Part shown: positions 1 to 39,364 of the stretch, in pieces
Layout of the letters: each line of letters begins with the position of its first letter
Position numbering within the stretch: position 1 is the first letter of the stretch
Virus record (IMG/VR): IMGVR_UViG_3300037132_000070
Location: 1 to 39,364 of that record
Source of the DNA: a virus
Length of the DNA: 39,364 bases
Reading direction: 5' to 3' (one strand)
Translations under genes and position numbers: made by a program
Notes under the pieces: model-generated
Database searches by the model: none
Told to the model about the DNA's origin: nothing
Seen by the model: the letters and a program-made list of their open reading frames with translations, nothing else

Positions 1-2
1 TC

Positions 3-77
3 GCCATGTGCCTGCTCATCCCCGGCCAGGGCAACAATGAGCCGCGCCAGCAGCCCCGCAGCCGCCAGGAATGGTAG
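3..77 (+). CDS. Possible 3' end of an upstream gene (partial)
   Basis: A reading frame is open from the window edge and stops with TAG at 75-77, giving about 24 residues that end in a polar, Arg/Gln-rich tail. I recognise no family. It is followed by the operator-like repeats at 112-151, which would suit a gene boundary. It could equally be chance, because the stretch is too short to judge codon use. Confidence 0.2.
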   Translation, partial: AMCLLIPGQGNNEPRQQPRSRQEW

Positions 78-111
78 CACATCATGCGGAATCCGCAACC
101 TGTTTTTTTGC

Positions 112-151
112 CCTATCCTGTAGGATGATGCCTATCGATAATTGTAGGATG
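112..151. promoter_or_regulatory. Operator-like direct and inverted repeats
   Basis: TGTAGGATG occurs at 119-127 and 143-151 (24-bp period) and CCTATC at 112-117 and 131-136. The first copy sits in an inverted repeat ATCC-TGTA-GGAT (115-126), and a palindrome TATCGATA lies at 133-140 with an AT-rich GATAAT-like hexamer at 137-142. This is the usual look of a repressor or activator site next to a promoter. I see no convincing -35 box, so promoter direction is open. Confidence 0.45.
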
Positions 152-468
152 GATCGCGCAACATGCGTTTGATGGCCGTAAACATTGGTCGAGATGCTGT
201 AATCATGGTCTGCCGAGTGAGTTGTCATAACCAATATTATGCGACGTTGCGACCGTGCGCCGACCGATCAAAGCGAGGCTTGACCTGGCCGATTTGCTCA
301 CCTGTGTGAGCGCCCATGGGGGCGGGGGGGGGTGCGGGGTGCGCGATCCAGCCCCCAGTACCCTATATGCATCCCCTCCCCTCAGGTTTCGCTTGCCAAT
401 GAATATAAACAATGGCATACTTGAAACCACTGGAGCGAATTGAGCAACCAAACCGAAAGGGCCATAGC
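152..468. other. Upstream noncoding leader of the packaging genes
   Basis: About 315 bases precede the first confident gene. No frame here has a convincing ribosome site or recognisable product. The stretch holds an AT-rich patch around 228-240 and the G-rich motif at 318-339. I see no clear sigma70 promoter. The frame of the next gene is open upstream to an ATG at 412, but the better ribosome site favours the start at 469. Confidence 0.4.
317..357 (+). repeat. G-quadruplex-type G-tracts with flanking inverted repeat
   Basis: The top strand carries G-tracts at 318-322, 324-332 and 336-339, split by C and TGC, so four runs of three or more G are available for a quadruplex. TGGGGGC at 317-323 is also the perfect complement of GCCCCCA at 351-357, so a hairpin is an alternative fold. 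It lies about 130 bp before the first packaging gene. Confidence 0.5.
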
Positions 469-786
469 ATGAGCGACGAATCGAATCAGGGGACGCCGGT
501 TCCGACAACCGTGAGCGACAAGAAGCCTCGTGCCCGCAAGCCAAGGGCGGCGACGCAGGTCGCATACATCGGCGTGTGGGTTGACTACATGCCCGGCGAG
601 GAAGCCGAGCACCGCAAGGCGTTTGTGGTGTTTGCCGGCCCCCTGCGCACCCAGGCGGCAATCGACGAGGCGTGCGCGGCCCTGCCGGACGGCGAGTACC
701 GACTGCTGCCGGGGGTGAACGCGGAACGTCCGATCGTCAAGCGGACGGAGCGCAAGGCCATCGTGAGCATCGGGAAGCCGGAGTAG
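469..786 (+). CDS. Hypothetical protein, first gene of packaging module
   Basis: This encodes 105 residues. The start at 469 follows GAAAGG with about 7 bases of spacing; an ATG at 412 in the same frame has no visible ribosome site. The N-terminal third is polar and then strongly basic (KKPRARKPRAA, residues 19-29), which suits nucleic-acid contact. The rest looks like a small alpha/beta domain with the patterns AYIGVWVDYM and KAFVVFAGPL. I do not recognise a family. It is the first of four co-directional genes leading to the large terminase, so an accessory role in packaging is possible but only from position. Confidence 0.65.
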   Translation: MSDESNQGTPVPTTVSDKKPRARKPRAATQVAYIGVWVDYMPGEEAEHRKAFVVFAGPLRTQAAIDEACAALPDGEYRLLPGVNAERPIVKRTERKAIVSIGKPE

Positions 787-810
787 CGCCATGCCGTTCT
801 GGATGTAACC

Positions 811-1080
811 ATGCCACCGAGACACTACCGTAGCGGGTCTGCAGTGCGCGAGAAGTGCGTGTGCGGGTGCGGTCGTGACGCCGTGTGCAAAGGCATGTCA
901 TGGCAGTGCTACATGGCTGCCAGGAATGCTGCGAAGCGCCGCGGAGTTGGGTTTGAAGAGGAGAAGGCGCGGCGGCTGGCCGATGTAGAGAGGCCGGCGA
1001 ACTTGGCGGTAAGCCAGGGGGCGTCTGGGATTGCCAACGTCGGGCAGATGACGAACACGCTTGAACCTGATAAAGACTGA
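811..1080 (+). CDS. Small Cys-rich (possible zinc-binding) hypothetical protein
   Basis: This encodes 89 residues. The N-terminal half has a cluster of cysteines, C-x-C-x-C-x5-C followed by C about nine residues later, fitting a small zinc-binding knuckle. The remainder is Ala/Arg-rich and probably helical. The ribosome site before the ATG is weak, so the start is less certain than for its neighbours. It sits between the basic 105-residue protein and the candidate small terminase. Small zinc proteins of this sort are often DNA-binding or HNH-like in phages, but no HNH histidines are visible. Function unknown. Confidence 0.55.
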   Translation: MPPRHYRSGSAVREKCVCGCGRDAVCKGMSWQCYMAARNAAKRRGVGFEEEKARRLADVERPANLAVSQGASGIANVGQMTNTLEPDKD

Positions 1081-1093
1081 AGGGAGACGCGAC

Positions 1094-1471
1094 ATGGGAA
1101 TCATGGACAGAGCCAGTAGGGTGGTGGAGGCGATAGACCCATGGAAGCGCAAGCGGGACGCCGAGGCGGCCGCCAATGAGCGGGACGCCGAGGCGGCCGC
1201 CGTCATTGAGGAGAGACGTAGGCGGTACGAGGTCAAGCCGGACGAGGCATATCTTCGTCGTTGCCTGGAAACCGTCAAACATGGAGGGATCAACCCGCTC
1301 ACGGCGGTGGTGTGGGAGCTTCGCGGAATGACGGAAGAGTTGCGAGTCGCGGCCAGGAGCACGCCGACAGCCGAGGCGTGGTTGACCGAGGGGGCGCTGG
1401 TAGCGCTTGAACAACGGCTTTTGAACATGGTTGACCGTGCTCAGAAGGTTGCCAAAAAGGAGCAGGAGTAG
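1094..1471 (+). CDS. Candidate small terminase subunit (by position)
   Basis: This encodes 125 residues. The start at 1094 has AGGGAG 8 bases upstream; an earlier in-frame ATG at 1061 overlaps the previous gene and lacks a site. The protein is highly charged and helical. Residues about 20-38 contain a tandem nine-residue duplication (RDAEAAANE then RDAEAAAVI), encoded by a 27-bp repeat whose first 22 bases are identical at 1153-1174 and 1180-1201. The end is Lys/Glu-rich. It lies directly before the large terminase (stop 1471, next ATG 1473), the usual place for the DNA-recognition small subunit. I see no clear helix-turn-helix, so this rests on position and size. Confidence 0.55.
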   Translation: MGIMDRASRVVEAIDPWKRKRDAEAAANERDAEAAAVIEERRRRYEVKPDEAYLRRCLETVKHGGINPLTAVVWELRGMTEELRVAARSTPTAEAWLTEGALVALEQRLLNMVDRAQKVAKKEQE

Positions 1472-1472
1472 C

Positions 1473-3722
1473 ATGGCGCCGCGCAAGAAGACGGCTGCAG
1501 GAAGGACTGCCGGGGATGCGTATGCGAACGCCTTCAACCCGCCCAAGATGCGGAAGGTTCAGCTTCCCCCGGAAAACAAGCCGCTTCCGCCTGCCGCTTT
1601 GCCAATTAAAGAGCCGCCGCTGGTCAGCGACCCGTGGTTTCACTACTGCTACAAGGGGATGACGGAGAAGCAGCGTGCCGAGATTGTCGATCGTATGCGC
1701 TCCGATCCTCTTGGAGAAGGGCTTGAGCCGCCGATCTGGTGGGTTGCCGATGCCCTGATTGACTTCCCAATCTGCACGCGCAACACGGCAGACAGTATCC
1801 GCGGCACCACCGGAATGGGATGGGACGCTTTCAAGGTAGAGATGCGCAAGGCGGTGGGGTGGGATGGCGCACCGGCAAGAAGCATCCTTCTGGACGGCGC
1901 AAACCGTAGCGCGAAGTCTGAATACGCCGCCAAACGTGCGATGATGATGGCGTGCGCACCAGTGGACAAGACCGCGGCGCGTGACGAACGCGAGTGCGTT
2001 TTAGGGATGCACAGCCAGATCAAGCGCACGAAGATGGACCAGCAGCCACTTTTTATCAAGTATCTGCCTCCGGCGTGGCGAGAGTTCAGGGAAGGGATGG
2101 GAAACCGCCGGGACTTCGAGTGGATCAATAAGGGGTTTTTTCCGCAGGGATGGCACAAACTTCCGAACGGACGGCGTATTGACTTCGCGGCATATAGCCA
2201 GAAGGTGCGCGACGTGCTTGAGGGCAAGATCATCAAGTTTGCTAACCCGGACGAGCGGTTCCCGATGGAGTGGTTGGAGACGCTTGAGATACGCACGGCC
2301 CAGGTCAATGGATTTGTGGTGGCGACATTCACTCCGGTTGATGGATGGACGGCTGGCATGGGGGCGTTCTGTGATGGCATGGAGATCCTGCGCAAGGTTC
2401 CTGCATTCTTGCTGCCCACGGATGGTGGCACTGCATGCCCATGGCTTGCGCTTGGATTGTACGAGCGGGAGTACCGAGAACTTGAGGGCGCCGAACGCGA
2501 GAACCGACAAGCAGAGGTTCCGGCGTGCCGCCCGCAGGATTGCCTGAAGTGGCTTGACGGCGAAGAGGGGATGCTGACCGGGCCGGCGGGAAGGACGTTC
2601 GGCACGGTGCCAAGGGTGGCCAGGAGCGCCAATGGAAAGCGCGCAATCGTCTGGTTTCACCCATGCGACAACCCATGGGGCAACCCTAAGTCCGTTATCG
2701 AGACGTGCCTTTCTCAGGGAGCAGAGCGCGTCAAGCGGAACGTATACGGCATCGCGCAACGCGGATGGGGCAAGCAGATCAGCAACTTCGACGTTTCCAA
2801 GCATGTCGTTGCGCCTGACGCCGTTCAAAAGGTCGGGCGCAATTTTCACGTCATGGACCCAGCCAGCGGGCGCACGGGAGGCGAGGGGAGAAATAGCTTC
2901 ATGGCGTGGTTCCGTAGGGTTGGAAGGATTGTATACATCTATCGGGAGTGGCCAGGGCGTGACTGGATTGCCGGTGTTGGTGTTCCCGAGCCGTGGACAA
3001 TCCCAAGCGGTTCTGACAGGAACGGGAAGGGAAACGACGGCTCGAAAGGGCCTGCGCAGTCTTCGTGGGGATTCGGACTGTTGCGATACAAGTTCGAGAT
3101 TGCCAGGCTTGAGGGATGGAAGGACTGGAATGCGTGGCGCAAGGCCGGACACGAAGACCGCGAAGACGTTGCAGACGTGACGGACGGGGGAGAGGTATGG
3201 AAGTGGTTACAGCGTAACGGCGCATCCGAGCCAATTCAAAAGCGCATGATCGATCCGCGCAGTGCCAATATGGGGCACATCGGGATAGATACGCCCGTTA
3301 CCCTACTGGACGAGTTCGACAAGATCGGACTGATGTTTGACCCGGCGCGCGCGCCGTCCATTGATGATGGCGTGAAGAAGATCATCGCCATGCTGGAGGA
3401 CGGACGACTCAAGATCAGCGCTGACTGCCCAAATATCATCTGGTCTTTACAGAACTGGACCAACGTTGACGGACAGGCAGGGGCATGCAAAGATCCAATA
3501 GACGTGGTGCGGATGTTCTGCACTTCCGTGTACTCGGATGACGTGGGACCGGCGCAAGAGCCTGTGGCAGACTCGCGGGGCGACCGGCACGAAGACGAGC
3601 CGGCAGAAGAGAATCCGCAAGACATGAAGCGCGCTCCGCAGCGACGCGCGCGTGGTGCATTCACGATGATTGGGCGTCGCACAGGGCGCATCGGATGGAT
3701 GAGCGGCGGGAGGCCGTTTTAG
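1473..3722 (+). CDS. terL: Terminase large subunit (packaging ATPase-nuclease)
   Basis: This is the motor that pumps phage DNA into the prohead through the portal and cuts it to length. It has 749 residues. The start at 1473 follows AGGAG; the frame is open further upstream without a site. A P-loop of the GxNRSxKS type (GANRSAKS, residues 142-149) is clear, and the later ATFTPVDG segment resembles the coupling motif after the Walker B strand. The C-terminal half has the acidic residues of an RNase H-like nuclease, D462 in MDPASGR and D594 in MIDPRSAN. It is longer than most large terminases, with a basic N-terminal arm. It is followed by the TGAGACAA array and a terminator, so packaging genes and capsid genes may be separate transcripts. 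Confidence 0.88.
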   Translation: MAPRKKTAAGRTAGDAYANAFNPPKMRKVQLPPENKPLPPAALPIKEPPLVSDPWFHYCYKGMTEKQRAEIVDRMRSDPLGEGLEPPIWWVADALIDFPICTRNTADSIRGTTGMGWDAFKVEMRKAVGWDGAPARSILLDGANRSAKSEYAAKRAMMMACAPVDKTAARDERECVLGMHSQIKRTKMDQQPLFIKYLPPAWREFREGMGNRRDFEWINKGFFPQGWHKLPNGRRIDFAAYSQKVRDVLEGKIIKFANPDERFPMEWLETLEIRTAQVNGFVVATFTPVDGWTAGMGAFCDGMEILRKVPAFLLPTDGGTACPWLALGLYEREYRELEGAERENRQAEVPACRPQDCLKWLDGEEGMLTGPAGRTFGTVPRVARSANGKRAIVWFHPCDNPWGNPKSVIETCLSQGAERVKRNVYGIAQRGWGKQISNFDVSKHVVAPDAVQKVGRNFHVMDPASGRTGGEGRNSFMAWFRRVGRIVYIYREWPGRDWIAGVGVPEPWTIPSGSDRNGKGNDGSKGPAQSSWGFGLLRYKFEIARLEGWKDWNAWRKAGHEDREDVADVTDGGEVWKWLQRNGASEPIQKRMIDPRSANMGHIGIDTPVTLLDEFDKIGLMFDPARAPSIDDGVKKIIAMLEDGRLKISADCPNIIWSLQNWTNVDGQAGACKDPIDVVRMFCTSVYSDDVGPAQEPVADSRGDRHEDEPAEENPQDMKRAPQRRARGAFTMIGRRTGRIGWMSGGRPF

Positions 3723-3793
3723 GAGCCGTGAGACAATGTTGTCTCATGAGACATTTTACTGTTGACGGTGAGACAACTTCTGTGTTTGAATAG

Positions 3794-3823
3794 AACCGTT
3801 GCCAGCAATGGCAGCGGTTTTTT
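3794..3823 (+). terminator. Intrinsic terminator after terL
   Basis: A ten-pair stem (3794-3803 with 3810-3819, one G-T pair) closes a six-base loop AGCAAT and runs directly into six T at 3818-3823. This is a textbook Rho-independent terminator for the terminase transcript. It lies inside the TGAGACAA array. Confidence 0.85.
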
Positions 3824-3827
3824 CATG

Positions 3828-3836
3828 TGCTACGAT
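3828..3836 (+). promoter_or_regulatory. Candidate extended -10 promoter for the capsid operon
   Basis: TGC-TACGAT matches the extended -10 form TGnTAnnAT and lies 5 bases after the T-run of the terminator. Transcription would begin near 3843, exactly at the TGAGACAA site 3843-3850, giving a simple roadblock-type control. There is no good -35 at the right distance. Confidence 0.45.
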
Positions 3837-3889
3837 GTCGCATGAGACAAACCCGAGACAACATCGGCAACCCACATGAGGGGTAAATC

Positions 3890-4822
3890 ATGGCACGAGA
3901 GACAGTGACGACACCTTCTGGCGATGATGAGCCCATCCCTGCGGGCGATGTGGCGGAAGTCGATGAAGGCGCGGACGACGGCGCGGAAGATGATGCTGAT
4001 GTAGGCGCCGAAGACGCGGAGGGTGGCGAACCCGAACCGGGAGATGACGCACCAGACGCGGAAGACGACGCGGCACACGCCAAGACCTTCGGCAAGGCCA
4101 AGCTCGACGACGAGCAGATGGCCATTGTTGGAAAGGCATTCGGGCGCAAGACCGCGGAGGTTCGTGAGGCGAGAGAGAAGCGCGAGCAGGCCGAGAAGGA
4201 GCGGGACGATATTAAGGCCGAAGCCGAGCGGTTGCGCTCGACGGTTGGCAATGAAGTCGTCCTGCGGGCGGCGCAAGCGATCGGGGTCCATCCGGAAACG
4301 ATCACCGAGACGGAAGCGAAGGCAATCAGCGAGAACGCCAGTGCGGCGTACTGGCGTGACATCTTCGAGTCCTCTGGCGATACGGAAGAGGGGTGGACTG
4401 GGGTTGTCGGCGGGCGGCAGATGACGTACACCGCGCAGCAGTGCCGGCAGCAAGCCCGACAGCTTACCCGCCAGATCGAAGGGAATACCGTCGCACGCCG
4501 GGCGCAGGAACGCGCCAGCGCGGAGATGGCAGAACTATTCGAGCTTGGCAAGGCCGCGAAAAAGGCAGGGGTCACGAAGGATGCGCTCAAGACGTGGAAG
4601 CCTGGCACCGTGAGGTTACCCGGCAAGCCCACGCCGCCGGCAGCGGGAGCAGCCAGACATACCCCTCCTCCTGTGCCCCGTGCGGGCGCGGGTCGCACTT
4701 CTCCATCCGCTCCTCGTCGGAATGTGGGCAACATCGACTGGCGCAAGGTCGGCACCGAAGGTGGCATCAGCAGGGAAGAAGCTGTTTTGCTTGACACACA
4801 GCGTCAATACAACTTGGGGTAA
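3890..4822 (+). CDS. Capsid scaffolding protein (putative)
   Basis: This encodes 310 residues; the start is fixed by GAGGGG five bases upstream. The first 65 residues are extremely acidic (Asp/Glu/Ala/Gly), followed by a long charged helical region, about residues 85-120, with strong coiled-coil character, and a Pro/Ala/Arg-rich C-terminal region. This composition and the place just before the major capsid protein are typical of phage scaffold proteins, which fill the prohead and leave before DNA entry. No protease motif is visible, so it is not a fused protease. The call comes from architecture and context. Confidence 0.7.
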   Translation: MARETVTTPSGDDEPIPAGDVAEVDEGADDGAEDDADVGAEDAEGGEPEPGDDAPDAEDDAAHAKTFGKAKLDDEQMAIVGKAFGRKTAEVREAREKREQAEKERDDIKAEAERLRSTVGNEVVLRAAQAIGVHPETITETEAKAISENASAAYWRDIFESSGDTEEGWTGVVGGRQMTYTAQQCRQQARQLTRQIEGNTVARRAQERASAEMAELFELGKAAKKAGVTKDALKTWKPGTVRLPGKPTPPAAGAARHTPPPVPRAGAGRTSPSAPRRNVGNIDWRKVGTEGGISREEAVLLDTQRQYNLG

Positions 4823-4824
4823 GG

Positions 4825-4840
4825 GGCCGGCAAACCGGCT
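4825..4840 (+). promoter_or_regulatory. Short hairpin in the leader of the major capsid gene
   Basis: GGCCGG (4825-4830) pairs with CCGGCT (4835-4840, one G-T pair) around a CAAA loop, 26 bases before the capsid ATG. There is no T-run, so a role in mRNA stability or processing is more likely than termination. Confidence 0.35.
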
Positions 4841-4866
4841 ACCGCTCCTGACAACGGAGAAAGCCA

Positions 4867-5964
4867 ATGCCGAGTCCCTTTGAAGCCGCACGGGTCCGTG
4901 ACCTCCAGCAGGTCGTGTTGGACCAGTCGGACAGCGTTATTCGCGCCTATGATGACAAGGCGCATTTCCTCGGAATGCTCAAGACCGGCGCCCAGCCGTC
5001 AAACGAGTATGCCGAGTGGACCGCCGATGCTCCTCCGAATCCCGTTGACGGCCCCGTGGTCGAAGGCGCGGACAAGGACGACTCCTACGGTTCCTACCAG
5101 GCGCGCAAGCTGAAGAACCACTCCGAAGAGCAGCGCTCGAAGGGCTGGAAGGTCAGCACCCGCGCCCAGGCGATCCACCAGAAGGATGTCGCCAACGAGG
5201 CCGCGAAGCAGCGCCTGCGCGATGAAGAGAATCACGTCATGGGCTGGGAGGCCAAGCTCCTGTCGAACCAGGATGCGGACGACGGCAGCGGCAACGATAG
5301 CGGGATCACGAAGACCCGTTGCGTCGGCAACTGGCTCCTGCCCGTTATCGGCACCAGCGCCTACGCCGCGAATGGCGGCGCGACGGTGTTCGCGCAGCGG
5401 ACGCTGGACCCGATTCCGGCGGACATCGCCGTGACGCCGGGGCAGTACTACGACGGCACGCTGGCCAAGCTGGATGAGGCAACGTTCAAGCTCATCTGCG
5501 CGGCCGCGGCCAATCAGGTCGTTGGCGGCATTGACCTTGTGATGCACGCCGGCATGGCCCTGAAGATGCAGATGACGGGTTGGGCGCTGAACCCGACCGC
5601 CACCGTGCAGGCCAACATGGTCGTGACGCGCTTCGCCATGCTGGATGCGATGTCCAAGAAGCTGGTGACGGCGGTTGACTGGTTCCAGAACGACGCGGGC
5701 ATCGTGCGTTCGATGCTGTCCTTCTGGGTGAACCGCACGCTCACGGACAGGACCTGGCAGAAGACCGCCCTGAGCGATGCGAGCGGTTACGCCATCAACC
5801 CGAAGTTCTGGTCGATCAACTGGCTGAACCCGATTCAGCACTTCGACCCGAACAAGGGCAACAGCAAGGGTGGCGGCCTGCGCGGCTATCACCAGAGCGA
5901 CGGCATGCTCAAGCCCGGCACGGTGCAGGGCCAGTTCGCAATCGTCCCCAACGCACTCGCCTAA
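4867..5964 (+). CDS. Major capsid protein (SU10/DUF5309-like)
   Basis: This encodes 365 residues; the ATG at 4867 is preceded by a purine-rich site (CGGAGAAAG). The beginning, with the pattern of a long N-terminal arm followed by AEWTADAP and a Ser/Lys-rich stretch, then the ENHVMGWEAKLL helix and repeated Ala/Met-rich helices, is what I associate with the DUF5309/SU10-type HK97-fold coat proteins. It follows the scaffold and is the best-expressed-looking gene here (few rare codons). The exact family assignment is from memory of pattern; the role as coat protein is supported by position, size and scaffold partner. Confidence 0.8.
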   Translation: MPSPFEAARVRDLQQVVLDQSDSVIRAYDDKAHFLGMLKTGAQPSNEYAEWTADAPPNPVDGPVVEGADKDDSYGSYQARKLKNHSEEQRSKGWKVSTRAQAIHQKDVANEAAKQRLRDEENHVMGWEAKLLSNQDADDGSGNDSGITKTRCVGNWLLPVIGTSAYAANGGATVFAQRTLDPIPADIAVTPGQYYDGTLAKLDEATFKLICAAAANQVVGGIDLVMHAGMALKMQMTGWALNPTATVQANMVVTRFAMLDAMSKKLVTAVDWFQNDAGIVRSMLSFWVNRTLTDRTWQKTALSDASGYAINPKFWSINWLNPIQHFDPNKGNSKGGGLRGYHQSDGMLKPGTVQGQFAIVPNALA

Positions 5965-5989
5965 CGGCGCGGCAGAAAGAAAAAAGAAC

Positions 5990-6583
5990 ATGAACATGAA
6001 AAAGCTTATCAGTCTGATTGTCGCCGCCGTCGCCCTGGGGTCGGTGTGTGCGCGTGCGAGCACGTCCATTACCACGCTGACCAACGAGGAGCGTGCTCGG
6101 TACGGGGCAACCCACGTCATCAACGTGGATTTCTCCGATCTAGCAAGCTGTACGGCCAGCAACCAGACCATCTCGTTCACCAACAAAGTCACGGCGCCGT
6201 GCAGCATCGCGTTTGCCGGCTACCAGTTGGATCAGGCGTTCGGGGCGGTTCAGACCGCTACGAACATCGTTGGCCTGACCAACTTCAACATGACCGTGAC
6301 GTTTGGAGACACGAACACGGCCGCTCGGTGGATCAGTGCGTTGCAAGTTGCATACGCATCGACGCCAACCGTCTACGGTTCGTTCGGCACCGGCTATGCC
6401 GTGAGCGGAGGGAGTAATACCCTGGCAACTCTGACGAGGCCGATTATGAACGAGCAGACCGTTAGCGCGCAACTCGTCGCGACCATTGCGCAGTCAGGAG
6501 CGAACACGTTGCCGATGTCGAATCTGACATACGGACATCTTCGCATATTCCTGCGCATCATGGGCAAGAGCTACCGAGATTAG
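5990..6583 (+). CDS. Exported head-decoration-like protein
   Basis: This encodes 197 residues from ATG 5990 (a second ATG is at 5996), with an A/G-rich ribosome site. The N-terminus is a textbook Sec signal: two Lys, a hydrophobic core LISLIVAAVALGS, and a likely signal-peptidase site after CARA (about residue 22). The mature part has the alternating beta pattern of small phage decoration or head-fibre proteins: VDFSDL, then a QTISF strand, a GYQLDQAF segment, a VTFGDTNTA turn, an FGTGY loop and a final strand LRIFLRI. A decoration protein with a signal peptide is odd, since virions assemble in the cytoplasm. It directly follows the coat gene. It could instead be a periplasmic or surface protein expressed with the coat. 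Confidence 0.65.
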   Translation: MNMKKLISLIVAAVALGSVCARASTSITTLTNEERARYGATHVINVDFSDLASCTASNQTISFTNKVTAPCSIAFAGYQLDQAFGAVQTATNIVGLTNFNMTVTFGDTNTAARWISALQVAYASTPTVYGSFGTGYAVSGGSNTLATLTRPIMNEQTVSAQLVATIAQSGANTLPMSNLTYGHLRIFLRIMGKSYRD

Positions 6584-6605
6584 CGGAGAAGGATGACCAT
6601 TCCTG

Positions 6606-6646
6606 GGGCGGTTTCTGTGTGCGGACTTCAACGCACACGGCCGCCC
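6606..6646 (+). promoter_or_regulatory. Strong two-tier hairpin before the portal gene
   Basis: GGGCGG (6606-6611) pairs with CCGCCC (6641-6646), enclosing GTGTGCG (6617-6623) paired with CGCACAC (6632-6638) and an eight-base loop. No T-run follows. It sits in the 98-base gap between the exported protein and the portal and could be an RNA processing point, a partial attenuator, or a stabiliser of upstream mRNA. Confidence 0.5.
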
Positions 6647-6681
6647 ATCAAGATTTCCGTGGACATATCGGGAGCGGCGCA

Positions 6682-8862
6682 ATGCAAGAAGGCGAACCCA
6701 GATACGAAGTGGTTGCGGGTGCCGGCGGCGATGCTCCCATTGATGAAGATACCATCCGTAGCCTCAAGTCTGAGATTGACAGGATCACCACGCGCTGTGC
6801 CGAGTTTCAGACGTTCCGCTACAACAACGATGTCGTGCGGTTCAACATTTGGCCGGGGCGTTCCTTTGACGGTCGCAACTGGACAGAGACCGCGGACATG
6901 TTTGAGGGGCAGTCGGATCAGCCCGTGTGGCTTGCCGATAGCGTTATCAACGAGCGCGTTCAGCAGGGTGTGATTGCCCTCATGCGTGCGCAGATTCGGT
7001 GCGAGCCTTCCGGACTTGGGGCCGACGCACGAAGCGCGGCAAAGTGGTCCATCATCCTGCGGTGGCTAATTTCCCGCATGGGTGCGCGGTGGATTAAGGA
7101 GCACATCAAGCTCTGGAACTACGAAGACAGCGACACGCCGGCCATTGCCCTCATGCGCGTGTACTGGCGGCACGAGACCGGTCTGGAGATGAAGACGCTG
7201 ACGGCGGATGAGATTGCCGCCAAGTGGATTGATGAGTACGCTGGCGCGATGGCAGACGCTGGCCGCGACGTACAGCCCGAAGAACCGCAGCAGCAGGCGA
7301 TGCAGTTCCTGGCGTTCATGACTGACCCGGCGAGCGACCTGACCGCCGTTGTCGCCATGATTCAGGACATGTTTCCTCGCCTGAAGCCGAAGCGCGCCAA
7401 GAAGATCGCGCAGCAGATCGCCAAGGATGGGTCGGCGGAGTTCCCGCTGGAAATCGTTTCATTCGACGGCCCGGAGATTGGGGCCAAGCGGTTCGCCCTC
7501 GACTTCTTTGTTCCCGACAGCATCCGCGACTTCGATGACTGTTCGTGCTGGTTTGAGCTTGAGTGGATCAGCGCATCCGAGTTGCGCCAGCGCGAAACCA
7601 CAATGGGGTGGGACGCGGAGTTTATCGAAGATGTGCTCAAGAAGCGCGGCAACGCGGCGTTTCTTGACAGCACCATTGCTACCCCGGCGTGGCTGGCAAA
7701 CTACTCTTCCGGCCTGCACCAGAACGAGTATCAGGTCGTGTGGGCTCACTTCCTTGCCACCAACGAGGATGGCATTTCTGCCCGCTACTACACCGTTCTT
7801 GACTACAGCGGAACGCGCACGGCGCACGGGATGAAGCTGGAGGCGCTTCCGAACAGGTGGCCCGGTGTTCTGCACCGCCGTGAAATCATTGATGACTTTG
7901 CCCTGAACTCACGCGGCGTGCCTGAAATCGTTGGCCCTGAGCAGTTCACCATCAAGCGCATGCGCGACCTTCAGGTAAATGGCGCGGAGATTTCCACGCT
8001 GCCTCCGTTTACCACTAACGACGGGCGCGGAAGCGAAGAGATATTCCTTGCCCCTTTAAAGCACCTGGCGCTTTCGCGTCCAGGAGCCAAAGCAGAGTTT
8101 CTGCAGCCGCCTCAACCGGCCACCGCAGCGCGCTTGCTGGTGCAGGACATCGAAAAGGGAGCATCTACATACTGGGGACGCAAGACCGCAGACACCGACC
8201 CGAACATGCTGGCAATGCAGCAGGAGTTTGATGTCGGCTTGAGGCTGGCGTCAGTCAAGGATGAGCTTCAGATCCTCCTCGACCTTGCCATGCAGGAGAT
8301 GCCTGACTCGATGATTCAGCAGATCATGGGTCCGGACAACATGCCGGTGGCGAAGAGCAAAGAAGAGATTGCCGGACATTACGATGTCGTCATCACGTTT
8401 GATCCGGCGCAGCTTGACCACGAGAGGCTTGTGGACATCATCAACGCGCTGCCGGCTATTAAGCAGCTTGACCCGCAGAACCGGCTGGACATGGCCCCGG
8501 CCGCAGAGTACGCCTACCGCGCGCTACTGCCGCAGATCGCAGAAGGGGCCATCCGTCCGGCAGAGGTTGGAGTCGCGCACGAAGCAGACGAGGCGAAGCG
8601 CCACCTGATTGCCATGCGAAACGGCATGCAGGTTCCGGTGGACGAGACTGGGGCGTGGAACTACGAACTGCGCATCAAGACTATCGAGGACGCCCTGACA
8701 CAAGACCCCGACCAGAACTCCATTTCCCCGGCGTACCTCCAGAATATCAGCGCGTTCCTTGCGGCCATGAAGTTCCAATACCAGCAGCACGTCGTTAATA
8801 AGCAGACTGGTAGGCAGGGCGTCAAGGGCGGGCAGGGCGCAGAAGCACCGGAAGGAGAGTAG
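6682..8862 (+). CDS. Portal protein (putative)
   Basis: This encodes 726 residues from ATG 6682, with GGGAGCGG upstream; an earlier ATG at 6619 lies in the hairpin. The N-terminal half carries the pattern WTETADMFEGQSDQP then LADSVINERVQQGV and a Trp-rich WSIILRWLISRMG helix. Later segments include GPEQFTIKRMRDLQVNGAE and a C-terminal helical region with Gln-rich helices, as in large portal proteins of podoviruses, which form the dodecameric vertex ring for packaging and ejection. The Gln-rich, charged C-terminal tail could form the barrel. It lies after the coat gene rather than between terminase and scaffold, which is unusual. I see no other portal candidate. Confidence 0.72.
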   Translation: MQEGEPRYEVVAGAGGDAPIDEDTIRSLKSEIDRITTRCAEFQTFRYNNDVVRFNIWPGRSFDGRNWTETADMFEGQSDQPVWLADSVINERVQQGVIALMRAQIRCEPSGLGADARSAAKWSIILRWLISRMGARWIKEHIKLWNYEDSDTPAIALMRVYWRHETGLEMKTLTADEIAAKWIDEYAGAMADAGRDVQPEEPQQQAMQFLAFMTDPASDLTAVVAMIQDMFPRLKPKRAKKIAQQIAKDGSAEFPLEIVSFDGPEIGAKRFALDFFVPDSIRDFDDCSCWFELEWISASELRQRETTMGWDAEFIEDVLKKRGNAAFLDSTIATPAWLANYSSGLHQNEYQVVWAHFLATNEDGISARYYTVLDYSGTRTAHGMKLEALPNRWPGVLHRREIIDDFALNSRGVPEIVGPEQFTIKRMRDLQVNGAEISTLPPFTTNDGRGSEEIFLAPLKHLALSRPGAKAEFLQPPQPATAARLLVQDIEKGASTYWGRKTADTDPNMLAMQQEFDVGLRLASVKDELQILLDLAMQEMPDSMIQQIMGPDNMPVAKSKEEIAGHYDVVITFDPAQLDHERLVDIINALPAIKQLDPQNRLDMAPAAEYAYRALLPQIAEGAIRPAEVGVAHEADEAKRHLIAMRNGMQVPVDETGAWNYELRIKTIEDALTQDPDQNSISPAYLQNISAFLAAMKFQYQQHVVNKQTGRQGVKGGQGAEAPEGE

Positions 8863-8867
8863 GCGGG

Positions 8868-9206
8868 ATGGCTACGAACATTATTGTGAAGGGCGGGACC
8901 GGCACCAGCGGGTGCGATGTCAACAAGAAGGCCGTGCGCGAAACGGTCGAGATGAACAAGCGGTTCCCGGCCAAGGCGGGTAGCATGCTGATGCGCCGGC
9001 TACCAGTTGAGGTCGTGCAGAAGGCCATCCGAGAAGAGGGGCCGGAAGTGATGACGAACGCGGCAGAAGGTTTTTGGCAGGAGACGTGCGATCGGGCGTT
9101 TCCGCATACCAGGGTGCGCGATGTCAGCCAGGCGGCATGGAGCGGGTGGGGCGCCGGAAGGTGCCGATGCGCCCTTAACCCGACCGGCAAGAAGCGAATC
9201 GCATAA
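8868..9206 (+). CDS. Small hypothetical protein between portal and connector genes
   Basis: This encodes 112 residues from ATG 8868, with GGAGAG upstream overlapping the portal stop region. It opens with a short beta-like segment (NIIVKGGTGTSG), then a basic Arg/Lys-rich helical region and a C-terminal part with paired cysteines (CRC). No family recognised. The place just after the portal is often used by head-completion or adaptor proteins, but length and pattern do not settle it. Confidence 0.6.
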   Translation: MATNIIVKGGTGTSGCDVNKKAVRETVEMNKRFPAKAGSMLMRRLPVEVVQKAIREEGPEVMTNAAEGFWQETCDRAFPHTRVRDVSQAAWSGWGAGRCRCALNPTGKKRIA

Positions 9207-9224
9207 CAGCGACAGGGGTGGTGC

Positions 9225-10157
9225 ATGTACCAGACGGTCACACTTGGAAACGTCATCGCACGAATACTGCGGCTACGCGGGTTCGATCCGACTACGTTTC
9301 TGCCGCTGATGACGGTCAAGGAGCAGCAGCAGTACGCCGACGCCATCAATTCGTCTCTCAAAGACATCTGGACGGACAAGTTCTGGACCGATCTGATGCG
9401 GTGGGAGCAGCGCACGTACCGCCCACCGTGGAACGCAGGACAGAACTATGCGGCCGGCCAAGAAGTCTTTCGCGAAGACGTTTCCGTGACGCCTGCATTG
9501 CAGGACTACTACTACGCCGTGACGACAAATAGCGGGCAAGACCCACTGCTTGACACGGCTGGAACATACTGGAAAAAGGTCGAGTACCATACCTTCCCGA
9601 AGTACATCGAGTTTTTCCAGCCGTGGGAGTCGGTGGCCATGGATGCAGTGCAGTACCCCATGTGCGCGACCAAGGAAGACCCGCGGTTTCATACCGCCGT
9701 GCGGTGGATCGAAGACGTTGCCCCGCTCTTCAATGGGCAGGGTTTGCTTTTTCCCGCTCGCACCGAGACGTTCAAGCCGTGGATTCGATTCCGTCCCCTT
9801 CCGCCTGAGTTCAGCATGGCCGCGTGGAGCGCCGGAACGAACTACGAGACGCAGAGCATGGTGTACGTGGACCCCGATTGCTGGATGGCGCTGGTGCCTA
9901 ATAGCGGCGTGACGCCCGGCACGGACCCAACGACGTGGCAGAAGGTGGGCGTGCCAAAGATGTTCGACGACTACGTTGTGCTTTCTTCTGTTGGCATCCT
10001 CATCCGCGAAAACATGGGGAACTACAAGGACATCCCGGCGATCGTTGCCGAGCGAAACCGTCTGTACTCGCGCTACATCGACCGGGTTGGATTGCAGGGG
10101 CAAGCGGTGTGGCGCAGTGGTTCGCGGCAGATCATGGGCAGGGGGTACGGACGATGA
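9225..10157 (+). CDS. Connector/tail-type virion protein with two CBM5/12-like repeats
   Basis: This encodes 310 residues. The start is shared with a GGGGTGG site. The first 60 residues are helical (QQQYADAINSSLKDIW) and resemble head-to-tail adaptor proteins that bind beneath the portal. Two copies of a 45-residue beta module follow: residues 67-119 (WNAGQNYAAGQEVF ... YYYAVTTNSGQDP ... YWKKV) and 206-249 (WSAGTNYETQSMVY ... CWMALVPNSGVTPG ... WQKV). This W-x-x-G-x-x-Y ... V ... W pattern is that of chitin-binding CBM5/12-type modules used in fibres and depolymerases. Its stop overlaps the next ATG (ATGA at 10154). A structural virion role is likely; the exact position in the particle is inferred. 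Confidence 0.62.
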   Translation: MYQTVTLGNVIARILRLRGFDPTTFLPLMTVKEQQQYADAINSSLKDIWTDKFWTDLMRWEQRTYRPPWNAGQNYAAGQEVFREDVSVTPALQDYYYAVTTNSGQDPLLDTAGTYWKKVEYHTFPKYIEFFQPWESVAMDAVQYPMCATKEDPRFHTAVRWIEDVAPLFNGQGLLFPARTETFKPWIRFRPLPPEFSMAAWSAGTNYETQSMVYVDPDCWMALVPNSGVTPGTDPTTWQKVGVPKMFDDYVVLSSVGILIRENMGNYKDIPAIVAERNRLYSRYIDRVGLQGQAVWRSGSRQIMGRGYGR

Positions 10158-12169
10158 GAATGCGTTCATTGTGTGCCCGCGTCCTGGTTCTGTGCTTTGC
10201 CGTGTCTGGCATGGCAAGGGGCGGGGCGTTTGATCCTGGCGCCCCGTACAGCGGCGGAACGACGGCCGGGGTGGCGCTAGCTTACCCGGCAATCGTGGCG
10301 ATTGGCAACGTGTTCACGAACGGCATTCCCGTGTTCGTGGACCGCACCGGCACGCGGGTTATGTGCCAGAACCCGACAAACCTAACGCTATCCGGGAGCA
10401 TCATCAGCACGACGGTGGTTGTCAACGTGACCAGCACAACGGTCAATTCAGCCTACGCTGCGCTTGCTGGTGTGGCCGTGACGGCTGGGTACGCTTCTAC
10501 GGCAGGCGTTTCTGCGGTGTCCCTGTCCAGCTTTGCGAGCAACGCGACGTATGCCATAGAGGCTGGTCACTCCACCAACGCGGACACGGCGGTGGAGTCT
10601 TCTCACGCGACGAACGCAGACTTCGCCACGCATGCGGTGCTGGCAGACTATGCAGTCATCGCGACATCGACCGGTGTGCAGTATTCAGGCACGGCAGGAT
10701 TCGCGACCAATGCCTTGTACGCCATCAACGCGACGTTCGCGGCCGGTGCTGGGATGGCCAGCAACGCGGTCCCGGGTAGCGCCTTGGCTGGAATCGGCGC
10801 AGCGGCGACAAACCACACCGATTCCGCGACGAACGCTTTATTCATCGCTTTGACGAATCTTGGCATCTCGGCATCGCAGGCGACGAACCTCGTGCAGGCG
10901 CTGCTTGGTTCAACCTTGCCGACCTCGACGGTGGCGCGTGCGACGGCGGCGACGATGCTGGAGGTCGCGGGCGGATGTTCTTGGACTGAACAGCGTGTTG
11001 ATGGGCCGTATCAGGTGACGGTGACGAACTCGACCGACGTGTACGTGAGTGGCACGAACGGTGATGGATATAACGGTCCTCCTCCTGGGACGGTATGGGC
11101 AAACCCTGTCTCGGATGGATTTGGCAACAGGAACTGGTATAACAGCGGGCCTTGGTCATTGGCGGAATATCCAGATGAGGGGACGCTTGGAGGAGTTTTT
11201 TGGCAAGTGGGTTGGTTCGCTGGCGGTTGGACTTTTAACGGAATGGCTGCCAATCAACTTCCCGTCGCGAGCAGTTACACGTTTGACGGGGGGGCTGGCA
11301 GTCTGACCATTGATTATGTCCCCATCACCAACGCGACGCGCATCGCCACCGCCATCATGCTGGTAGACCACGATGTGGACCCGAACGCGCACTCGAACCT
11401 ATTCGCAGCCCGCCCTACCTTTGCCGCCGTGACTGACGTAGTGACGGCGGCGGTCTCGCCCTATACCAACGGGGCCGCGCTTGGCCTGTCTGCGTTGCAG
11501 CCGGGGGCCACCAACGGAAACACGTCAATCTGCAAGAGCAATGTCTCCACCTTCGCCCGCGCTGACGCCCTCGCCGGATACCTGCCGCTGAATGGTTCAA
11601 CCAATCTGCTCGCGCCCCTTGGCCTGTACCCATACGGAGCAGGCGGGGCATACTGGACGCTGCAATCCGTCTTTAGCGCACCGCGTGCAATCGACTTCGC
11701 CAAGCGGCTGTCAAACGGATTCGCGCTCTACCACATCTACGCCAACGACACGGGGCAGGACGAGACTCTTCTTTACACCGACAGCGACGTGTCCGGCAAC
11801 CCAGGGTGCCCGACCGGCGCGGCGTCCACCGGGGCGCTGGCGGTGGTCAGCAACGCCGTCCTGAGCGTCTGGAGCAACGCCACCGTCGCGGCCGGTACCG
11901 TCTGGCTAGACTGGAACAAGTCAGCCTCATGGGTAATTGCCCCGACCAACGCCGCGTACAGCATCAACGCCACCAATACGCCGTGGGCATCCGCACCAAG
12001 ATCCATGCAACTCATGCTGACGACGCCGACCACCATTGCCCCGACGATCACCTGGCCGTCAAACTTGATTTGGTCCGCGCAACTCGACGTGACCAGCAAC
12101 CGCGTTTATGGCATCGTGCTGCTTTGGGATGGAGGTGCGTATGTGGCGATTCCGCTCTATTCTAGGTAG
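10154..12169 (+). CDS. Exported fibre-like protein with Ala/Asn repeats
   Basis: This encodes 671 residues, starting at ATG 10154 within an ATGA overlap that implies translational coupling. The first 25 residues form a signal peptide: MRMRSLCAR, core VLVLCFAVSG, likely cleavage near ARGGA. Residues about 95-215 consist of repeats of the type N-A-x-Y-A-x-x-A-G/S, with NATYAIEAG, TNADTAVESS, TNADFATHA and TNALYAINA as examples. These resemble the trimeric beta-helical shafts of phage tail fibres. The C-terminal 350 residues are Gly/Asn/Trp-rich and beta-like, a possible receptor-binding region. A fibre with a Sec signal is unexpected. It could be a host-surface adhesin carried by the phage instead. 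Confidence 0.65.
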   Translation: MRMRSLCARVLVLCFAVSGMARGGAFDPGAPYSGGTTAGVALAYPAIVAIGNVFTNGIPVFVDRTGTRVMCQNPTNLTLSGSIISTTVVVNVTSTTVNSAYAALAGVAVTAGYASTAGVSAVSLSSFASNATYAIEAGHSTNADTAVESSHATNADFATHAVLADYAVIATSTGVQYSGTAGFATNALYAINATFAAGAGMASNAVPGSALAGIGAAATNHTDSATNALFIALTNLGISASQATNLVQALLGSTLPTSTVARATAATMLEVAGGCSWTEQRVDGPYQVTVTNSTDVYVSGTNGDGYNGPPPGTVWANPVSDGFGNRNWYNSGPWSLAEYPDEGTLGGVFWQVGWFAGGWTFNGMAANQLPVASSYTFDGGAGSLTIDYVPITNATRIATAIMLVDHDVDPNAHSNLFAARPTFAAVTDVVTAAVSPYTNGAALGLSALQPGATNGNTSICKSNVSTFARADALAGYLPLNGSTNLLAPLGLYPYGAGGAYWTLQSVFSAPRAIDFAKRLSNGFALYHIYANDTGQDETLLYTDSDVSGNPGCPTGAASTGALAVVSNAVLSVWSNATVAAGTVWLDWNKSASWVIAPTNAAYSINATNTPWASAPRSMQLMLTTPTTIAPTITWPSNLIWSAQLDVTSNRVYGIVLLWDGGAYVAIPLYSR

Positions 12170-12497
12170 CGTCCTGCTGCTGGCATCTAGCGTCGCCCTG
12201 GCCGATGGCTGGGTACACTCGCCGGACGGTGCGCGCATCGACCGCATTGCCCAGCCGCTGCCGTTCCGAGGGCAAGACCTGGCAACGGGGCAGGCGTGCA
12301 GCCTGTCCACGAATGATGCCGTGCGCGCGTCCTGGTGTGGCTGGTGGCGCGTTCAGCGGGCGACGCAGCCGACCGGCACGGTCATCATGGCGCGTAGCTG
12401 GTGCATCACCAACGGGTATGCGCAGGAGGTCCTGACGCTGACGAATAAGCCCGCGTTCAAAGTCCCGGCGCGGCGCGCAAAGGCGGTGGCCAAGTGA
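12141..12497 (+). CDS. Small exported protein
   Basis: This encodes 118 residues from ATG 12141, with GGAGG five bases upstream and a 29-base overlap with the fibre-like gene. The N-terminus is a signal peptide (WRFR, core SILGSVLLLASSV, cleavage after ALA near residue 20). The mature part is short, with several Trp and Cys residues (SWCGWW, SWCITNG) that could form disulfides in the periplasm, and a basic C-terminus. No family recognised. It ends in a GTGA overlap with the next gene, so the exported proteins are made as a coupled series. Confidence 0.6.
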   Translation: MWRFRSILGSVLLLASSVALADGWVHSPDGARIDRIAQPLPFRGQDLATGQACSLSTNDAVRASWCGWWRVQRATQPTGTVIMARSWCITNGYAQEVLTLTNKPAFKVPARRAKAVAK

Positions 12498-13408
12498 AGC
12501 GCCTGCCAATCATCCTTGCAGCCGTGACCCTGGCGTCCGGCCTGTTTGCCGCTTGGCCATGGCTTGCGGCCCCGGCGCCGTACTCCTGCCGCATCCAGGT
12601 AGATCAGGGGATAGGCGGCTTTGTCTGCCATCCCGTGCGGTACGCGTGCACCAACATCACAATCTGTGGCCTCATTGCAACACTGCACCAACCCGTTGTG
12701 AACCTCACCATGGGCGAGCCGACCAGCTACATGTTTTCGGACGGCGAGGCGATCACCCGCGGCCCCGATCTGGCCGGCGGCGCGTGGGGATGGTCAACGG
12801 GGCGCGTCTTCTCCGGGGCCGTGATTGTCACCACGAACACGTATACCCGCTGCGGGCATATCCCCGTGGGATACGCCATTGTCGGCGCGTGCAGCAACCC
12901 TGCCACGATCACGGTCGGCGGCAGCAGCATCACGGTCACAGGAGCCTTCGACCGTTCCATCGGCCCCGTGACCAACGGCACGCAAATCAGCATGAGCACA
13001 ACAGGATTTGCGGCCATTGGAATCACGACCATGGGCAGCAACGAGTGGTATGGCGTGAGTGGGATAGGCGATGATTTACAGTCCCCGGATGAAACTAGTA
13101 TCAACACGAACGCCGGCTTTCTGGTTTATCAATGGGTCTGCACGCCGCAAACCAACGTGGTCTATGGATGCTTTTTCAAATATGGCGAGATGCGGTGCTC
13201 GACCAACGTGTATCACGTTTCACACGCGGGTTACATCGCGGCCGGCGCACAAATGAGGGTGCTTGCCGTGGCTTTTTTTAGCCTGTACTCGCAGCAATAT
13301 CGCTTTTTCGGCTGGCGGGCGTACTACGGAACACCGAGCGCCGCGCAGGTGCGGCAATGGGAGATCGACGCGCGGGCCGAATACACGCAACGCGGATATG
13401 GCCAATGA
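12494..13408 (+). CDS. Exported hypothetical protein, possibly adhesin-like
   Basis: This encodes 304 residues, starting at GTG 12494 in a GTGA overlap with the previous stop. The N-terminus MKRLPIILAAVTLASGLFAA is a good signal peptide. The mature chain is Thr/Asn/Gly-rich, beta-like and carries at least eight cysteines, so extracytoplasmic disulfides are plausible. The middle, with ITVGGSSITVTGAFD and ATGVSGIGDD-like turns, looks like a beta-sandwich or lectin-type fold. The C-terminal 40 residues (YYGTPSAAQVRQWEIDARAEY) resemble the end of concanavalin-like LamG/jelly-roll domains. I do not have a firm family. Confidence 0.6.
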   Translation: MKRLPIILAAVTLASGLFAAWPWLAAPAPYSCRIQVDQGIGGFVCHPVRYACTNITICGLIATLHQPVVNLTMGEPTSYMFSDGEAITRGPDLAGGAWGWSTGRVFSGAVIVTTNTYTRCGHIPVGYAIVGACSNPATITVGGSSITVTGAFDRSIGPVTNGTQISMSTTGFAAIGITTMGSNEWYGVSGIGDDLQSPDETSINTNAGFLVYQWVCTPQTNVVYGCFFKYGEMRCSTNVYHVSHAGYIAAGAQMRVLAVAFFSLYSQQYRFFGWRAYYGTPSAAQVRQWEIDARAEYTQRGYGQ

Positions 13409-13409
13409 C

Positions 13410-13471
13410 TTCCCGGCCGGGTGGCCGGGAACCGCCCCCGCGTTCGTGTGAGGACGCTTGCGCGGGCGGCG
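13410..13471 (+). terminator. Tandem GC hairpins between exported proteins and the lysis-type cluster
   Basis: A perfect nine-pair stem (13410-13418 with 13423-13431, loop GGGT) begins two bases after the stop of the preceding gene. A second stem (13432-13442 with about 13457-13466, bulged) follows at once. Neither has a T-run, so termination would be Rho-assisted or they may act as a 3' end stabiliser. GAGACAAC, a relative of the operator near 3.8 kb, lies just after at 13481-13488. Confidence 0.45.
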
Positions 13472-13517
13472 GGTAATTGAGAGACAACACGCCGACCAAT
13501 TCGGCGGAAGGAGACGC

Positions 13518-13808
13518 ATGAAGCACAGCATCAAGCGATTCATCCGCCGCAACCCTCGCTGTCTGCTGATTCTTGCTATCGTGGCGGCAATCGTCGCGGA
13601 GCTGGTGATCTGCGGCTGTCAGTCCCCCATCGCGTCCAGCCGCAACGCCAGCGCAGCCGTGGACGTGCGCGACTCGACAAACATCACGATCAACGTGTGG
13701 ATTCTGAACGAACCCAGCGGCGGCGCATCCGTGTTGTCTGGACTTGATACCAACACCGTCAAGGCCGTTGCACAAGGCGCGGCCGAGGGCGTGACCGCAG
13801 TGAAGTGA
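13518..13808 (+). CDS. Small membrane-anchored or lipoprotein, lysis-type cluster
   Basis: This encodes 96 residues from ATG 13518 with a strong AAGGAGA site. A basic start (KHSIKRFIRRNPR) is followed by a hydrophobic core LLILAIVAAIVAELVICGC and then a polar domain. ICGC or LVIC could serve as a lipobox, so the product may be a lipoprotein; otherwise it is a single-span inner-membrane protein. The mature part is beta-like (TNITINVWILNE), followed by a short helix. It opens a run of four small membrane-associated proteins, where spanin or holin genes would be expected. No sequence family seen. Confidence 0.58.
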   Translation: MKHSIKRFIRRNPRCLLILAIVAAIVAELVICGCQSPIASSRNASAAVDVRDSTNITINVWILNEPSGGASVLSGLDTNTVKAVAQGAAEGVTAVK

Positions 13809-13819
13809 GGAGAATGTCC

Positions 13820-14020
13820 ATGAAGCCAATCGCAATCCTGCTGCTCTGCGCCGTGTGCTCCGGGTGCCAGACCGTTGAAGCGGTCTTGGATGCACTTGGC
13901 ACTCCTGACCCCGTGCCGGCCGCTTCCCCTGCAAACGCGGGCGCAGTCGTCAACGGGCGCGTGTGCGTCCAGATGTCGGACGGCACTTGGCAGTGGGTGT
14001 CACGCAAACCGGCGAAGTGA
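13820..14020 (+). CDS. Small lipoprotein-like protein (possible o-spanin analogue)
   Basis: This encodes 66 residues. Start choices are GTG 13805 (GTGA overlap), ATG 13814 and ATG 13820; GAGGAG seven bases before 13820 favours the last. The N-terminus MKPIAILLLCAVCSGC is a short export signal ending in a Cys that could be lipid-modified, though Cys rather than Leu at -3 makes the lipobox imperfect. The short mature part contains a Pro/Ala-rich stretch as seen in Rz1-type outer-membrane spanins. Size and neighbourhood fit a spanin partner, but this is inferred. Confidence 0.5.
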   Translation: MKPIAILLLCAVCSGCQTVEAVLDALGTPDPVPAASPANAGAVVNGRVCVQMSDGTWQWVSRKPAK

Positions 14021-14028
14021 GGCAGACC

Positions 14029-14283
14029 ATGAACGAACAACCGAGCATCATGGACAAGCTTTTGGGCCTGAACTGGCGCACGACCATGGGCGGCACCCTC
14101 GCCGCTGCTGGTGGTGTCCTAGTGGCGTCCGCGCCGACCGGGAGCAAGTGGCAGGTTGCCGGGCAGATCATGGCCGCAGTGGGCGCCGCGTGGCTTGGCT
14201 TCGCCGCCCGTGACCGGGGCGTGTCATCTGCGCAGATGCAGGACGCCGCAGACACAAAGGCTCAGGAAGGCGGCAAGCCGTGA
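14029..14283 (+). CDS. Holin-like small membrane protein
   Basis: This encodes 84 residues from ATG 14029. Two hydrophobic segments can be seen: about residues 19-35 (TMGGTLAAAGGVLVASA) and 43-60 (VAGQIMAAVGAAWLGFAA), joined by a short polar turn, with a charged C-terminal tail. Small two-span proteins starting with the pattern LLGLNWRTT are common near phage lysis genes and are usually annotated as holin-like, forming the membrane lesion that times lysis. The ribosome site (GAGGCAG) is acceptable. Followed by a GTGA overlap. Confidence 0.55.
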   Translation: MNEQPSIMDKLLGLNWRTTMGGTLAAAGGVLVASAPTGSKWQVAGQIMAAVGAAWLGFAARDRGVSSAQMQDAADTKAQEGGKP

Positions 14284-14504
14284 ACGACCCATGGATATGG
14301 CCCAGGTGCGGCAAGGTGAACGCGCCATGGATGGCCCAGTGTACATGCGGACCGGCAACCGTCATGCCGATGCCGACGACGACATGGCCACCCTTTGCCT
14401 CGCAGCGTCCGACGACCGGAGACTACGCTCCCGACCAGCGACCAACAACCACTTGCGAGATCTGGCGCCAGATCGGCGCATTGAACTTGGAGGGCAAGCC
14501 GTGA
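14280..14504 (+). CDS. Small Cys/Pro/Trp-rich hypothetical protein
   Basis: This encodes 74 residues with GTG start at 14280 inside a GTGA overlap, and itself ending in a GTGA overlap with the next gene. That double coupling is the main evidence that it is real. The N-terminal part WPRCGKVNAPWMAQCTCGP resembles a degenerate zinc ribbon in which the first Cys is replaced by Trp. The rest is Pro/Thr-rich. No family. Confidence 0.5.
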   Translation: MNDPWIWPRCGKVNAPWMAQCTCGPATVMPMPTTTWPPFASQRPTTGDYAPDQRPTTTCEIWRQIGALNLEGKP

Positions 14505-14923
14505 GCACGCACCCGTATGACATGAGCAACCGGCAACTTGACGCCGACCAGGACGCCCGCAGCCGGGGAGAGGCTTTGCGCGAGGAAAGCGCCGCAGCGC
14601 GGGGTGTGGCTCAGGCCTGCCGGGAAGCCGCCGCCGTCGTGCGCGAAGCCGCTGCCGCCGCACGGGCCGCCACTCCCGCGCCCATGCACTGCCCGTCGCA
14701 CGAAGACATCAAAACGGACATCAAGGACATTCGTGCCGAAGTAGGCGGGGTCAAGCAGTCTATGGACAAAATGAACGGGGCAATTCATCTGCTGGCGTTC
14801 GAGATCCCAATAGCGGCCGGCCTGGCTGCGCTCATCGTCAACATCTGGCCGCACAAGGAGACGCGCCATAATATCACGCTCCAGACCAATCCTCCCGCGC
14901 AAGTAAGCCAGGTGACGCCATGA
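14501..14923 (+). CDS. Coiled-coil protein with C-terminal membrane span (XhlA-type)
   Basis: This encodes 140 residues, GTG start at 14501 in a GTGA overlap. Residues 15-65 are an Ala/Arg/Glu-rich helix likely to form a coiled coil. A second helix (DIKTDIKDIRAEVGGVKQSMDKM) then runs into a hydrophobic span LLAFEIPIAAGLAALIVNIW near residues 99-118. Soluble coil plus one C-terminal span is the layout of XhlA-like holin-associated proteins. A virion-anchoring or other membrane role is not excluded. The stop overlaps the next ATG (ATGA). Confidence 0.52.
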   Translation: MSTHPYDMSNRQLDADQDARSRGEALREESAAARGVAQACREAAAVVREAAAAARAATPAPMHCPSHEDIKTDIKDIRAEVGGVKQSMDKMNGAIHLLAFEIPIAAGLAALIVNIWPHKETRHNITLQTNPPAQVSQVTP

Positions 14924-15471
14924 CCTTCCCCGATAACTTCCCCGTTCGCGTCACCGGCCCGTGCGAGGGTCTAGGCGGCATCTTTGAGTACCCCGCCACC
15001 CTCACCCGCGATGTGACTTGGCTCCCGACCTGCCAAGACGTCGTGATCCCCCCGCGCACGTTCAGCAACGAGTGGCTGACCATCACCCCGGGAGACCGCT
15101 ACACCCGCATCATCCAGCGCGCCGGCTACGCCTATGACGGCCCGGGTGACGCGCTCCTGGAGGCCGCACCGCACGACGCCGGGTATCAGTTCGTTGCGGA
15201 CATCGCCGCGGCATGGGTTTGGACCGAAGCCGAGACGCTGGAATGGTTCAACAAGCTGTTTCTGTGGGCCATGGCGACGTCCAACGCGGGATACGACGGC
15301 AAGCCCGCCGTGGCCTTCATGGCGCGTCTGGCGTACTACCTGGCCGTGCACGAGGCGGGGCAGACGTACCACGATCTGAAGACTCAGGGTCTGTGGCCGG
15401 TCATCGCCGCAGACATCGGCGAGCGCCTATCCGAGCCGGCCGGAATCCACGGGGAACGGGAAGGGGCGTAA
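14920..15471 (+). CDS. DUF1353-like phage protein
   Basis: This encodes 183 residues starting in an ATGA overlap at 14920. The pattern VIPPRTFSNEW ... AYDGPGDALLEAAPHDAGYQF, with a single His-Asp pair after a small Ala/Leu-rich helix, resembles DUF1353 proteins found near phage lysis and tail genes, whose function is not established. The C-terminal half is helical and Trp-rich. I see no known peptidoglycan-hydrolase motif here. The tie to DUF1353 is moderate because its usual 'tDlaSvP' part is poorly kept. Confidence 0.45.
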   Translation: MTFPDNFPVRVTGPCEGLGGIFEYPATLTRDVTWLPTCQDVVIPPRTFSNEWLTITPGDRYTRIIQRAGYAYDGPGDALLEAAPHDAGYQFVADIAAAWVWTEAETLEWFNKLFLWAMATSNAGYDGKPAVAFMARLAYYLAVHEAGQTYHDLKTQGLWPVIAADIGERLSEPAGIHGEREGA

Positions 15472-15472
15472 C

Positions 15473-16303
15473 ATGCCACTCACGCCAGAACAAATTGCGA
15501 ACGCCGGGGCATTGCTCGCCGGTCAAGTCTGGCGCGAGGCCGACCGCCGCGACTTCCGACCGGATTACGACCTTCAGACCATCGACCGCTACATCACCTT
15601 TATGGAGGAGGGTCACGCCGACGCGCTATTGACGTACCTGCAATCCACGGGCAAGGGATACAGCGACGCAGACCCCGCCACAACGCTTCAGGTCAACGGC
15701 AAGCCTGTGTCTGGCATGTGGACGCAGGGCAGCGCATCAAAGCGGGCAATCTTTGATCGCGCGGGGGAACTCAAGTCATGGGAGATTCACCAGTTTGTCG
15801 TTTCAGGCACCGGCCTTGTTTCCGTGTTCACGGTTCCCAACATGGGCGGTTCGTACACCATCACGATTCTCGCCAGCACGAAAATCTCATCGCTGGATGC
15901 GGCCATCTCCGCCCTTCCTGGCGGGCTCAGCAATAACGTTCACGTTGCCCGCGACGACCAAAGCGGATTGTGGCACGCGACAATCCATTCTGCGATTCGC
16001 GGGGGTGCGCTGAACTCCGGTTACTACCAGATGTTTGATCAGCCCGGGAAGCTGTTTCAGGATGAGGTAAACAGAGGCAATCGGTACAAGGTCACGTATG
16101 ACTATGTGTGGGATTTTCGCTACGGTGCCGATCAGCATCTTGGACATGCCGACTGGCAGAGCAAAAACCCGGTCACGATAGCGCACATCGGCCTGTCGTC
16201 CTACTTCAAGCGCTTGGCGAATAACGAGTTTCAGTACATGGCCATTCGCGATGTTCAACGCACGGCCGTGGTTATCGATATTAACGCCACGACGAGTTAC
16301 TGA
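15473..16303 (+). CDS. Hypothetical virion-module protein
   Basis: This encodes 276 residues from ATG 15473, two bases after the preceding stop and with a GGAAGGGG site. An N-terminal helical region of about 60 residues is followed by a beta-rich domain (SVFTVPNMGGSYTITILAST, then NNVHVARDD and GLWHATIHSA). No catalytic motif is evident. Position between small membrane proteins and fibre genes suggests a fibre, fibre-attachment or chaperone role. The stop overlaps the next start (TGATG). Confidence 0.5.
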   Translation: MPLTPEQIANAGALLAGQVWREADRRDFRPDYDLQTIDRYITFMEEGHADALLTYLQSTGKGYSDADPATTLQVNGKPVSGMWTQGSASKRAIFDRAGELKSWEIHQFVVSGTGLVSVFTVPNMGGSYTITILASTKISSLDAAISALPGGLSNNVHVARDDQSGLWHATIHSAIRGGALNSGYYQMFDQPGKLFQDEVNRGNRYKVTYDYVWDFRYGADQHLGHADWQSKNPVTIAHIGLSSYFKRLANNEFQYMAIRDVQRTAVVIDINATTSY

Positions 16304-16809
16304 TGATTGACGACGACAACGATGGAATCCAGTATCGCGCCGATGACGCGGACTCGGATATGCGCCAGACGCTTCTCGAAGCCCTGAGCGTTGATCCTCT
16401 CGTTGCCGATGCGGTTGGCGCGCTTTCGCAGGGCGGCGTTGATCCGGCAGACACGGTTGGTTTACAGAGATATGTGACAGAGGGGGAAGGCGAAGACCCG
16501 CAGACGTTCGAGGTCTCACAGGACGGCGCTTCCGTGACCGTGACGGCTGGCACCATTTGGGCGGACAAGGCAAACCTTCCCGTAGGCGGCGGCACCTTGA
16601 CGCTGGCCGGCGATACCGAGTGGGTCTACGTGTGGGCGGCGCGAGACTTGAGCGCGGGCGGCATCGACCACATGACGGAAACTCCAACGAGTTCAACGGA
16701 TCGAATCTTTCTTCCGCTGGTCAAGTACACCAAGGTCGGAACATCATGGCAACAGCAAGGGGGATTATGTCACCGCGGCGACTTCTATTTCTCGCAGCCT
16801 GTGCTGTAG
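16303..16809 (+). CDS. Small fibre-tip or baseplate-like protein
   Basis: This encodes 168 residues, start overlapping the previous stop (16301-16303). The acidic first 50 residues look flexible. After residue 60 comes a beta-rich domain (SVTVTAGTIWADKANLPVGG, GDTEWVYVWAARD) ending in DRIFLPLVKYTK and W-x-x-GDFYF-like strands, a pattern I have often seen at the ends of phage fibres and receptor-binding proteins. Its last 43 bases overlap the next gene in another frame. Confidence 0.5.
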   Translation: MIDDDNDGIQYRADDADSDMRQTLLEALSVDPLVADAVGALSQGGVDPADTVGLQRYVTEGEGEDPQTFEVSQDGASVTVTAGTIWADKANLPVGGGTLTLAGDTEWVYVWAARDLSAGGIDHMTETPTSSTDRIFLPLVKYTKVGTSWQQQGGLCHRGDFYFSQPVL

Positions 16810-19523
16810 CCCTGTTGGGTTGCGGTGCGGCGCGCGCGCAGTTCGTGGGCCCCCCATACACCAACCAGGCGACGGGCGGGTACTGGTCATGGTATCAGCT
16901 TCAGGACGTGGGTGTCGTGAGCCAGCTTGTCGAGGCGATCAACGATCGCGTGGCGTCGCTGGGGCCGCGCACGAGTCCGATGGGGGTTGCGCTGACGCCG
17001 TTCTGCTATGTGCAGACGCACCACATCTTCGACCACATGGAGACACTTGGAACGGCGCGCACGCCGGTCTACAACGAAGTCGTGACGACTAATCAGCTTT
17101 CGCCGTTCACCTATGGTGGGCAGACGATTCACCCGGTTCTGACGCGGGACTTCTTTGACCTGCTTGACCAGAAGTTGCTGGACATCACGCCGTACTTCGT
17201 TAACAACAGCACCAATTGGGTTGACGGAGAAGGAACGCTGAACAAGTGGTTTTGGCAGAGCATCACGAACAGACCGACCGGAGATTATGGCGCCATTCAA
17301 GATCCGCTTGTTAATCCTGGATGGGCTTACTGGAAGACCGACTGGTGGTGGACAAGCCGAAGGATTTTAGAGCACGGATACGAGCTTCCCGCAACCTATC
17401 CAACCGTCATCACGCCCGGCATAGATGTTCCGGGAACCAACTTTGACCGCTGGGTGGGGATCGACTTCCCAACCAACTACCCGTATCTGACGCCGGCGCA
17501 GGTTATGACCAACGCGCACATTGGGTTTCTGGCCTTCCCGCCGTCTACCAACGACGAGTTTGGCCTCATTATTGACGGTGGCTACGACTTCTTCACGCGC
17601 CAGCCGTTCACGACGAACCCGGCCGTAGTTTGGGAGATGACCTATGCACCTACGAACGGGAACGCCGGCCGCTGGGTCACGCACACCATTCAGCCATTCA
17701 AGGAGTTCATCGTAGACTCGCGGCCGGTGTGGCGCACGATCGCGCCGTCCGGCACGACCGCCAGCGTGACGTTCGATGCTACGGGGATTGCGCTGGTCAA
17801 CGCCATCGCCGCCACACACCAGATGACGGCAACTCAAGCGCAGCACGTCGCTGCCAGTACGGGCGCGGACGTGCCTGCCAACGCGACCTGGATTGAAGTG
17901 GACGACGTGAGCGGGATCGCGGGAGTCGCGCCGACAGGGACAACGATCGCGCTGGTGTACCCGCAGCAGCACAGCTTCGGCCCGTTCCCGAACTTCGCCA
18001 GCGCCTACGACATCAACGAGCGCGTGGACTATTTGAGGCAACTTGTCTGGACAACCAATCCGAACTGGGCGTGGAGCGACCAGCAGGGCACGACAACGGT
18101 TGGGTCAAAAGACACGGTATATTCCGTGGACCATCCGTCTTCTGGCTCCCCGTGGGTAAACATGGACGATACGTGGAACGGCATGTTTCCGCCAACGTGG
18201 GGGGTTGCACCATGGGAGAACTTGCCTTCTCCAGACGGTGCGCCATGGAGGTCATACTATGACGCGATAAGCTTCGATGGGGCGTACAACGTACAAACGA
18301 ACGGCTACCAGGGTCCGCCGAGATATTCATGGTTGTGGACGGGAAGCATTGACTGGGAAGAGACCGTTGGATTCGGCGAGCCGACAAAGCTATATACCGG
18401 CATGGAAGGAATCAACTGGGATGAAGTGTACGAACAAAACCCATGGCTTCCTGGTCAATATCAGATATACGGGCAGGATGACGGAAGCGGAGGACCGCTC
18501 GACGCATCTCCGTCGTTCCTCCGTTCATCCGGCATACGATGGTCGATGGATGACGTGACGGCGGTGCTTGGTTCGCTTTCCGTTTGGACCGGGGCGAATC
18601 ACGAAACAGATTTCTACACGGCAACGGTCTATACGCTTCCAGACTACCCAATTAAGTTCTGGTATGCCACGGGCGCGAACAACAACTCAAATGATTACAG
18701 CGGAAGAATTGATCCGTCGCATTTTGTAGCTCAGGCCGTTGGTTTTGTCGGCTCTAAGACTAACGGTTTTGTCAACTGTCAGACAAACGTTACCTATGGG
18801 CCGATGGCCACGATCTACACCAGCTCCACGGAAAACGATGAGCCGACCAACATTGTGACCTACGTTTTACCAGGAGAATGCATTCAGACCGTAGGGTGGA
18901 TCGAGGGATGGGTGATGTGGATTTATGGTCCTATGCCTATTACGTGGATTCAAAACATATATTACCCTCCAACAACGGTAACCGTAGCAAGAGGCGTCTT
19001 CGACCCTACGCTCATATACTGTAGCTACATCACTAATTCTTTTCCGGTAACGTACGTCGTCACAAACAAAAACTCAACGGCTTGGCTCGGGCTTCCCAAA
19101 GCACAAGACCCGCTGCTTGCTGGCGTGGATTGCTATGTGAGTGTGTCAACCAACATCTCCACCGTTGACCTTGATTCAGAGCAAGTCCTTGTGTGGGATA
19201 CAATCCATGTTTATTGGGCTCTAACGCGTTACGACGGTCATAATTTTATGGCCGGTTATCTTAACCCCGCAGAGCCAGACTATTCGTATTCCACGAACTA
19301 CCGATATGCTTCGGCGTACGTTACCAACACAATTCCCGTTACCAACATCACATCGGTCATCATAAGATGGGCGCCAAGCGGGACCACCAATGTCGGAGAG
19401 ACGGAAAGCATTACCTACAGCGGATTTCAGAAACAGGACGCCAGCGGGGCGACGAACGCGACGGTGATAGCCTTGCCTCCGCTGTTGAAGTGGGACGTTC
19501 CGGGAGGATACAAGAGAAGGTAG
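16767..19523 (+). CDS. Large exported fibre/adhesin-like protein
   Basis: This encodes 918 residues. ATG 16767 is preferred because AAGGGGG lies just upstream; ATG 16746 is the alternative. The N-terminus SPRRLLFLAACAVALLGCGAARA holds both a lipobox (LLGC) and a signal-peptidase-I-like site (ARA-Q), so it is exported either as a lipoprotein or free. The mature chain is Asn/Thr/Trp/Tyr-rich with almost no long helices, typical of beta-rich adhesins and receptor-binding proteins. No catalytic signature was found. The repeated short N-T-N-V and T-N-I motifs resemble secreted proteins of PVC-group bacteria. Likely a tail fibre or surface protein made with the virion genes. Confidence 0.6.
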   Translation: MSPRRLLFLAACAVALLGCGAARAQFVGPPYTNQATGGYWSWYQLQDVGVVSQLVEAINDRVASLGPRTSPMGVALTPFCYVQTHHIFDHMETLGTARTPVYNEVVTTNQLSPFTYGGQTIHPVLTRDFFDLLDQKLLDITPYFVNNSTNWVDGEGTLNKWFWQSITNRPTGDYGAIQDPLVNPGWAYWKTDWWWTSRRILEHGYELPATYPTVITPGIDVPGTNFDRWVGIDFPTNYPYLTPAQVMTNAHIGFLAFPPSTNDEFGLIIDGGYDFFTRQPFTTNPAVVWEMTYAPTNGNAGRWVTHTIQPFKEFIVDSRPVWRTIAPSGTTASVTFDATGIALVNAIAATHQMTATQAQHVAASTGADVPANATWIEVDDVSGIAGVAPTGTTIALVYPQQHSFGPFPNFASAYDINERVDYLRQLVWTTNPNWAWSDQQGTTTVGSKDTVYSVDHPSSGSPWVNMDDTWNGMFPPTWGVAPWENLPSPDGAPWRSYYDAISFDGAYNVQTNGYQGPPRYSWLWTGSIDWEETVGFGEPTKLYTGMEGINWDEVYEQNPWLPGQYQIYGQDDGSGGPLDASPSFLRSSGIRWSMDDVTAVLGSLSVWTGANHETDFYTATVYTLPDYPIKFWYATGANNNSNDYSGRIDPSHFVAQAVGFVGSKTNGFVNCQTNVTYGPMATIYTSSTENDEPTNIVTYVLPGECIQTVGWIEGWVMWIYGPMPITWIQNIYYPPTTVTVARGVFDPTLIYCSYITNSFPVTYVVTNKNSTAWLGLPKAQDPLLAGVDCYVSVSTNISTVDLDSEQVLVWDTIHVYWALTRYDGHNFMAGYLNPAEPDYSYSTNYRYASAYVTNTIPVTNITSVIIRWAPSGTTNVGETESITYSGFQKQDASGATNATVIALPPLLKWDVPGGYKRR

Positions 19524-19595
19524 TATCATTGCGGATCGTGTTGGAATGCTGTAATGTGTGTGGGACGGAACGGTGATGAAAGGACGGGTAGGCAT

Positions 19596-20762
19596 ATGGG
19601 CTTTTACGAGGACTGGCTTGCAAAACAGAACCGCATGAATGGGACAAATGAGCCGGTGGCTACGCCGATGTCGTCGCCTCCTGCCGTCACGCAAACACCC
19701 CCTCCGGTTATGCCGCAACCGCCGCAGGTTCCCGGACAGGCGGCGGTTCAGAATGCAATCGCTCCTGGCGCTGCGCCGTTCGTAGGCGGCGGCGGTTCGT
19801 TTCGCGGTGTCGGCGCGAGCGGGAACTGGCAGACCGGATTGGTCGGATCACCATCCCCCGCGCCGCCCGTTCCACAATCACCTCCATCTCCTGGCGTTCC
19901 GCTGGCGTTTCAAAACCCGCTCCCTCCTCCCGGTGCGCCGCCAACCGCTCCCGCGCCGCAGTGGGCGAATGTGCCGCTGCCTTCGCAGATGCGCGTGGCC
20001 ACGCCAGCAGCGCACCCCGGAAACTGGAGCGTGGGAATGCCCGAAGCGTCTGTGATGCTTCCTCCTGGCATGCGCGTGCCGAACCCCGGCGCGCAAGGAC
20101 CGGACTGGTCGCAGATCAACGCCGCTCCAGGAACGCCGACGCAGGCATTCAGCGGAGAACTCTCGTGGGTTCAGCAGGACGCCGCGCGACGCTACACGGG
20201 TGCCGCCCTACAGGGATGGGGTACGCCCGCCGAGCGTTCGCAGAAGGAGTCGAAAAACGCCGCAGATGCGCGACTTCAGCAGATGCAGCAGGCCGCGGAC
20301 ATGCGCGTTTCCGAAGCGCAGCAGACCCCGCAGGCACAGTTTGGCAAGGGCGGAACGGGCGCGACATATGATCCACAGACCGGACAGTGGACGCCGATCA
20401 CGCCACCGGCAAAGCAGGTCGGACCCAAAAGCGTTCCGGGCGGGTACGTTGACGAAGGCGGAAAGTTCGTTCAGACGCTTCAGCCGAAGGCCGATGCGGG
20501 TGCCGTGCGGTTGGAAATACAGCGCCGGCAGGCAACGGCGGCGCCTCACCGGGAGCGCATGAAGGCCATTATGAAGGCCATGAACGATCCGCTGACAGCC
20601 AAAGAGCGGCGTGCCGACCTGCAGGCCGAGTATGACAAGGCGTTCGAGTCGTACAACTCGGTGTTCGCGCAGGGCGAGCAAGTTGCGCCTTCCGCGTCCG
20701 GGGCGGCACCTTCAACCACCGCCCCAGTCGCGAAATGGAAGCCGGATTCATTGAACAAGTAG
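19596..20762 (+). CDS. Pro-rich virion-module protein (possible ejection protein)
   Basis: This encodes 388 residues from ATG 19596; an ATG at 19554 in frame has a poorer context. Residues 25-190 are low-complexity Pro/Gln/Ala/Gly, followed by a helical Gln/Ala-rich stretch around residues 210-255 and a charged C-terminal helix (KERRADLQAEYDKAFESY). This layout is common in small internal virion proteins encoded just before the large ones. No enzyme motif. Function is inferred only from place and composition. Confidence 0.5.
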   Translation: MGFYEDWLAKQNRMNGTNEPVATPMSSPPAVTQTPPPVMPQPPQVPGQAAVQNAIAPGAAPFVGGGGSFRGVGASGNWQTGLVGSPSPAPPVPQSPPSPGVPLAFQNPLPPPGAPPTAPAPQWANVPLPSQMRVATPAAHPGNWSVGMPEASVMLPPGMRVPNPGAQGPDWSQINAAPGTPTQAFSGELSWVQQDAARRYTGAALQGWGTPAERSQKESKNAADARLQQMQQAADMRVSEAQQTPQAQFGKGGTGATYDPQTGQWTPITPPAKQVGPKSVPGGYVDEGGKFVQTLQPKADAGAVRLEIQRRQATAAPHRERMKAIMKAMNDPLTAKERRADLQAEYDKAFESYNSVFAQGEQVAPSASGAAPSTTAPVAKWKPDSLNK

Positions 20763-20771
20763 CGGGGTGGA

Positions 20772-22040
20772 ATGAAGCCAGCCAACCAGATCACGGCCAT
20801 GGTCATCGACAACGGCCTCTTCTCTGAGGTCGCATCCCGACTTTCACGCGACTTCGCCAAGACGTACTACTGCCAGCCCGGGGCCGTCGAGTGCGAGTTC
20901 CCGCTTGTGACGCGGTGCTGGATCGGACGCGACCTTGAGGGGTTGACCGTTGTGCCGTCGTTCTGGCCGTATCTGGACAAGTGCGATCTGTTCGTTTTCC
21001 CCGACAACTGCCACGCTCCTCTACAGAAGCACTTGCTCGCACTGGGCAAGGTTGTTTGGGGCGGGCGCGACGGAGACGAGCTAGAGATGGACCGAGCGCG
21101 CACCAAGAAGTTGATGGAGAAGGCGGGGCTTCCTGTTCAGCCGTGGCGCATCGTGGAAGGCGTGGATGCGCTGACCAAGTGGCTTTCCGACAACCCGAAC
21201 ACCTACGCCAAAATATCGCGGTATCGCGGGCTTACCGAGACATTCGGCGGTATGAAGGTGGATCTCCTCAAGCCGAAGTTGGATGATCTGCGGCGCGACC
21301 TTGGACCGGACGCCAAGGATTTCCCGTTTGTGGTTGAGGACGCCATTGAGGACGCCATCGAAATCGGGCTGGACGGATGGTGCATCGACGGACGCCAACC
21401 ACCAGACTGCCTGTGCGGAATCGAAATCAAAGACAAGGCATACGCTGGAGTGGTGCTTCCCGCCGCGAAGTGGCCGAAGCCTATCCGCATGTTCAACGCA
21501 GGCATGGAATGGGAGTTGCGTCGCGTCGGGTATCGCGGCTTCCTTTCCAGCGAGTTGCGGTGCCAGAGCGCGGACTATGGACCGATGATCGACCTATGCT
21601 GCCGGTGCGGCATCCCCCCGGCAGACCTGTACTGCGAGATGATCGGCAACCTTGGAGAGATAGTTTGGCAAGGCGCACAGGGCGTCATGGTTCCGCCGAA
21701 GTGGATTTCCCGATACGGCGCGCAGGCCATGATTGACAGTGAGTGGAGCGCGGAACACTGGCAACCGATCGGCTTCCCTCCGTCCATGCGGAAGTACGTT
21801 AAGCTTCGCTACGCAGCCAAGGATGGAAAAGAGTACTTCAGCGCGCCCCAGGGGCCAGGCACGAAGTCTGCCGGGTGCGTTGTCGGGTTTGGTAGCACGT
21901 TGGATGCCGCGTGCGCGATGTGCGCCGGCGTGGCGAAGAAGGTTGAGGGATACGGAATATCAATTCATACCGAGTCCTTTGAAAAGCTGCACGAACAATT
22001 TGAAGACGCCGCGGCACATGGGTGCCCTCTGGAGCCCTAA
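20772..22040 (+). CDS. ATP-grasp ligase, PurD-like
   Basis: This encodes 422 residues, start ten bases after the previous stop with a GGGGTGG site. The N-terminal 100 residues form an alpha/beta pre-ATP domain ending in VFPDNCHAPLQKHLLALGKVVWG. Then come GRDGDELEMDRARTKKLMEKAG (about residues 99-120) and GLPVQPWRIV, the classic entry to an ATP-grasp domain; AKISRYRGLTETFGG would be the phosphate-binding loop and FPFVVEDAIEDAIEIGLDGW the metal-binding Glu strand. The C-terminal part, VGFGSTLDAACAMC, resembles the last domain of glycinamide ribonucleotide synthetase (PurD). ATP-grasp enzymes join a carboxylate to an amine or thiol. It sits among virion genes with no purine genes, so a peptide or protein-modifying role is more likely than purine synthesis (inference). 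Confidence 0.7.
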   Translation: MKPANQITAMVIDNGLFSEVASRLSRDFAKTYYCQPGAVECEFPLVTRCWIGRDLEGLTVVPSFWPYLDKCDLFVFPDNCHAPLQKHLLALGKVVWGGRDGDELEMDRARTKKLMEKAGLPVQPWRIVEGVDALTKWLSDNPNTYAKISRYRGLTETFGGMKVDLLKPKLDDLRRDLGPDAKDFPFVVEDAIEDAIEIGLDGWCIDGRQPPDCLCGIEIKDKAYAGVVLPAAKWPKPIRMFNAGMEWELRRVGYRGFLSSELRCQSADYGPMIDLCCRCGIPPADLYCEMIGNLGEIVWQGAQGVMVPPKWISRYGAQAMIDSEWSAEHWQPIGFPPSMRKYVKLRYAAKDGKEYFSAPQGPGTKSAGCVVGFGSTLDAACAMCAGVAKKVEGYGISIHTESFEKLHEQFEDAAAHGCPLEP

Positions 22041-22041
22041 C

Positions 22042-25000
22042 ATGCAGAAGCTTAACCCTTTCGTCGTATCAGACGGCAGCGTGCAGTTCGTGGCCGATGA
22101 AGACCTGCCGGCATTCCACCAGGAGGCGCAGCAGGCTGGCAAGACGGTAGAACCGGCGCAGGCGTTTGTTGACTCCAAGGGCACGCTTCTTCCTCCTGTT
22201 GCCGACGGCGACGTTTCGGCGTTCAAGGTTGAGGCGGAAAGCAAGGGCATCGAGCACCAGCCCGTGCGCTATGTTTCCCTGAACGGCCAGATGGTTCCAG
22301 TTGCGGACAGCGACCGTGCCGCGTTCATCAAGGAATATCAGACCGCCACGCCAGGGTCTCCAATGGGAAAGGACCGGGCGGCAGTTCAGGCCCGCGCATC
22401 CACTTCCGCAGACGAACAGCAGCGCGCGATGCTTGCCGGCGTGCAGGATCAGATTCAGAAGCAGGTCGATGGGTCCGCGCCGAAGCCCGCCACAAGCACG
22501 GTCGGCAAGGTGGCAGATGTCGGGCGAGACTTCTTGGCTGGCGCGTGGAACGCCGTGGCGCACGCTTGGCCGCAGGACGTGGCAGACGCCATGCGGATGC
22601 TTCCTGGCGCCGCAGGACGCGCAGGAGTGGCCATGAGCGCCGCCACCAAGGAGCAGGCGCAGGACGATACCCTCTCGCGCCAGAAGGGCAAGGGGGCGGC
22701 AAGCGACGTTGCTACGGGGGCGGGGGGCCTTGCCGCGGGCATCGGCATGATGGCCGGCGGGCCGGTTGGCTGGCTTCCGATGGCGGCTGGGGTAACGGCG
22801 ACCGGGCAGCGCACGTTTGACAACCTTGTTGCCATGGGCAAGGACAAGGGCACGGCGCGTCGGTGGGCGGCGGCACAGATGGCAGTTGAGGCCATCCCCA
22901 TGCTGATTGCGGCGCGAGTCGGAGCCGGCAAAGAGGCGCAAGATCTTTCGGCGCGGGCGTTGGCCAAGATGACGACGCAGCAGAAGATGGACGCTGGAAA
23001 CAAATTGTTCGCGCATATTGTCCGTGAGGCTGGTACGTGGACGGCGGCGGGGGCGGTACAGCAAGGCGGCGGGGCGGAAGTTCGGCGCCTGAGCGGAGAG
23101 CAGCCAGACGCGAACGTGGCGCTTGAGACGGTCAGGGGTGCAATTGGTGGCCTTGCCGGGTCTCTTGGCTTCGCAGGAATGAGAGGATTGAAGACGGTTC
23201 GGGCCGTGCGCCAGGGGAAGGCCGAATACCGTGCGGCGGGAGATGCGGCGGAAGTCGCCTCAGGCGCGGCGGCAGCACGCGCAGGAGCTTCTGTAGGTCC
23301 GGGGCGGGGAGAAGATGGCGGGGGTTCGCCCGAAGCGCCTACGGGGCCAAGGGACATCATGGCGGAAGCGGTGCCGCATGAGGGTTACACCGCCACTCGC
23401 GAACAGGCGATTGACTTTCTGGTCAAGCGTGGGATGAAGCGCGCAGATGCGGAAGCTCAGATTGCGGCACGTCGGGCGGTGCCGGCGGATGATACCCAAG
23501 GTGCGGGGCACGCGGCGGATGTGCTGGGTACGGTTCCTCCGGAAGCGGCAGAGGGAATGGTGAATGAGGCTGCCGGAGAGGGTGCGGCGCGGCGGGATAC
23601 TGCCGGTGCTGAATCATCTCCTATGCCAGCGATCCCACCTGCCGCCGTCCACGGCCCCGCCATCCGCGTGGTGGCCCCCGCCATCCGCACCCCGGACGGT
23701 CGCGCCGTCACAGGGGCCGATCACCCGTCCATCATCGCAGAAACCATGCCGCACCTGGCCGAAGCCGATGCAGCGGCCGCACAGGGCGCAGATGGTGTCA
23801 TGGGCGGCAACGTGGACGCCGTGCGCTATGGGCCGAACGCCGGGTTCACGGTCGAGGATGCTTCTGGCAATCAGCGGTTCGCCACCCGCGAAGAGGCCAT
23901 GGCCGTTGCCAAGCAGGCGGGGCAGGTAAAGCCAGAGTTCTCCAATGAAGCTGAACTGCACTCGCACATGGTCAAGACGCAGGCCGCTCCGGCAGGAGAG
24001 ATTCCGGAGCGCCCGTCAATCGGTGGCGTGTTCGGCACGCTCAAGCCGTTCATGGACTTCACGACCGGCATTCAGAACGCGCAGACCGCGGCAGTCGCTG
24101 CCGGGGCGCAACGCGCATTCAACTGGTTTGCGCGGCGCAACGATCGCGGGTCGATGAACCGGGAGATTTCTGGCGAGCAAGACGCGGGTAACACGCGGGC
24201 CGTCATCGAGGGCGCGCAGCACGCCCACACGGCCGAGAACGCACTTGTGCGGGGGGTGGGTGGCAAGGCCAAGAGCACGGGAAGCCTGGAGCGCATCGGC
24301 CTGACGGCGTATGTCGAGCATGAGGGCGATGTGTCTCTGATGTCTGCCGCCATGGTGCGCCTGCAAAAAGTCATCGACACGTCTCCAAGCTCGGCGGTTC
24401 GCAAGTGGTCGCGCAAGATGCAGGAAGGGTTGCGCTTTGCCATCGAGAATGCTCCGCGCATGGCAGACGCGGCACGGGCGTACCGCGCCGAAACCGACCG
24501 TCAGCTTCGATCGGTTGAGAATGCGAACGGCGTCAACACCGAGTACCGAAAGAACTACGTCTACCACATTCAGGAACGCGAAGCGGCGATTGACGATGCG
24601 GCGGAATCCGGCGGTGGCGTTTCTGGAAACTTCACCCGCCAGCGCACGGGGGGGGATACTTTTGTTGACTCGCTTGAGAATGGTCACGTTCCGAAGTCTC
24701 TGGACGCCATTGACCTTCTTCAGCAGCGCATCTCTCGCGGCAAGATGATTGTCAACCGCAAGCTGTGGAACGAATCGCTTGACCGGATGATTGATCCCGT
24801 GACTGGAAAGACGATTGGTGCTTCGGAAGTCCCGCGTATGCAGGTTGGTCCAGACGGCAAGCCCGTTTCTGCCGGCGTTATGGAGGCTCCTCCTGGATAC
24901 ACGACGGTTAATGTTGGCGGAACCAAGAAGTTTAAGACGGTGCTGAACCCCTACGTCGGGCTCTACAAGGCGCTGACCGGAGAGAGCTTCTTCAACGACA

Positions 25001-26568
25001 CGCTGATGCAGGTGGTTTCGGGCACCAAGCACACGACGCTGCTCTTTGATACCTTCCATCTTGGTCGTTTGGCATTCTGGTCTACCGTCTACACGGGCAG
25101 TCCTCTTTCCTTCCGCAAGGGAGTGCTGGCGATGGACTACACGCCGGAGGAGTTGCGTAACATGGCGGCGCATGGCGAGATTCCCGCAGACCGCTTGGCA
25201 GACGTGCTTGAGGATCACGCCGTTATCAAGCTGCTGGTGGACCGACACTTCAACATCGGCAGCATCGCAGATAACATGCACACCGAGTTCCTGAAGAACG
25301 TTCCGTTGCTTGGCCAGTACAACAAGTTCCTGTTCACCACGTACCAGCGCGGGGCCATGGCGCAGGCCGGAAAAATCTGGTTCAACTTGATTCGCAAGGC
25401 CAATCCCGACATGCCGGCCGAAGCCATTGCGGATCGCGTGGTGCATGACCTGAACACGCGGTTCGCATCGTTCGGTTCGCAGGGGGTGCTCAAGAGCAAG
25501 ACAGCGAATGACCTGGCGCGCATTTTCTTCCTCGCCCCGCACTGGAATCTTGGGCTTGTTCAGAGCGAGTTCGGCGCGTACAAACAGATCGCCAAGGGCG
25601 CATACAACCTTGTCGCCAAGGGGCCGACGCCCGAGAACGCTAGGCGCATCGTGGCGGCACCGTTGGCGGTCGGCACTGCCGGACTGGCGCTAGCCGGGTT
25701 CGCGGCAAACCAATTGTTGAACTACGTGTTCCGTGGCCATCCGACATGGGATAATCCGGAAGAGGGGCCGGACGCCAAGATTTCGGCATGGGTTCCCGAT
25801 GTCATTGGAGGCGGGCCAGGTATGATGCTTTCTCCGCTGGCCATCCCGACAGAGATTGGCCATCAGGTGCTTGACCAGATGCAGCGCACGGGCCGTCTTG
25901 ACGCCGCGGCGCGTGACGTGCTGCTGAACAAGCTGCAGCCGCAGTCGCGCGCAGCATGGTTGGCCCTGACGCAAAAGGACCAGTTTGGGCGTGCGACGCA
26001 GGGAACATGGGACACAATCAAAAAGGTCGCGGTTGCCGCCATGCCAATGCCCATCGGAGCGAAGGTGCTCTATCAGGGCGTGAACGATGTTGTGACCGGG
26101 CAGCACAACGAATTGTTTCCTGGACAGTTCGAGAAGCAGATGCTTGCATCCATGGGAATCAAGTCTATCGGTGCGCCTTCTGCACAGCAGCGCATGATGA
26201 ATCTGGCCCGCGACTGGAAGATCGCAAACAAGGTTCCGATCAAGGAGTTTGGTGAGGGTACATACTCTGATGTTCTGCGCTACGTCAATCTGGGAAACAA
26301 ACCGGAAGCTATTGCCGCGCTGGACAAGATGCTGCAGACTCCCGGCGTGACGCCCACCACCGTGATGAACTGGGCCAGGGGATATGCCGGGGGCCACCTG
26401 TTCACCGGGAAGAAGGAATACGAGCAACGGTTTGTGGCGTCGCTCACGTCAGAGCAAAGACATTCATACCAGAATGCGCTTGTTGAGCGGCGCGAGAGCG
26501 CGGTGAAGGTGGCGGGCTTCCTTCGTGACTACGCGGAAGCCAAGCGCACAGAAGCCGCCCATAAGTAA
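22042..26568 (+). CDS. Very large internal virion/ejection protein
   Basis: This encodes 1508 residues; ATG 22042 follows GGAG by seven bases. The first 115 residues hold three copies of a 35-40-residue unit (F/YV-x-x-x-G-x ... VAD-x-D ... F-x-x-EA). Residues about 223-255 (Gly/Ala/Met-rich) and 1200-1230 (AAPLAVGTAGLALAGFAANQLL) are hydrophobic. Between them lies a long helical region. Huge, mostly helical proteins with a few membrane-active segments at the end of the podovirus late operon are the channel-forming ejection proteins. The C-terminal half resembles large polyvalent-type phage proteins. I found no lytic transglycosylase or other enzyme motif. Ended by the hairpin at 26576. Confidence 0.62.
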   Translation: MQKLNPFVVSDGSVQFVADEDLPAFHQEAQQAGKTVEPAQAFVDSKGTLLPPVADGDVSAFKVEAESKGIEHQPVRYVSLNGQMVPVADSDRAAFIKEYQTATPGSPMGKDRAAVQARASTSADEQQRAMLAGVQDQIQKQVDGSAPKPATSTVGKVADVGRDFLAGAWNAVAHAWPQDVADAMRMLPGAAGRAGVAMSAATKEQAQDDTLSRQKGKGAASDVATGAGGLAAGIGMMAGGPVGWLPMAAGVTATGQRTFDNLVAMGKDKGTARRWAAAQMAVEAIPMLIAARVGAGKEAQDLSARALAKMTTQQKMDAGNKLFAHIVREAGTWTAAGAVQQGGGAEVRRLSGEQPDANVALETVRGAIGGLAGSLGFAGMRGLKTVRAVRQGKAEYRAAGDAAEVASGAAAARAGASVGPGRGEDGGGSPEAPTGPRDIMAEAVPHEGYTATREQAIDFLVKRGMKRADAEAQIAARRAVPADDTQGAGHAADVLGTVPPEAAEGMVNEAAGEGAARRDTAGAESSPMPAIPPAAVHGPAIRVVAPAIRTPDGRAVTGADHPSIIAETMPHLAEADAAAAQGADGVMGGNVDAVRYGPNAGFTVEDASGNQRFATREEAMAVAKQAGQVKPEFSNEAELHSHMVKTQAAPAGEIPERPSIGGVFGTLKPFMDFTTGIQNAQTAAVAAGAQRAFNWFARRNDRGSMNREISGEQDAGNTRAVIEGAQHAHTAENALVRGVGGKAKSTGSLERIGLTAYVEHEGDVSLMSAAMVRLQKVIDTSPSSAVRKWSRKMQEGLRFAIENAPRMADAARAYRAETDRQLRSVENANGVNTEYRKNYVYHIQEREAAIDDAAESGGGVSGNFTRQRTGGDTFVDSLENGHVPKSLDAIDLLQQRISRGKMIVNRKLWNESLDRMIDPVTGKTIGASEVPRMQVGPDGKPVSAGVMEAPPGYTTVNVGGTKKFKTVLNPYVGLYKALTGESFFNDTLMQVVSGTKHTTLLFDTFHLGRLAFWSTVYTGSPLSFRKGVLAMDYTPEELRNMAAHGEIPADRLADVLEDHAVIKLLVDRHFNIGSIADNMHTEFLKNVPLLGQYNKFLFTTYQRGAMAQAGKIWFNLIRKANPDMPAEAIADRVVHDLNTRFASFGSQGVLKSKTANDLARIFFLAPHWNLGLVQSEFGAYKQIAKGAYNLVAKGPTPENARRIVAAPLAVGTAGLALAGFAANQLLNYVFRGHPTWDNPEEGPDAKISAWVPDVIGGGPGMMLSPLAIPTEIGHQVLDQMQRTGRLDAAARDVLLNKLQPQSRAAWLALTQKDQFGRATQGTWDTIKKVAVAAMPMPIGAKVLYQGVNDVVTGQHNELFPGQFEKQMLASMGIKSIGAPSAQQRMMNLARDWKIANKVPIKEFGEGTYSDVLRYVNLGNKPEAIAALDKMLQTPGVTPTTVMNWARGYAGGHLFTGKKEYEQRFVASLTSEQRHSYQNALVERRESAVKVAGFLRDYAEAKRTEAAHK

Positions 26569-26575
26569 TGCCATT

Positions 26576-26640
26576 CCCGCGCGCGCATGACAGCCGGTTT
26601 CCTCCCGGACCTCCTCGCCGGACCTTGCGCGCGCGGGTTT
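26576..26640 (+). terminator. Strong hairpin ending the late operon
   Basis: A perfect 12-pair GC stem (26576-26587 with 26626-26637) starts seven bases after the last late-gene stop and is followed by TTT. The 38-base loop can fold again on its CCGG blocks. The T-run is short, so termination may be partial, but the position is right for the end of the long structural transcript. Confidence 0.65.
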
Positions 26641-26673
26641 CCCATTGCGGTGAAGGCACCGAATTGATACGCT

Positions 26674-26838
26674 CCCGATGTCAGCGCCGCGTGTCCCATC
26701 AACCGGACCCGGCACCCAAAGCCGCCTGCGCACCGGTCTGACAGGTGCATGACTCGCCGCGAGGCCGTGAGTCCGCTACATCGGGAAACCGGGAAGGCGG
26801 AACCGATCATAAAATCAGGCGGCTACTCTTTTCCGGTT
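26674..26838 (+). ncRNA. Candidate structured noncoding RNA (core)
   Basis: Inside a 0.7-kb gene-poor gap, bases 26674-26686 and 26774-26785 pair over 12 positions with one bulge (CCCGATGT with ACATCGGG, extended by CAGCG with CGCT). This encloses a hairpin GCACC (26730-26734) with GGTGC (26744-26748). A second long-range stem AACCGG (26787-26792) with CCGGTT (26833-26838) follows. An intrinsic terminator lies at 26980-27007. No good reading frame covers the region on either strand. Nested stems, noncoding status and a terminator fit a structured RNA; I match it to no known class. Confidence 0.45.
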
Positions 26839-26912
26839 GACTCCCGCGCCGCAGAGTGCTTTCATTCCCGCATCGAATCGGGCACGCAACCCCGAGTGAA
26901 AGGCGGTGAACC

Positions 26913-26969
26913 ATGGTGCGCCGCGAGCCTGAGAAGCTCAAGCGCCTACACTACCGAGCAAAAGTCTGA
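26913..26969 (+). CDS. Very short basic ORF before a terminator (low confidence)
   Basis: An 18-residue frame (MVRREPEKLKRLHYRAKV) has an AAAGGCGGTGA ribosome-site-like stretch upstream and ends 11 bases before an intrinsic terminator. The peptide is strongly basic. It may be a real micro-gene, a leader peptide for the structured RNA region, or chance. Confidence 0.25.
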   Translation: MVRREPEKLKRLHYRAKV

Positions 26970-26979
26970 TTCCTTCCCG

Positions 26980-27007
26980 AGCGGGTGCCATCCGGTGCCC
27001 GCTTTTT
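26980..27007 (+). terminator. Intrinsic terminator in the late/early gap
   Basis: AGCGGGTGCC (26980-26989) pairs with GGTGCCCGCT (26994-27003, two G-T pairs) around an ATCC loop and is followed by five T at 27003-27007. This is a good Rho-independent terminator on the top strand and would end either read-through from the late operon or a separate RNA from 26.64-26.97 kb. Confidence 0.75.
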
Positions 27008-27324
27008 GCGTGCCCTTTGCGCCAGTCCGCAGGCCGAAAAGGCGGCAAGTCCAAATCAAAGCGCAAGCTCAGGGCCGCTAGAAAGAACCTGCCGCACCGA
27101 GACACCAGCAAGATCGTACCACACGTCACCGAAGCGCGAACCCCGCGAGTTTCCTAGCAAATCGTGCGCTTCTGCGGCAAACACTCGCTGCGGAAAGTAG
27201 AACAAGATTGCTGCACAAAAGCCGCTGCGCGGTCGGTGCGCCGGGTGTACATTAACCCTGTCGAGCAAATCAGGTGTCCCGCGACCAATGACAGCGGGTG
27301 GCCCATCCGGCCAAGAAAGGACCA
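27008..27324. other. Noncoding stretch upstream of the early genes
   Basis: No convincing gene is visible. A weak stem pairs TTGCGC (27017-27022) with GCGCAA (27061-27066). TACATT at 27248-27253 is a possible -10 for the early operon, but no -35 at 16-18 bases supports it. I looked for a tRNA by acceptor and T-arm patterns and found none. The early promoter is probably here, between about 27200 and 27310. Confidence 0.35.
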
Positions 27325-27363
27325 ATGAGTATCTTCACCGTCCCGAACTTCGACGCGGAATAA
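27325..27363 (+). CDS. 12-residue ORF with strong ribosome site (low confidence)
   Basis: MSIFTVPNFDAE follows AAAGGA with ideal spacing and stops six bases before the next start. It may be a leader peptide that feeds ribosomes to the next gene, whose own site is weak. Confidence 0.25.
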   Translation: MSIFTVPNFDAE

Positions 27364-27368
27364 CCAAC

Positions 27369-27587
27369 ATGCGCGCCACCTGCCCACACTGCCGCACCCG
27401 CTTCGATGTCGCGACCGCCGTCGTGCTCGCCGCAGCGGAAGCGGTGTGGGCAAAGCGCAACGCCAAACGAATGCACCGCGAAGGGACCGCGCCAGACCGT
27501 CGCCCGCAAGTCGATGCGGACATGGACGATGCGGACATGGACGATGCGATCACTCGCCGCGTGCTTGAAGGGAACGAGCACCTATGA
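27369..27587 (+). CDS. Small early protein with CxxC motif
   Basis: This encodes 72 residues from ATG 27369; its ribosome site is weak and the 12-residue frame just upstream may couple it. A single zinc-type pair CPHC near the N-terminus is followed by an Ala/Val-rich helix and an Asp/Met-rich repeat (DMDDADMDDA). One CxxC alone would need a dimer to bind zinc. It ends in an ATGA overlap. Function unknown. Confidence 0.55.
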   Translation: MRATCPHCRTRFDVATAVVLAAAEAVWAKRNAKRMHREGTAPDRRPQVDADMDDADMDDAITRRVLEGNEHL

Positions 27588-27799
27588 AGAAGCAACCCCG
27601 CGTGTACCTGCTGCAAGTCGCAAGCGGAATCGTCCGCGCCCGGAGAATGGCCGAATATGAGACCGTGATGGACGGCGACTACATCTGCATCGATGACATT
27701 GACCCGGAAAAAGAGGAGGCATCGCTTCTCGCCTCTTCGTCAATCGGTCAGCCCGTCTACTCATGGAACACCGCTCTGCACTTCTACCGCCCGCTGTGA
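27584..27799 (+). CDS. Small early hypothetical protein
   Basis: This encodes 71 residues starting in an ATGA overlap. Basic N-terminus with a beta-strand pattern (RVYLLQVASGIVRARRM), then an acidic segment with paired aspartates (ICIDDIDPEKEE). No family recognised. The tight coupling to its neighbours supports that it is translated. Confidence 0.55.
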   Translation: MKKQPRVYLLQVASGIVRARRMAEYETVMDGDYICIDDIDPEKEEASLLASSSIGQPVYSWNTALHFYRPL

Positions 27800-27813
27800 C
27801 CCAAGGAGCAACC

Positions 27814-28026
27814 ATGCCGCACACAATCATTCACCCAGCCATCCGCCCTGCAACCCGCCATCCAGCGGGCCAGATCATCACACCCGTTCGCAACCGGCAC
27901 ACGTCCAGAGAATGGTGCGCGTGCGTCGCCGCCTTCTGCGCGTGCGGGCTTGTCATCGTGGCCGCGATTGCTGCGGCCGGCGTGCTGATCGGTCGCGGGA
28001 TCGCTTGGATGATGGGAGGGCTGTAG
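27814..28026 (+). CDS. Small membrane protein
   Basis: This encodes 70 residues from ATG 27814 with AAGGAG upstream. A His/Pro/Arg-rich N-terminal part precedes one clear span, CGLVIVAAIAAAGVLIGRGIAW (about residues 44-65 before the Trp). Likely a single-span inner-membrane protein with N-terminus inside. Small early phage membrane proteins often affect host envelope or superinfection; nothing here identifies which. Confidence 0.58.
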   Translation: MPHTIIHPAIRPATRHPAGQIITPVRNRHTSREWCACVAAFCACGLVIVAAIAAAGVLIGRGIAWMMGGL

Positions 28027-28028
28027 AA

Positions 28029-28493
28029 ATGACCATGACCGCATCCGAACTCTCTGAACTCCGCAGCGTGGAGGCGATCACCAACGAGCGCAAGGCGGCT
28101 GAACGGTCGCGCCGGGGCTATGCGAACTCGCAAGCGGAATCACTGCGGTCTCTGCGGATCGTGCGGCAGATGGCGGAACGGTCGCGGGTGCGGCCATGGG
28201 GGCCTGATTACCCAGCAGATAGCGGCATGAGCAAGCGCGACTATTTTGCGGGGCAGGCGCTCGGGCACGCGATTGATTCGGTGACTTTTAGGTTGCGGGC
28301 CGAAAAAACGCCATGCGCCGTATGGCGCGACGTTTTCCACGATGGCGTGCAGGAACGTCGTGCGCTCGTCCGAAGACTGCCGGACTGGGCAAACGATGCC
28401 GACGCAAACGAGGTTGCGCGGGCGGCCGTCCGCATCGCAGACGCCCTAATCGCGGAACTGAACAAACCAGCGGCGACCGCCGCGAAGGAGTAG
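28029..28493 (+). CDS. Early phage protein carrying an inverted exonuclease fragment
   Basis: This encodes 154 residues; ATG 28029 (or 28035) follows the previous stop by two bases. The N-terminal 65 residues are helical and basic. Residues about 75-90 (MSKRDYFAGQALGHAIDS) and the C-terminal VARAAVRIADALIAEL match a short phage family of unknown function in which these two helices normally lie close together. Here about 35 extra residues separate them, and 50 bp of that insert (28324-28373) are the exact reverse complement of part of the exonuclease gene at 30410-30459. The insertion keeps the frame open. Confidence 0.6.
   Translation: MTMTASELSELRSVEAITNERKAAERSRRGYANSQAESLRSLRIVRQMAERSRVRPWGPDYPADSGMSKRDYFAGQALGHAIDSVTFRLRAEKTPCAVWRDVFHDGVQERRALVRRLPDWANDADANEVARAAVRIADALIAELNKPAATAAKE
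28324..28373 (-). repeat. 50-bp perfect inverted repeat, copy 1
   Basis: Bases 28324-28373 are the exact reverse complement of 30410-30459, about 2 kb downstream. Read on the bottom strand, this copy encodes the exonuclease peptide SDERTTFLHAIVENVAPY; beyond the 50 bp the Pro and Tyr codons differ only at synonymous positions, then similarity ends. Confidence 0.95.
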
Positions 28494-28495
28494 CG

Positions 28496-28720
28496 ATGGC
28501 AACCAAGGCGCAGATAATCAAGTCCATGCGCGATCACGGCGGCGGGTTCGTGCAGGCCCTGGCCACCGCTTATGAGCGTGCGGACCCTGACAACAGCAAG
28601 CGCATCGTGAGTGCGTTCGCTGACTACATCACAACGTATGCGCAATGGGCGGACAGGGACGCGATGCTTGCCGCCGTCAACGACGGTCCGCAGGGCGCGG
28701 GGAAGGTCGCGGCGCTCTAG
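28496..28720 (+). CDS. Small early hypothetical protein
   Basis: This encodes 74 residues from ATG 28496 with AAGGAG. It is a compact helical protein (KAQIIKSMRDHGGGFVQALATAYERAD, then NSKRIVSAFADYITTYAQWA). Short helical proteins of this kind commonly sit before the recombination genes in phages. No functional motif seen. Confidence 0.55.
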   Translation: MATKAQIIKSMRDHGGGFVQALATAYERADPDNSKRIVSAFADYITTYAQWADRDAMLAAVNDGPQGAGKVAAL

Positions 28721-28736
28721 CCGCAGGAGATGCAAA

Positions 28737-29732
28737 ATGAGTGAGTTCACAGTGAAACGTGCGACGCGTCAAGGCGTCAATCCTCTAATCGGCCTATACG
28801 GCGATAGCGGCAGCGGAAAGACCTACAGCGCGCTTTTGCTCGCACGCGGTCTTGCCGGTCCGACCGGCCGTATCGTGATGATCGACACGGAGAGCGGGCG
28901 CGGAAGCCTCTACGCTGACATTCTGCCGGGGGGCTACGAAGTCATCACAATGGGAGAGCCATTCAGCCCCAGGCGCTACATCGAGGCGCTGCGTGCGGCT
29001 GGCGAGGGCGGGACGGCCGCGGTCATTATTGACAGCGTGAGTCACGAATGGGAGGCGCTTGGAGGCGTGCAGGACATGGCCATGCAGTCCGCAAAGGACC
29101 GGGCATCGCGCTACAACAAGGATTGGGATGGCACCGTTCAGTTTGGCGACTGGAAAGCTCCCAAGCTGGAACATGCCAAGATGATGATTGCGTTGCTGCA
29201 ATCCCGTTTCCCGGTCATCGTCTGCCTGCGGGCCAAGCGCAAGAGTCATCAGGTACGCGGTACGCAGGAGATGGCCGAAGCCGGTATCATCGAAAACCGG
29301 CAGGTCGGCAAGACGGTTGTGGTCAAGGATGAGTTCACCACGCCTTTGCAGGATGAGAACTTCATCTACGAGATGACCGTCCATGCCGAGGTCCAGCACG
29401 ATCACACGTTGCGCGTGACGAAGTGCCATGTCGAACTGGCCCCCATCTTCCAGTCTGGAGCTGTTGTCGGCGTCAAGACTGGCGAGGCGCTGGCCAAATG
29501 GTGCGCCGGGAAGTCGAAGCCCGCCGCCGAAACAGATCCCCGCAAACCGCTGGTCAAGCGCCTGTGGGACATGACGGCTGCCGTCCACGGTGGCGACAAG
29601 GCCAAGCTCCAGCAGCACCTGTGGGATGAAAACCTGCTGGCGCTGGACCCGCCCGAGACGTTGGGCGAACTGTCGGCGGAACGTCTGGCGGAAGTCATCG
29701 CCAAGATCGAGGCGAAAGGCGGCAAGGCGTGA
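28737..29732 (+). CDS. AAA ATPase, Sak4-like single-strand annealing recombinase
   Basis: This encodes 331 residues from ATG 28737, preceded by GCAGGAGA. The Walker A motif GDSGSGKT is at residues 22-29 and the Walker B strand AVIIDS ends in D99. The layout, with P-loop near the N-terminus, IDTESGRGSLYAD as sensor-like segment, and a central KSHQ basic patch, matches the AAA_24/Sak4-type RecA-like phage recombinases, which anneal single strands during phage recombination. It is longer than typical Sak4 (about 230-250 residues) by a charged helical C-terminal tail. It overlaps the exonuclease by GTGA, the usual partner. Confidence 0.72.
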   Translation: MSEFTVKRATRQGVNPLIGLYGDSGSGKTYSALLLARGLAGPTGRIVMIDTESGRGSLYADILPGGYEVITMGEPFSPRRYIEALRAAGEGGTAAVIIDSVSHEWEALGGVQDMAMQSAKDRASRYNKDWDGTVQFGDWKAPKLEHAKMMIALLQSRFPVIVCLRAKRKSHQVRGTQEMAEAGIIENRQVGKTVVVKDEFTTPLQDENFIYEMTVHAEVQHDHTLRVTKCHVELAPIFQSGAVVGVKTGEALAKWCAGKSKPAAETDPRKPLVKRLWDMTAAVHGGDKAKLQQHLWDENLLALDPPETLGELSAERLAEVIAKIEAKGGKA

Positions 29733-30700
29733 GCTTCACCAACGGCAAACTTCACGGCTTCGGCGTGGCGCAAGACGCGTACCGGGCGCAGACTGCCAAG
29801 CGTGGCGAGCCAGGCTACGTCATTGGGCGTAGCGACCTTCACGAAATAGCGTCCTGCCCGTGGCGCTGGCTTCATGCGGACGGCGCGGATGACGGCACAC
29901 CGTCAACGGAGTGGGGCACGCTGGTTGACGCCATGCTTTTCGGTGGCGACATAAGCCAGTTTGTCATTGCGCCGGAAACGTACATGGGTGAAGACCGCAA
30001 GAAGAACCCGGTCGAAAAGCCGTGGAACTGGAACGCGACCGTGTGCCAGGAGTGGCGCGAGGCGCAGGGCGGCAAGCAGATCGTCAAGGCGGAAGTATGG
30101 GAGGCGGCGGAATCGGCTGCGGCTCTGTTCATGGCCGATCCACAACTTTCATACATGATGAGTGGCGCACAGTTTCAGGCGCACGTCACGGCGGATTGGA
30201 CCGACAAAGAGACGGGTATCATTGTTCCGGTCAAGACTCTCATCGACGTTGTTCCGATGCCGACGTTCAGGGTTCGCGGGCAATCGGCGCTGGCTGACGG
30301 CAAGACGGCCCGCAATGGTGCGGCCGGCGCATGGCCCCGCGTCTGCTTCGATGGCTGGTATCACGTTCAGGCGGCGATGTACCTGGACGTGTGGAAGGCT
30401 GCGAACCCGTCGGACGAGCGCACGACGTTCCTGCACGCCATCGTGGAAAACGTCGCGCCGTATGCGGTCGGTCGGCGCGAGATTGCGGACCAGCTTGTGC
30501 GCCTTGGTCGGGCGCAGTACGAGGCGGCGCTTGCCATCTATGCCAAGTGCATTGCCACAAACGAATGGCCAGGGCTTGACGATGCCGGCGAATGGACGCC
30601 TGTTGACGCCGAGCCGTGGATGATGATGCGGGCGGGCGTTGCGCCTACGGATGGAGCAATGCCAGAGATGGCACCCCTGCCCCCGGGCGCGGGACGGTAA
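29729..30700 (+). CDS. PD-(D/E)XK exonuclease (RecE/DUF3799-like)
   Basis: This encodes 323 residues, GTG start at 29729 in a GTGA overlap with the ATPase. Typical features are a CPWRWLHAD segment near the start, GTLVDAMLFGG as the first helix, IDVVP with D173, LADGKTARNG with D190 and K192 as the metal-binding pair, and YHVQAAMYLDVW as the helix after it. The C-terminal motif IVENVAPYAVGR and a late Cys-x-x ... WPG match the family. It would resect double-stranded ends to 3' tails for the annealing partner. Residues 228-244 are encoded by one arm of the 50-bp inverted repeat. Confidence 0.78.
   Translation: MSFTNGKLHGFGVAQDAYRAQTAKRGEPGYVIGRSDLHEIASCPWRWLHADGADDGTPSTEWGTLVDAMLFGGDISQFVIAPETYMGEDRKKNPVEKPWNWNATVCQEWREAQGGKQIVKAEVWEAAESAAALFMADPQLSYMMSGAQFQAHVTADWTDKETGIIVPVKTLIDVVPMPTFRVRGQSALADGKTARNGAAGAWPRVCFDGWYHVQAAMYLDVWKAANPSDERTTFLHAIVENVAPYAVGRREIADQLVRLGRAQYEAALAIYAKCIATNEWPGLDDAGEWTPVDAEPWMMMRAGVAPTDGAMPEMAPLPPGAGR
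30410..30459 (+). repeat. 50-bp perfect inverted repeat, copy 2 (native)
   Basis: This arm lies in the exonuclease frame and matches the family pattern there, so it is the parent copy. Its reverse complement occurs at 28324-28373. Both genes are read rightward, so one long transcript would carry 50 self-complementary bases. Confidence 0.95.
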
Positions 30701-30712
30701 CGAAACAACCCC

Positions 30713-30741
30713 TTGCGCACATAAGCCGCTTACGATAAGGT
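30713..30741 (+). promoter_or_regulatory. Overlapping palindromes, candidate internal promoter/operator
   Basis: TAAGC-C-GCTTA (30722-30732) and CTTA-CGA-TAAG (30729-30739) share four bases and lie eight bases before the next start. A TACGAT hexamer at 30731-30736 matches the -10 seen at 3831. TTGCGC at 30713-30718 is a weak -35 at poor distance. A regulated internal start for the SPFH gene set is possible. Confidence 0.4.
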
Positions 30742-30748
30742 GTCCTGC

Positions 30749-30898
30749 ATGAAGCGCGAAGTTAGCGAGTATCTTAGAAAAATCGGCGCAAAGGGCGGCA
30801 AGGCGTCCAAGCGCACGATCACGCCTGAGCAGCAGGCGAAGATGCAGCGCACGCGGCGGAAGGCGACCAACAAGGAGAAGGGCAATGCGCGTAGTTGA
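30749..30898 (+). CDS. Small basic protein with AKGGKASK motif
   Basis: This encodes 49 residues. After a short helical start (KREVSEYLRKIGAKGGKASK) comes a Lys/Arg/Gln-rich region (TPEQQAKMQRTRRKATNKEK). Similar AKGGKA-type short proteins with a 'TPEQ' helix are widespread in phages and plasmids and may bind nucleic acid. No strong ribosome site is visible. It overlaps the next small gene by 14 bases. Confidence 0.5.
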   Translation: MKREVSEYLRKIGAKGGKASKRTITPEQQAKMQRTRRKATNKEKGNARS

Positions 30899-30980
30899 GT
30901 TCCTGATTATCATTCTTTGCATAGCAATCGCGGCGGCGTGTGTCGTCCGTGCTGTGCGAGGCAACAACAAGAAGCAGTAG
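30885..30980 (+). CDS. 31-residue single-span membrane peptide
   Basis: Starts at ATG 30885 with AAGGAG eight bases upstream. The peptide is almost all one span, FLIIILCIAIAAACVV, with charged ends (MRVVE and RGNNKKQ). The excellent ribosome site, the overlap with the gene before and the SPFH gene ten bases after support it. It may work with the SPFH membrane protein. Confidence 0.5.
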   Translation: MRVVEFLIIILCIAIAAACVVRAVRGNNKKQ

Positions 30981-30990
30981 GAGCAGTGTC

Positions 30991-31785
30991 ATGATGAAGT
31001 TCGTTGGCGCCGTGTGCGCGTTCGTGGTTCTGTTTGTGGTGCTGGTGATGATCTTTGGTTCATGGGGAACCATCGACGCCGGCCACCGTGGCGTAGTGCT
31101 GAACATGGGTCGGGTGACGGGCGAAATCAAGGGCGAGGGTTTCTACACCAAGACCCCATGGTTTGTGAGTGTCAAGTCCATGGATGTTCGCACCCAAAAG
31201 GAGCAGGTTGAAACTGAGGGAGCCAGCAAGGACTTGCAGATGGTCCACGCGACAATCGCGCTTAACCTCTCCCTGTCTCCCGGCAAGTGCGCGGAGGTCT
31301 ATCAGTCAATCGGCGTTGACTACCTGGACAAGATCGTTGCGCCGACCATGCAGGAAAGTATCAAAGCGGTTCTTGCGCTCTACACGGCTGAAGAACTGAT
31401 ATCAAAACGCGAACTGGTGCGGGCTGATATCGCCAAGCACATTGACGACAAGTTGACGGCGTTCGGCGTCCGAACTGAGGCGCTGAACATCGTCAACTTT
31501 AACTTCAGCAAGTCATTCAACGAGGCCATCGAGGCCAAGGTGACGACCGAGCAAAACGCCATGGCGGCCAAGAACCTGCTGGCGCAGAAGGAATACGAGG
31601 CGCAGCAGTTAGTTGCCACGGCACGCGGCAAGGCCGAGGCAATGACCGTCGAAAGCGCTGCGCTTGCCAAGAATCCGACCGTGCTCCAGCTTCGCGCCCT
31701 AGAAAAGTGGAACGGTGTTCTGCCGCAGGTCATGGGTGCCGGGGCTGTGCCGTTCATCGACGTGAAGATTGCTGAGTCGAAGTAA
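30991..31785 (+). CDS. SPFH-domain (prohibitin/HflC-like) membrane protein
   Basis: This encodes 264 residues from ATG 30991 with TAGGAG upstream. One N-terminal span (FVGAVCAFVVLFVVLVMIFGSW) is followed by TIDAGHRGVVLNMGRV, the hallmark entry to an SPFH/band 7 domain, then VRTQKEQVETEGASKDLQ, and a long Ala/Glu/Lys-rich coiled coil after residue 170 ending VLPQVMGAGAVPFIDV. SPFH proteins form large rings on membranes; bacterial HflK/HflC control the FtsH protease. A phage copy may hold host protease or membrane domains in check. Full length for the family. Likely linked with the membrane peptide just upstream. Confidence 0.82.
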   Translation: MMKFVGAVCAFVVLFVVLVMIFGSWGTIDAGHRGVVLNMGRVTGEIKGEGFYTKTPWFVSVKSMDVRTQKEQVETEGASKDLQMVHATIALNLSLSPGKCAEVYQSIGVDYLDKIVAPTMQESIKAVLALYTAEELISKRELVRADIAKHIDDKLTAFGVRTEALNIVNFNFSKSFNEAIEAKVTTEQNAMAAKNLLAQKEYEAQQLVATARGKAEAMTVESAALAKNPTVLQLRALEKWNGVLPQVMGAGAVPFIDVKIAESK

Positions 31786-31790
31786 CCACT

Positions 31791-31842
31791 TTGCGGGCAC
31801 AACGTCCGCAACCCGCCGCTGGTGCTGTTTCGGGGGCCAGCG
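31791..31842 (+). promoter_or_regulatory. Two hairpins after the SPFH gene
   Basis: TTGCGG (31791-31796) pairs with CCGCAA (31806-31811), and CGCTGG (31817-31822) with CCAGCG (31837-31842). There is no T-run. They fill the 80-base gap before the next gene and may stabilise or process the mRNA. Confidence 0.35.
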
Positions 31843-31865
31843 TGCGGGATTTAAGGATGAGTGCG

Positions 31866-32513
31866 ATGAGAGTAGACCTGAGCAAGTGCGTGCGGGGGCA
31901 GCGGTTGAAGATGCGCAACGGCACCATTGCCGAGTACCGCAACGTTCTGTATAGAAATGGACCTCGTTTGCACGATGTGCTTTTTCATCACATGGGGATT
32001 CCGGCCGCGTCCACTTTCGGCGATGACGGCAGATACATGCCGTCCGGCATGCCATCCCCGGAAGACATCATCGTTGTCCTGCCGATGGAGGGCGCCGCCA
32101 GTGATGCTTCCGAGACTCGCGTTTACCAACTGGAGCGGGAGCTTGCCGCGATGACGGCAGATCGGGACGCCGCGCGTCTTGATCTTGGACTTGCCCGTAT
32201 AACGGTTGGCCAGCGAGAGGAAACGCTGCGCCAGTGCGAGGCCGCGCTTGAGGACCGCAACGGCAAGCTGGACGCCCTGCGGACCCGCGTCGCCGCGCTG
32301 GAGGGCGCGCTAGAACAATCCGCCGCCGCAATGGTTCAGAGCGGCTTCACCGGATGCAAGATGCACATGGACGTACTCGCCGCGCTCTCACCCGCGCCGC
32401 AGCCCGCAGAGCCGATGATTGTGTGCCCGAACTGCGGCAAGTCAGGCGCGCACTTCATCGGCCCCAGCTTTGGCGAGGATGGGCACTACCTTTGCCCGAA
32501 GGCGCAGCCATGA
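31866..32513 (+). CDS. Coiled-coil protein with C-terminal Cys pair
   Basis: This encodes 215 residues. ATG 31866 is chosen because AAGGA lies eight bases before it; ATG 31857 is the alternative. The N-terminal 60 residues are beta-like (GQRLKMRNGTIAEYRNVLYRNG). Residues 80-165 form a long heptad coil (YQLERELAAMTADRDAARLD...), and the end has CPNCGKSGAH with a further Cys near the terminus, a possible zinc ribbon. Proteins with 'MRNG ... YRNV' starts and coils are common in phages but of unknown role. It overlaps the next gene by ATGA. Confidence 0.58.
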   Translation: MRVDLSKCVRGQRLKMRNGTIAEYRNVLYRNGPRLHDVLFHHMGIPAASTFGDDGRYMPSGMPSPEDIIVVLPMEGAASDASETRVYQLERELAAMTADRDAARLDLGLARITVGQREETLRQCEAALEDRNGKLDALRTRVAALEGALEQSAAAMVQSGFTGCKMHMDVLAALSPAPQPAEPMIVCPNCGKSGAHFIGPSFGEDGHYLCPKAQP

Positions 32514-32689
32514 CCCGCTGCCCGCACTGCGGCTCGCGCACCGTCACCGCGCTTGTGTGCCAGGATGGCTACGCGGCGACGTGCCACGACTGCGGAGGAC
32601 GCGGCCCGGTGCGGGAAACGGAGACTGCGGCAGAGCAGGCGTGGTGCGAGGACTTGAACGAATCAGCGCTTGAAACGCAGGAGGACTAG
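32510..32689 (+). CDS. Lar-like zinc-ribbon protein
   Basis: This encodes 59 residues, start in an ATGA overlap. CPHCGS at the start and CHDCGGRGP 20 residues later form a two-CxxC ribbon, followed by T-x-x-A-x-x-A-W. That is the signature of the Lar family, named for restriction alleviation in the Rac prophage. Typical end 'aWN.R' is replaced by acidic residues. Anti-restriction is a guess from the family; many relatives are untested. Confidence 0.55.
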   Translation: MTRCPHCGSRTVTALVCQDGYAATCHDCGGRGPVRETETAAEQAWCEDLNESALETQED

Positions 32690-33391
32690 ATGCTTAAACT
32701 CATCGAAGACATCCGCAAAATGAAGTCTGTGCGGGACAACGATTACACGCGCTATGAAGACGGCGATTGGAAATGCTGGATTTGCGACTCCGCCCGCGTG
32801 GGGAACGGCGCCCGCGTGGGGAACTACGCCCGCGTGGGGGACTCCGCCCGCGTGGGGAACTGCGCCAGCGTGGGGGACTCCGCCAGCGTGGGGAACGGCG
32901 CCAGCGTGGGGGACTGCGCCAGCGTGGGGGACTGCGCCAGCGTGGGGGACTGCGCCCGCGTGGGGGACTCCGCCCGCGTGGGGAACTGCGCCAGCGTGGG
33001 GGACTCCGCCCGCGTGGGGAACGGCGCCAGCGTGGGGGACTGCGCCAGCGTGGGGGACTCCGCCCGCGTGGGGGACTCCGCCCGCGTGGGGAACTCCGCC
33101 CGCGTGGGGAACGGCGCCCGCGTGGGGAACGGCGCCACGGTCAACTACTGCTTATCAATTGGTCCTCTCGGCACGCGAAAGGCCATGCTGCACTACCTAC
33201 CGGAAATCGGCATGTACTCGACCGGTTGTTTCTACGGCACCAGCGAGCGGCTGCTTGAGATGAGCGCAGATAGTCATGGCAAGACCAGCGATCACTACCG
33301 CGCCTATGCTGCGGCGATTGCCGGTCTTGTTGCGCTGGCGGCGGCGATGGGATTAAGCGGACTTGCCGAACCCGCGGAGAAGGCGAAATGA
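32690..33391 (+). CDS. Hexapeptide-repeat (left-handed beta-helix) protein
   Basis: This encodes 233 residues, start directly after the previous stop with AGGAGG upstream. Residues 33-146 are 19 perfect six-residue units of the form [DN][SGCY]A[RS]VG, then a degraded twentieth. V-G-x-x-A-x is the hexapeptide rule for left-handed beta-helices. The C-terminal 70 residues (SIGPLGTRKAML ... STGCFYGTSERLLEM) match a domain I have seen after such repeats in phage and bacterial proteins of unknown role. No acyltransferase His is present. It ends in an ATGA overlap. Confidence 0.7.
   Translation: MLKLIEDIRKMKSVRDNDYTRYEDGDWKCWICDSARVGNGARVGNYARVGDSARVGNCASVGDSASVGNGASVGDCASVGDCASVGDCARVGDSARVGNCASVGDSARVGNGASVGDCASVGDSARVGDSARVGNSARVGNGARVGNGATVNYCLSIGPLGTRKAMLHYLPEIGMYSTGCFYGTSERLLEMSADSHGKTSDHYRAYAAAIAGLVALAAAMGLSGLAEPAEKAK
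32786..33127 (+). repeat. 18-bp tandem repeat, 19 units
   Basis: Nineteen 18-bp units in a row. Every unit has the same GCC, GTG and GGG codons; only four bases vary (unit positions 1, 4, 5 and 10), each changing an amino acid: GAC/AAC, TCC/GGC/TGC/TAC, CGC/AGC. No synonymous difference is seen in 342 bp. All three top-strand frames are open, a by-product of the repeat. Confidence 0.95.
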
Positions 33392-33771
33392 GCGATTCAC
33401 CGTTCAAGGGACCGTTCCGTTATGACCCGGCGGTCAGTGCAATATTCGACGTTGGCAATCATCGCGTGCTTGACGTTCGCGGTTGGGGTTATCTGACCGG
33501 CAAGGGAGTCGGTGCGCTTGGCATGGCTGACGATGAAGCAGAGGACGCGCAGAAGGCCATTGGCCAGCACGTCTGCGACCTGCTGAACGCGCCGCCGTCG
33601 ATTCCTCCGCCGCAGTTCCGCGAGATGGTGCAGGAGGCGTTCCGCGAGGGGTGCGACGGTTGCGGCGTTCCTCCGCCGGCACGGTGCGGTGAAATGGTGT
33701 CCTGCACGCTGTGCCCTGTCTGGCTGAACTCCAAGGCCAAGGCCGCGCTCGACAAGATGGAGAAGTCGTGA
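33388..33771 (+). CDS. Early hypothetical protein with Cys pairs
   Basis: This encodes 127 residues, start in an ATGA overlap. The N-terminal two thirds (FRYDPAVSAIFDVGNHRVLDVRGWG ... GQHVCDLLNAPP) match a common small phage protein. The C-terminal part adds GCDGCG and CTLCPVW, a likely zinc site made of CxxC pairs. Function unknown. It ends in a GTGA overlap. Confidence 0.58.
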   Translation: MSDSPFKGPFRYDPAVSAIFDVGNHRVLDVRGWGYLTGKGVGALGMADDEAEDAQKAIGQHVCDLLNAPPSIPPPQFREMVQEAFREGCDGCGVPPPARCGEMVSCTLCPVWLNSKAKAALDKMEKS

Positions 33772-34034
33772 AACTTTCCATGGCACAACTAAGGGCGTTG
33801 CGAGGGGCAGCTACCGGCAATCCGGCTGCTGGCATTTCCGGGCAATCAGCGCACGGCGGACTGACTGCTACGCTGTGGAGTCTTCGCCAACGCGGGCTGC
33901 TCAACCAACGAAACGAGATCACGGATGCAGGCAAGGCCGAGATCGACGCGCTGGAGATTAACGCCCCGCGTGACCTTCGCGGCGACAGCCGCGTAACGGT
34001 CCACGCGGATGTTGGCGGAAAGGATCAGCCATGA
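33768..34034 (+). CDS. Winged-helix-like early protein
   Basis: This encodes 88 residues, GTG start at 33768 in a GTGA overlap. SMAQLRALRGAATG, then LTATLWSLRQRGLLNQRNEITDAGKAEI is the pattern of a small winged helix: recognition helix, short wing around NQRNEIT, final helix. Such proteins bind DNA; the target is unknown. The C-terminal 30 residues are flexible. It is a possible regulator of the early operon. Confidence 0.55.
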   Translation: MKLSMAQLRALRGAATGNPAAGISGQSAHGGLTATLWSLRQRGLLNQRNEITDAGKAEIDALEINAPRDLRGDSRVTVHADVGGKDQP

Positions 34035-34294
34035 AAGAGAAACTAGGAGCGGTCATCTTCGGCGTCCGCTTCACGCTGGCCCAGGAGGCGGCTCTCGCCG
34101 CTGACTCACGCTCGCCACGCTGGGACTTGCATCCGCCCCAGCGCGAGGAGTACGACGACGACCACGCCTACGCCGTAGGACTGCGCGACTACTGCGACAG
34201 ACTGATTGCCGCCAACAATGCCGTCAGGGGCGCGGCGGAGCCGCGTACCCTGGACGGGCTGGTTGGCGGTTTGAATCAGGAGGACAAGGCATGA
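34031..34294 (+). CDS. Small early hypothetical protein
   Basis: This encodes 87 residues, joined on both sides by ATGA overlaps. Helical middle with aspartates (REEYDDDHAYAVGLRDYCDRLIAANNAV). No family or motif recognised. Confidence 0.5.
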   Translation: MKEKLGAVIFGVRFTLAQEAALAADSRSPRWDLHPPQREEYDDDHAYAVGLRDYCDRLIAANNAVRGAAEPRTLDGLVGGLNQEDKA

Positions 34295-34449
34295 AACAGG
34301 GAGAGTACGAGATTCACGCGAACCCCGCGCGCTGCCCCGAACCGTGCGTGCCAGGTACCAATCGTTGCCGCGCGCACCAGCCCGAGGCGATGAAGAGGAA
34401 TGCGGAGCTTTGTCGGGCGCGGAAGCTAGAGCGAAAGGCGAGGGCGTGA
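34291..34449 (+). CDS. Small Cys-containing protein (52 residues)
   Basis: Starts in an ATGA overlap and ends in a TGATG overlap with the next gene, with AGGAGG upstream. Cysteines at positions 15, 19 and 26 plus His29 could bind zinc (C-x3-C-x6-C-x2-H), followed by a basic Lys/Arg/Glu helix. The chained overlaps and site are the reasons to accept it. Confidence 0.55.
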   Translation: MKQGEYEIHANPARCPEPCVPGTNRCRAHQPEAMKRNAELCRARKLERKARA

Positions 34450-34694
34450 TGGACTCATTTTTGATACGAGCCTGGTGCGGCAATTGCCGAAATGTAAAAG
34501 TTGGCTGGGTAGAGGGCGGATTTGGCCAGCGTCACGGATTGGAATGCCGACACGTTCAGAACGAGGCAAAATCAGTTTGTGAGCACTGGACACCCAGAAA
34601 AAAGACGTTTATTGCCGCTCTGAAAGAAGCCAGAAATGAGCATGGAGTGAACCGCACCGCGCCCGCAGACCTGTTCGAGCAGACGAAAGGATGA
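34449..34694 (+). CDS. Small Cys/His-rich early protein
   Basis: This encodes 81 residues, start inside a TGATG overlap. AWCGNCRNVKVGW, then a Cys-His pair (LECRH) and CEHW give a likely zinc site. Role unknown. An 18-base AT-rich gap follows before the next gene. Confidence 0.52.
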   Translation: MDSFLIRAWCGNCRNVKVGWVEGGFGQRHGLECRHVQNEAKSVCEHWTPRKKTFIAALKEARNEHGVNRTAPADLFEQTKG

Positions 34695-34712
34695 TATAGC
34701 TATTCAATTCAC

Positions 34713-35288
34713 ATGCAGCAAAAACCATTAAGCACGTACACAATTCAACGCTGGGCGTATGGATGGACTATCTCTGGCCCAGGGTGCGCCGTTCCATGTT
34801 CGGCAATGCTCGACCTTGCAAAGATGGCAGGAAAAAAAGCAGTGATCGACTGTGGCATTGCACATCACTTGAAATACACGCAAAATCGAGATGTTGTCAT
34901 GTGTGCCGGTATCGCGCACGAACTCAAGCTGTGGCGCGAAGAAATTACAACATCACTGGCCAACAATCCGCCGCAAGAACGCTGGTGGCACGGCGTGGAT
35001 GTCGGCACGTCATCGGCGGCAATATTCGCCGTCCTGTGTGACAAGTGCTGGCAATGGGAAGCCAAGGAGTTCTGTCGCGAATCGGCGCCGCGTGACGCTG
35101 GGGACTTTGGCCGGTGCAAGCGACTCATCGAAGCCATCCCTGAATGGCGGGAACGTTTAGCCGAGGTTGCGGAAGCGTACCCCAAGACCGCATGGCCGAG
35201 GATCGTTGCGCGGTGGGCTGAACTGGAATCGGCGACCCAAGAGCAGGTCGGCGCGATTCTGGACGCGGCGCAGAAAGGCACGACATGA
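34713..35288 (+). CDS. Early protein with a common phage C-terminal domain
   Basis: This encodes 191 residues from ATG 34713. The N-terminal 90 residues are of uncertain fold with several Cys. From about residue 93, RWWHGVDVGTSSAAIFAVL, then APRDAGDFGRCKRLIEAIPEWRERL and a helical end is a pattern widespread in phage early proteins of unknown function. The two parts may be a fusion: base composition at 34680-34900 is more AT-rich than the rest. It ends in an ATGA overlap. Confidence 0.55.
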   Translation: MQQKPLSTYTIQRWAYGWTISGPGCAVPCSAMLDLAKMAGKKAVIDCGIAHHLKYTQNRDVVMCAGIAHELKLWREEITTSLANNPPQERWWHGVDVGTSSAAIFAVLCDKCWQWEAKEFCRESAPRDAGDFGRCKRLIEAIPEWRERLAEVAEAYPKTAWPRIVARWAELESATQEQVGAILDAAQKGTT

Positions 35289-35545
35289 GCCAGGCATACA
35301 GAGACGCGCACGCACCCCGCAAAATGGTGCGCCTGCCGCCAGACCGCCGCGTGATCGGCGCGCTCCTGGGCGACGGCACGATACAGTTCAGGTTTCGCCG
35401 TTTGATCGGCCGCGATGTCCATACACATAGCATCCGCCTGACGCCCGACGCCTTGCTGGCCATGATGTCGATTGCGCTTGCGTTTGGCTCGGTGCGGAAC
35501 GGGAGCCTGCCGCAGGTTGGCAGCGCCCGTAACTTGCTGGCGTGA
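35285..35545 (+). CDS. Small early hypothetical protein
   Basis: This encodes 86 residues, start in an ATGA overlap. A basic first half (HAPRKMVRLPPDRRVIGALLGDG) is followed by beta-like and helical segments (TIQFRFRRLIGRD, LTPDALLAMMSIALAF). No family. It is the last gene before the promoter at 35561. Confidence 0.5.
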   Translation: MSQAYRDAHAPRKMVRLPPDRRVIGALLGDGTIQFRFRRLIGRDVHTHSIRLTPDALLAMMSIALAFGSVRNGSLPQVGSARNLLA

Positions 35546-35560
35546 CCCGCGATTAACCGC

Positions 35561-35589
35561 TTGACATCCGCGCGGCGGCATACTACGTT
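35561..35589 (+). promoter_or_regulatory. Sigma70-type promoter for the replication genes
   Basis: TTGACA (35561-35566), a perfect -35 box, is followed after 17 bases by TACGTT (35584-35589). It lies just after a gene end and 60 bases before the 40-residue gene that opens the replication set. This is the best promoter in the window. Confidence 0.6.
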
Positions 35590-35602
35590 CGCGGTGGTGG
35601 GT
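35586..35602 (+). repeat. 17-bp direct repeat, copy 1
   Basis: CGTTCGCGGTGGTGGGT here is identical to 39207-39223. This copy covers the expected transcription start of the promoter at 35561. Confidence 0.8.
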
Positions 35603-35649
35603 GCAGTAGGCCCCGCCGGCGAGTGAAGCCCGCCGAACTTGGAGCAACC

Positions 35650-35772
35650 ATGATTTACCCATTGCCGCCCGTACCGGACCCTTGCGCAAAACATCTTGGC
35701 CGTCCTGGCCCGGTTGCTCCTGCGTTGGCTTCACCCGGTACGGGCGGGCACGTTTCACAGGTTGTGATATGA
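35650..35772 (+). CDS. Small Pro/Gly-rich protein (40 residues)
   Basis: Starts at ATG 35650 with GGAG upstream and ends in an ATGA overlap with the replication gene. The chain is Pro/Gly/Val-rich without a motif. It may be a leader that couples translation to the next gene, or a genuine micro-protein. Confidence 0.45.
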   Translation: MIYPLPPVPDPCAKHLGRPGPVAPALASPGTGGHVSQVVI

Positions 35773-36461
35773 GCGCATCGTCCGCATGGTTTCCGTGCTA
35801 CGTCAACGACCTCCTGGGGTCAATGCGTTGGAAGTCGATGACCCCCGCACAGCGCGGTGCCTACTGGCAGTTGATCTGCTGGCAGATGCAGGGAGACGAT
35901 GGCACGCTGCCCGGCGATCCAGTCACTCTGTCAAGCCTCTCCGACTTGGACCTATCCAGCGTCAACGCGTGTGTTCTGGAAGCATTTCCGTTGCTGCCGT
36001 CCGGGCGCCGCGCAAACCAACGAGCGTTGCGTGAGTGGCAGAAGCGCAAGGCAATCTCTGGTGTCCGATCAGAGGTGGGAAGCGCAGGAGTAGCAAAAAG
36101 ATGGCAAGATCATAGCAAACCGATAGCAATTGCTATTCAGCCGGATAGCAAACCGATAGCAATTGCTGCTACAACCACAACCACAACCACAGCAACAGTC
36201 ACACCCACAGCCAAAGAAGAGTCTCGCTGGCAAGCCATGCTCGACAAGTACCGTGCGCTGGGGGTTAATATCGAGGTTGAGCAGTCAAAGGCCGAGGCAT
36301 GGCTACTCAGTCCACGCGGCGCCGGACGCAAAATGACGCAACGTTTTTTCGCAAATTGGCTCGGACGCGCCGCCGAATCAACCAAGGCCGTAGAGGGACA
36401 AGCCATTGGCGGCTACGCAGATCCAGATAACGACCCGTTGCTCAAGCACAGGATGAGGTGA
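35769..36461 (+). CDS. DUF1376 phage replication protein
   Basis: This encodes 230 residues, start in an ATGA overlap. WFPCYVNDLLGSMRWKSMTPAQRGAYWQLICWQ near the start is the clear DUF1376 signature (replication initiator-like, YdaU type), probably a winged helix that recognises the origin. A low-complexity linker (SKPIAIA repeats, Thr runs, residues 116-152) contains the iteron-like DNA repeats. The C-terminal part (QRFFANWLGRA) resembles DnaA/DnaT-like ends. Next gene is the helicase loader, the usual partner. It would open the origin and recruit the loader. Confidence 0.75.
   Translation: MSASSAWFPCYVNDLLGSMRWKSMTPAQRGAYWQLICWQMQGDDGTLPGDPVTLSSLSDLDLSSVNACVLEAFPLLPSGRRANQRALREWQKRKAISGVRSEVGSAGVAKRWQDHSKPIAIAIQPDSKPIAIAATTTTTTTATVTPTAKEESRWQAMLDKYRALGVNIEVEQSKAEAWLLSPRGAGRKMTQRFFANWLGRAAESTKAVEGQAIGGYADPDNDPLLKHRMR
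36112..36167 (+). repeat. Iteron-like repeats, candidate replication origin
   Basis: A 23-bp sequence occurs twice without change, at 36112-36134 and 36145-36167, 33 bp apart. Each copy ends in the 10-bp palindrome AGCAATTGCT. A strand-biased ACAACC-type stretch follows (36170-36205). Lambda-like phages keep their origin inside the initiator gene in the same way. Confidence 0.5.
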
Positions 36462-36464
36462 TCC

Positions 36465-37205
36465 ATGAACGACCACGCCCCAAAATCCGCCGTTCCGATG
36501 TCCGAACTGGCAGACAAAGCCAAGGCCGATGCGGAAAAGCGGATGATGTTTGTCATGGCGCGAATGGTTCAGCCCGAAACGCCGGAAGAAATTGCAGAAA
36601 TCAAGAAGATGGATAGGCAATACCGCGAAAGCATTTTCTCTAGCCTTTGCCCGCCGCTCTACCGGGACACAACCGCCGATCGCATCCCCGATCAGGCTTC
36701 TCTGGCAAAGGTCATGGCGTGGAAGTCTCGCCCCCGCGGCGCCGATGGGGTATGCCGCCTAAACGCCCGCGGCTTGACGCTTGTGGGCGAACCTGGAAGC
36801 GGAAAGACCCGCGCCGCATGGCTCAAGCTGCACGCCGCCATGATGGCTGGTTGCCGCGTGCTGGCTTTCGACGGACTAGGATGGGGTTTGGCGGTATCGT
36901 CGCATTTTGGAGACTCAGGGACGGTTGAAGACTGGATCGCGCAATGTTGCGGCGTTGACATCCTGTTCATCGACGACTGTTTCAAAGCTCGCCTGACAGA
37001 GGCCCAAGAGTTTGCGCTGTTCGGCGTGCTGGATCGCCGCGCCGCGCACATGCGCCCGACAATTTTGACCATGAACACGTCCGGGGCTGCGCTTGCCGGC
37101 CGCACAGCCAAGACTGCTGGGGAAAGCGACCGTTTTGACGCCATCATGCGCCGCATGACCGAATTCAGCGACGTGATTCAATTTCGCAAGAAGGTGCCAG
37201 CATGA
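36465..37205 (+). CDS. DnaC-like helicase loader (AAA ATPase)
   Basis: This encodes 246 residues, start three bases after the previous stop. Walker A GEPGSGKT is at residues 108-115, Walker B ILFIDD ends in D170-D171, sensor I is TMNTSG, and a late Arg-rich RRMTEF part carries the arginine-finger region. This is the DnaC/IstB type. It would load the host replicative helicase on the origin opened by the DUF1376 protein. No phage helicase is in the window, so host DnaB is the probable client. It overlaps the next gene by ATGA. Confidence 0.78.
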   Translation: MNDHAPKSAVPMSELADKAKADAEKRMMFVMARMVQPETPEEIAEIKKMDRQYRESIFSSLCPPLYRDTTADRIPDQASLAKVMAWKSRPRGADGVCRLNARGLTLVGEPGSGKTRAAWLKLHAAMMAGCRVLAFDGLGWGLAVSSHFGDSGTVEDWIAQCCGVDILFIDDCFKARLTEAQEFALFGVLDRRAAHMRPTILTMNTSGAALAGRTAKTAGESDRFDAIMRRMTEFSDVIQFRKKVPA

Positions 37206-37882
37206 GCCGCTACGAACCAGCAACCCCCGTGCCGCTCGCCATCGCCACGCAATCCGCGCCCATTGGGACATCTCCAAGGGCAGGCGAGCAGGCACACCCC
37301 GTCTGCGTGGCTCCTGGAGGCCTTAGCGGCGATTCTGGAAAAGCGCCATCCTACGGCAAGGAAGCGCAGAATAGCGGACTTCCGCCCGGGTCGTGGCTCT
37401 GCGACTGCCGAAACGCCGGGTTTAAGGGGCCGAACACCCCAATTTGTCGCGTCTGCGGCTCTCTGCGCCCCATGAGCCAGTCCGAACAGGCCCGCGCCTC
37501 CCTTGCGGACGCCCAAGCGCCCGTCGCCGGATGGGACGCTGCCGCGTTTGAGGCACCGTGCGCCGACCCGTGGATTGGGCTGGAGGGCAAGCTCCAGGTC
37601 GCCGTCGAGGCGTATCTGAAGCTCAAAGGCGCATGGTTTGTCCATGAGCGGCGATCGAAGGGAGAGGCGGAAGGCACACCCGACCTGCTGATCTGGTATC
37701 AAGGGGTGTCTGCGGCCATTGAATTGAAAAACAAGTACGGCACCCCGTCGGCGGCACAAAGGGATGCGCTGGTGAAGATCCGGCGCAACGGCGGGCAGGC
37801 TTGGATTGCTCGCTCGCTGCCGGCGGTTATGTGGGTGCTGGAACACGCGGCCGTGATCGACCGCAGGGAGACACAGCCATGA
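37202..37882 (+). CDS. VRR-NUC nuclease with N-terminal zinc finger
   Basis: This encodes 226 residues, start in an ATGA overlap. Residues about 66-90 hold WLCDCRNAGFKGP ... CRVCGSLRP, four Cys in a RanBP2-like pattern. The C-terminal 100 residues are a VRR-NUC domain: EGTPDLLIW with D161, IELKNKY with E174 and K176, then AAQRDALVKIRRNGGQAWIA. VRR-NUC enzymes cut branched DNA. Stand-alone phage versions are usually about 100 residues, so the finger plus linker is an addition that may steer it to forks. Confidence 0.75.
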   Translation: MSRYEPATPVPLAIATQSAPIGTSPRAGEQAHPVCVAPGGLSGDSGKAPSYGKEAQNSGLPPGSWLCDCRNAGFKGPNTPICRVCGSLRPMSQSEQARASLADAQAPVAGWDAAAFEAPCADPWIGLEGKLQVAVEAYLKLKGAWFVHERRSKGEAEGTPDLLIWYQGVSAAIELKNKYGTPSAAQRDALVKIRRNGGQAWIARSLPAVMWVLEHAAVIDRRETQP

Positions 37883-38073
37883 CCGCGCCCGACCTGAACT
37901 CCTGCCTCGTGCCGCGCTGCTTCTGCTGTCGGCGCCGCATCATTGGCAAAGCCATACATACGCGACGGCAAGAAATACTGCGCGGGGTGCTGGTACTCGA
38001 ACACACCGGCGATACACACGCCGTCAACCGGAGGCGGCGCGCAAGTGCAGGACCACACCGAAGAGGATCTTGA
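37879..38073 (+). CDS. Zinc-ribbon protein with apparent +1 frameshift
   Basis: This encodes 64 residues in the starting frame, from an ATGA overlap. It begins with CFCCRRRIIGK and then turns Arg-rich. In the +1 frame the chain continues sensibly as PYIRDGKKYCAGCWYS, which would give the expected second Cys pair of a ribbon. The switch falls at GGC-AAA-G-CCA near 37950, where a Lys tRNA on AAA could slip to AAG. So it is a programmed shift, a sequencing error or a recent one-base insertion. If shifted, the frame runs on to 38431 and overlaps the opposite operon. Confidence 0.5.
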   Translation: MTAPDLNSCLVPRCFCCRRRIIGKAIHTRRQEILRGVLVLEHTGDTHAVNRRRRASAGPHRRGS

Positions 38074-38088
38074 CGGCGCGTCCGCGTC

Positions 38089-38193
38089 ATGGGGGATCAT
38101 CGTGGCCGCAAGCGAGCGGTCTGGCTGGCCGCGTGGTGGGATCGCGTGCAGGTCGCCCCAGCATCCGCAAAGCCAGCGACCGCCCCGGCCTGA
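38089..38193 (+). CDS. Short ORF at the end of the early operon (low confidence)
   Basis: A 34-residue frame (GRKRAVWLAAWWDRVQV in the middle) stops before the convergent genes. It has no good ribosome site, but codon use is acceptable. It may be part of the frameshifted gene before it. Confidence 0.25.
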   Translation: MGDHRGRKRAVWLAAWWDRVQVAPASAKPATAPA

Positions 38194-38241
38194 GCCTGCG
38201 AGCGGTCGCCATTGCGCCTTCCTTGTTCCGTCATCCTGCCG

Positions 38242-38607
38242 TTACGCCATCCTCGCAACCCGCCGCGTTTCATCCCGCCGTGCCCGTTCCTTGGCTGAAC
38301 GCCGCATGCAGTCAAACCGGCACGCGGGCGTTTTCTGCCACCGGCAGGCAACGCACGTTTCATTCCCGTTGCTGGTGCCGTTCCGAATATGCTTGGCGCA
38401 CGCTTCGCCCTTCCGCGCAAACATGCAGTAGACCGAGCAACCGCATGGCGAGCCGTCCAGGTGGCAGACTCCGGCCGGGTGTCGCCCCTTCATGCGGGTT
38501 TCTTCCATGGCGTCCATGGTCTTTTCGTTCGCGTGCCGTATCCCGACCGTCATCCCGTCCGCGTGCACGGCTGTCAGGTTCGGGCTGGTCTGTCCATAGC
38601 TTCTCAT
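38242..38607 (-). CDS. Cys-rich hypothetical protein
   Basis: This encodes 121 residues on the bottom strand, start overlapping the previous stop (ATGA at 38604-38607). The C-terminal 70 residues have about nine Cys (GVCHLDGSPCGCSVYCMF, then ETCVACRW and CRFDCMRR), suggesting one or two zinc sites. No family. It ends toward the rightward genes, so 38194-38241 is the convergent junction; I see no clear bidirectional terminator there. Confidence 0.5.
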   Translation of the reverse strand: MRSYGQTSPNLTAVHADGMTVGIRHANEKTMDAMEETRMKGRHPAGVCHLDGSPCGCSVYCMFARKGEACAKHIRNGTSNGNETCVACRWQKTPACRFDCMRRSAKERARRDETRRVARMA

Positions 38608-38825
38608 GCCCGCACCTGCCCTTCTGCGGGCAACCCGCGCACCGCCAGGATGTCACGCCAGCTCCGGAAGTCCGCCAGCGCGACCCCGCGCCGGTCGCAG
38701 AAGTCCGCATGACTCCCGCGCCCTTCCGCGCCCTCCTGGTAGTCCGCATAATCGTCCATCACACCCCGCCACATGTCCAGTTCCGCGCGGTCGTGCGCCG
38801 CCTTGGTTTCTGCCGATGATGTCAT
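38604..38825 (-). CDS. Small hypothetical protein
   Basis: This encodes 73 residues on the bottom strand from 38825, with AAGGGGAA upstream. An acidic helical N-terminal half (MTSSAETKAAHDRAELDMWRG) is followed by an Arg/Asp-rich part (FCDRRGVALADFRSWRD). It lies between two genes of the same strand, 34 bases after the first and overlapping the next. No motif. Confidence 0.52.
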   Translation of the reverse strand: MTSSAETKAAHDRAELDMWRGVMDDYADYQEGAEGRGSHADFCDRRGVALADFRSWRDILAVRGLPAEGQVRA

Positions 38826-38859
38826 GGTTCCCCTTCTCTGGCCTTTCGGCCGGTTATGG

Positions 38860-39111
38860 TTACTGGTCTTGTATGCCTTCCAAGATCGTTTCGAGTTCCT
38901 GCCGTACCTCTTCGAGCCGCAACAGGCGTATCCGGTGTTCCGTCACGGCCTTTGTGATCGCGCCGTCACCCTGGGGATAGAAGTTGCGCCCGTTGGGGGA
39001 TGCCTTGGCAACCGCGTCAAGCGCATCCCGCACCGCCCGCCTTGCCGCCAGATTGTCATCTAACAGCGTTTGCTTGCTGTCGCCGTTTAAGTGTACCGTG
39101 GGGATAATCAT
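38860..39111 (-). CDS. Conserved phage protein of unknown function (TVHLNG type)
   Basis: This encodes 83 residues on the bottom strand, ATG at 39111 with AAGGGGAG upstream; a longer frame to 39177 lacks a site. IIPTVHLNGDSKQTLLDDN, then A-x-x-A-V-x-x-A-SPNGRNFYPQG and a final EHRIRLLRLEEVRQELE helix match a small family found in many phages next to early or replication genes. Role unknown. Confidence 0.68.
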   Translation of the reverse strand: MIIPTVHLNGDSKQTLLDDNLAARRAVRDALDAVAKASPNGRNFYPQGDGAITKAVTEHRIRLLRLEEVRQELETILEGIQDQ

Positions 39112-39206
39112 CGTTCTCCCCTTCCTTCTTCCGGTTGCCGTGCCGGCCGCGCCATCAGCAGGCGCCACGCTGGGCATTTCCCAGTGCCGGGGGGTTTACG
39201 CGCCCC

Positions 39207-39223
39207 CGTTCGCGGTGGTGGGT
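39207..39223 (+). repeat. 17-bp direct repeat, copy 2
   Basis: Identical to 35586-35602. This copy lies at the 3' end of the Ala-rich bottom-strand gene; its last base is the first of the stop triplet. No promoter is visible beside it. Confidence 0.8.
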
Positions 39224-39364
39224 CACCCCCCCACGAGTTTTTCCAGAGCAGCCTCTAGCTCGGCATTCTGCAGGTCGTTTTCTGCGTCCCGTGCGGCGTC
39301 CCCTGCGGCCCATGCGGCGTCCCCTGCGGCGGCCCATGCGGCGACCCGTGCCGCCCGTGCGGCG
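39223..39364 (-). CDS. Ala-rich repeat protein, 5' end cut by the window edge
   Basis: The bottom-strand frame enters from the window edge and stops at 39223-39225. The 46 visible residues are repeats of A-A-[RW]-A-A or G-D-A-A-W, then DAENDLQNAELEAALEKLV, a helical end. Ala-rich AAxAA proteins of this kind are common and unassigned in phages. It leads the operon with the three genes to its left. Confidence 0.6.
   Translation of the reverse strand, partial: AARAARVAAWAAAGDAAWAAGDAARDAENDLQNAELEAALEKLVGG

Follow-up and report, generated by a model that had tools for sequence, protein, structure and literature searches.

Three plus-strand genes of one locus are considered here. They are part of the window, by which we mean the whole stretch of DNA analysed, an entire IMG/VR virus record of 39,364 bases without an annotated close relative. 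A small phage protein of 154 aa is encoded at 28029-28493, an AAA_24 / phrog_1366 ATPase at 28737-29732, and a PDDEXK nuclease of the RecE/exonuclease VIII type at 29729-30700. The small gene and the exonuclease gene share the 50-bp perfect inverted repeat that had been claimed in a preliminary description of this DNA: bases 28324-28373 in the small gene, read on the minus strand, are the exact reverse complement of bases 30410-30459 in the exonuclease gene (50/50). The ATPase gene is situated between the two copies. With one mismatch, the match extends to 53 nt (28321-28373 and 30410-30462, 52/53). The runner-up inverted pair in the window is only 21 nt long at 86%, and the chance expectation of a repeat such as this is roughly 39364^2/2 x 4^-50, which places it far beyond chance. 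An exact scan of IMG/VR with the repeat core returned no match.

The virus is far from described phages. A DNA search of positions 27000-31200 against 50,697 phage records gave no match, and single-protein scans of INPHARED, IMG/VR and GTDB genomes found no close relatives of the small gene or the exonuclease. The relatives that could be reached, through alignment scans and through other genes of this phage, were distant ones only. As a separate observation, a single PHROGs match was obtained among the large plus-strand frames tested in the structural half (1-26568), a weak one to a major head protein at 4867-5964.

The product of 29729-30700 matched phrog_412 (E 3.8e-44), DUF3799 (above the cut-off) and exodeoxyribonuclease 8 in the structure database (PDB 3h4r, E 6.9e-06). 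These profile and structure-family matches, along with the conserved D...DxKT...YHxQxAxY residues, identify it as a member of the RecE/exonuclease VIII type. Its nearest relatives found, L124 and L125, are about 40-41% identical, and both have a related ATPase gene upstream. Bases 30410-30459 (plus strand) code for (S)DERTTFLHAIVENVA(P), and L124, L125 and others align with this stretch; opposite DERTTFLHAIVENVAPYAVG of the window, L124 and L125 read DRIEFLHVLQESYAPWEVG and DRVDFLHVLQESFPPYEVG. Because the RecE-type relatives align through the whole stretch without a gap, the copy in the exonuclease gene is native to it, as the preliminary description had supposed.

The product of the small gene matched phrog_2201, a family of small proteins widespread among phages (E 3.4e-06, with residues 63-147 aligned to 58 positions of the profile), and has the motifs GM[ST]xRDYFA...ADA[ML] in common with 81 relatives. 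As in phrog_2201-like proteins, a GM[ST]xRDYFA helix is followed by an ARxAYxxADAM helix. The distance from GM[ST]xRD to the end of ADA[ML] is 76 aa, compared to 37-59 aa (mean of about 43.5) in the 81 relatives; a linker of 37-59 residues is typical of the family but does not define it, and the insert explains the value of 76. In the family alignment, the excess of ~35 residues (about 105 nt) sits between QALGHA and LPDWANDAD, and in an AlphaFold2 model it lies in a linker of low confidence that connects helices 69-91 and 123-144. The probable insert spans residues of about I82-R116 (28272-28376, plus strand), with outer limits estimated from the family alignment, and none of the 81 family members compared with the 28029-28493 gene has it. 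The proposal that the first copy is an insertion, appearing as ~35 extra residues between two helices, was therefore upheld by this comparison.

The 50-nt inverted copy supplies about 17 of the ~35 extra residues. For the rest of the insert (28272-28314, plus strand), no source was found: positions 28255-28335 were searched for in the window, phages and plasmids, and nothing beyond chance was recovered. This part is rich in rare codons, and its AAAACG... end may belong to a direct copy of the exonuclease gene. Codon adaptation of residues 83-98, the 16 codons preceding the copy, is in the lowest 2% of the phage's 16-codon stretches, and because they are so poorly adapted these codons look inserted too. 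Alternatively, the original linker was possibly long (59 residues in the longest relative) and only 50 nt were added. One phrog_2201-family member, at locus L022, directly adjoins a RecE-type nuclease and has a normal linker and no repeat. Since the exonuclease copy is native and the small-gene relatives, L022 included, are without the insert, the transfer went from the exonuclease gene to the small gene.

The two arms are identical, which bounds their divergence at less than about 6% (95% bound on 0/50). Because they are still identical, the insertion is recent relative to the protein divergence of the nearest relatives, which is ~55-60%. A background survey of 201 related phage and genome loci (1.31 Mb) for perfect inverted repeats of at least 24 bp with a spacer of at least 100 yielded a comparable repeat in L041 only (32 bp), 2 probable assembly effects aside. 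Those 2 are L115, where the repeat is at contig ends, and L116, where it is a long inverted duplication. In L041, which is another phage contig, the arms (1528-1559 and 2709-2740) are 1.15 kb apart; one covers an open-frame start at 1545, and the other contains the same start context on the opposite strand.

The preliminary description had also pointed to flanking codons that differ only synonymously (CCG/CCA and TAT/TAC in the exonuclease frame). These codons do exist, but they mean little as an argument. The synonymy of CCG and CCA is forced because CC is inside the repeat and Pro is fourfold degenerate, and that of TAT and TAC arises because the flank reads GTAT in the opposite sense, and its complement, ATAC, has the same central TA. 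A direct 10-mer, GCGCCGTATG, is the more telling feature of the flanks. The window has just two occurrences of it, 28315-28324 and 30455-30464, both in the same direct orientation (plus strand). The exonuclease occurrence spans the boundary at which the copied segment ends, and the small-gene occurrence adjoins the beginning of the inverted copy, where GCGCCGTAT(G) stands immediately to the left. The small gene has a U-turn hairpin at this point, GCGCC-GTAT-GGCGC (28315-28328), which continues into the inverted copy. At the end of the donor segment, the exonuclease gene has a native hairpin, TCGCGCCG-(12)-CGGCGCGA (30453-30480, plus strand), which is one of nine strong stems in the window (at least 8 bp with a loop of up to 15) that cover 0.5% of positions. 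The anchored similarity AAAACGTC--GCGCCGTAT / AAAACGCCATGCGCCGTAT, slightly longer than the 10-mer, was reached by 1 of 12,891 control stretches, and elsewhere in the window only about 15 positions have a 9-mer that directly matches exonuclease positions 30440-30480; these join statistics are post hoc, having been computed once the pattern had been noticed. At the right join (28368-28384) there is a small inverted repeat, GTCCG...CGGAC, with one half lying in the copied arm and the other in the flank; stems of this type are common enough for chance.

Taken together, the repeat is real and recent, a rare templated insertion in inverted sense whose turn point can be read, and the mutational kind to which it belongs is already known. 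We consider it probable that it is the scar of a single recent error of replication or repair, in which DNA folded back at the exonuclease hairpin and the product ended up in the small gene. In this reading a strand of the exonuclease gene, nascent or broken, would have folded back at the native hairpin (30453-30480) and then been lengthened by about 50 nt with the complementary strand as template, resulting in a piece that reads GCGCCGTAT in sense followed by 50 nt in antisense. This piece, together with some DNA for which no source was found, would have been captured in frame 2 kb upstream, in the small gene's linker. The shortened turn in the small gene, GCGCC-GTAT-GGCGC, would correspond to the fold-back of the exonuclease hairpin minus about 10 nt of its loop. 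The order of the steps, the polymerase and the capture step are what we infer, and the insert itself was presumably a tolerated by-product without a selected role.

Template switching, which the preliminary description had raised as one possibility, turned out to be the best explanation, and the direct 10-mer and the hairpin are the evidence for it at the level of the join. The locus has an exact reverse-complement copy with the donor still in place, as well as a hairpin and microhomology at the switch point, both recognized post hoc. The position of the inserted residues in the linker between helices, with the frame kept, also favors a fold-back. Other points weigh against it. Relatives lack the insert, but their DNA is too distant for placing the breakpoints or the four switch points, and the exact breakpoints and microhomologies are not fixed without the pre-insertion sequence. 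No source was found for about 36-45 nt of the insert, and about 10 nt of the loop in the exonuclease hairpin would have to be passed over in the U-turn. The direct 10-mer could also be native to the small gene and have merely guided the switch.

These data allow more than one scenario. A simple inverted templated insertion, made by a polymerase or end-joining error with no fold-back and with the 10-mer and hairpins as coincidences, is an unlikely account but the strongest of the alternatives. Consistent with it, 5-bp stems with short loops are common (11% of window positions), and the local RNA fold of the join is no better than those of shuffled sequences (z 0.10). Local RNA structure was also unremarkable at the other short join (z 0.57), and it was modest for 28260-28400 (z -2.24). 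However, coincidence would have to account for a 10-mer that is found nowhere else and is located exactly at both join sites, for the anchored similarity that so few controls reached, and for a donor end that falls inside one of the nine strong hairpins.

A sequencing or assembly artefact, whether an amplification chimera or a misjoin induced by the repeat, is improbable. The contig is an uncultured IMG/VR record, and strand-displacement amplification produces chimeras that are mostly inverted, with 2-21 nt of microhomology (PMC1855051). A chimera, however, would require two new joins within one gene, in frame and with the halves of the family protein in the correct order. A misjoin at the repeat could do no more than invert the segment between the arms, yet the exonuclease reads intact through its copy, and the ATPase and exonuclease genes have the same order and orientation as in L124 and L125.

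The preliminary description had further suggested that the repeat could attract RNase III or regulate the exonuclease. As a selected device, the 50-nt complementarity in a polycistronic transcript would form double-stranded RNA, be cut by RNase III, and lower exonuclease expression. In principle such cutting could occur: the computed duplex energy is -112.5 kcal/mol in isolation, the minimum-energy fold of 28251-30520 as naked RNA contains all of the 50 pairs, and no promoter or plus-strand terminator match was located between the genes. Nevertheless, the repeat is absent from all relatives and no sign of selection on it was found, the arm is merely ordinary exonuclease coding sequence, and translating ribosomes would compete with pairing. 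The suggestion was not supported, and we regard a selected device as very improbable. Just as doubtful is a control born of a copying accident, in which the mRNA of the small gene would serve as perfect antisense over 50 nt of the exonuclease mRNA, either in cis or, once processed, in trans, and so provide a new post-transcriptional control of phage recombination. If the RNA reading were true, it would mean that antisense control can arise in one event. Least credible of all is an invertible DNA switch, with 28374-30409 being turned around by recombination between the arms: at 50 bp these have sufficient length for recombination by annealing, and a RecE-type nuclease is encoded between and across them, but there is no visible gain from a flip, no invertase was identified, and the translated flipped isomer swaps the C-terminal parts of both genes for unrelated tails, on which ground this reading was rejected.

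The fold-back that we favor has counterparts in several known systems. Copying of the reverse complement makes perfect stems possible in one event (PMC8794818), and in E. coli quasipalindromes mutation occurs by the nascent strand templating itself (PMC7202029). The locus resembles both kinds of mutation in its one-step reverse-complement copy and its hairpin at the switch point. In contrast to classical quasipalindrome events, which are local and correct an existing imperfect palindrome, the donor here is at a distance of 2 kb and 50 nt were copied. The T7 replisome, helped by its 3' exonuclease, changes templates where it meets short inverted repeats in lambda DNA, moving to the displaced strand and yielding inverted chimeras (PMC9484634). 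That in vitro reaction likewise involves a U-turn at a short inverted repeat and copying of the displaced or nascent strand; its product is a long terminal hairpin, whereas in the present phage a short piece was returned to a different gene. Breaks in yeast acquire both short fold-back and distant inverted insertions (PMC11724301). The likeness is in a short inverted templated insertion made by microhomology fold-back and then captured; the yeast events depend on yeast enzymes and most local insertions are 5-34 bp, whereas here the setting is a phage genome. A diversity-generating retroelement was also considered and rejected; such an element needs direct template/variable repeats that differ at adenines, and the repeat at this locus is inverted and identical.

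Compared to the phrog_2201 small phage proteins, the protein described here keeps both conserved motifs in the same order and frame; it differs in the linker, which is ~35 residues longer, and in an N-terminal helical extension of ~45 residues. A phage protein has gained about 35 residues, probably in one step, and half of them come from an unrelated gene read on its antisense strand. As a natural case it is clean, with an intact donor and a readable turn point. Cases of this kind bear on how small phage genes diversify, and indicate that inverted templated insertions from a distance, with hairpin turns, take place in phage genomes.

Other features were observed downstream of the exonuclease gene. 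The product of 30991-31785 matched phrog_200 (E 5e-49) and, judging from its sequence, looks like an SPFH/prohibitin-type membrane protein. The gene at 32690-33391 belongs to phrog_7964, to which no function is assigned. It contains an 18-bp tandem repeat over about 400 bp that encodes hexapeptides such as ARVGDS/SVGDCA, and both of the other plus-strand frames are also long open frames. A perfect direct repeat of 23 bp, 33 bp from start to start, is present at 36112-36167.
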